Of a stretch of DNA of 42,463 nucleotides, positions 1-42,463 are shown in pieces (the stretch's first letter is position 1; each line of letters begins with the position of its first letter). This DNA comes from Gammaproteobacteria bacterium. Its GTDB lineage: Bacteria > Pseudomonadota > Gammaproteobacteria > Pseudomonadales > Azotimanducaceae. The notes beneath the pieces were generated by a model. It made no database searches and was not told where the DNA came from. It saw nothing but the letters and a program-made list of their open reading frames with translations. A program made the translations under genes and the position numbers. The stretch covers positions 1 to 42,463 of the forward strand of contig VYFT01000083.1 of assembly GCA_009842245.1 (NCBI GenBank), given 5' to 3'.

Positions 1-96
1 TTATATGGTTATTTTAACAGTAATTTGTAAAAAATCTTGGTAGTTTTTTAGCGGTTTTATTTATACATAGATCGAATTCACAGCGAGCCTAGCGTG

Positions 97-102
97 TATA
101 AT
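97..102 (+). promoter_or_regulatory. candidate -10 box upstream of uvrD
   Basis: A perfect TATAAT lies about 44 bases before the uvrD start in an AT-rich leader (bases 1-145, which hold no gene). No good -35 hexamer is seen at 16-18 bases upstream, so this is a tentative call. Confidence 0.4.
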
Positions 103-145
103 TTTTATTAACCCCTTCCTTCCCTTCTACCATCGAAAAGTCGCA

Positions 146-2374
146 TTGACAATCCCACTATCCGACTACTCAGCAACCGCTGAAAACCCCATCCTTTGCG
201 ACTTAAACCAAGAACAACTGAAAGCAGTTACCGCGCCGATTTCTAATCTGCTGGTGCTCGCTGGTGCAGGCTCTGGAAAGACCAGAGTCCTAGTGCACAG
301 ATTGGCGTGGTTGATTGACCACTACCACGTAAACCCAAATGAAATTCTGGCGATGACGTTCACCAACAAAGCCGCGGGTGAAATGAAGCGTCGAACTGCG
401 AAATTACTCAACGTTTCAGTCAAGTCCATGTGGATTGGAACTTTCCATTCCATGGCTTATCGATTGTTACGACAACATCACCGTGAAGCAGGATTACCGG
501 AAAACTTCGAGATTCTGGATGCCGACGATCAGATACGCATGGTCCGACGAATTATTCGCCAGATGGATCTCACAGAACACACCAATGATGCTCGCGAGAT
601 GGCACAGTACATTAATCGTTGGAAAGACGATGGACTCCGCCCACAGGACTTAGAAAACACTATTCACGCACGCAAACGGACGCCGTATCAAATCTACATT
701 AAGTATCAAGAAAATTGTGAAAAACACGGACTAGTAGACTTTGGTGACTTGCTATTGCGTTCCCATGAGTTGTGGCTCAATCATAAAGACTTACTGGAAC
801 AATACCGATCTCGATTTCGGCACATTTTGATCGATGAATTTCAAGATACTAACCTGATACAGTATGCATGGTTAACGATGGTCGCCGGTAGCCAGAATAA
901 GGTTATGGTGGTTGGTGATGACGACCAGTCTATTTACGGCTGGCGCGGCGCACAAATAACGAACATCCGCCGGTTTGCGAGCGAGTACCCCACGGTACAG
1001 ACTATTAAACTAGAACAAAACTATCGTTCCACGCAAACTATTTTGAACGCGGCAAACGCGGTAATCAAAAACAATCCTTCGAGACTTGGGAAGACGTTAT
1101 GGACCCAAGCGGCTAATGGGGAAATGATAAAAGGCTTTAAAGCCGCGAATGGTTTTGACGAAGCTGATTTCGTTGCACAAACGTGCGAACATCTTTTGGA
1201 TACCAAGGGCTATTCCCCGAACCAAATTGCTGTACTGTATCGCAACAATTCGCAGTCTCGATTGATCGAACAGATTTTCAATCATCGTGCGATGCCGTTT
1301 ATCATTCATGGTGGAACCAGATTCTATGATCGATTGGAGGTGCGGAATGCACTTGCCTACATGCGATTGATTCAAAATCCGCACGCAAACTCCGCGTTTG
1401 AGCGCATCGTAAACGTCCCCCCACGTGGTATCGGGTCGCGAACTCTTGAGACGATACGGACAACGGCCACACAAAACAACACTTCAAATTGGGAAGCGGC
1501 CAAGCTCGCACTCGAAAACAAACTTCTACCCACCCGTGCTGATCGTGCAGTCAAGACATTTATCTCGTTGATCGAAAAGCTTATTAAGCAAAGCCGGGAT
1601 AAGTCGTTAGCTGACGTCGCGAACATTGCTGTGCGCCAATCTGGTCTGTACAAGTTCCATGAATCTGAAAGTGGTGAACTAGCGCGCATGCGGACTGAAA
1701 ACTTGGACGAACTCCTCATCGCCTGTGCTCAATTCGCAATCTTCGATACAGACATTGAACAAGATGAGGTTGATTCGGATACGGTCTTGAGAGATTTCCT
1801 AGATCGTGCGACACTTGATGCTGGCGATTATCGCAACGAAGATAACGACGCGATCAATTTAATGACTTTACATTCGGCCAAGGGGTTGGAATTTTCTGTA
1901 GTATTTGTTACCGGCTTGGAAGAAGACCTATTCCCTCACTATCTGGTGAAGAACGATCCTGATCGTGAAGAAGAGGAAAGACGGTTAGCATACGTAGGAA
2001 TCACGCGCGCGATGGAACGACTTTATGTGACCTTTGCAGATACGCGAGCGACGAGTTTCCAGCAAAGAGAGACGAAGCGCACTCCGTCTCGGTATCTCCG
2101 AGAAATTCCCACGCAATACCTGTCTTGGGTTGGCGATAATCCATATCAAAAAGAACGACCGATGACACGCGATGACATGTATGTCCGTTCCCCGATCTAT
2201 TTGAACAACACCGCACAGTATTACGGTAATTCTCGCATCACACACAAGAAGCTCGGTCCGGGACGAGTAACAAACACTCGCGGCGAGTCTGATTCCAAGC
2301 AAGTGGAAATCGAGTTCAGCGACGGATCACGTAAATGGTTTCTCGCTAGCTCACCATTTCTAGTGCAAGAGTAG
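146..2374 (+). CDS. uvrD: DNA helicase II, UvrD (superfamily 1A, 3'-5')
   Basis: ATP-dependent 3'-5' DNA helicase that removes the incised oligonucleotide in nucleotide excision repair and acts in mismatch repair; cytoplasmic. The 742-residue product is close to the usual 720-740. It has the Q-motif region (NQEQLKAV, residues 21-28), Walker A AGSGKT (41-46), Walker B DEFQD (230-234), the DDDQSIYGWRGA motif, the QNYRS motif, a C-terminal VYVGITRAMERL-like motif (here AYVGITRAMERL) and the UvrD-type C-terminal tail (KLGPGRV). The start is a TTG; no ATG lies in frame upstream and the next residues fit the family start, but no strong ribosome binding site is seen. It is followed after about 100 bases by a TRAP binding-protein gene on the same strand. 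Identification is firm; Rep is less likely because of the C-terminal tail. Confidence 0.95.
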   Translation: MTIPLSDYSATAENPILCDLNQEQLKAVTAPISNLLVLAGAGSGKTRVLVHRLAWLIDHYHVNPNEILAMTFTNKAAGEMKRRTAKLLNVSVKSMWIGTFHSMAYRLLRQHHREAGLPENFEILDADDQIRMVRRIIRQMDLTEHTNDAREMAQYINRWKDDGLRPQDLENTIHARKRTPYQIYIKYQENCEKHGLVDFGDLLLRSHELWLNHKDLLEQYRSRFRHILIDEFQDTNLIQYAWLTMVAGSQNKVMVVGDDDQSIYGWRGAQITNIRRFASEYPTVQTIKLEQNYRSTQTILNAANAVIKNNPSRLGKTLWTQAANGEMIKGFKAANGFDEADFVAQTCEHLLDTKGYSPNQIAVLYRNNSQSRLIEQIFNHRAMPFIIHGGTRFYDRLEVRNALAYMRLIQNPHANSAFERIVNVPPRGIGSRTLETIRTTATQNNTSNWEAAKLALENKLLPTRADRAVKTFISLIEKLIKQSRDKSLADVANIAVRQSGLYKFHESESGELARMRTENLDELLIACAQFAIFDTDIEQDEVDSDTVLRDFLDRATLDAGDYRNEDNDAINLMTLHSAKGLEFSVVFVTGLEEDLFPHYLVKNDPDREEEERRLAYVGITRAMERLYVTFADTRATSFQQRETKRTPSRYLREIPTQYLSWVGDNPYQKERPMTRDDMYVRSPIYLNNTAQYYGNSRITHKKLGPGRVTNTRGESDSKQVEIEFSDGSRKWFLASSPFLVQE

Positions 2375-2472
2375 CTAGAGTACTCCACATCTAAGACGCG
2401 ATGAAGACCTACCTACGAATTCGTAACGGTAGACGATTCACCCTTATTGACTAAACGAGGAGGTTCTTTTCG

Positions 2473-3636
2473 TTGAACACGAACTCAGACAGTAGCTCAA
2501 ACAACAAAAAACGAGTCTATGGGATTGCTATTTCAATCTCTTTAGTTGTTGGTATCTTTGGTGCGACCGCAGGCTACCTATTCGGAAATATGACCAAAAC
2601 AGCCGTTATTGAAATCCCGTTACCAACTCCCACGACATCTCAGGAAACCTTTGAGTGGAAGATGGTCACGACTTGGCCCAAAAACTTACCGGCCATAGGA
2701 GTCGCGCCGGAGAGATTTGCTGAATTGGTCGAAACCATGTCAAATGGTCGATTGACCATTAAGGTTTACGGCGCGAACGAACTCGTCGGCGCACGGGAAG
2801 TGTTTGATGCGGTATCAAACGGAGCCGCGCAAATGGGACATGGAGCAGCATATTACTGGGAGGGCAAGGCACCAGCCGCGGTACTATTCACTACGGTTCC
2901 CTTTGGCATGACCGCACAGGAAATGAATGCTTGGATTTCTTATGGAGGTGGATTAGAGTTGTGGCGTGAACTCTATGAGCCATTCAACGTTATCCCGATG
3001 GCGTGCGGCAACTCAGGAGTACAAATGGGTGGTTGGTTCAACGTCGAAATCAATACTCTAGCCGATCTCAGGGGGCTCGTCATGCGTATTCCCGGATTGG
3101 CAGGTGAAGTGATGCAACGAGCTGGTGCAGCGCCAACGACAATGCCCGCATCCGAACTCTACACGGCCTTACAAAGCGGCACAATTGATGCAACCGAGTG
3201 GGTTGGTCCGTACAACGACTTAGCGTTAGGTTTTCATGACATCGCCAAGTACTACTACTACCCTGGGTGGCACGAACCCGGTGCTACTATCGAGCTCATT
3301 GTCAATGAGGAAGCGTTCGTACAATTACCTGACGATTTGCAGACGATCGTCGAAGTAGCTTCGCGCGCAATCAACCAAGATATGCTTGATGAATTTATGG
3401 CGCGCAACAACGCGGCACTTAAAACTCTTGTGGAAGAACACAATGTTGAATTGCGTCGCTTGCCCGACGAAGTTTTGCAGAGATTGAAGGAACTTTCCAT
3501 GGAAGTCATGGACGAACTTGCTAATAAAGATCCAATGGCTAAAAGAATAGTAACTTCTTATCGTGAATTTCAATCCGAAGTCAGTCAATGGACCGCAATT
3601 GCCGAAGAAGCCTACCTACGCGCGCGTGACCTTTAA
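2473..3636 (+). CDS. TRAP transporter substrate-binding protein, TakP-like
   Basis: Extracytoplasmic solute receptor of a TRAP transporter, which delivers an organic acid to the DctQ/DctM permease. The TTG start follows a perfect AGGAGG at 2458-2463, nine bases away. Residues about 17-42 form one hydrophobic segment (signal peptide or membrane anchor), then comes a DctP fold with FEWKMVTTWPK near the start of the mature domain, GVQMGGWF, MRIPGL and ATEWVGPYND. These resemble the family of TakP, which binds 2-oxoacids, so a pyruvate-like ligand is plausible but not shown. The 387-residue length fits. The lipoprotein gene that follows starts inside its last codons. The permease genes lie nearby but point the other way. 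Confidence 0.88.
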   Translation: MNTNSDSSSNNKKRVYGIAISISLVVGIFGATAGYLFGNMTKTAVIEIPLPTPTTSQETFEWKMVTTWPKNLPAIGVAPERFAELVETMSNGRLTIKVYGANELVGAREVFDAVSNGAAQMGHGAAYYWEGKAPAAVLFTTVPFGMTAQEMNAWISYGGGLELWRELYEPFNVIPMACGNSGVQMGGWFNVEINTLADLRGLVMRIPGLAGEVMQRAGAAPTTMPASELYTALQSGTIDATEWVGPYNDLALGFHDIAKYYYYPGWHEPGATIELIVNEEAFVQLPDDLQTIVEVASRAINQDMLDEFMARNNAALKTLVEEHNVELRRLPDEVLQRLKELSMEVMDELANKDPMAKRIVTSYREFQSEVSQWTAIAEEAYLRARDL

Positions 3637-4216
3637 AGCACGAATCACGCTAGTACTGTTAGTCGGCGGCTTAGTTCTAGCTGGATGTGCCTCTGCACCG
3701 TGGTATACGCGTGCATCAGATCACTTTGGTCAAACCTACCGAACTCGCGTGGCAGCCACCGATACCGATATATTCTTCGGACCAACCTTCAATCTGTATG
3801 GGCAATTTGAGCATGAAAGTATTTGGGTCGGGTTGCAGAAAGAATCGGAATTACCGCACCTACAGTTGAAAGTTCAAACTACGCTTAGCAACGGTGGTGG
3901 TCATCCATTTCAATACGCAGAAACCGGCACAAAGACTCTTGACTTTCTAAATGTTGCACTGAGTACTCACGACGCCATTCAAAACGATCTCACCCCGATA
4001 AAGATGACAGTCCAACGATTCACGGTTCGTATTCCAATCGATTTAGCTAATAGTGCCGCTTGTGATAACAAGGACTTTGTGATCCAACTGTCCGGCGCAA
4101 AAAAAGAAAATTTCGATCTTCAATTACCCAGCGCGATGCTTCAGGGCTTTCTTGGAAAAGTTAAACAAAGTGGTGAAGAGGGAATTGAAGGCGATTGCTT
4201 TGATCAGTTCCTATAA
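3626..4216 (+). CDS. putative outer-membrane lipoprotein of unknown function
   Basis: I do not recognise the family. A GTG start at 3626 overlaps the end of the TRAP binding-protein gene by 11 bases and gives a 196-residue product with a short basic N-terminus (VTFKAR), a hydrophobic stretch and a lipobox LAGC at residues 17-20, a clear signal peptidase II site. The residue after the cysteine is Ala, so outer-membrane sorting is expected. A longer in-frame start at 3563 would put 21 non-hydrophobic residues before the signal peptide and overlap its neighbour by 74 bases, so I rejected it. The mature part is mostly polar with no repeats. The overlap suggests translational coupling to the TRAP receptor. 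Confidence 0.72.
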   Translation: MTFKARITLVLLVGGLVLAGCASAPWYTRASDHFGQTYRTRVAATDTDIFFGPTFNLYGQFEHESIWVGLQKESELPHLQLKVQTTLSNGGGHPFQYAETGTKTLDFLNVALSTHDAIQNDLTPIKMTVQRFTVRIPIDLANSAACDNKDFVIQLSGAKKENFDLQLPSAMLQGFLGKVKQSGEEGIEGDCFDQFL

Positions 4217-4227
4217 CTCTTCCTAGC

Positions 4228-5586
4228 CTAGCGCAACCCCGGTAACCAAGTAGCAATCTGGGGTACGAACGCGAGCAAGAGTAGCACCAACAGTTGCAAC
4301 GCAACAAATGGTACGACACCGCGGTAGATGTCTACGGTTTGTATGCTAGAAGGGGCTACGCCGCGGAGGTAAAACAGCGCAAATCCAAACGGTGGAGTTA
4401 GAAACGAGGTTTGGAGATTCACGGCGATCATAACGCCTAGCCAAACTGGATCGATCCCGGTCGCAAGTAGTGCTGGTCCGACGATAGGGATTACAACGTA
4501 AGTGATTTCGATAAAGTCCAAAACGAAACCAAGCACAAAGATTGTGACCATGACTACGAGCATCGCTGTTAGCGCACCACCGGGAAGATCGTTGAAAAAC
4601 TGGGTAATTAGCTCGTCCCCGCCATAGCCTCGAAAAACTAACGCGAAAAACGACGCTCCGATGAGAATGAAGAATACCATCGAAGTAGTCTTGAGCGTAG
4701 AGATCGCTATTTCTTGCAAGATCTCCCTGTTCAGCGTTCGGTAAGCAAAGGCGAGAATAAGAGCACCTACCGCGCCCACTCCAGAAGCTTCAGTTGGGGT
4801 CGCTAACCCCATCAATATCGATCCCAAAACTGCTACGATGAGTAAGATTGGGGGTACCAGATTCAACAACAATTTCGGGTCGAGCGGCGCACTTTTAGAT
4901 GTGTCAGCTGGTGCATGACTGGGTTGTAAGAACGACCTTAGCAAAACGTAGCCTGCGTAGAGAAGTACAAGTATGAGTCCTGGTAATAAAGCGCCAGCGA
5001 ATAGATCTCCTACTGAAACTGCTTTTGGCGAAAACACTCCTTGCTGTAGCTGTGCTTGCTGGTAGGCGTTCGTCAGCACGTCGCCGATCAAAACAAGCGC
5101 AATAGAGGGCGGAATAATTTGTCCAAGAGTTCCCGTGGCCGCAATCGTTCCGGTTGCCAGACCATGGTCATACCCTTTCTTGATCATTAACGGCAACGAG
5201 AGTAAGGCCAGAGTCACTACAGTTGCGCCAACAATTCCAGTACTGGCAGCCATCAACATTCCCACGAGTACTACGGCTAGACCGAGCCCGCCAGGCAGAT
5301 TTCCGACTAATCGCGACATAGTTTCGAGAAGATCGCGTGCGATGTTTGTCTTTTCGAGGGTAACACCCATCAAGATAAACAAAGGTACTGCGATTAAGAC
5401 TTCATTCGTCATCGTACCAAACATTCGATTCGGTAAGAACCCCAAGTCACTAGGATGGAACACACCTAAAAGTACTCCGCTGAATGCAAACAGCAATGAG
5501 ACTCCCGCTAAGACTAGCGCGACTGGATATCCTGACAGTAAGAACAGGAAGACCACTACAAACATCAAGAGAGGGATTAGTTCCAC
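4228..5586 (-). CDS. dctM: TRAP transporter large permease, DctM family
   Basis: Large inner-membrane subunit of the TRAP transporter, which couples sodium entry to solute uptake. The 452-residue product is almost entirely hydrophobic, with about twelve membrane segments and DctM hallmarks: the GYPVALVLAGVS start, IPLFILMG-like AVPLFILMGVTLE, GTLGQIIPPSIALVLIG and the TSFLTPPFGFALFYL motif near the C-terminus. It starts at GTG, one base after the TAA of dctQ, so the two form an operon. It converges with the lipoprotein gene, with only 11 bases between the stops. An internal loop of about 25 polar residues (around 218-242) is a normal family feature. Confidence 0.93.
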   Translation of the reverse strand: MELIPLLMFVVVFLFLLSGYPVALVLAGVSLLFAFSGVLLGVFHPSDLGFLPNRMFGTMTNEVLIAVPLFILMGVTLEKTNIARDLLETMSRLVGNLPGGLGLAVVLVGMLMAASTGIVGATVVTLALLSLPLMIKKGYDHGLATGTIAATGTLGQIIPPSIALVLIGDVLTNAYQQAQLQQGVFSPKAVSVGDLFAGALLPGLILVLLYAGYVLLRSFLQPSHAPADTSKSAPLDPKLLLNLVPPILLIVAVLGSILMGLATPTEASGVGAVGALILAFAYRTLNREILQEIAISTLKTTSMVFFILIGASFFALVFRGYGGDELITQFFNDLPGGALTAMLVVMVTIFVLGFVLDFIEITYVVIPIVGPALLATGIDPVWLGVMIAVNLQTSFLTPPFGFALFYLRGVAPSSIQTVDIYRGVVPFVALQLLVLLLLAFVPQIATWLPGLR

Positions 5587-5587
5587 G

Positions 5588-6064
5588 TTAATCGCCCCGT
5601 ACCTCTTTGATGTACTTGCGAAGGTCTAACAGGGATTGCATAACTAGGAGCAAAGCTGACACTGGTATGACGGTCTTCAGCAAATAAACCGCGGGAATAC
5701 CTCTGACTTCTGCTGAACGCTCCAAAATCTTCCATGAGTCCAGCACGTAGTCGAGGCTACCAATTCCGATAGTACATGCGACGGGAATGAGGAAGATCAA
5801 GTGCCCCACTAAGTTGATGCGCGCTCGGTTCTTTTCGTCCAAGCGACTATAGAGCAAGTCGACGCGGACGTGTGCGTCATGCCTGAGAGTGTAGGAGAGA
5901 CCAAACATGAACACGAGCCCGTGCATGTACGCTACGAGTTCCTGTTGAAACACAGTACCAAGTCCGAACAGGTATCGCATTACCACTACCACAACCGTCA
6001 GTCCCGCCATCAAATAAACGAGCCACGACACCCATCTCCCAAGTAAGTCCAAGAATTTTTGCAT
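5588..6064 (-). CDS. dctQ: TRAP transporter small permease, DctQ family
   Basis: Small four-helix subunit of the TRAP transporter, required with DctM for uptake. The 158 residues show four hydrophobic segments (about 15-32, 45-60, 85-105, 125-145) and the family pattern VRVDLLYSRL after the second helix. It lies directly upstream of dctM, one base apart. Its own upstream neighbour is ubiA, 23 bases away on the same strand, so read-through from ubiA is possible. Confidence 0.9.
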   Translation of the reverse strand: MQKFLDLLGRWVSWLVYLMAGLTVVVVVMRYLFGLGTVFQQELVAYMHGLVFMFGLSYTLRHDAHVRVDLLYSRLDEKNRARINLVGHLIFLIPVACTIGIGSLDYVLDSWKILERSAEVRGIPAVYLLKTVIPVSALLLVMQSLLDLRKYIKEVRGD

Positions 6065-6087
6065 CAGTTGGGTACGGACTTGGTTGA

Positions 6088-6957
6088 CTAGAACATTAAA
6101 TAGTCTGGGGGATATTCACAAACTACACCAAAGAATAACACGAACCCCACCCATGCGTTATTTTTGAAAGCGATGAAGTATTTCTCTCGCTCACGTTTTT
6201 GAAGCAAGAGCCACTGGTATACGAAGAAGCCGCTGGCGACGATGACACCGCCCCAATAGAACCAGCGAAAGTCCGCTACCAACCCAATAACAATCGCTAC
6301 TATCACTACTGCAATTTCAAGTACAACCACGGTCAGCAAATCGAGTTTTCCGAAGAATATAGCTGTGGATTTCAATCCAAGCTTGAGATCGTCATCACGA
6401 TCAACCATTGCGTACTCCGTGTCATAGGCAACGATCCACAACAAACTGAGGAAGAACAGTAGCCAGACTTCCATGGTAACATACTTGACGACGGCTGTGC
6501 TTGCCATGAGGATACCCCAACTGAACGCGACACCCAGTACAACTTGAGGAACGGGAATAATCCGTTTCATAAGTGGATAGATGCACGCAAGTGGGATCGC
6601 GAGCAGAGCAAGAATCTGCGTCTCGAGATTGAGCCGAAGTATGAGCAAACCGCCCAGAGCGATCAAGACAGCCATGCAAATCAATGCTTGCAGTACTGTT
6701 AAACGCCCATCGGTTAGCGGTCGATTCTTTGTCCTGGCAACGTGGCGATCAAACTTTCGATCCAAAATGTCGTTGATCACGCAACCCATCGCGCGTGCGA
6801 TGAACGTACCAACTACAAAAATTACACAAAGTTCAATTTTCGGAAAATCGCGAGAGGCGAGCCACAACGCAGTTAACGTGGGCCAGAGAAGTAAAAACGT
6901 ACCAATAGGTTTGTCAAGACGCATGAGCTCCCAATACGCTCGAAACGGCTCATTCAC
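6088..6957 (-). CDS. ubiA: 4-hydroxybenzoate polyprenyltransferase
   Basis: Membrane enzyme that prenylates 4-hydroxybenzoate, the second step of ubiquinone synthesis. The 289-residue product has the two aspartate-rich metal/prenyl-diphosphate motifs: NDILDRKFD near residue 70 and DTEYAMVDRDDD near 190, both in conserved family contexts, separated by about eight or nine membrane helices. The N-terminus (YWELMRLDKPIGTFLLLWPT) is the standard UbiA start. No ubiC (chorismate lyase) is adjacent, although it often is in gammaproteobacteria. It diverges from the rubredoxin gene across an 87-base spacer that should contain both promoters. Confidence 0.95.
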   Translation of the reverse strand: MNEPFRAYWELMRLDKPIGTFLLLWPTLTALWLASRDFPKIELCVIFVVGTFIARAMGCVINDILDRKFDRHVARTKNRPLTDGRLTVLQALICMAVLIALGGLLILRLNLETQILALLAIPLACIYPLMKRIIPVPQVVLGVAFSWGILMASTAVVKYVTMEVWLLFFLSLLWIVAYDTEYAMVDRDDDLKLGLKSTAIFFGKLDLLTVVVLEIAVVIVAIVIGLVADFRWFYWGGVIVASGFFVYQWLLLQKREREKYFIAFKNNAWVGFVLFFGVVCEYPPDYLMF

Positions 6958-7044
6958 TTGTACAATTCTCGACCGCAGTTCATACTGTAGTGTATCATTT
7001 TGTCGACCGAAACATATTTACTATCAAATTTAATCATCTAGTTC

Positions 7045-7209
7045 ATGCGAAAATGGCAGTGCATAGTTTGCGGGTGGATTTATGACGAAGCCCTCGGATT
7101 TGAGGAAGAAGGGATACTTCCGGGAACTTCCTGGACCGATGTGCCTGCCGAATTTTGTTGTCCCGAATGTGGTGTGGGTAAAGACGACTTTGAGATGATT
7201 GAGGTTTGA
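7045..7209 (+). CDS. rubredoxin
   Basis: Small iron-sulfur electron carrier holding one Fe in four cysteines. The 54-residue product has the two canonical knuckles, CIVCG (residues 6-10) and CPECG (39-43), plus the aromatic and acidic residues typical of the family (WIYDEALG, PGTSWTDVP, GKDDFEMIEV). There is an extra cysteine at position 38, next to the second knuckle. It is too short for a 60-residue cut-off and is easily missed. The gene sits between ubiA (divergent) and recG (convergent, six bases between the stops), as rubredoxin genes do near ubiA in pseudomonads and relatives. Its redox partner is not in the window. Confidence 0.93.
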   Translation: MRKWQCIVCGWIYDEALGFEEEGILPGTSWTDVPAEFCCPECGVGKDDFEMIEV

Positions 7210-7215
7210 AGTGCT

Positions 7216-9246
7216 CTAGACGGACGCGTAATCACTCTCTATCGGGGACCAGGTATCGATAATCTTGCCGGCGAGTTCTGGCTCTTTCGCAATGAGCTGA
7301 GCCCCCACCGTGTTGACTTCCTCGAGTAAATCACGGTCATGCGCTAGACTAGCCACCCTGAAGTTTTCGGTCCCCGATTGTTTCGTACCAAATACTTCTC
7401 CCCATCCACGTAGTTGCAGATCTAAATCTGCAAGTTCAAATCCATCTTGGCTCTCTCGAAGTCGTACTAACCGTTGACGCTGAGTGTCCGACAAAGGATT
7501 AGTGTAATTTAGCATACAGAAACTAGCATCCGCGCCACGTCCTACCCGTCCGCGTAATTGATGTAGTTGAGCGAGACCCATGTTGCTGGAGTTGTCTACG
7601 ACGATGAGAGTCGCGTTAGGTACATCCACCCCGACTTCAATGACAGTGGTCGCGACCAATACATCAATCTTCCGGTCCCGAAAGTCGTGCATCGTAGCGT
7701 GTTTTTCTTGGGTCTTCATCTGACCATGGACATGACCGACTCGAACTGAAGATATTTTCATTGCAAGCTCTTTCAGCACGTCTTCAGTTCCAATGAGCTC
7801 TTGCTCATCATTCTCACTCTCTTCGATAGCAGCGCACACCCAATATGCTTGTTGCCCTCTCTCGACATGACGACGAACCGCTTCAATTACTTCTGCACGA
7901 TGTTTATCGCTATGCAGCGTTGTCGTAATGGACTGTCGACCTGGGGGTAGTTCGGTGATACGCGAGACATCCATGTCTGCAAATAGATATAACGCCAGTG
8001 TACGTGGTATTGGAGTTGCCGTCATGATGAGTTGATGAGGGAGATTCCCTTTATCTCGTAGCAACATTCGCTGATGCACACCGAACCGTTGTTGTTCGTC
8101 GATGATAGTGAGACCTAACTGATTGAAGTGGATCGAATCCTGAAACAATGCATGGGTTCCCACCACCACAAGATCATCGCCCGAAGCGATCGCTTTCTGC
8201 CGTGCTCGACGTGTAGGCGCAGGCATTCGACCCGTAACCAAACCGACTTTAATCCCCAAAGGATCTAACCACTCCGAAAGAGTCTGGTAATGCTGTTCCG
8301 CGAGCAGTTCTGTTGGTGCCATAAACGCGGTTTGTACACCGTTTTCGGCAGCACGCAAGATACACAGGGTAGCGACTACCGTTTTGCCCGAGCCAACATC
8401 TCCCTGTAGTAATCTCAGCATCGGTCGAGTCGAGCTCATATCCGCCAAAATCTCTCGAGCCACTGTTTCTTGCGATTTGGTAAGCTGAAATCCCAACGAA
8501 TCTAAGAAGTCGCGTATCAAATGAGATTTACGATCCAGGATGCGAGTTGTAAAGGTTTTGTGTTGCAATCGACGACGTTGTTGTAATAGGTAATAAGCCA
8601 GCAGTTCATCAAATGCTACCCGTCGGCGAGGGCCCTTTCGGACCACGTCCGCCGATGACATTTCCGGGTTGTGGCAACGTTGGAGCGCGTCGGCTAAAGT
8701 CATGTCAAAGTGTGCGAACTTCGGAAGTAAATTTACTTCTTGGATGGTCTTTGGGATTAGTGAGCGTATATGTTTGCTCGTCAAACCCTTCGTCGCGTAA
8801 TACACTGGGACAAACTCCGGTTCTGGTGGTCCGGGGTCTGCGTTGAATGTTTTGAAATCAGGGTGTATCATCGATTTGTGTCGATACTCTCCCCACAGTT
8901 GTCCGTAAGCTCGCACCCAAACACCTTTCTGGAATACCGCAATCCAACGCGGGCGGTAGTTGAAGAAGCGTAGGGTGAGCACACCACCGCTCTCGTCTGA
9001 GAGTTCAACCTGCGCACTCGAACGTCCTTTGGTTTGTTTCAATGCCACATCCTGTACAACTCCTTGAACGTAGTAGTACTCTTTGGGTATGCGCAACTCA
9101 TCCAGTGGCGTAACTACGCTCCGGTCTTCATATCTGTGAGGTAAGTGCAGAACTAAATCTAATTTAGTTCGGATGTTTAGTCGAGCAAGTTTTTTTGTGG
9201 TATCAGAACCTACTCCGCGTATTGTGGAGACCGGTTCGGAGGGCAT
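7216..9246 (-). CDS. recG: ATP-dependent DNA helicase RecG
   Basis: Branch-migrating helicase that regresses stalled forks and processes Holliday junctions. The 676 residues (usual about 690) comprise an N-terminal wedge/OB domain (residues about 1-160) and two helicase domains. Visible motifs are Walker A GDVGSGKT, motif Ib APTELLAEQHY, DEQQ in place of the more usual DEQH (IIDEQQRFGVHQR), the TATPIPRTLAL motif, VATTVIEVGVDVPNA and QLRGRVGRG. It follows ridA by three bases on the same strand and is the last gene of the rpoZ-spoT-ridA-recG run. Confidence 0.96.
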   Translation of the reverse strand: MPSEPVSTIRGVGSDTTKKLARLNIRTKLDLVLHLPHRYEDRSVVTPLDELRIPKEYYYVQGVVQDVALKQTKGRSSAQVELSDESGGVLTLRFFNYRPRWIAVFQKGVWVRAYGQLWGEYRHKSMIHPDFKTFNADPGPPEPEFVPVYYATKGLTSKHIRSLIPKTIQEVNLLPKFAHFDMTLADALQRCHNPEMSSADVVRKGPRRRVAFDELLAYYLLQQRRRLQHKTFTTRILDRKSHLIRDFLDSLGFQLTKSQETVAREILADMSSTRPMLRLLQGDVGSGKTVVATLCILRAAENGVQTAFMAPTELLAEQHYQTLSEWLDPLGIKVGLVTGRMPAPTRRARQKAIASGDDLVVVGTHALFQDSIHFNQLGLTIIDEQQRFGVHQRMLLRDKGNLPHQLIMTATPIPRTLALYLFADMDVSRITELPPGRQSITTTLHSDKHRAEVIEAVRRHVERGQQAYWVCAAIEESENDEQELIGTEDVLKELAMKISSVRVGHVHGQMKTQEKHATMHDFRDRKIDVLVATTVIEVGVDVPNATLIVVDNSSNMGLAQLHQLRGRVGRGADASFCMLNYTNPLSDTQRQRLVRLRESQDGFELADLDLQLRGWGEVFGTKQSGTENFRVASLAHDRDLLEEVNTVGAQLIAKEPELAGKIIDTWSPIESDYASV

Positions 9247-9249
9247 TGA

Positions 9250-9639
9250 TTATTCGGGGATCAATGCGATTACATCTAGCTCAATAGATGCACCCCGTGG
9301 TAGGGAGGCAACACCAATTGCGGCACGAGCAGGGAACGGAGAACTAAATTTCTCGCTCATTATCGCATTGACTTGTTCAAAGTTGCTTAGGTCGGTAAGG
9401 TAAACTGTGAGTTTCACGACATCGCGTAGCGAGCAGTTTGCGGCTTTTAAGACAGCTTCAACGTTTTTGAACACCTGCTTCACTTCATCGCGAAATTTTC
9501 CGTCAACTAGATCCATAGTACTTGGATTTAGCGCGATCTGACCGGCGAGGAAAAGCAGGTTACCAGCCCGAACCGCATGGGAGTAGGGTCCTATGACATC
9601 AGGTGCGTTCGCGGCATGAAAGTGTTTTTTGGATGACAT
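9250..9639 (-). CDS. ridA: RidA family 2-iminobutanoate/2-iminopropanoate deaminase
   Basis: Hydrolyses reactive enamine/imine intermediates made by PLP enzymes such as threonine dehydratase, protecting other PLP enzymes. The 129-residue product has the full YjgF/RidA pattern: GPYSHAVRAGNLLFLAGQ at the start, FKNVEAVLKAANCS in the middle, and PARAAIGVASLPRGASIELD at the end, with the conserved Arg and Glu of the active site. It lies between spoT and recG with very short spacers (12 and 3 bases), so it is probably co-transcribed. Confidence 0.95.
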   Translation of the reverse strand: MSSKKHFHAANAPDVIGPYSHAVRAGNLLFLAGQIALNPSTMDLVDGKFRDEVKQVFKNVEAVLKAANCSLRDVVKLTVYLTDLSNFEQVNAIMSEKFSSPFPARAAIGVASLPRGASIELDVIALIPE

Positions 9640-9651
9640 CCAATCTATCCT

Positions 9652-11859
9652 TTATTCGGTGAATCTCTGAACGTTGGAGGTTTCACTTCGGTTATCTAGA
9701 TTTCGGACAATTCGTTTTAAGTGCTTGACATCGTTGACCGAGAGGTGCATGCGAATCGTCGATAGTTGTGGTGAACGCTCGGTAACGTCAATCATACTAA
9801 TCCCCGCGCCGAGACCGTTTACTGCACTCGCGATCGATGCGATCACACCCATTTGCGGAACGACATCTATGCGCAATTTCGTAGAAAATTCGCCAGTAGG
9901 TTCGTCGCTCCATTTAACGGGTACTTTGGTGCTAGGATCACGTACATTTCTCATGTTCCCGCATCTCACACGATGAATGACTAGACCTTCGCCCTGTGAA
10001 ATGTGGCCAACAATACTATCTCCCGGTATAGGTCCACAACATCTACCATAACGAACGCCTAGGTGTTGTTTATGATGAACGACGATGGGTCCACTACGTT
10101 CTAAGTTGATCGTTTCGTGGTCTTCGACATCTTCGTCTAGTAATCGTTGCGCGACCTGATACGCGGGTAAGTTCCCGCGACCTACTTCCTCAAATAGTTC
10201 ATTCATTCGTCGTACGCGGAACTCTTTAAAAGTTCTTCGCAATCGTCGGAAGTCGAGATCGGAAACGGACGTGCCTGCGGCAGCTAGAGTTCTATCTAGC
10301 AGTGTTTTACCAAGCATGATTGCTTCCTGCTGACCACGCTGGCGTAACTGTTCTCGAATAGCGGAACGTGCTTTTGCTGTCTGCACGAAATTCAGCCATT
10401 CCGGGTCGGGATGAGCTTCGGATGCGGTAACGATGTCGACGGTCTGTCCCGACTCTAACACGGTAGAAAGAGGTGCTACCCGGCCATCAATACGACATGC
10501 AACGCAAGAATCCCCTACTTCGGTGTGAATAGCATATGCGAAATCAATAGCGCACGATCCCAGTGGAAGCGTGAGAATCTTCGCCTGAGGCGTGAATACG
10601 TACACCTCATCCGGGAAAAGATCGGTTTTAAGGTTCTCTAAGAACTGTGCCGCATCACCGCCAGGTTGGAGGCTCAGCAGGTGTTGAATCCACTCACGAA
10701 ATCCACTGGACGTCGAACCAAGAGGTTCCGCGGTCAGTTGCTCGGCGGGTCGATTGCGCCAGCCAGCGACGAATCCAAAATTTGCGATCTCGTGCATAGT
10801 CTTCGTTCGAATTAATAACTTCAACGAAACGGAAGTAGTAGTTCGCGGCCCGACCAAGGTAGTATGAAGCGATTGATAACCGTTCTTCTTTGGAATCGCG
10901 ACGTAGTCCTTGAAAGCTCCCAGTTTGGGTTTGTAGATGCTGTGTGCGAGCCCGAGCGCGCGGTAACACTCGTCGGTAGAATCGACGAGAATCCGAAATA
11001 CAAACCGGTCCATATACGCTTCCTTGGACATGCGATGTCCTTTGAGCGATTGGTACAAAGAATAGGGTTCCGGTTTGAGATATTCGATACTTGCCTTAAG
11101 TTTCCCCTCTTTGAAAGCTGCTTGTAATTTGTCCTGAACCGAAGTAATCAGATCAACATCAGGCTTTCGAATGCGCGTCGTGTACCGTTCCAAACGGTCA
11201 GCTCGCAACGGGTACATCGCTTCAAAGGAGAGACGTTCTAACTCTTCTTTGATGGTGTATATTCCCATGCGTTGCGCCAGCGGCACGTAAAGATCCATCG
11301 TTTCTTTGGCGATACGCTTTCGAGCTTCTCTGGACATCACTCCGATGGTGCGCATGTTGTGTAACCGGTCAGCTAACTTCACCAGTATCACTCGAATATC
11401 TCGAGCCATAGCTAGTGCCATCTTGTAGAAATTGCGGGCCTGAGCTTCAGCACGACTGTCGAACAGGTGAGAGAGCTTGGAGACGCCGTCGACGATATCA
11501 GCTATGGGGTCCCCAAAAGTTCTTGCTAGAGTGGCTTTGGTTACGTTAGTGTCTTCAATGACATCGTGCAACAATGCGGCACATATTGTTTGGTGGTCCA
11601 GACGCAGTTGCGCAAGAATTCTTGCTACTGCTAAGGGATGAGTGATGTAGGAGTGGCCAGTACGGCGTTGCTGACCAGTGTGTGCCTTCTTCGCATAGTC
11701 AAAGGCTTTCTCGACCAAATCCAGTTGATTCGGTGTCAGGTAATCAAATAGATAACCCTTTCTTATCCCCGAAACCGGGGCGGCTAGTTCTTCCTTCCTA
11801 GCCCGCTTCTCTAATTCAGTCTGAAAATAGGATTCAGGCGTCGCGGGGCGGTGTTTCAT
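9652..11859 (-). CDS. spoT: SpoT-type (p)ppGpp hydrolase with degenerate synthetase domain
   Basis: RelA/SpoT homolog controlling the stringent-response alarmone. The 735 residues hold an HD hydrolase domain with its metal and catalytic residues (H74, H98-D99, E102-D103, RLHNMR at 165-170), a synthetase domain, TGS (about 430-490) and a C-terminal ACT domain. The hydrolase looks intact. The synthetase does not: the GRxKDY motif reads GAFKDY (Ala315), the catalytic-Glu motif E-V/I-Q-I-R-T reads KLLIRT (Lys347, Leu349) and GVAAHW reads GFVAGW (Gly366), while the upstream Asp (DRFVFR) is kept. I infer a hydrolase-biased or hydrolase-only enzyme. The ATG start lies 26 bases inside rpoZ, indicating coupling. 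The N-terminus is about 30 residues longer than that of E. coli SpoT. Confidence 0.93.
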
Positions 11860-12118
11860 CTCCTAATCCCGACCGCGATCGGTGTTGTTTGAGGTGGAAT
11901 TGGAACTCATCTTCGTCGTCCTTGTCTAAGATTTCGCTCGAAATAAGCCCATCTGCAATCTCGCGCAACGCAATAACGGTGTTTTTATCGTTTTCACGCG
12001 CGACAAGCGGGTCTGCGCTCAACAACGATAGTTGACGAGCCCGCTTCGTTGCTAGGGTCACCAGTTCAAAACGATTGTTCACATGTTCCAAACAATCCTC
12101 GACGGTTACTCGAGCCAT
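11834..12118 (-). CDS. rpoZ: RNA polymerase omega subunit
   Basis: Small subunit that helps assemble the RNA polymerase core and forms part of a ppGpp site. The 94-residue product starts MARVTVEDC and has the conserved [16 protein letters not shown] and [15 protein letters not shown] blocks. Its 3' end overlaps spoT by 26 bases, the common rpoZ-spoT arrangement. gmk, the usual upstream neighbour, is absent here; a 346-base spacer and the divergent tolC gene lie there instead. A clear promoter sits just upstream (12160-12188). Confidence 0.96.
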
Positions 12119-12464
12119 AGAGTTACTGTTCCTGTAAAGTTGTAACGTACAAAGGAGTAATTTTACAGTGATGGCATGATTCTTGCAAGATAGTTGAGAG
12201 CGTCCTCACTAGTAAAAATCGAGTTCTCTACTGCTTTGAGATCAGATTAGGTTCAATAGTTCCGGTGAACATTGATAAAATTTACACTGCATCGAATTCT
12301 TCGACGTTCGCATGTGTCCACTTTCTGGGATGTGTGGCGACAGCCTTCAACGTTGTTAACGACGATAACCCCGCAAATTTTCGTATAACGAGGTGAGTGT
12401 CAAACGACCATAAGGAACGTGAAATTCGTTTGCTAAATTCAGAATAGTTTAAATTGGTACTTCT
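12119..12464. other. intergenic region between divergent rpoZ and tolC
   Basis: A 346-base non-coding spacer. It contains the rpoZ promoter described separately. On the plus strand a TATAAC at 12384-12389 could be a -10 for tolC, but no good -35 is seen. I find no convincing small ORF or RNA gene. Confidence 0.6.
12160..12188 (-). promoter_or_regulatory. sigma70-type promoter of the rpoZ-spoT operon
   Basis: Read on the minus strand: TTGCAA (12188-12183), a 17-base spacer, then TAAAAT (12165-12160). The -35 matches consensus at four of six positions and the -10 at five of six. Transcription would start about 35 bases before the rpoZ ATG. Confidence 0.6.
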
Positions 12465-12467
12465 TTG

Positions 12468-13925
12468 ATGAAAAAACTTTTATTTCTTGCGCTGTTGTCC
12501 CTTGGCCTTTTAGTTAGCTCAGTAAGTGCAGAAGATCTTCAACAAATCTATGACCTAGCCTTCGAAAACGACACCCAGTTTGCACAGGCAAAGATTCAAC
12601 GAAAAATCGCTGGCGAGAACGCGAGACAAAGTCTTGCTAGCTTGCTTCCGGTAGTCAACATGTCATTGAGTGGAGGTACTCGAAGTACGACTAAATACCG
12701 CCGCACCTTTCCGTCGGAGCTCTTAAACGACCCAGCCGGACGATTCCTCGGAGCGGATCCGGAGACAAATGAAGTGTGGACGGTAAACGAAAGCCGCGAA
12801 GAATTTCCATCGGGTTACTCGGTAAATTTGTCGCAAGTGATTTTCAGTATCCCGACCTTCATATCCTATCGGAACTCAAGGTTAAATTTTCAGGGTGCTA
12901 AGGAATCCTTTGCTTCCCAAGAACAGTCTTTGATAATTCGGGTCGTTGAAGCATATTTCAATGTCTTGCAGGCTCGTGACTCGTTAGACAATGCTCTTAG
13001 GCGTCGAGAGACAACTGAACGACAGCTAGAGCAAACCGAGCAAAGGTACGAAGTTGGATTGACAGCGATAACCGACGTGTTGAATGCAAAGGCTTCGTTT
13101 GACAACTTGGAAGTCAATCTTAACGAGACTCGAAATTCACTCGATACCGCTTTCTTAACTCTAAAACGATTGACTGGACAGCCAATTCAACAGATAGCAC
13201 GCTTGTCAGAAGATTATCCCATCGAAAATCCCGAGCCAAACGACGAAGCCCAATGGGTGGACTATGCACTTCGAAATAACCCAGGCGTATTGGGCGCAGA
13301 ACGTAGCTATCAGATGGCACGATGGAATCACTGGAACACGTTAGCGGGTTATTTTTCTGTCCCATCCGTCTCGCTAAACGTAGGTTACTCGTATAGCGAG
13401 AGTCCAATTGAAGATCCATTTACTCAACTGGATACAGGATATGATTTAATAAGTGAGTCAATACGCACGACTTATGGATTTAGTATTAGTTTTTCGGTTG
13501 CGGGTGGTCGCCGGATCTCGCAAAACAAAGTAAGTGCTATGAATCGAGAACAGTCGCGCTTAGGTATGATTAATCAAAGATTGACCGTCGAAGAACAGAC
13601 TCGATCACAGTTTCGCACTGTGGTTCAAGTCGTTTTACAAATCGAATCTTTAGAGCGCTCGATTGAGTCGAGCCGCGCGTCGTTAGATGCAACCGAAAAA
13701 GGCTACGAAGTTGGCACACGAAACATCATCGAAGTTCTCAATGCACAAAACTCACTGTTTCAGGCAGAGTTGAACTATCGGAACACGATCCACAGATACA
13801 TCACGTCGATGTTGCGATTAAAACAAACTGTAGGCATGTTGAACCCCAACGATCTCACCGAATTGAATAAATATCTGGATTCCGAGCGTGTCGTGACTCC
13901 AGTAAACACAATGTCAGGGAAGTAA
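12468..13925 (+). CDS. tolC: TolC-family outer-membrane channel protein
   Basis: Outer-membrane exit duct for type I secretion and tripartite efflux pumps; assembles as a trimer. The 485 residues from the ATG start with a signal peptide (MKKLLFLALLSLGLLVSSVSA), then the two TolC repeats: the first with DLAFENDTQFAQAK and YEVGLTAITDVLNAKASFDN, the second with GYEVGTRNIIEVLNAQNSLF. A TTG directly before the ATG is a less likely start. The length matches E. coli TolC (493). The neighbour waaA is convergent, with eight bases between the stops. No inner-membrane pump or adaptor gene is adjacent, as is usual for a shared TolC. Confidence 0.93.
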   Translation: MKKLLFLALLSLGLLVSSVSAEDLQQIYDLAFENDTQFAQAKIQRKIAGENARQSLASLLPVVNMSLSGGTRSTTKYRRTFPSELLNDPAGRFLGADPETNEVWTVNESREEFPSGYSVNLSQVIFSIPTFISYRNSRLNFQGAKESFASQEQSLIIRVVEAYFNVLQARDSLDNALRRRETTERQLEQTEQRYEVGLTAITDVLNAKASFDNLEVNLNETRNSLDTAFLTLKRLTGQPIQQIARLSEDYPIENPEPNDEAQWVDYALRNNPGVLGAERSYQMARWNHWNTLAGYFSVPSVSLNVGYSYSESPIEDPFTQLDTGYDLISESIRTTYGFSISFSVAGGRRISQNKVSAMNREQSRLGMINQRLTVEEQTRSQFRTVVQVVLQIESLERSIESSRASLDATEKGYEVGTRNIIEVLNAQNSLFQAELNYRNTIHRYITSMLRLKQTVGMLNPNDLTELNKYLDSERVVTPVNTMSGK

Positions 13926-13933
13926 TTAAAGGA

Positions 13934-15211
13934 TTAGTCTTCGGCTAGTTTGATTTCGTCAAACCAACGATCCATTAGCGAACAGACACGCTCGCTCGCG
14001 CCTTGATTTTCATGTACGACCGCGCGCGCATTTTCGAAACAGCGCGCTCGCGTCGCAGAGTCTTGGTGGAACGTGAGTACTTTTTCAGCGACGTCCTCAG
14101 CGTTATTAACCCTGAACAAGCAGTCTCTGTCAACAAACCTAGAGCACACTTCGGCAAAATTCTGGCGATTGGGTCCCATCAGGATTGGTAATCCAAAATA
14201 GGCAGGTTCTATCGGATTGTGACCACCGGTGTGTTGCAGACTCCCACCTACGAACGCGATCATCGCACATTGATATAACGGGAACAGAATTCCCATTCGA
14301 TCGACGATGATCACTTCTTTTGATAGGTCTAGGTCACTTAGCAGGCACGCTTGCAACCCGCGAGACGCAGACATGGAGAGAATTTCATGTGCGCGCTTTG
14401 TGTGTCTCGGTGCTAAGATCAGTTTTGCATCGGGAAATTGACCTAGAACAGATTTGTGAGCGTCTAGTACAACTTCCTCTTCGGGATTGTGCGTGCTTCC
14501 AGCAATCCAAACAAGTTTGCCTGTGTCTTTGAGTTCTTTTAAGTCGTTCAAGTCTTCCGGTAATCTAGCGTCTTGGTCGTTTAGATCAAATTTGACGTTG
14601 CCAGTCACTACCACTTTCTCATTGGGCAAACCAAGATCTTTAAATCTAGCTGCGGTATCCTGGTATTGGCATGCAACCATACGTATGTTCTTGAGCATAG
14701 ACAGTGCTAAGACACCCATACGTGCATAGCCAGAGGCGGACTTTTCTGATAGACGGGCATTTAAAAGATACACGGGAACATCACCTTGTGCGGCTTGGTT
14801 GACTAAGTTTGGCCACAACTCTGTCTCCATGAGAAACAGTGCTTTGGGTTGAGTCCTATTCAAGAAACGTTTCACGCAGGAGGGTACATCGTAGGGAACG
14901 TAGCAGAGATCGATTCGAGATCCTAAACGGGTCTCCATCGCTTTGTAGCCAGTGGGGGTCGTGGTTGTAATCAATACTCGTTCAGAGACCTGATTCTGAA
15001 GCACATACTCGATGACTGGGATAGCAGCGATTGCTTCGCCAGCGGATACCGTGTGGAACCACACACTGCCAGTTCTTATCTCGGTTGGTATGAAGCCAAA
15101 TCTTTCCCGTTTTCGTTCCCTATAAACGGACTCTGTTATGCTTCGGTAGAGAAGGTAACAGGCGAATACTGGGAGGCTGAGACGAGACACTATGGCGTAC
15201 AAAAATCGCAT
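13934..15211 (-). CDS. waaA: 3-deoxy-D-manno-octulosonic acid (Kdo) transferase
   Basis: Inner-membrane glycosyltransferase that adds Kdo to the lipid A precursor. The 425 residues match the family length: an N-terminal membrane anchor, WFHTVSAGEAIAAIPVI with the conserved SxGE motif, the FLMETELWPNL motif in the N-domain, WIAGSTHNPEEE at the start of the second Rossmann domain, and the FVGGSLQHTGGHNPIEPA nucleotide-sugar motif. It converges with tolC and diverges from the Hsp20 gene. It indicates a Gram-negative envelope. Confidence 0.95.
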   Translation of the reverse strand: MRFLYAIVSRLSLPVFACYLLYRSITESVYRERKRERFGFIPTEIRTGSVWFHTVSAGEAIAAIPVIEYVLQNQVSERVLITTTTPTGYKAMETRLGSRIDLCYVPYDVPSCVKRFLNRTQPKALFLMETELWPNLVNQAAQGDVPVYLLNARLSEKSASGYARMGVLALSMLKNIRMVACQYQDTAARFKDLGLPNEKVVVTGNVKFDLNDQDARLPEDLNDLKELKDTGKLVWIAGSTHNPEEEVVLDAHKSVLGQFPDAKLILAPRHTKRAHEILSMSASRGLQACLLSDLDLSKEVIIVDRMGILFPLYQCAMIAFVGGSLQHTGGHNPIEPAYFGLPILMGPNRQNFAEVCSRFVDRDCLFRVNNAEDVAEKVLTFHQDSATRARCFENARAVVHENQGASERVCSLMDRWFDEIKLAED

Positions 15212-15241
15212 TATTAGAAGGCTATATTTACCGGCAACCCA

Positions 15242-15267
15242 CTTGAAATTCTGTTATAAGTTCATAT
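15242..15267 (+). promoter_or_regulatory. heat-shock (sigma32-type) promoter before the Hsp20 gene
   Basis: A perfect CTTGAAA (15242-15248) is followed after 12 bases by TTCATAT (15261-15267), matching the sigma32 -10 consensus CCCATnT at five of seven positions. It lies about 60 bases before the ATG of a small heat-shock protein, the gene class expected to use it. The spacer is slightly short for the consensus. Confidence 0.6.
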
Positions 15268-15328
15268 ATACGTGGTGTCGATCTATTACGACGCAGAAAA
15301 TTAAGAAGACAAACTAGGAGAAAAAATA

Positions 15329-15766
15329 ATGAAAATAGTTGATCGCAATCCCGTGGTTTCATTTGCTCAGGCGTTGCAACGAGACCTGGATACCGGCATT
15401 TGGAATACCTTTCCACGATTTGCGAACCGTACCGAGGATAGTTGGGTTCCATCTATGGACATTCATGAAGAGTCGGACAAGTTCGTCATTTCAGCCGATG
15501 TTCCCGGATTGAGCTCGGATGACATTGAGATTTTCGTTGAGCACGATCGAGTGACTATTAAGGGCGAACGCAAGCTTGAGCGACGTGTGGAAGACAAAGA
15601 CTTCGGTCGTTTTGAGCGGCTCGAAGGCTCGTTCCAGCGAAGTTTCAAGTTACCAGATAACGCCGATCTAGACCAAGTTAGTGCATCCAATCGCGACGGT
15701 GTTCTAGAAATCGTAATCAAGAAACAGGAGACAGTTGCGTCCCGCCGCATCAAAGTTGAAAGCTAA
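15329..15766 (+). CDS. small heat-shock protein, Hsp20/alpha-crystallin family
   Basis: ATP-independent holdase chaperone that keeps unfolding proteins soluble. The 145 residues have a variable N-terminus, an alpha-crystallin domain from about residue 38 (WVPSMDIHEESDKFVISADVPGL through NRDGVLEIVIKK) and a C-terminal anchoring motif RRIKVES with I-x-V. An AGGAG ribosome site sits just before the ATG. It is a single-gene unit, with a heat-shock-type promoter upstream and a strong terminator downstream. Confidence 0.95.
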   Translation: MKIVDRNPVVSFAQALQRDLDTGIWNTFPRFANRTEDSWVPSMDIHEESDKFVISADVPGLSSDDIEIFVEHDRVTIKGERKLERRVEDKDFGRFERLEGSFQRSFKLPDNADLDQVSASNRDGVLEIVIKKQETVASRRIKVES

Positions 15767-15799
15767 GATCTAGCTTCACCCAATTTACATCGAACAGAC

Positions 15800-15829
15800 G
15801 GCGGTACTCACAAGAGTACCGCCTTTTTT
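15800..15829 (+). terminator. rho-independent terminator of the Hsp20 gene
   Basis: A perfect 10-bp stem GGCGGTACTC / GAGTACCGCC with an ACAA loop is followed by six T residues. It sits 33 bases after the Hsp20 stop and directly before the convergent S9 peptidase stop. Confidence 0.95.
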
Positions 15830-15834
15830 GTGTC

Positions 15835-17865
15835 TTAAAGTCCGTCGGGACCGCAGTCCTCCTTCAAAAATCGGAGCATTTCGCCGTAAAACTTTTCTCG
15901 ATGTTTATAGTTGAGTGTGCCGTAAAAATGTGCGGCATTTGGAAGTTCAACGTACTGATACTCTTTGTCGAACTTCTCAAGTTGTCGTCGGTACTTAATG
16001 AGGTGATCCAGCGATACTCTTGCATCCGCACTGCCATGTACCAAAAGCAATGGGATGTTAACTTTCTCGGCCTCATCAATAGGCGACACGGCTGTAAGCC
16101 ATGTGCCAAACTGTTCGTTTTTCGACGCACCTCGCAATCCGTAGCGATAGTTGTTTAACTGCATGACAGGATCTGAGACCGCAGCACCCGCGACTGCGCA
16201 TTGATAAATCTGCGGATCCCGGATGGTTGCCATCAGCGCAGCATAACCGCCGTAAGACCAACCGATCATTGCGAGTCGATCCTCGTCAGCTAATCCTTCT
16301 TCAACAAGAAATAACGCACCGGTATCTTTGTCCGTTTGCATCATTCTTCCAGCTTGACTTTCCTCACCTTCAAAACTTGCTTTATAAAAGTCAAGACCGT
16401 AATTGTGAGAGCCACGATACTGAGGTTGCAAGACCATATACCCGTGATTGGCTAACATTTGCGCCCATGGATCGTATGCTACCGTTTCTGTGACGTGGGG
16501 GCCACCGTGGGGTAGGACAACAAGTGGGAATGGAGGTTCACCTTGTGGTATAGTCACGTATCCATAAATTTTCTTACCGTCGGTTGACTCCCAACTTTTG
16601 TATTCAACGTTGGCAAGACGATCACTTGCGATATCGGGCGCAATACTACCTAGTACGGTCATCTTTCCTTCATGTAGTAAATAATAGGTGCCTGGATCAA
16701 GTGGTCCTTGATTAAAGATTACGAACGTTTGCCCATCAGAAGAGCGGCTAATGATGTCGAGATTCGCGGAATTTTCTATCTTTCGTTTCAACTGGTGGTA
16801 AATTCCGCCTTCCAGTTCGTCCATGAATACTCTCTGACGTTCACCGGCGAAGTACTCCACTCCAGTAACTTCTCCCATTTGTTCCCACTGGTTAGTGTGG
16901 AAAACTGCTGATAAATCGTCCACTGGGATTGGTTCCGGTTCATCAGCAGAAGTACGGAAAATGAGTTCTGCGAATCGTTTGTTCGCCATGTCGTATGACC
17001 AAAATCCGGCTCTATCGTGCCCGTTGTGAGCGATCACAAACACATGGTCCTTCGCGGTTGGGTCGACTCCCACAGGATCGAAACGTTCATAGGAGTCAAT
17101 GTGTTGTCGATAGTATTCAGTCCACTTAGTAGACCCTTCCGAGCGATAGTAGTAAACAAGCTCTTCGCTGTTATCATCAAAACCGAGAGATCGGACGGGA
17201 TTCCCTATACGATCAAATGCAAGCGCGAACTGTGATGGTTTGGCGCGAATTACTAGAGTCTTTTTGTTGGTTTTCAAATCGAGTTTGTAAAACGCGAGGG
17301 GACGGTATGCCGACGCCATTCTCGTTCCGGCAGTGGCCGCACCCTCTTGAACCGAGATCATGATCTTTGTCGGTTCCAGTGGTAAGACGTGTGCGATGCC
17401 GGCGATACTCTCGTCTACGGTTTCCATTTCCTTTGAGACTACATCGACTAAAGCAATTCTGCTCGCGAATACTCCTTGATTGAATCCTCGGGTCTGTTGA
17501 CGAACTTGTGCTCGTAGTGCCATGACGAATGAAGTGGGGCTGAGCCAGCGATACGTAAGAATCTGCATGTGCTCCGCTTTCTGTCGGTGCACCAGCTCCA
17601 TCTCGCCTTCGCCAGAGATATCAAATACGAGAATAACTGGTCCGTCGACACTGGTGGCGTCTTCGTAGCTTACCCAACTGAGATACTTCCCATCTGGTGA
17701 AACTCTTACTGTAGCCATTCCAGGATTTGCCGCCCACACTTCTGGTGGATATGGTTCGACAGTTTCGGGTGCTTCTGTTGATTCCTCAGCTTCTTGACCG
17801 AACAGGGAAATTACACAGAAACACAATACGATCATGGGAATGTGTCTTAGTGTTCTAAACCTCAT
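15835..17865 (-). CDS. S9-family (prolyl oligopeptidase-type) serine peptidase, secreted
   Basis: Alpha/beta-hydrolase peptidase of the S9 family (acylaminoacyl/dipeptidyl peptidase group), probably cutting peptides in the periplasm. The 676-residue product has a signal peptide (hydrophobic residues about 8-23), a beta-propeller region (VRVSPDGKYLSWVSY near residue 53) and a C-terminal catalytic domain. The catalytic triad is visible: Ser537 in GWSYGGYAA, Asp614 in VHGSADARV and His646 in NAAHFYG. PLVVLPHGGPH forms the oxyanion region. A 225-base spacer separates it from rtcB downstream in coordinates; no cofactor or operon partner is seen. The exact substrate cannot be told from sequence. 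Confidence 0.9.
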   Translation of the reverse strand: MRFRTLRHIPMIVLCFCVISLFGQEAEESTEAPETVEPYPPEVWAANPGMATVRVSPDGKYLSWVSYEDATSVDGPVILVFDISGEGEMELVHRQKAEHMQILTYRWLSPTSFVMALRAQVRQQTRGFNQGVFASRIALVDVVSKEMETVDESIAGIAHVLPLEPTKIMISVQEGAATAGTRMASAYRPLAFYKLDLKTNKKTLVIRAKPSQFALAFDRIGNPVRSLGFDDNSEELVYYYRSEGSTKWTEYYRQHIDSYERFDPVGVDPTAKDHVFVIAHNGHDRAGFWSYDMANKRFAELIFRTSADEPEPIPVDDLSAVFHTNQWEQMGEVTGVEYFAGERQRVFMDELEGGIYHQLKRKIENSANLDIISRSSDGQTFVIFNQGPLDPGTYYLLHEGKMTVLGSIAPDIASDRLANVEYKSWESTDGKKIYGYVTIPQGEPPFPLVVLPHGGPHVTETVAYDPWAQMLANHGYMVLQPQYRGSHNYGLDFYKASFEGEESQAGRMMQTDKDTGALFLVEEGLADEDRLAMIGWSYGGYAALMATIRDPQIYQCAVAGAAVSDPVMQLNNYRYGLRGASKNEQFGTWLTAVSPIDEAEKVNIPLLLVHGSADARVSLDHLIKYRRQLEKFDKEYQYVELPNAAHFYGTLNYKHREKFYGEMLRFLKEDCGPDGL

Positions 17866-18090
17866 ACTTCTGGACCTCTACGCTTAATGGTTGCATGGTA
17901 GATATAGCCACCCACTCTGGGCAAACTAGAAAAGTTATTTAATGTTATGATATTTATGCTGGCTACGTAAACAGATTACGGGAGTATTTTTGACAAGAAA
18001 TATCGGTCAACATAAAAAATGCTGCGACAAATTGCAGTTTTCACGTATGCGATTGCCGATTAACAGGACTGTAGTAACGCAGTAACCGGA

Positions 18091-19308
18091 CTACCCCTTT
18101 ACGCAAACGATTTGCTTCAACGTGTGGACTACTTCTACCAAGTCTTGTTGCGCTTCCATAACCTTATCGATGTCTTTGTACGCCGCCGGTAGTTCATCCA
18201 CGACATTACGATCCTTTCTACACTCAACTCCGATCGTCTGTGATCGCAAATCTTCTGCGGTGTAGCGTCTCCGTGCTTCTGTGCGCGATAGCGCGCGTCC
18301 TGCCCCGTGGGAACAACTTTCAAGTGAATGTTTATATCCCTTACCACGCACGATATAGGACTTTGCTCCCATTGAACCAGGAATGATGCCGACATCTCCC
18401 CGTCGAGCACGGAGCGCGCCTTTGCGGGTTACCCACATGTTTTGACCATAGTGGCGTTCTTTTGCTACGTAATTGTGATGACACTCGATTACTTCGCTAA
18501 CAATCTCTATTTTGGGAAGGTGTTGTCGCATAGCTCTGATAGTACGATTCATCATGACTTTGCGGTTTAAAAAAGCAAATCGTTGAGCCCAGTCCACAGC
18601 CATAACGTAGTCTTTAAAGTGTTTAGTCCCTTCCTTCAGGTACGCGAGATTACGATCGGGGAGATTTATTTCGTGGGCACGCATGTCTTGTTTCGCGAGT
18701 TCTATAAATTTCATGCCAATTCGATTTCCGATTCCTCGAGAACCACTATGGAGCATGACCCACACAGTCTCGGTTTCATCTAAGCACACCTCGATAAAGT
18801 GATTCCCAGTACCCAAGGTGCCGAGATGAGTTATGTGGTTAGCTCTCTTCAAATCTGGATGGCGGGCGAGCAATGCGCTGAAACCCTTTTCAAGTCGAGA
18901 GTTCCACTGAGAGTACACTTCTTCGGGAATGTCTTTACTCCAACCACCAACGTCTCGCGAGCGCTTACCTCCACCAGTTCTTCCGTGTGGAACGTTTCGT
19001 TCAATACTTCCACGAAGAGGTGCGAGCGAGTCGGGTAATTCCGCAGCAGTCACGTTAGTTTGCGCCGCGGTCATTCCGCAGCCGATGTCAACTCCTACCG
19101 CGGCAGGGATGATCGCGTCAGTAGTACCAATAACGGAACCAACGGTCGCGCCAATTCCTACGTGGGCGTCTGGCATCAGGGCAATGTTCTGTACGATCGA
19201 TAGTCTTGAAGCGAGTCGAACCTGTTCAATTGCGCCTGCTTGAATCGGTACGATCTCATTCCCACGAGCGTCACGGTTAAAGATTTGGACTTTTTCTTCA
19301 GTACTCAT
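18091..19308 (-). CDS. rtcB: RNA-splicing ligase RtcB
   Basis: GTP- and Mn-dependent ligase that joins 2',3'-cyclic phosphate or 3'-phosphate ends to 5'-OH ends in RNA repair. The 405 residues (E. coli 408) match along the full length: MPDAHVGIGATVGSVI, AAVGVDIGCGM with the metal-binding Cys77, KHLGTLGTGNHFIE-like HLGTLGTGNHFIE, HSGSRGIGN, and SCSHGAGR with the guanylylated His334. It stands alone: no RtcA cyclase, RtcR regulator or archease gene is adjacent. A strong terminator separates it from the TonB receptor gene transcribed toward it. Confidence 0.96.
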   Translation of the reverse strand: MSTEEKVQIFNRDARGNEIVPIQAGAIEQVRLASRLSIVQNIALMPDAHVGIGATVGSVIGTTDAIIPAAVGVDIGCGMTAAQTNVTAAELPDSLAPLRGSIERNVPHGRTGGGKRSRDVGGWSKDIPEEVYSQWNSRLEKGFSALLARHPDLKRANHITHLGTLGTGNHFIEVCLDETETVWVMLHSGSRGIGNRIGMKFIELAKQDMRAHEINLPDRNLAYLKEGTKHFKDYVMAVDWAQRFAFLNRKVMMNRTIRAMRQHLPKIEIVSEVIECHHNYVAKERHYGQNMWVTRKGALRARRGDVGIIPGSMGAKSYIVRGKGYKHSLESCSHGAGRALSRTEARRRYTAEDLRSQTIGVECRKDRNVVDELPAAYKDIDKVMEAQQDLVEVVHTLKQIVCVKG

Positions 19309-19368
19309 TTTCTTTCTCGATTAGTTAATGATATTGGTACATCACAACGCGTCGAGTACTTGCTGAGC

Positions 19369-19407
19369 AAAAAAAATCTCGAGGCGCAAAGCACCTCGAG
19401 ACTTTTT
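19369..19407 (-). terminator. bidirectional rho-independent terminator
   Basis: An eight-bp stem TCTCGAGG (19377-19384) / CCTCGAGA (19394-19401) is flanked by eight A on the left and five T on the right, so it can end transcripts on either strand. Its natural client is the TonB receptor gene, which ends about 36 bases away on the minus strand. Confidence 0.92.
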
Positions 19408-19436
19408 CTTGTATGAGATAAGTTTTGAATTAGTTC

Positions 19437-22400
19437 TTAAAAGATCCCACCAATTCGATAAGTAAAACTCAAGAATGCCGCACGACCCAGAACATCATAG
19501 CCTGCGCCAATTGGTACATTACTTCGAGAGAATACTTCGGAACCATCGACAAACGGCGGTTCTACATCAAAGACGTTGCGAATACCCGCATTGATGAAGA
19601 AATCTTGTCTTGCCATCGAAAATGAAAGCGAGTGATGCCAGTAGAAATCGGCAGAACCAATATCACGACATAAGACGTCGTCGTAGTCCGGACCTAAACA
19701 AGTATCTGACGTTCGCGCGGGTACGGACCCCAAAGAATCTTCAAAGTCATCGTGTTGATCTTGTCGTCCCAGAACTCTGACGTTCCAGCTCAAACGCATT
19801 TGATTGAATTGCGCACGGAACGTAAGTCTGTGTCGATATCTCGGGTAGTACCATTCTGACACGTCTTCATCGCGAGACTCGATTGCGGTGATCGTAATAT
19901 CGGATCGTTCCAACAACTTGTGGGTAATGAAATCAATACCGAAGGAAATCGGTCGGTCAAATATCGTAAAGGTATCAGAATAAGCGATGTTCAAGTCGAT
20001 CCCACGCACGGTTTCGTTATCACGATTAATAAAGCCTTGGTGGATATAAGTCATACGCGGGCTGTCTCCCGTTGCCCTCGTGATACGCTGACAATATGGA
20101 CTATTACCTGTTTCACTGTTGTAGCAATCCGAAATAATGAAACCAGCTGACGGTTCAATAATGGTATCGTCGATACTTACGTTATAGACGGTACCACCAA
20201 TAGCTAGGTCGAATGCATTGGTGAATGGTTGTCTGAAACTAAAGCCCCAGGTTTCGGACTTCGATGTTTCCGGTAACAGGTCGAGTGCACCACCTGCCGC
20301 AATTTCAACTGAATACACGGTGAATCCATCAATCAAAGCTAATGGGTCAGCACCGTTGTTGCGACAATTCTCAAGAACGTGCGGTTCGCGACGATCTTGT
20401 TCTGGGAGGTACTCATTTGTGATTGGATCAATTGCAGCTGTTGGAACCGCACAAGGATCGAACACACTTAAGAAACCGGTTTGTGCGCGGAGGAACAATT
20501 CTCGTAAGTTAGGAGCTCGGAACGAGGTACCCTTCGTGCCTCGAATCAACAACGAAGAAACGGGTCGCCACGCAACTTTCGTTGAGTAGGTCCAGGCATC
20601 ACCAGAGAATTCTTCATCAGTGTATCTAGTCGACAGGTTCACCGTCAACTCATTAGCAAAAGGCATGTTTCCAAGTAATGGGAATTCGATCTCTCCAAAA
20701 GCTTCCTGTACAGTCTTACCACCAGCTGCTCCTTGGTCAGCGGAAAAGTGGATAAATTTCCCTTCGGCAGCAACTTTATTTGGAATTGAATCAATCTCGT
20801 CTTTCCTCCACTCAACGCCGAATCCAGCCGCGACAGTTCCACCTTGGAGGTCATAGACGTCTCCAGTCATGTAGTATGAAACTAAGGTCTGTTCGATCGT
20901 GGTGTCAAACTCACGGGTGGCAAACAGGTAGTCGCGTTCAGCTTGAGTAGCAAACGCTCCTTGGTGGTCCAGATCCATTACGCTCGGTGCGAACAGATTG
21001 ACTGGTACACAGCCTACCCTGTCTTCGTCGTCAATAGGTGCTCCGGGCGGCGCTTCACAAGGAACTCCAAGAGGGGAAAAGTTTCCGAGTGCGAAAAACA
21101 TGCGATCTTCGTGTATCCCTTCGCGGAAGGTCTCTCCCGTGGAATCTGTATAGGACGCAAAGAACTCTCCACTCCAACCGCGTCGCGCTCCCCAAGTAAG
21201 CCAAGGCATGTCAAAACGGAGACCACCAACGAGTCGGGTTTGGGCTACATCGACTGTAGTAATGTTGCGGTCACCTTCGATCACAACGACTGGTTGTGCT
21301 GGAAGGGGTCCTCGAGGACCCTGTGTTAGATCACATGAACCGCCAGGACCGGGATCGCAACCAAACGCTTCTATCACCATGTCTCTAAACGACTGCTTGG
21401 CAAAGAAATCATTTATTGCTAAACCGCAGTCTACACCTTCCCCAAACGGATTACAAGGATTGAACGGATTCAATGGGTGCACAGTTGGGAATACTTGGTA
21501 TCCACCACCGTTGTGTTCGGATGATCGTGAACCATAAGTGAATTCGTAGAACGGCGTGACGTTGGCCGCGCCGTCAAACGTGTATTCCCCGTATGACATA
21601 AAGTTCACGCGACGAAATTCTGGTATCAATGTAGCAAATTGCTCATTAGCATCAGGAGCGTAATCTCGCCACGACACGTCGTTGAAACCATCACCATCTT
21701 CGTCGGTCCAGAACCACTGTCCGCCTAAACGGATTCTTGAAATTGAAAAATTATTCCATCCGCCGTTTGAGCGTCCGGGTGTATGAAACAACGGACCGAA
21801 TGGAACGCTAGTTACCCATGCGCCTTGCAGGCCGGAGTATCCGCAGTCATCCCACTCCATACCGTACCAATATTCGAACCAAAGACTCTTCTTGCGAATT
21901 TCACCGTCTTCGGTAATTTCTGCTTCATGGGAACAACCTTCATAGTGTGGTGAGTCGGCACGCGTCACTGCTTCGCTGTAGTCATAGTTGAGCGCTAGGC
22001 CGTAGAAACCGCGGTCAAAGTTTTGACCCCATTTAAGGGCGAGATTGTTAGTAGTTTTGCCACTAAACTGGTCCAGATCAGCGAAGAGATTGACTTCAAG
22101 CCCGTCAAAATCTTTTGTAAGAATAACGTTCACCACTCCAGCAACAGCATCAGATCCATAAACGGACGATGCGCCATCGAGTAGTAACTCATACTGTTGT
22201 ACTAACGCACCAGGTATGAGATTGAGATCGGGCGTGCTGGGTGCACCTTCAACACCAGCGGGGGCTAATCTGCGCCCATTGATCAGCACGAGTGATCTAG
22301 AAGCACCTAGCCCTCGTAAAGAAATCGTTGATGCCGCAGGACCGTTGTCTAAGACATAACCCGTGTAGGTTAGGTCGATTTGCTGTCCTTGTGCTTGAGT

Positions 22401-22685
22401 TGCTTTTTGAACGATATCAGCGGTATCAATCAATCCAGCTTCTCGCTCGACTTCGGAATCGATAATCTGCAATGGAGAGATGTTGTCATAAGTAGTTCGT
22501 TTAAGTCGCGAACCCGTTACCACAACTTCTTCCATATCCTCGTCGGCTAGTGAGCCTTCCTCCTCTTCCGTTTGCTCATCCTCGTCTTCGTCGTCATCTT
22601 GGGCAAATGCCAGAGTCGCAAACGGTAGACTGAGCAACGTCAGAAACCAAATGATGGTGGGTATTAATCTCTTTTGTCGAAACAT
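19437..22685 (-). CDS. TonB-dependent outer-membrane receptor
   Basis: Large TonB-gated outer-membrane transporter. The 1082 residues start with a signal peptide ending near AFAQ (residues 26-29), then an unusually acidic segment (DDDEDEDEQTEEEEG), a TonB box EEVVVTGSR, and a plug domain with STISLRGLGASRSLVLINGRR and YELLLDGASSVYGSDAVAGVVNV-type motifs. The rest is a beta-barrel ending in an aromatic residue (RIGGIF). Long extracellular loops contain several cysteine pairs. The substrate cannot be assigned; the type is common in marine bacteria for oligosaccharides, peptides or cofactors. It is a single-gene unit with a GAGGAAC-type ribosome site and a terminator downstream. Confidence 0.92.
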   Translation of the reverse strand: MFRQKRLIPTIIWFLTLLSLPFATLAFAQDDDEDEDEQTEEEEGSLADEDMEEVVVTGSRLKRTTYDNISPLQIIDSEVEREAGLIDTADIVQKATQAQGQQIDLTYTGYVLDNGPAASTISLRGLGASRSLVLINGRRLAPAGVEGAPSTPDLNLIPGALVQQYELLLDGASSVYGSDAVAGVVNVILTKDFDGLEVNLFADLDQFSGKTTNNLALKWGQNFDRGFYGLALNYDYSEAVTRADSPHYEGCSHEAEITEDGEIRKKSLWFEYWYGMEWDDCGYSGLQGAWVTSVPFGPLFHTPGRSNGGWNNFSISRIRLGGQWFWTDEDGDGFNDVSWRDYAPDANEQFATLIPEFRRVNFMSYGEYTFDGAANVTPFYEFTYGSRSSEHNGGGYQVFPTVHPLNPFNPCNPFGEGVDCGLAINDFFAKQSFRDMVIEAFGCDPGPGGSCDLTQGPRGPLPAQPVVVIEGDRNITTVDVAQTRLVGGLRFDMPWLTWGARRGWSGEFFASYTDSTGETFREGIHEDRMFFALGNFSPLGVPCEAPPGAPIDDEDRVGCVPVNLFAPSVMDLDHQGAFATQAERDYLFATREFDTTIEQTLVSYYMTGDVYDLQGGTVAAGFGVEWRKDEIDSIPNKVAAEGKFIHFSADQGAAGGKTVQEAFGEIEFPLLGNMPFANELTVNLSTRYTDEEFSGDAWTYSTKVAWRPVSSLLIRGTKGTSFRAPNLRELFLRAQTGFLSVFDPCAVPTAAIDPITNEYLPEQDRREPHVLENCRNNGADPLALIDGFTVYSVEIAAGGALDLLPETSKSETWGFSFRQPFTNAFDLAIGGTVYNVSIDDTIIEPSAGFIISDCYNSETGNSPYCQRITRATGDSPRMTYIHQGFINRDNETVRGIDLNIAYSDTFTIFDRPISFGIDFITHKLLERSDITITAIESRDEDVSEWYYPRYRHRLTFRAQFNQMRLSWNVRVLGRQDQHDDFEDSLGSVPARTSDTCLGPDYDDVLCRDIGSADFYWHHSLSFSMARQDFFINAGIRNVFDVEPPFVDGSEVFSRSNVPIGAGYDVLGRAAFLSFTYRIGGIF

Positions 22686-22714
22686 GACCTATTGTTCCTC
22701 ATTAAAACTTAGTA

Positions 22715-22755
22715 GCCAGTCGAACACTGGCGTACGTGAATTCTCCTCAACGTAC
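22715..22755 (-). promoter_or_regulatory. two adjacent stem-loops in the TonB receptor leader
   Basis: GCCAGT/ACTGGC (22715-22731, loop five bases) and GTACGT/ACGTAC (22732-22755, loop 12 bases) lie side by side 30-70 bases upstream of the receptor ATG. In the transcript the larger loop contains GAGGAG. They could be leader structures or an operator; no known riboswitch class is recognised. Confidence 0.3.
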
Positions 22756-23011
22756 ATTTCAGATTGCAGAAATGCACGTTTAAGTTTATGTCTCAAAACT
22801 ACAACCCGACTGAGGCAGTTTCGAGAATCGCACTTTCAATTCGCTTACCCTGAATCCAATGGATGCGACACCTCGAACTTCGTGGAAATTTGTGTGTGCG
22901 CATAAATTGGACAGTCGGGCGTACTTCATCCTTAACGGTCGAAGTCGCGCGCGCGTTGAACGTACATAGTGTAATGGATATTTTACCCTTTTTTAACTTA
23001 GAAATTTATTG

Positions 23012-23044
23012 GAAGGCTTGTGTTTCTTACAACAAGTAGCCTTC
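23012..23044 (-). terminator. possible terminator of the channel/FGE operon
   Basis: A hairpin GAAGGC/GCCTTC extended by TTGT/ACAA across a three-base bulge lies about 60 bases past the stop of the FGE-domain gene. On the minus strand it is followed by an AT-rich but not T-only tail, so termination is uncertain. Confidence 0.35.
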
Positions 23045-23104
23045 GGAACGTAATCACACGGCTAGGGTGGCGTACTGGTTTAATCAGAAGCCGCTATTGG
23101 AGAA

Positions 23105-24682
23105 TTAGTCGTAGACCACTCGAAAACCAATAGTTTCGGAGCGGTGATTCAGAGTCACTTTACGGCCGAATATCGTCTGTCCTGTTACTACGCCTGGTAG
23201 CATCCAGTTGCCGCCTTGGACCCACATCGTGATCGCACCACGATCAACAGTCACGGAACGAGTCCACTCAGACACGTTACCTGCTAGATGGCGAATACCA
23301 GTAGTCGTTTCGTCGATGTTTTCGTCGTCGCACACCACGAGTTTCCCGGTCTCATCATCACCGGAGGCGGCAAAACCGGATTCATAAATGTCCCCCCAAG
23401 GATAAAGTCTTCCCTCAGGTCCAGCCGCAACAGCGCGCCACTCTTCTGCTGTAGGAAGGCGGCCTCCTGACCATCTAGCAAAGGCATCGGCTGACCACCA
23501 ACTAACCCCAGTGACTGGATATTCAAGACGCTCTTTTTGTGCGTCCCAATATAGCGGTTCATACGAATGTCCAGACGGCTCATCTGTATTGCGATATAGC
23601 CCCATGTTGACCAGAGGATCGTTGAGAAATTCAGCGTAGTCTTCGCGACTGACTTCACACCGATCGACGCGTACACTGTTCGCGAACTGCTCTGTTGATC
23701 GAACGAGTCTTTGAATTGGAAGTTCGGCATCTTGGGGAATCTTGGTCACGAAATATGTGACCCTAGCTTCAGGTGGAATTCCTACTTGATAGACACCACC
23801 GCGTACAGTTGTAGTACGACCAAGAAACGCGTCCCAAGGAAGGATGCGGAAAGGTGGTTGATCGTAAACGCAACGAAAACCTAAGTGATGACTTTGAATA
23901 CTCGGGTTGACTTCGAGCCACGCGGCACTCAAGGCATAGAGTTCGCGCGCGCGAGCTCGAACCGTCGGTGCACCATGTACCGGTACGTATTCCGAGCGGG
24001 TGAGCAGGGCTCGCGCGCTGGTTCCGGAGGTCCATTCCATGACATTGTTGGCTAAGTCGTGAATTCCGTTTGGGGTATCGGTCTCGGGAAACTTTCCACA
24101 AGTCTGTTGCGCATTTCGATCAGGTTCCAAATAGGGCCAAGCCGATTCTCGCCAATCATCGCCCCATGGATACAGTCGACCCTCTGCTCCTCGAGCAGCG
24201 ATTTCTAACTCTTCAGATGTAGGTAAGCGTCCACCAATTTCGAAGCAATATCTCGTGGCCGCTCTATGCGACACACCACTCGCTGGGGAGTTGAGTCGTC
24301 CGGCGGTACGATGTCCGGTGGACTCCGATCGGAGCCACTCAGGTGGTACGTCCGAACCACTAGTCGCGATAGGGGTGTACCATTGAACGAATCGCTCGTA
24401 ATTCTCTTGCGTTACCTCGCAGTTGTCAATACGAAAGGTATCGATTGCGACGGTTCGTATCGGCCGTTGTAAACGCAATCGGAGCTCATTGTTTAGTGCC
24501 CCGGTTTCCAACGCGGCAATGACTTTGTCATCAATGAATCGTGCGGATTCGTTCTCGCTTAGTTCGAGTCCGAGTGAGACGCGGGGAGCATCGATGTCGG
24601 TTCGCCCAATGTTCAGTAATGTAACGGTCAGTAGTGCGAGTATTAGTAGCACGAGCACTACGATTGGAATCCGCCATGACAT
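23105..24682 (-). CDS. membrane-anchored protein with two FGE/SUMF1-type domains
   Basis: The 525 residues begin with one membrane helix (about 5-26, IPIVVLVLLILALLTVTLLN), then two tandem domains of the formylglycine-generating-enzyme fold facing the periplasm. Domain 1 has IDNCEVTQENYERFV, GGRLPTSEELEIAARGAEG, LYPWGDDW, LANNVMEW and LGFRCVYD; domain 2 repeats the pattern with VDRCEVSREDYAEFL, GGRLPTAEEWRAVAAGPEG, LYPWGD, LAGNVSEW and IGFRVVYD. Neither has the C-terminal cysteine pair used for catalysis by true FGE, and no sulfatase is nearby, so a binding or structural role is more likely. Its ATG shares one base with the stop of the upstream gene (TGATG), so it is the last gene of a tight four-gene operon. 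Confidence 0.85.
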   Translation of the reverse strand: MSWRIPIVVLVLLILALLTVTLLNIGRTDIDAPRVSLGLELSENESARFIDDKVIAALETGALNNELRLRLQRPIRTVAIDTFRIDNCEVTQENYERFVQWYTPIATSGSDVPPEWLRSESTGHRTAGRLNSPASGVSHRAATRYCFEIGGRLPTSEELEIAARGAEGRLYPWGDDWRESAWPYLEPDRNAQQTCGKFPETDTPNGIHDLANNVMEWTSGTSARALLTRSEYVPVHGAPTVRARARELYALSAAWLEVNPSIQSHHLGFRCVYDQPPFRILPWDAFLGRTTTVRGGVYQVGIPPEARVTYFVTKIPQDAELPIQRLVRSTEQFANSVRVDRCEVSREDYAEFLNDPLVNMGLYRNTDEPSGHSYEPLYWDAQKERLEYPVTGVSWWSADAFARWSGGRLPTAEEWRAVAAGPEGRLYPWGDIYESGFAASGDDETGKLVVCDDENIDETTTGIRHLAGNVSEWTRSVTVDRGAITMWVQGGNWMLPGVVTGQTIFGRKVTLNHRSETIGFRVVYD

Positions 24683-26412
24683 CAGGCGCGACGCAAGCCC
24701 GGTCGCCAGAAAATTAAAAATGCCGCTACTGCGAGAGCCAGCAGAACGTACAAAGTAACTAACCAGGACTTCACACCGAAGAACCAGCCTTCGGACGCGG
24801 GGGTGATTTCTTGCGATCCTAAGTAAATCCTGTTACTATCAGCGTCAACGGAGAGCAAGCCATATTCGTCTACGGTGCCGTAAACGAATCCCACGATGAC
24901 GTCGCTCAATGTCATTGATACAAACGCGACTGCACGCCACGAGGGATATGTGGTCGATTCATCCGATTCCGGCATAAGTAATACGGAACCTCGGTGAAGA
25001 TCAACTTGTAGTCCTTCCCACACATCGGGATACTTATTCAAACTCAATCTAAGAAAAGCTGTGTTTGAGCCTAAGTCACTTATCGAACCATCAGTGATGA
25101 CTTCGACATCGTACAGTAATCTGTTCGGTACTACTCTGATCTGTGAATACTGAAGATCTTCCACGGTCCTAAGATTTACTTCCAATGGTTCGAGCGGCGT
25201 ACTTTCATCGACCGGTCCAGAGAAGTTCAACAAGCTTTGTAGCAAGTCTTCTACGATTTCATAGTCTTCATCCGATAGTGAGTCAATTCGGTCAACGTTG
25301 TTGGTTAGTTCGAGCATGTAGTCTCGAATCAGTCTTGTCGGGGGTATATCTTGATCCAAGAAGTCTTGTATGTCGATTAAGAAGAGCATTACGGCATAGA
25401 GGATTTGGTCTGGGTCCGGTAACTCGATCGGGACGCCTTCACCACTATCGTTCTGTGTATCGGGATCTGCAAGTCTGATACTAAAGGTTTCGTTTTCAGG
25501 GGCTTGAACCGAACCGGTATTTCCAGAGGGTTGACCCGATGTTGGCGGACCACTAGGCGGACGAGCAGCGGGAAAACTACCCATCGCACTGGGATCAAAT
25601 GGATCTATCGGCGCGGTTTGACCAAGACTCGATCCTTCGGGAACATCGGGATTGGCTACCGTCGGGTCGTCGGACCACTCCGTACCCTCGCCGTATTCAC
25701 CATCTTCGGGGGGCCAGCTTTGGGTGAACTCGTCGAGCGCGCTGTCGTCTTCATCCGTGTTGCCGTCCATCCACCCCTCCAATTCGGGTAGACCAGGAAG
25801 TTCGGCTATGTTCGCACCTTCTAATCTAGCGCAGTCTTCAAAGCTGACTCCCGGAGGGCAATCGGCTGCAGATCCCGAACCAGCAAGACCACCAGAACCC
25901 CCAACAAAGTGCCAATGCCAAATACCCAGTCCATGATCTTTTAAGATTGACATCACTAGGTAGTACGTACCCACGTCGTAGATGTCCCCACGAATACTTC
26001 GACGAGCAGATTCACTCATCGCTTCTATGAAGAGATCTAAGGTGTTTGGTTTTTCTAAAAGCTGTTCGCGAGTCCAAACTGTTCCCGAATACGGGTCGCG
26101 GACCAAAGTACGGTGAAACTCCAATACCGGCATAACCTCTGGATGCCAAATTGCGTCGATATCTGCGGTCTCGTAGTCGTGGAGCTGCGCGGGTGGACTT
26201 GCTGCGAGCCGGTTCAGTACCAAAGATATGCTAAATTCGCGCGTCATCACCGTCGCGATTTCTTGCACCTTTTCGGTATATCGCTCTTCTTTTTCCGCCC
26301 TTACTGCAATACTGATCACGATCACGATGATCAGCACCGCCACCCCATTTGCGAGGATGTCGACCAATGCGATTCCCGCAAAATTTGGAATGCGAGAAGC
26401 CCCGGAACTCAT
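24682..26412 (-). CDS. large MotB/ExbD-like channel partner with two membrane helices
   Basis: I do not know a named family for this 576-residue protein. An N-terminal helix (about residues 11-37) carries an aspartate, LVDILANGVAVLIIV with Asp18, in the position of the proton-carrying Asp of ExbD and MotB. A large region of about 500 residues follows, expected to be periplasmic, with a low-complexity Gly/Pro/acid-rich linker (about 175-330), then a folded part and a second helix (about 548-568) with a basic tail RPGLRRA. There is no recognisable OmpA peptidoglycan-binding domain. The gene starts ATGA-overlapped with the small partner gene upstream and ends TGATG-overlapped with the FGE gene, which argues for one complex. 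Confidence 0.75.
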   Translation of the reverse strand: MSSGASRIPNFAGIALVDILANGVAVLIIVIVISIAVRAEKEERYTEKVQEIATVMTREFSISLVLNRLAASPPAQLHDYETADIDAIWHPEVMPVLEFHRTLVRDPYSGTVWTREQLLEKPNTLDLFIEAMSESARRSIRGDIYDVGTYYLVMSILKDHGLGIWHWHFVGGSGGLAGSGSAADCPPGVSFEDCARLEGANIAELPGLPELEGWMDGNTDEDDSALDEFTQSWPPEDGEYGEGTEWSDDPTVANPDVPEGSSLGQTAPIDPFDPSAMGSFPAARPPSGPPTSGQPSGNTGSVQAPENETFSIRLADPDTQNDSGEGVPIELPDPDQILYAVMLFLIDIQDFLDQDIPPTRLIRDYMLELTNNVDRIDSLSDEDYEIVEDLLQSLLNFSGPVDESTPLEPLEVNLRTVEDLQYSQIRVVPNRLLYDVEVITDGSISDLGSNTAFLRLSLNKYPDVWEGLQVDLHRGSVLLMPESDESTTYPSWRAVAFVSMTLSDVIVGFVYGTVDEYGLLSVDADSNRIYLGSQEITPASEGWFFGVKSWLVTLYVLLALAVAAFLIFWRPGLRRA

Positions 26413-26960
26413 AGTGTATCGTCCACGTGTTCTTTGATGTACTCGGGGATTTCGTCAAGCATGACCGACTTAAGAAATTCGTTGTCGGTGATCACCCAAC
26501 CAATGCTGATGGTGCGATCTGGCCACATAGATCTAAGGCAGTTTCTTGCTTCGGCCATCGTTGGGACACTTCCTTCGGTTATAAAAAACAGTAGCTGGTC
26601 GCCCTGTTGATTGTAGACTCGTTCCGCGTAGTTGCGATAAGCATTCCCGATGTCACATATTGAACCGCGATCTACTCCTTCGGCAGTCTCAACGATGCGT
26701 AGCGACTCAGGGAATACGATGATTGAATATCCAGAGCTACCATCTTCACGCTCGATGCGAAAAGTTCCTTCCTCAGTGGCCTCTTTCAATCTTTCTCGCA
26801 CTGCTGCTTGGGAAACTACATTTACGACGAGCAAGAATACTAGCATTAGCGCAAACATTCCGCCAAATACTGCCATCATGGGAGCGCTGTTCTCTCCCTG
26901 TTGTTCGCTACCGGGTCTTACATTCGGCGCGTCGGAATTGCTACCAGAGTCAATAAACAC
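26409..26960 (-). CDS. small MotB/ExbD-like single-pass partner lacking the membrane Asp
   Basis: A 183-residue protein if the GTG at 26960 is the start; this overlaps the upstream channel gene by 11 bases. An in-frame start at 27014 would overlap by 65 bases and is less likely. It has a polar N-terminus and one helix (about residues 27-50, PMMAVFGGMFALMLVFLLVV), then about 130 soluble residues, presumably periplasmic, with SYSIIVFPESLRI-like beta structure. Aligned by eye to ExbD (PFIDVM), the proton-carrying Asp position is Ala30 (PMMAVF), so it would not carry protons itself. The next gene starts with an ATGA overlap. The family is unrecognised; the channel-partner role is inferred from the helix and the operon. 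Confidence 0.7.
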   Translation of the reverse strand: MFIDSGSNSDAPNVRPGSEQQGENSAPMMAVFGGMFALMLVFLLVVNVVSQAAVRERLKEATEEGTFRIEREDGSSGYSIIVFPESLRIVETAEGVDRGSICDIGNAYRNYAERVYNQQGDQLLFFITEGSVPTMAEARNCLRSMWPDRTISIGWVITDNEFLKSVMLDEIPEYIKEHVDDTL

Positions 26961-27987
26961 GTATATTGTCGCGGAGATATCTCTCCAATATCGTAAGTGT
27001 ACGTTCTTCTCCACGTTGCACTAGTGCGAGAAGCAACGCTAAGCCAACACTGAGTGAAAGCGCTATCAAAGTGGTGTCGAACGCAATACCAAGTGGTGAA
27101 ATCGCATCACCCAATTCCGTTGAGAGACCACTCAGCCCACTGTCGGAAGCAATGATGCCTCGAATACCGTCCGCCGCGAGCGATATACCGAGAACTGTAC
27201 CGATAAAACCAAGTACGGGAGTTGCGTAGTTGATATACCGCGGGAGTAGATAAGATTCGTTGTGGCGTCGCCAAAGAAACATAAGCTGGTCTTCTAACCG
27301 AGTAGCGTCTTTCACCACGTTTCGCACTCGATCGATATTCGAATTAACCTTGACTGGAGTGCCCCGTCCCCATTGCGCGACGGACCAACGCAAAAACATC
27401 GCGTTCCACCACTTGCTTAACAGCAACAAAACGCCCCAGAAAAACATAAACACCGTAAGTGGTGGGATAATGCCCCGATCGAGAAAACGATCGGTGATAC
27501 CACGAGTAGTTTCGTACGTGGTTCCTAACCATTCAAGAGCTAGCATCGAACCGGTGCAAAGAATTAAGGCACTGACTAGTGTTAGATAAATACTTGGTCC
27601 CCCGAGAAATTTAGCTAGCCATTCCAGGGCATCGGATTGATTGATTGCGGTCGCAGCGATCCACAGTCCAGATATATACAACGCAATCGCAGCCACAAAC
27701 ATAGGAGTTAAACGCGTTGTCCACGCACTGCTTTCCCCTTGGAAGACTATTTCGTAGCCAGGAATTGCGAAAGTTAACGCGACGACCGTGAGACCGAACA
27801 TGCCCACGTAACTCAAGGTGAGAAGGAGTACTCGTTTACTTCGCTGCCATGCGTATATCCCACCTACAGCCGAAACTAAAAGTATGATTGGAACGAAAGC
27901 GTACAAAATCGGCCACTCTAAGGCGTGCATCACGTTGAATGAGACAACACCAAGTAAAAGTAGATAGAGAATAGCGGCTATGACCAC
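26950..27987 (-). CDS. MotA/TolQ/ExbB-type proton channel protein
   Basis: Inner-membrane component of a proton-driven motor or energiser. The 345 residues show about eight hydrophobic segments. The C-terminal third has the MotA/TolQ/ExbB signature: YATPVLGFIGTVLGISLA, then GDAISPLGIAFDTTLIALSLSVGLALLLAL. The N-terminal half carries five extra helices before the conserved core. The GTG start has a good AGGAG site (CTAAGGAGACCGC). It is the first gene of the four-gene operon and diverges from the protein kinase gene. It is not a flagellar MotA or a Tol protein by context: no motB, tolR/A/B or exbD/tonB genes are adjacent. Confidence 0.85.
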   Translation of the reverse strand: MVIAAILYLLLLGVVSFNVMHALEWPILYAFVPIILLVSAVGGIYAWQRSKRVLLLTLSYVGMFGLTVVALTFAIPGYEIVFQGESSAWTTRLTPMFVAAIALYISGLWIAATAINQSDALEWLAKFLGGPSIYLTLVSALILCTGSMLALEWLGTTYETTRGITDRFLDRGIIPPLTVFMFFWGVLLLLSKWWNAMFLRWSVAQWGRGTPVKVNSNIDRVRNVVKDATRLEDQLMFLWRRHNESYLLPRYINYATPVLGFIGTVLGISLAADGIRGIIASDSGLSGLSTELGDAISPLGIAFDTTLIALSLSVGLALLLALVQRGEERTLTILERYLRDNIRVY

Positions 27988-28242
27988 GCGGTCTCCTTAG
28001 ATGTGTGTGGGGTCAAAAAGTGAAAATGAAGTTGGAATAATAAGCAAGTGAGATTTTGACAAGGAAGTCGCGATCAAAGTTCTTAGCCATCTAGGGCTAA
28101 GCGGTTTATAGTATATTCGGGATGCGTAATAAAACCGATAGTTCTCACGATCCTGAGTCGTTCAGGCTCCGTGAGTTCTTCCCTAGAGAATTTCTCTGTA
28201 AACTTATGACTACCTAACCTTGGTACGACGAGACTCAACACT
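27988..28242. other. divergent promoter region between channel operon and kinase gene
   Basis: A 255-base spacer. A TTGACA at 28056-28061 (TTGTCA on the other strand) could be a -35 for either side, but neither strand shows a good -10 at the right distance. A short ORF starting at ATG 28122 (31 codons) lies in a different frame from the kinase; see findings. Confidence 0.45.
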
Positions 28243-29244
28243 GTGTTATACCCTAAACATCCCGATGCATATCCTGTGGTGTATCGACCGGAAACAGATA
28301 TCCATCTACCGCGAAAACCCGATAATCGGATGCGGTATATGTATTTTAAGACCATCGCGAAGGGAGGGACTTGCATTATCAGTTCCTGCCGCGATCTCCA
28401 TTTACGTCGAACAATATGTCACAAAGCGCTTCGCAAGGAAATTCAAGATGATCCGGTAGAACAGGCTCGCTTCTTGCGAGAGGCACGCGTTACCGCGATG
28501 TTGCAACACCCCAATACGATTCCGACTTACGAGCTTGGTCGTGATGCCAAGGGACACTACTATTTCACAATGAAACTCGTCCATGGCGTCACGTTGCGTG
28601 AAGTACTAGACCAGTGCAAATCCAAAAAGACGCATAACGTTGGTAAGTTCGATCTGTTTCGACTCGTGGATGTGCTATCGCAAGTCGCGCACTGTTTACA
28701 CTACGCGCACACTCACGGAGTTGTACATCGAGATATAAAACCAGAGAACGTTTTAGTAGGCGATTTTGATGAAGTAATGGTTTTGGACTGGGGGATGGCG
28801 AAGGTGTGGGACGACGATGGACGTGTCAATACCTTGCCGGAAGACCTTGATCCTCACTGGAAGTTGCAAAAAATCGACGCGGCCGATGAATCAATTCCTT
28901 TAACTCGCCGCGCGCCGGTTCAAGGAACGCCACCATATATGTCGCCCGAGCAACTCGAGAACCCTCACGATGTTGATCATCGAACTGATGTGTACAGCTT
29001 AGGCACATTGATTTTTGAAGTACTCACGTTGAAACGTATGATCGAAGGCGACGATGTTCTCACCGTGATAGAGAATATAAAAAACAAGGCGCAACCACAT
29101 CCTTCGAAACGAGCACCAAGCATGAATGTCCCGGACGCACTGGAGCGTATTTGTCTCACCTGTACCAATTTTGACCGAGAGCAACGATATAACTCGTTAG
29201 AAACGGTCATCGATGAATTGGAACAGTGGATGCGGCCAGACTAA
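28243..29244 (+). CDS. Ser/Thr protein kinase (PknB/Hanks type), soluble
   Basis: Protein kinase domain spanning nearly the whole 333 residues. Visible are the beta-3 Lys61 (CHKAL), alpha-C Glu80 (FLREARV), the HRD loop VHRDIKPENV with Asp164, DWG (182-184) instead of DFG, and the YMSPEQ activation-segment end. The glycine loop is degenerate: AKGGTCII in place of GxGGxGxV. There is no membrane helix or extra sensor domain. The GTG start at 28243 is the longest option in frame after a TGA at 28207; the ribosome site is weak, and an ATG at 28330 is the alternative. It diverges from the channel operon, which suggests it regulates or serves that complex. DWG-type kinases of this pattern occur in several bacterial phyla. 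Confidence 0.88.
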   Translation: MLYPKHPDAYPVVYRPETDIHLPRKPDNRMRYMYFKTIAKGGTCIISSCRDLHLRRTICHKALRKEIQDDPVEQARFLREARVTAMLQHPNTIPTYELGRDAKGHYYFTMKLVHGVTLREVLDQCKSKKTHNVGKFDLFRLVDVLSQVAHCLHYAHTHGVVHRDIKPENVLVGDFDEVMVLDWGMAKVWDDDGRVNTLPEDLDPHWKLQKIDAADESIPLTRRAPVQGTPPYMSPEQLENPHDVDHRTDVYSLGTLIFEVLTLKRMIEGDDVLTVIENIKNKAQPHPSKRAPSMNVPDALERICLTCTNFDREQRYNSLETVIDELEQWMRPD

Positions 29245-29371
29245 GTCACTTTGGGAAATTTTGGTTAGCTGCGCTAAACGGAAAACGTACAATTCTCGGT
29301 GCAAATACGGCTATAGGACAAACGTGGTCACCGACTAAGTTTGACTCGCCGTTCAATTAGAGGAGAAATTC

Positions 29372-29590
29372 TTGAACGTCAAAATTAAATATTGCACTTC
29401 CTGAGGCTACGAACCAAAAGCGGCTAGTTTAGCTGCTAAGTTTGAGCAACAACTCAATGCAACTGTAAAGATTATTCCTGGTGGTGGCGGGATTTTTGAT
29501 GTCACTGTTGATGGGAAGCTAGTGTATTCCAAACATCAAACCGGCGAATTTCCAAACGAAGATCAGCTGATCAATAGCCTGACGAACTAA
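29372..29590 (+). CDS. SelW/Rdx-family selenoprotein (in-frame TGA = selenocysteine)
   Basis: A 72-residue thioredoxin-like redox protein of the SelT/SelW/SelH (Rdx) family. An AGGAG at 29361-29365 precedes a TTG start by six bases. The reading frame MNVKIKYCTS-TGA-GYEPKAASLA continues through the TGA at 29402-29404 to a TAA at 29588. Read as selenocysteine, it gives the CxxU motif (Cys8, Sec11) exactly where SelW proteins have CxxU or CxxC. The downstream part matches the family: a helix, then VKIIPGGGGIFDVTVDGKLVYSK and GEFPNEDQL. A stem-loop with the layout of a bacterial SECIS follows the TGA. Conventional gene calling would miss or truncate it. The Sec machinery genes are not in the window. 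Confidence 0.9.
29419..29437 (+). promoter_or_regulatory. bacterial SECIS element in the SelW-like gene
   Basis: AGCGGCTA (29419-29426) pairs with TAGCTGCT (29430-29437) over eight base pairs including one G-U, with a three-base loop GTT starting with G. The stem begins 14 bases after the TGA and the loop 22 bases after it, in the range known for bacterial SECIS elements, which need a G at the start of a small apical loop. Confidence 0.8.
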
Positions 29591-29616
29591 AAACAAGAAA
29601 CCAATTTTTAAGTTTC
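29589..29616 (-). terminator. weak terminator of the thiamin operon
   Basis: On the minus strand a five-bp stem GAAAC/GTTTC with a ten-base AT-rich loop is followed by TTGTTTTTAG, between the thiG stop and the convergent selenoprotein stop. The short stem makes it uncertain. Confidence 0.35.
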
Positions 29617-29636
29617 CAATCTGTCAGTTCGCGTGC

Positions 29637-30431
29637 TCAATTCTCCTTGGACTGCCAGAATGGTGTACCGATGACCGGCGTCGAAGCGACGGCGGTTTCC
29701 CTTTCTGCAATCGCGCCCGCTAGGTACGCCAATCTTCCCGAAATTGACGCATGGTGCATCGCTACTGCCATCTGTGCTGGGTCGTCGCAACGAGCAATGG
29801 ATGTGTTGAGTAGCACGCCGTCGAACCCTAATTCCATGACTTGGGCGACGTGAGAAGGCAAGCCAATACCGGCATCGACCACTAGGTTGACATCCGTTAG
29901 CCGCTCCCGCAGAGTCTTTAACGCATAGGGATTTAGTATGCCTTTACCAGTGCCGATGGGTGAGCCCCAAGGCATGATCACTTGACAACCCAAGTCCTTT
30001 AAACGCTTACAGACTACTAGATCTTCGGTCGTGTACGCAAAGACGTTGAAACCTTGCTTTTGTAGCTCCTCAGTAGCGACAAGCAGTTCTAACGTGTTTG
30101 GTTGGAGGTTGTAATCATCGCCAGTAATCTCAAGCTTGATCCAATTTGTCTCGAAGAGCTCACGAGCCATCTGTGCTAGCGTAATTGCTTCCTTGGCGTT
30201 GCGGCATCCGGCAGTGTTTGGTAGGATGTGCCGACCCAATGCTTGGAGTTGTTTCCACCAGGTCTCACCTCCACCCGTCGCGGGCGCTTGGCGTCGTAAG
30301 CTGGTTGTCAATACTTGGGCGTTGGATGCCTCAACAGCAGCTTTCATGATGGAAGGAGACGGATATTGCGCGGTCCCAAGGAATAGTCGGCTCTGCAATG
30401 TGACGTCGTAGACTTGCCAGGAGTCGTCCAT
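29637..30431 (-). CDS. thiG: thiazole synthase ThiG
   Basis: Forms the thiazole phosphate carboxylate of thiamin from deoxyxylulose 5-phosphate, dehydroglycine and ThiS-thiocarboxylate. The 264 residues show the family blocks LPNTAGCRNAKEAI, WIKLEITGD (with the Schiff-base Lys), MPWGSPIGTGKGILNPY, VVDAGIGLPSHVAQVMELG and VLLNTSIARCDDP. It lies three bases after thiS and is the last gene of thiC-thiO-thiS-thiG. No thiF (ThiS adenylyltransferase) is in the window. Confidence 0.96.
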   Translation of the reverse strand: MDDSWQVYDVTLQSRLFLGTAQYPSPSIMKAAVEASNAQVLTTSLRRQAPATGGGETWWKQLQALGRHILPNTAGCRNAKEAITLAQMARELFETNWIKLEITGDDYNLQPNTLELLVATEELQKQGFNVFAYTTEDLVVCKRLKDLGCQVIMPWGSPIGTGKGILNPYALKTLRERLTDVNLVVDAGIGLPSHVAQVMELGFDGVLLNTSIARCDDPAQMAVAMHHASISGRLAYLAGAIAERETAVASTPVIGTPFWQSKEN

Positions 30432-30434
30432 CGG

Positions 30435-30632
30435 TTAACCTCCAAACATCGCTGAAAGGACATCCAAAGTGTCGTTTTCTTCGACAATGCAATCCGCCCA
30501 TTGCGTGCGTGAAACGAACTCTAAATTGCGTGCGACAACAACGTCATCCGGCTGATATCCAAGCTGGTCCAATATGTCGCACAAATTTGAAGCTTCCACA
30601 TCGACGTGTTCCCCGTTGACTAAGATTCGCAT
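30435..30632 (-). CDS. thiS: sulfur carrier protein ThiS
   Basis: Ubiquitin-like carrier whose C-terminal Gly-Gly is adenylated and thiocarboxylated to supply sulfur for the thiazole. The 65-residue product starts MRILVNGEHVDVEA and ends in FGG. It overlaps thiO by 13 bases and precedes thiG. Confidence 0.95.
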   Translation of the reverse strand: MRILVNGEHVDVEASNLCDILDQLGYQPDDVVVARNLEFVSRTQWADCIVEENDTLDVLSAMFGG

Positions 30633-31597
30633 CTTTGTTCAACCAACGCTGTCGCTTGTCGTACTATTGCAGGTGCGACGGCAAAACCGCACCGGTACAA
30701 CCCGTTAACTCTTAGTACGTGGTCGTCCCAATAGACTCTAGGGTTGTTATCCGGATAAGCGGGGCGCAGTGCGCTCGAAAGTTCTGTAATCTCTGCTTCT
30801 TCGAAGCCACTGCTGATTACGAATGCTGTGGACAAGAGCTCTAGAGCACTCCTTACAGTTACGTTGCCCTCATATTCACTCTCAATTTGTGTTGCACCAA
30901 TCACATATTGGTGATTGGGGCGTGGCGCGACATAGAGCGGATATTTCGGATGCAATAGACGTATAGGTCGCTGCAAATTTACGCCAGGTGCGTATATTCG
31001 CAATATCTCTCCTCGAACTCCTCGTATATCTGGGTCGTCCGAGCCAGCTCCGCGACAATCTATGATGAGGTCACCATTTAGATCTTTGAGTTCGACAGGG
31101 GTTTCGTAGGAGATCGATCCACACACTTGTTCCAGAGACCGAAGCAATGCTCGATTATCAAGCCACCCCTCGCCTTCTAAAAATACACCATGTTGGAAGT
31201 GAGAGGCAAGATCCGGTTCTAGAGTTCTGAGTTCATCTTGATTGAGGATGCGAACACCTGGCACTTCTCGGCGTTCCATTACTCTGATGAACTGCTTCAG
31301 AAGAGCGCCGTCGTTGGGGTGAGCAGTAACAATCGAACCATCTAGGGCATAAGGTACATTGAGTTCTGTGAGCCAAGCTGGCCAAAGTTCCAAGCTCTTT
31401 TTCGCGAGACTAAGGATTATTGCTTCAGATTCTGTCCGCTCGCTCGGAGCAGCAAGAATTGCCGCGGCTACGTGTGCCGCACTCAACGGCTGATCCGCCC
31501 GCGCACGTTCAAACAGTTGGACCTGCGCACCCTGTTGGGTGTAATGCCAACCGAGCAATCGACCTAAGAGTCCAGCTCCAGCAATAGCGACACGCAA
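30620..31597 (-). CDS. thiO: glycine oxidase ThiO (FAD-dependent)
   Basis: Flavoenzyme that oxidises glycine to the imine used for thiazole synthesis under aerobic conditions. The TTG at 31597 gives 325 residues starting directly with the FAD-binding Rossmann motif RVAIAGAGLLGRLLG, five bases after the thiC stop. A longer in-frame start at 31678 would overlap thiC by 77 bases with non-family sequence, so I rejected it. Other family marks are HVAAAILAAPSERTES near residue 45, a second FAD motif region (DLIIDCRGAGSDDP) and the C-terminal GLYRCGFAVAPAIV. Its position between thiC and thiS supports the assignment over other D-amino-acid oxidases. Confidence 0.9.
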   Translation of the reverse strand: MRVAIAGAGLLGRLLGWHYTQQGAQVQLFERARADQPLSAAHVAAAILAAPSERTESEAIILSLAKKSLELWPAWLTELNVPYALDGSIVTAHPNDGALLKQFIRVMERREVPGVRILNQDELRTLEPDLASHFQHGVFLEGEGWLDNRALLRSLEQVCGSISYETPVELKDLNGDLIIDCRGAGSDDPDIRGVRGEILRIYAPGVNLQRPIRLLHPKYPLYVAPRPNHQYVIGATQIESEYEGNVTVRSALELLSTAFVISSGFEEAEITELSSALRPAYPDNNPRVYWDDHVLRVNGLYRCGFAVAPAIVRQATALVEQRCES

Positions 31598-31601
31598 ACA
31601 C

Positions 31602-33485
<1,884 letters not shown>

Positions 33486-33596
33486 TTATTTGGTTCTGCA
33501 TTTGAATTTCAACGAGGATATCGCCAGATTTGCGTTAATTCGTTACTAGTATAACGCGACTGACTCAGTCTGCGTTTATAGTCCGTCTGTTTAGAT

Positions 33597-34919
33597 TTAG
33601 CCCGTACCGACACGAGGCGGAGGAATATTAAATCTCCTCAGTGTGGATGCCATAGTGGGTACGTTCAAACGAATTCGCTCATTGTTTAGTAGCATCGAGA
33701 AAATAAATCCCAGACAAAGGAATGCTACCCCAATGAGGAAACAGTATATTACGGTCTTATTCGGATAGTTGTCTTTGAGATAACCTACATATAGCGGTCC
33801 AAGAACTCCCGCACACGACCAAGCTGTTAGGATGATTCCGTAGATGGCAGACATCTTCTTTGAGCCGAATACATCGAGTACAAACGGCGGCATTACGGCA
33901 AAACCGCCACCGAAACAGAGCATAACGTAGCAAACCAAAATTGAAAAGATCAACGGGTCACGCTCCGTCATAAGAATCCCAAAAACCACGGTTTGACTCG
34001 CGAGCAAGATGCGAAACACCATGACGCGTCCGATGCGGTCCGATAAGAGGCCCCACAACAGTCGCCCGACCCCGTTACATACCGAGCTCGCGGCAATCAA
34101 ATACGCACCATACTTAGCAAGTCGTTCCGGGTCGATATTAGCATCAGTAAGCTGCCAAACATCTTGCAGTAACGGCGACTGAAAGCTAATAACTGATATT
34201 CCAGCTGCGATATTAAAAAAGAAGATGAGCCACATGACCATAAACTCACGAGACTGCAAACACTTCCGGACATATTGATCTTGATGTTCTTCGCCACTCG
34301 CAACTTGTTGCACGGCTGCCGTTGTTGTACTCTTTGGATTGGTAACGAAGATGCTGGAAGGAATCAAAACGCATCCGAAGAACACGCCCAGATACAAAAA
34401 AGTCGACGTGAGATCTTGCTTGGTAACCGTGAGTAGTATTGGTGCCAAAATCACACTGAGGAACATCGCGCCTAAACCAAAGCCCATGACAACCAATCCA
34501 GTAGACAATCCTTTCGAACCCGGGAACCAGTTCGCGATCGTAGCGACTGGTACAACGTACCCAAAGCCCAGACCAGTCCCACCAACAAATCCGTAGCCAA
34601 ACCAAAACAGCAGTAAGTTTTCTGTCTGTAATGCCCAGGCTGCGATGATGTATCCGAGACTGAAAAGTGTCGAGCCCGCGAGTGCTAATTTCCGAGGACC
34701 GATCTTCGGGAGCATGATTCCAGCCCACGCTGCTGATATGCCAAGCGTAAAGATCGTTATACCGAACGATAACGATGTATCCGCATAAGACCATCCAACG
34801 AAGTCAACCAGTAATACCTGAAAGAAACTCCACGCATATACGGTACCGAAACAGAGATGTAACAGGATGCAGAGCATCCCACGAAACAACCCCGGAAGGT
34901 TTTGTGTGACTGCTTGCAC
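33597..34919 (-). CDS. MFS transporter, oxalate/formate antiporter (OFA) family
   Basis: Twelve-helix major facilitator transporter for a small carboxylate or similar solute. The 440-residue product has the OFA-type start (CFGTVYAWSFFQ), the FWFGYGFVGGTGLGFGYVVPVATIANWFPGSKG segment typical of the family (quoted in part: GGTGLGFGYVVP, NWFPGSKG), and a second-half RLLWGLLSDRIGR motif. The GTG start follows the HAMP gene by 31 bases. It sits inside the thiamin block, between the sensor-like pair and thiC, which may mean co-regulation. The substrate is unknown. Confidence 0.85.
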   Translation of the reverse strand: MQAVTQNLPGLFRGMLCILLHLCFGTVYAWSFFQVLLVDFVGWSYADTSLSFGITIFTLGISAAWAGIMLPKIGPRKLALAGSTLFSLGYIIAAWALQTENLLLFWFGYGFVGGTGLGFGYVVPVATIANWFPGSKGLSTGLVVMGFGLGAMFLSVILAPILLTVTKQDLTSTFLYLGVFFGCVLIPSSIFVTNPKSTTTAAVQQVASGEEHQDQYVRKCLQSREFMVMWLIFFFNIAAGISVISFQSPLLQDVWQLTDANIDPERLAKYGAYLIAASSVCNGVGRLLWGLLSDRIGRVMVFRILLASQTVVFGILMTERDPLIFSILVCYVMLCFGGGFAVMPPFVLDVFGSKKMSAIYGIILTAWSCAGVLGPLYVGYLKDNYPNKTVIYCFLIGVAFLCLGFIFSMLLNNERIRLNVPTMASTLRRFNIPPPRVGTG

Positions 34920-34950
34920 TAGCTTTTATTCGACGCGTGTATCGAACTGG

Positions 34951-35688
34951 TCACGGCTTTGAGTCGATTCCTGATCTGTTGGGATCGGCTACTAAAGCGA
35001 AGTATTGATACAACCTCGCTAAGTCTCCAGCTTCGTCTTTACGTGCAAGTAACTTTTCGTTTGGAGGCTCGTCCACCTTCTCTTTTTTCGCTAACGCGAC
35101 AGCGTACTGTAGGAGTTGTTGAATCGGTCTCGCGGCGAGATTGACCAAGAGAATTCCTAAGACAATGGCAACGAAGAACGTGATTGCGATAGGGGCGATT
35201 TGATTACCCATAGCCCCTTGAATCATCAACGAAACATCATCTTGATCTATTAGGATGTGTACGTTGCCGCCCACCCCAGCAAGGATTGGGTGACTGACTT
35301 CAAAGAAGTCGCCTTTGCCCTTAAGAGTGCGTTCAATAATACCCCCGGTCGAGTCACCGCTGGAGATCTCTTCCGGAATATTCGGTACAAAGGTATGCGC
35401 AATGATCTCGTTATGTTCGTCCGTAATGTAAATGTAGCCGTTTGACCCGAGAAGCGGTAGCATTTGATCAATCCGCGATTGCAGAGTCGAGAGATCATTG
35501 TTAAGCAAGATATCGACGTTGCTGTCAGCGATGGCTTTCGCAATGTTTTGGCTGTTCTCTCGGGTTTCTCGAGTGAGGTCTCGATCAATCGCTGTTAGTG
35601 TTACGACGGCATTAGTGAATCAAAGCACGCCAAACAAGCCGAAAACAACAAAAATCGTCCATTGGAAAAGTCTTGTAATCCTCATCAT
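34951..35688 (-). pseudogene. HAMP-domain membrane sensor protein with in-frame TGA at codon 23
   Basis: The ATG at 35688 overlaps the binding-protein stop (ATGA). The frame reads MMRITRLFQWTIFVVFGLF, then TGA at 35622-35620 in the first membrane helix, and continues as FTNAVVTLTAIDRDLTRE and onward to give 245 codons. After the helix come about 125 residues expected to be periplasmic, a second helix (163-186, IAPIAITFFVAIVLGILLV) and a HAMP domain (ARPIQQLL to KDEAGDLARLY). The protein ends just after HAMP, without a kinase, cyclase or methyl-accepting output domain. A Trp codon changed to TGA would explain the stop. Selenocysteine is possible in principle, but I see no SECIS. Re-initiation at a TTG at 35508 would lose helix 1. 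Confidence 0.65.
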
Positions 35689-37052
35689 GAGCTGGCTGCC
35701 TCAGTCCATCCATTGGAGGCAGCCGTCCAATCATTCAACGGGACGAAGCTACCGTTTTCGACAATCGTGTAATACACTCGATCAAGACCTTGTCGACGAT
35801 CTTCGTTAAACGAGACAGTTTCCCCAATGCCAAGATCTAAGTCTTGGATCGTGAATACAGCTTCTTCTATTCCCTCACGAGTGGGTTGCGGTCCGATTCG
35901 GGTAAGAATTTCAGTCATCAATTTCGCGTTTAGAAACCCTTCTAAACTCACGAAACTTCGATCAAACGTTTTGTATTCTTCATCTTCTGAGGTAACTTCA
36001 GAAGGTGCACTCGGCGCGTTGTTGGTCATAAACTCGTCGTACTGCTGAACTCCCTCGAGAGACAAGTCGTTATAGCTTGGAACAACCTGGGAATTGACCA
36101 AGAATCGACTGTACTGTTCCGAATTTTCGTGGGTGTCCGTGATGAGCTTCAGCAAGTTTTCACTACCAACGAAGGAGAGATTAGCAATTGGTACTTGTAA
36201 TCCACCATCGACCGCATCTCGCAGAAACGCTGCACATGCAGCATACGCTCCGATACAGATTATCGCATCCGGTTTATCGCGCATGAACCATTCAACTTGA
36301 TCTTTCAGGCTCGCGGTATATTGAGTTCCACGAGTGTAAGTGGCTTCACCGACCATCTTGAGGTTGTGTTTCGCAAGTGCTTCACGACATCCTGCCCAAC
36401 CACTTCGACCATACGCATCAGCTTGGTAAAACACACCAATTTTCTCGCGTCCCACTTTGACGAAATTTTCGACCAGCCCACCCGTTTCTTGACGGTAGCT
36501 AGCGCGCAGGTTAAACGCGAACGGGCCATATGGAAGTTGCCGTTGGGGTTGAGCGCCCGTGAAGGGAAAGAACAGCAGAAAGTGTTCGTCTTGAAATTTT
36601 TTAAGTAACGGTAGAACTCTGGTGACCGTGGGAGTACCCACATACCCAAAGAGCGCAAAGACGTTATCGTCCTGCATTAATTTCGTCGTGTTATTCACAG
36701 CAGGATCGGGTTGATAGCCGTCATCGTACAGTGTCAAAGTGATTTCACGACCATGTACACCGCCTTTCGAGTTTACATCTTGGAAGTATGCCATCGCACC
36801 GCGATATAACTCAATCCCGAGACCGCGTGACGGACCGGTGAACGCCGCTGAGGTACCGAGAACGATTTGCGAATCGCTTACGCCATTGACAAATTCAGAA
36901 TTAGAGGATTGCGTATTAGAAGACATTTGAGAGAGCTCCTGTGCTCCGAGTTTGTTTGCGCCGAGAGCTAGAACTAGCGGAGATGCTGCTAATCCCTTGA
37001 CTATTGTTCGGCGAGTTGGATTGGAAAAACGAACGGTTTGTTTTGTTTTCAT
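35685..37052 (-). CDS. Tat-exported periplasmic binding protein, Leu/amide-type (peripla_BP_6)
   Basis: Extracellular ligand-binding receptor of the branched-chain amino acid/amide/urea type. The 455 residues start with a twin-arginine signal (TRRTIVKGLAASPLVLALG, residues 13-31), then VLGTSAAFTGPSRGLGIELYRGA, GGVHGREITLTLYDDGYQP and FALFGYVGTPT, the standard fold start. No ABC permease or ATPase genes are near. Instead its stop overlaps the start of a HAMP membrane protein, which suggests ligand sensing rather than uptake. It lies between the two thiamin gene groups on the same strand; the ligand is unknown. Confidence 0.85.
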   Translation of the reverse strand: MKTKQTVRFSNPTRRTIVKGLAASPLVLALGANKLGAQELSQMSSNTQSSNSEFVNGVSDSQIVLGTSAAFTGPSRGLGIELYRGAMAYFQDVNSKGGVHGREITLTLYDDGYQPDPAVNNTTKLMQDDNVFALFGYVGTPTVTRVLPLLKKFQDEHFLLFFPFTGAQPQRQLPYGPFAFNLRASYRQETGGLVENFVKVGREKIGVFYQADAYGRSGWAGCREALAKHNLKMVGEATYTRGTQYTASLKDQVEWFMRDKPDAIICIGAYAACAAFLRDAVDGGLQVPIANLSFVGSENLLKLITDTHENSEQYSRFLVNSQVVPSYNDLSLEGVQQYDEFMTNNAPSAPSEVTSEDEEYKTFDRSFVSLEGFLNAKLMTEILTRIGPQPTREGIEEAVFTIQDLDLGIGETVSFNEDRRQGLDRVYYTIVENGSFVPLNDWTAASNGWTEAASS

Positions 37053-37251
37053 TGGACCTCAGATCCGACGAAGGCCTACCTTGTTGTTCGTGTGCAACGT
37101 GCTACACTAGCCAATCTCAATGTCGAAAACGAGACAATTAGCAACTCTTGGTAGTAGTCGTACACGGTTCAAGAAATCAAACAACGATTTTAAATCAATT
37201 GAGTGATTGTAACTTGTCGTAATAATAGCTAAGCTTTTCCTTGCCCCGAAG

Positions 37252-37938
37252 TTATCCCGATACACACTCGTCCCCGTCCGATTCGATCTCAGAACTACGG
37301 GAAATTCTACGACGGTCAAACGCGCTCAGATATTGCTCCAATACGTCTTCCGGATCACGTGCTTTTAATACTGAAGAGAGTACTGCGACTCCATGCACAT
37401 GCTGTTGTTGACAAGCACCGATGTTGCTATTGTCAATGCCGCCTAGCGCAAAGACCGGAACAGCACTCTGTACGACCAGTGTACGAAGCCGTGACAACCC
37501 GAGCGGCGTGCTAGCTTTCCACTGAGGTCGAAAAACGGGTGCAACCACAATGGAGTGTGCCCCAAGTCGTTCGAGGAAATCGAGTTCCGAAGTCTCGTGA
37601 ATCGCGACTGAGATCCAACTAAGTTTTTCAGTGTACATTGGTGGTGTCTCGAATCGACTTTGTGGTAGGTGAACTCCGTCATAACCGAGCTCTAATGCTA
37701 CTTCAGGATCGTCATTCAGTAGTGTTCGTACTGTCGAAGGAAGAATCGACTTCGCTAATTCAGCTAATTGACGATATTGGGTGGCGGTTTGATTCTTAAT
37801 TCGGACTTGCACAGCGAGTTCATTGTTCCAATCTCGTTTGCTGACTGTTTGCAAGACCTCACACCAACGTTCCGTAGATCCACAATATTGGTAGTCACAT
37901 ATCAACATGACATGCGGCAACGACGAGACTACAGTCAT
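37252..37938 (-). CDS. second ThiE/TenI-family TIM-barrel protein
   Basis: A 228-residue paralog of thiamin-phosphate synthase. It keeps QVRIKN (QxRxK), LLNDDPEVALELGYDGVHLPQ, PVFRPQWKASTPLGL and a phosphate-binding FALGGIDNSNI. TenI tautomerase has a catalytic His where this protein has Ala (VVAPVF), so tautomerase activity is doubtful. The start overlaps thiE by four bases (ATGA), and it ends the thiD-thiE-thiE2 run. Its 20-residue polar, acidic C-terminal tail is not typical of the family. It could be a second synthase, a tautomerase-like enzyme or a salvage protein. Confidence 0.8.
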   Translation of the reverse strand: MTVVSSLPHVMLICDYQYCGSTERWCEVLQTVSKRDWNNELAVQVRIKNQTATQYRQLAELAKSILPSTVRTLLNDDPEVALELGYDGVHLPQSRFETPPMYTEKLSWISVAIHETSELDFLERLGAHSIVVAPVFRPQWKASTPLGLSRLRTLVVQSAVPVFALGGIDNSNIGACQQQHVHGVAVLSSVLKARDPEDVLEQYLSAFDRRRISRSSEIESDGDECVSG

Positions 37939-38561
37939 GCACCGAGTGCCTTCACAAATTCTTGCGTCTGCTTGGCTGGATCGTCGCTACAGACGATAGC
38001 GGAGAGCACCGCGACTCCAGCCACACCGGCTGCGAGGACCGAGTCAATGTTGTCCAATGTGATACTCCCGATCGCGATGACGTCGACCGGGCTAGATCGG
38101 CATATCTCGGTTAGTGTATCAAGCCCAAAAGGCTGCGCTGGATTTGCCTTGGATTTTGTACCAAAGACTGGTCCCACACCCAAGTAGTTGAACTGTTGAG
38201 CCCAGCTTACGCAAAAACTCTTCGGATTGTTGAGCGTACCACCGATTAAACTCGCCGGACCCAATAGTTCGCGCGCAGTCTCTACGGGAAGGTCGTTCTC
38301 GCCAAGATGAACACCGCAATCACCAACAGCGAACGCGACGTCCACGCGATCGTTTACGACAAGTTTTGTGATCTCAGATTGCTGACAAATTTGTTGGAGC
38401 TTCCGAGCCGTCGCGACAAGAGTTTGAGTGTCCTCGAGTCTTTTCTCTCGATATTGCACGAAGTCTGCACCAGCATCGGAGACTCTTTGAGCTAGTTCTT
38501 CGTGGGTGAAGCGATGCTGCATTGCTTCATCGGTGATTACGTGTAGAACCGGACGCGTCAT
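37935..38561 (-). CDS. thiE: thiamin-phosphate synthase ThiE
   Basis: Couples HMP-diphosphate with thiazole phosphate to form thiamin phosphate. The ATG at 38561 overlaps the thiD stop (ATGA) and gives 208 residues starting MTRPVLHVITDE, the family start; a longer start at 38597 lies inside thiD and is unlikely. Motifs seen are QYREKRL, NDRVDVAFAVGDCGVHLGENDLP, GVGPVFGTKSKANPAQPFGL and VIAIGSITLDNI. The usual GG in the last motif is GS here. Confidence 0.93.
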   Translation of the reverse strand: MTRPVLHVITDEAMQHRFTHEELAQRVSDAGADFVQYREKRLEDTQTLVATARKLQQICQQSEITKLVVNDRVDVAFAVGDCGVHLGENDLPVETARELLGPASLIGGTLNNPKSFCVSWAQQFNYLGVGPVFGTKSKANPAQPFGLDTLTEICRSSPVDVIAIGSITLDNIDSVLAAGVAGVAVLSAIVCSDDPAKQTQEFVKALGA

Positions 38562-39364
38562 TCTTCTCTCGCGGCGACCTGATGGTTTAAGAGCCAAAAG
38601 TCTGATTCAACCCGATAGGCATTTGCTATCGCCGCAGATATGTAGCGTTTAGCATTACAAATGGCGTCATACAAACTCATGCGAGTTGCGAGTCCACAAG
38701 CGATAGCGGACGCATAGGTGCACCCGGTCCCACGCGGGGATCGGTCAGCAAAGTACGTACCGCGCATGTATTTGGGAATTTCGTCCCCACCGCGCGAATC
38801 TAGCAATACATCTACCGCAGGATCGCTGTCCGCATGACCACAGGTGATCAAGACTGCTCGACAGCCAAGTTTGAGAATCTCATTCCCTGCTGAAATAATC
38901 TCCTCAAGCGTGGTTATGTTTTGGCCGGTCAGATTTTCCGCTTCGGAAATGTTTGGGGTCACGACTGTCGCTAGAGGAAATAAGAGATCTACTATCAATT
39001 GCATCGTGTCTTCTTGGACAAGACGCTCTCCGCTTGATGCGCTCATGAACGGATCAAGAACGTAAGGAAGCGGCTTAGGCTGCTCCTGCAACGATTCCGC
39101 AAGTGCTTGAATGTTAGCCTTGTTTGGCAGCATTCCACTCTTAACTGCTCCAACACTGAACGACGAGAAGACTGCAGTTAGTTGAGCATTGATAGAAGAC
39201 GCTTCAATATGCGTGACATGCTGCACGCCATGAATGTCTTGAGCGGTTATTGCGGTGATAACGCTAAGAGCGTGGTGTCCCAACGCCTTGATACACGCTA
39301 GATCGGCTTGAACACCGGCCCCACCAGATGAGTCTGAGCCCGCGATTGAAACAATAAAAGCCAT
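38558..39364 (-). CDS. thiD: hydroxymethylpyrimidine (phosphate) kinase ThiD
   Basis: Ribokinase-fold enzyme that phosphorylates HMP and HMP-phosphate. The ATG at 39364 gives 268 residues starting MAFIVSIAGSDSSGGAGVQAD, the canonical start; the longer start at 39421 adds residues without family match. Other motifs are VKSGMLPN, VLDPFMSASSGERLV, VTPNISEAENLTG and the anion-hole GTGCTYASAIACGLA. It starts the thiD-thiE-thiE2 operon and diverges from an aminotransferase gene across 92 bases. Confidence 0.95.
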   Translation of the reverse strand: MAFIVSIAGSDSSGGAGVQADLACIKALGHHALSVITAITAQDIHGVQHVTHIEASSINAQLTAVFSSFSVGAVKSGMLPNKANIQALAESLQEQPKPLPYVLDPFMSASSGERLVQEDTMQLIVDLLFPLATVVTPNISEAENLTGQNITTLEEIISAGNEILKLGCRAVLITCGHADSDPAVDVLLDSRGGDEIPKYMRGTYFADRSPRGTGCTYASAIACGLATRMSLYDAICNAKRYISAAIANAYRVESDFWLLNHQVAAREE

Positions 39365-39456
39365 AATAGTAATCCCGTAAACGATACACCAGTGTTCGAG
39401 AGACTTTCTGGTGAGTTGCACGAGAAGTTCAGCGATCCCGATTCAAAGTTTATTCT

Positions 39457-40848
39457 ATGAGTGACCCATTCCACAACGAATTTGCTCCCACTTCGCTTGA
39501 AGCGCGAGATATGCGTTACATGTTTCATCCGACGACGAATCTAGCAGACTTTCACGAAACGGGACCGTTAGTCCGACAGCGCGCTGAAGGTGTCTATATT
39601 TGGGACGCATCCGGCAAACAGTACATAGAGGGAATGGCAGGACTCTGGTGCACTGCTCTGGGATATGGAGTGGAAGAACTAGTCTCCGTCGCTGAACAAC
39701 AAATGCGAACCTTGTCGTATGCCCAGTTGTTCGCTGGTGTCACAAACGAACCAAGCGTGTTGCTTGCGGAAAAACTAAGTGAGATCGTACCGATTGAAAA
39801 CGGCCGTGTATTTTTCGGCCAGTCGGGTTCCGACGCGAACGACACTCAGCTCAAATTGCTGTGGCTCTATCACAATGTGATTGGGAGACCTCAAAAGAAA
39901 AAGGTGATCTCGCGTTGGGGTGCATACCACGGAGTAACACTCGGTGCCGGCAGTCTTACGGGATTACCCGCGTTCCACAAGAATTTCGATCTTCCGATAC
40001 CCGGAGTCTTGCATACAAGCAATCCTCATTACTACCGTTTTGCCGAAGCTGGCGAGAGCGAAGCGCAATTTAGTTCGCGTCTTGCGTCCGAACTGGAAGA
40101 TTTGATCCTGCAAGAAGGTGCTGAGACCGTTGCCGCGTTTATTGCCGAACCAGTCATGGGAGCGGGTGGGGTCATTGTGCCGCCTGAGGGATATTTCTCG
40201 AAAGTGCAGGAGGTGTTGCAAAAACACGACATTCTGTTTGTCGACGATGAGGTAATTTGCGGTTTTGGCAGAACCGGCAACCCCTTTGGCTGCCAGACTA
40301 TGGATATCAAACCAACGACAGTGAGTCTAGCTAAGGCATTATCCAGTGCATACCTTCCCATTAGCGCGGTGGTAGTGCCGGAGTTTCTCTACGATCCTAT
40401 CAGAGAAGCCACGCGTACGTCTGGAATGTTCGCCCATGGCTTTACTTACACGGGACATCCCGTTTGCTCGGCAGTAGCGCTTCGCAACATTGAGATCATG
40501 GAACGGTTAGATTTGTTTAAGGCAGTCGCGCAAAAAGCAGGAATCTTTCAGCAACGGTTACAGGCATTTAACGATCTACCACTCGTGGGCGAGGTGCGGG
40601 GTATCGGTTTAATAGGAGCGATTGAATTTGTGAAAAACAAAGAGACCAAAGAATCGTTCCCGCGTGATGCGCGAGTGGGAATTTACTGCATGGAATGCTG
40701 TCTGCAACACGGACTAGTGGTTCGCGCCCTCGGTGATGTTGTCTGTTTCTGTCCCCCACTTGTCATAACGGAAGCACAGATTGAGGAGTTGTTTAGTAAG
40801 TTTGAACTCGCTCTACGCGAAACTATCGAAAAATTTGCTGCGGATTAG
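39457..40848 (+). CDS. class III PLP-dependent aminotransferase (omega-transaminase type)
   Basis: Transfers an amino group, often from omega-amino acids, diamines or beta-alanine to pyruvate. The 463 residues show MAGLWCTALGYG, the FFGQSGSDANDTQLKL cofactor-phosphate region, SRWGAYHGVTLGAGSLTG, FIAEPVMGAGGVIVPP, the PLP-binding DDEVICGFGRTG and SLAKALSSAYLPISAV with the Schiff-base Lys. The DANDTQ and LWxxALGYG patterns are those of the pyruvate/putrescine/taurine transaminase group; the exact substrate is open. It is a single-gene unit, divergent from thiD and convergent with amt. Confidence 0.9.
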   Translation: MSDPFHNEFAPTSLEARDMRYMFHPTTNLADFHETGPLVRQRAEGVYIWDASGKQYIEGMAGLWCTALGYGVEELVSVAEQQMRTLSYAQLFAGVTNEPSVLLAEKLSEIVPIENGRVFFGQSGSDANDTQLKLLWLYHNVIGRPQKKKVISRWGAYHGVTLGAGSLTGLPAFHKNFDLPIPGVLHTSNPHYYRFAEAGESEAQFSSRLASELEDLILQEGAETVAAFIAEPVMGAGGVIVPPEGYFSKVQEVLQKHDILFVDDEVICGFGRTGNPFGCQTMDIKPTTVSLAKALSSAYLPISAVVVPEFLYDPIREATRTSGMFAHGFTYTGHPVCSAVALRNIEIMERLDLFKAVAQKAGIFQQRLQAFNDLPLVGEVRGIGLIGAIEFVKNKETKESFPRDARVGIYCMECCLQHGLVVRALGDVVCFCPPLVITEAQIEELFSKFELALRETIEKFAAD

Positions 40849-40877
40849 TTAGAGCCTCCCTTGGCGGGAGACTCTAA
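40849..40877. terminator. hairpin between convergent aminotransferase and amt genes
   Basis: A stem of eleven pairs with one C-A mismatch (TTAGAG-C-CTCCC / GGGAG-A-CTCTAA) and a five-base loop starts right after the aminotransferase stop. No T-run follows on either strand, so it may act as a 3' end stabiliser or a weak terminator. Confidence 0.45.
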
Positions 40878-40897
40878 TGAACTGAGGCTAACGCGTG

Positions 40898-42316
40898 CTA
40901 CGCTCTCTCCTCCAATTCCTCTGCGTACATTTCGTGATCAATCACTTGAACGAACTCTGGATATGTCTCCATACCTAACTCGGTGACGTCTTGACCCAGT
41001 TCTTCGGTTTCAGCACTGATTCGAAGACCTAATGTCAAATCGATCAGATACCAAGCAACCCAGGAAACCGCAAAGGTAAACGCGCCGACCACAAGAATCC
41101 CGAAAAATTGGATCCATATCTCGGCATCAGCGTTCGTAAAACAGGCAGCCATAGTGCCCCAGATTCCAGCCACTAAATGTGCCGGAATCGCAGACACGAC
41201 GTCGTCAATCTTGATGGCATCGAACAATCGCATCGATACGAGACAGAGAAAACCACCAACAGCTCCGATCACGATCGCGAGCCAAATCATGTCGTGAAAG
41301 TTTGGAGCGGCCGTGATCGCGACTAGACCAGCAATCGCGCCGTTTAGAACCGCGAGGAGGCTCATTCGACCCAGAATTACTTTAGATAGTGCCATTATGA
41401 CCAGAACACCAGCAGCGCCAGCCATAACGGTGTTGGCAATGACATCACTCATAACAGTTGCAGCCACCGGTCCGTCCATTTGTAAAACCGATCCACCATT
41501 GAATCCCATCCAACCTAACCAGAGTATGAGAACTCCCAAAGTGACCAGTGGAACATTAGATGGAGGTGTAGGATGCACCGTTCCGTTCTTCCTAAACTTG
41601 CCGATTCGTGGGCCGACAATGAGAACACCCGCAAGTGCTGCCCAGCCGCCCGTCGAATGCACGATAGTTGAGCCTGCAAAGTCGACAAACCCTAGTTCGG
41701 TGAGGAGCCCTCCACCCCAGGTCATCGCTCCAACTACAGGATATATGAATGCGACCAAAATAAATATGAACGCAAAAAATGACCATAGTCGGACCCGCTC
41801 GGCGAGAGCCCCAGACACGATCGAAGCGGTGGTGGCGACAAACACCATTTGAAAGAACCAGTCAGACATTGTTGAATAGTCTTGCTCAGAAATTACCGCG
41901 TTTGTGTTTACGATATCTTTGTTTACGGCATCTGAAATCATTGTGACTTCCGCAGCCGAAGGACCATGGCCAAAACCAGTGGTAAAAGGCTTACCAATGA
42001 AGTGCCACACCTCTGTGTACATCAAGTCATAACCGATGATGTAGTAAGTAATGCAAGCAATAGAGAACAGACCAAGGTTCTTCAAACAAATAACGGATGC
42101 GTTCTTGGTTCGTACGGTACCGGACTCGAGCATGGTAAACCCAGCACACATCCACATCACCAACACACCCCAAATGAGAAATGAGAATGAGTTTAAAACG
42201 AAACCCAATTCGTCGTTTGCTGATATGGGTAACGCGACGAGACACAGTAAACCGGTCAGGATTAGTGCTCGTAGTGTGGGCTTGTGCGGTTGCGTGTTAC
42301 TAGAAGTAGGAAACAT
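40898..42316 (-). CDS. amt: ammonium transporter, Amt family
   Basis: Trimeric inner-membrane channel for ammonium. The 472 residues begin with a signal-like hydrophobic segment (about 17-33), then eleven helices with family motifs: FMLESGTVRTKNA-like TMLESGTVRTKN, DFAGSTIVHSTGGWAAL with the first pore His, and IPAHLVAGIWGTMAACF with the second pore His. The C-terminal cytosolic tail (GLRISAETEELGQDVTELGMETYPEF) is the regulatory region contacted by PII proteins. No glnK is adjacent in the window. A GGAGG lies ten bases before the ATG. Confidence 0.94.
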   Translation of the reverse strand: MFPTSSNTQPHKPTLRALILTGLLCLVALPISANDELGFVLNSFSFLIWGVLVMWMCAGFTMLESGTVRTKNASVICLKNLGLFSIACITYYIIGYDLMYTEVWHFIGKPFTTGFGHGPSAAEVTMISDAVNKDIVNTNAVISEQDYSTMSDWFFQMVFVATTASIVSGALAERVRLWSFFAFIFILVAFIYPVVGAMTWGGGLLTELGFVDFAGSTIVHSTGGWAALAGVLIVGPRIGKFRKNGTVHPTPPSNVPLVTLGVLILWLGWMGFNGGSVLQMDGPVAATVMSDVIANTVMAGAAGVLVIMALSKVILGRMSLLAVLNGAIAGLVAITAAPNFHDMIWLAIVIGAVGGFLCLVSMRLFDAIKIDDVVSAIPAHLVAGIWGTMAACFTNADAEIWIQFFGILVVGAFTFAVSWVAWYLIDLTLGLRISAETEELGQDVTELGMETYPEFVQVIDHEMYAEELEERA

Positions 42317-42463
42317 GGATGATCATCCTCCAAGAATTCAATCTAATTGAACGGTCGCGATGGCGACACAGCGGGACGATCGCCACCTGTAGGCCGTAGC
42401 TAAACGAAAACCGACGATTCGCCTCGAATTCCGGAGCGAATCTATAGTCATAACAACTTAATT
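42317..42463. other. upstream region of amt
   Basis: The last 147 bases carry the amt ribosome site and an inverted repeat TGGCGA/TCGCCA around 42360-42383. No clear sigma54 element (TGGCAC-N5-TTGC) is found, although nitrogen-regulated amt genes often have one. Confidence 0.4.

Follow-up and report, generated by a model that had tools for sequence, protein, structure and literature searches.

A short reading frame in a gammaproteobacterial draft genome (83 contigs, 2.58 Mb, 94.3% complete) is interrupted by an in-frame TGA, and the question that it raises is whether this codon ends a broken gene, is read as an ordinary amino acid, or is decoded as selenocysteine (Sec) in a small redox protein. 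The frame lies in the window, i.e. the whole stretch of 42,463 nucleotides that was analysed. The frame itself, its protein family, the machinery genes of the genome and the conservation of both the TGA and the RNA element behind it are read directly from sequence, and together they make it almost certain that this is a functional SelW-like (Rdx, CxxU) selenoprotein gene whose UGA would be decoded as Sec via SelB and a hairpin. The features are collected in Table 1.

Table 1. Features of the selW-like locus (window coordinates) and of other loci of the host genome, G000 (contig or locus coordinates).
Feature	Position	Strand	Detail
selW-like CDS	29372..29590	+	TTG start to TAA stop; 72 residues, predicted Sec at residue 11
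Shine-Dalgarno-like AGGAG	29361..29365	+	6 bases ahead of TTG 29372
In-frame TGA, predicted to be read as selenocysteine	29402..29404	+	codon 11; TGA in 73/73 host-family members
CxxU redox motif, Cys8-Thr-Ser-Sec11	29393..29404	+	from sequence and alignment
Bacterial SECIS-type hairpin	29419..29437	+	8-bp stem; conserved 7-bp core 29420-29436; loop GUU 29427-29429
selD candidate, Ndh-SelD fusion	G000:C43, locus L092:10866-13037	-	723 residues, no internal stop
Two tandem AhpC-TSA/redoxin genes with in-frame TGA	G000:C82:2247-2249 and 3186-3188, locus L183	-	one TGA each

The preliminary description had the frame running from a TTG with an AGGAG site through one TGA to a TAA, with a 72-residue SelW/Rdx-type product, and every one of these elements is in place; the TGA is the sole internal stop, and the terminator occupies 29588-29590. 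With the TGA taken as Sec, the product matches the Pfam domain PF10262 (Rdx) at E 2.5e-20, scoring 72.9 bits where the cut-off is 22.6, and, among the NCBIfam SelT/W/H models, exceeds the cut-off of TIGR02174 (64.1 bits against 34.2). The internal TGA also falls, as had been proposed, at the second redox position of CxxC/CxxU, so that by domain and motif the gene encodes a full-length Rdx protein with CxxU. A start codon (ATG, GTG or TTG) occupies the same place in 69 of the 73 selW genes of the host's family; three have an ATG one codon earlier and one has neither.

Thiamine genes adjoin the selW-like gene on the minus strand (thiG, a ThiO-like FAD oxidase and thiC by Pfam, 29637-33485), and no link between them and it was seen. 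Clustering of the reading frames around 123 loci gave no conserved neighbourhood for the window's gene, its neighbours being in none of the 18 largest clusters listed; the largest cluster is the antisense frame of selW itself. A phage origin was considered and rejected, the phage collection holding no similar DNA.

Orthologs were sought in 195 genomes comprising the host's own and those of its genus, family and order. Any Rdx match was present in 86 of these, and the 73 selW carriers with a TGA all belong to the host's taxonomic family, its own genome included. Each of the 73 genes contains a single internal TGA, always at the codon aligned with Sec, and its frame stays open after it, which excludes chance or sequencing error; homologs in close relatives that end at the TGA, which would have spoken for a stop, were looked for and none does. 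Rdx proteins from 12 genomes in other families of the order have no stops and carry CxxC in all 12. It could still be argued that the TGA is a true stop in what was a Cys-type Rdx gene, now decayed or wrongly assembled, since decay does happen: genome G054 holds a selW remnant (locus L097, G054:C12:25655-25849, minus strand) with several stops and no CxxU motif. Against the 73 family members that share both the TGA at one codon and a conserved protein downstream of it, however, this argument is already contradicted, and its probability is negligible. The comparison thus provides the strong evidence that the TGA of the selW-like gene is real.

The host genus has the gene in 17 of 18 genomes, the host's own included, and G003 gave no selW match in the ortholog search. 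Two of the 73 carriers, G020 and G033, have an additional, separate CxxC-type Rdx gene. A wider scan of genome contigs found 420 relative-encoding loci among at least 593 stretches, of which the best 80 of the 420 were kept, some of them on the same contigs as in the 195-genome search; TGA stands at the matched place in 79 of these best 80, a count that includes L178, whose TGA is present and whose motif, read separately, has His replacing Tyr. The lone non-TGA locus of the 80, L165, has CKPC in the matched copy, which is directly preceded by a TGA copy with CREU. This tandem arrangement of SelW-like genes (L165:4761-5210, Myxococcales bin HKST-UBA33), the first CxxU and the second CxxC, is a natural Sec/Cys pair. 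Titles among the wider-scan matches listed include Planctomycetota, Acidobacteria, Chloroflexi, Myxococcales and Deltaproteobacteria, and the nearest named relatives among the matches listed are gammaproteobacterial metagenome bins such as SB0661_bin_12, presumably sponge-associated; a literature search by title found no paper on selenoproteins of sponge symbionts.

The stem-loop with a G-starting three-base loop that had been reported at bacterial SECIS distance is borne out, and is accompanied by compensatory change and by freezing of synonymous codons. The loop G, base 29427, lies 23 bases past the last base of the TGA. A 52-base piece with the hairpin has a folding energy of -17.3 kcal/mol (z -2.64 relative to shuffles), and the fold of a 41-base piece by itself does not stand out (z -0.66 relative to shuffles). 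In a gap-free alignment of the 48 bases from the TGA in 68 distinct host-family sequences, a stem of 7 bp closing a three-base loop that begins with GU is paired in 98.1% of 476 cells, and RNAalifold independently predicts six of the seven core pairs. Two-sided changes occur in three of the seven core pairs (16 cells against a shuffled mean of 2.0), and of the 68 sequences 65 can pair codons 17 and 21 through their third bases, where 10,000 shuffles average 50.1 and none reaches 65; the rows behind these figures include close relatives and the shuffles are uncorrected for shared descent, so the argument for the hairpin rests on the freezing of synonymous codons and on the variety of pair types.

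Those codons also bear on the proposal that the hairpin is a by-product of a conserved protein sequence (AxSLA) and no SECIS element, for which it can be said that the peptide is well conserved and that four of the seven core pairs are without two-sided change. Within the hairpin, however, synonymous sites are frozen or covary: Ser19, in the loop, is AGT in all 69 rows with serine (the remaining four rows have Gly or Arg), whereas in the rest of the gene AGT accounts for only 24 of 269 serine codons, and Val18 is GTC in 54 of 55. The neighbouring codons Ala22 and Pro15, in contrast, use all four possibilities. Uneven codons are found outside the hairpin too, few in number (e.g. Gly12, GGC in 22 of 26), and codon choice is most strongly frozen inside it. 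Sliding the pairing partner by one to three columns moreover lowers pairing to 17-45%, and we regard a by-product as extremely improbable. Across 120 distinct sequences, those of the wider set among them, neither the loop G nor the loop U varies. The UGA is thus soon followed by a stem-loop whose small apical loop contains a G, as in a bacterial SECIS element, the G-in-loop feature being taken from the available part of the Sargasso Sea survey (PMC1088965). An Rfam search of the region returned two sub-threshold matches only, both judged to be chance. When a SelW SECIS model (R1) was applied to 150 of 534 first-look candidates in the host's own genome, the window's copy alone had a good score (61 bits), and the next two hits had E values of 4.5 and 7.2.

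Synthesis of Sec by this organism had been implied by the gene and left to a search of the genome, which appears to hold the whole set. selA (540 bits) and selB (396 bits) lie side by side on contig C17, the encoded SelB having its C-terminal winged-helix domain, and contig C43 carries a tRNA-Sec (67.4 bits, anticodon tca). The selD candidate is an Ndh-SelD fusion, a type described in the portion of the GOS paper available to us (PMC2398784). It passes TIGR00476 (selD) at about 260-263 bits against a cut-off of 125. Ranked by E-value, the NCBIfam model that it matches best is TIGR04369 (fusion_not_SelD), with 436 bits, under the cut-off of 700. Among solved structures, those closest to the SelD part are selenide, water dikinases (E 7.3e-39 and 9e-36). 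The GC..K of the E. coli SelD N-terminal motif, which we take to be its essential Cys and Lys, aligns with GC..K in the fusion, whose motif MRCGGCASKLG has Cys, not Sec. Because no other gene of the draft genome exceeds the TIGR00476 cut-off, the fusion is likely the host's SelD; selA, selB, selC and selD would thus all be represented, the last by a fusion with a sub-threshold resemblance to TIGR04369 as well. In G003, a member of the host genus, and in several genera besides (G027, G031 and G092, for example) the tRNA-Sec gene lies within a few kb of selA, but it is found elsewhere in other genomes of the host genus (e.g. G000, G002, G006, G015); to judge from these positions, selC seems to have moved.

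The frame would be open whichever residue were inserted, so that UGA might in principle stand for Trp, Cys or some other ordinary residue through reassignment or leaky read-through. TGA terminates 10 of the 32 main genes of the window, however, and therefore the code is not reassigned; the genome has the Sec machinery genes, the codon corresponds to the second Cys of CxxC in the 12 Rdx proteins from the order's other families, and a SECIS-type element follows it. An ordinary residue is accordingly very improbable, and decoding as Sec remains the preferred reading.

It also fits the distribution of the gene. With thresholds of E at most 1e-60 for selA and 1e-9 for tRNA-Sec, one or the other was found in 70 of the 73 selW carriers (both in 63) against 42 of the 122 genomes without selW (Fisher p 2.4e-19, uncorrected for descent). 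The three carriers with neither, G063, G093 and G104, are incomplete assemblies (73, 87 and 81% complete). selW thus tracks the Sec machinery, and machinery in genomes without selW suggests other selenoproteins there. G054, with its decayed selW, still has selA and tRNA-Sec.

Further selenoproteins are probable in the host itself, to judge from the tandem AhpC-TSA redoxins of contig C82, which have the UxxC motifs WUGSC and WUPFC and a putative signal peptide judged by eye. The TGA is followed by a hairpin whose loop contains AGUU, clearly in one copy and weakly in the other; R1 failed to recover the hairpins of these genes in the own genome. There are 39 AhpC-TSA matches in this 2.6 Mb genome (contigs C12, C63, C55, C13 and others), many of them tandem inside frames some 400-820 residues long, so that thioredoxin-like proteins are unusually expanded here. 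A search of the own genome for GRDB gave no match, but its control was likewise matched nowhere, so that this negative carries no weight; a search of the own draft genome for CMD/AhpD also gave no match. Sec formate dehydrogenase is the most widespread selenoprotein of bacteria. Two molybdopterin oxidoreductases were matched in the own genome, both free of stops, and on this sole basis, in a draft 94% complete, a Sec formate dehydrogenase appears to be absent. The chances seem evenly balanced that the host genus keeps its Sec system for a small, redox-only selenoproteome (SelW and the tandem pair of UxxC redoxins, whose signal peptides are putative) without Sec formate dehydrogenase, the SelW branch of the host family staying Sec (73/73) and Cys swaps occurring only outside it.

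The mechanism that these features suggest is the usual bacterial one, with the SECIS inside the coding region: SelD would make selenophosphate and SelA would convert the charged tRNA; the hairpin just 3' of the UGA would be bound during translation by SelB carrying Sec-tRNA(Sec), and the UGA would be decoded as selenocysteine rather than as a stop. The 72-residue product would adopt the Rdx (thioredoxin-like) fold, with Cys8 and Sec11 as a thiol-selenol redox pair, and would most likely act as a small cytosolic reductase.

A 72-residue gene with a stop codon inside it is thus real, strictly conserved and tied to the Sec machinery in a gammaproteobacterial lineage. Gene callers can miss short genes with an in-frame TGA, and the clean RNA-level signature found here, a frozen AGT loop codon with covarying synonymous sites, is an aid to finding them; knowledge of SelW or of Sec decoding is unchanged by the present gene. 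Among known systems, NF041051 (SelTWH_Campy) is the best NCBIfam match of the product (E 7.2e-24, 83.8 bits), yet the score is just below that model's cut-off of 88. The solved relatives, MIEN1/C17orf37 (2ljk, E 2.1e-9) and animal selenoprotein W (2npb, E 1.7e-6), share sequence similarity with it and are both eukaryotic; selenoproteins of eukaryotes have their SECIS in the 3' untranslated region, outside the coding frame. A 2006 bacterial survey, in its available part, describes a SelW-like family with few or no Cys homologs in Sec-using organisms. As the preliminary description had recognized, the family is not new: SelW-like selenoproteins of prokaryotes figure in the Sargasso Sea (PMC1088965) and GOS (PMC2398784) surveys, and, as far as the available text of these extends, they have in common with the present gene the SelW family, CxxU, an in-frame UGA, a G in the small apical loop of a hairpin and a marine bacterial distribution, with no substantive difference found. 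The present copy is that of a particular gammaproteobacterial draft genome and its family, and it belongs to a selenoprotein family already known and common in the sea.
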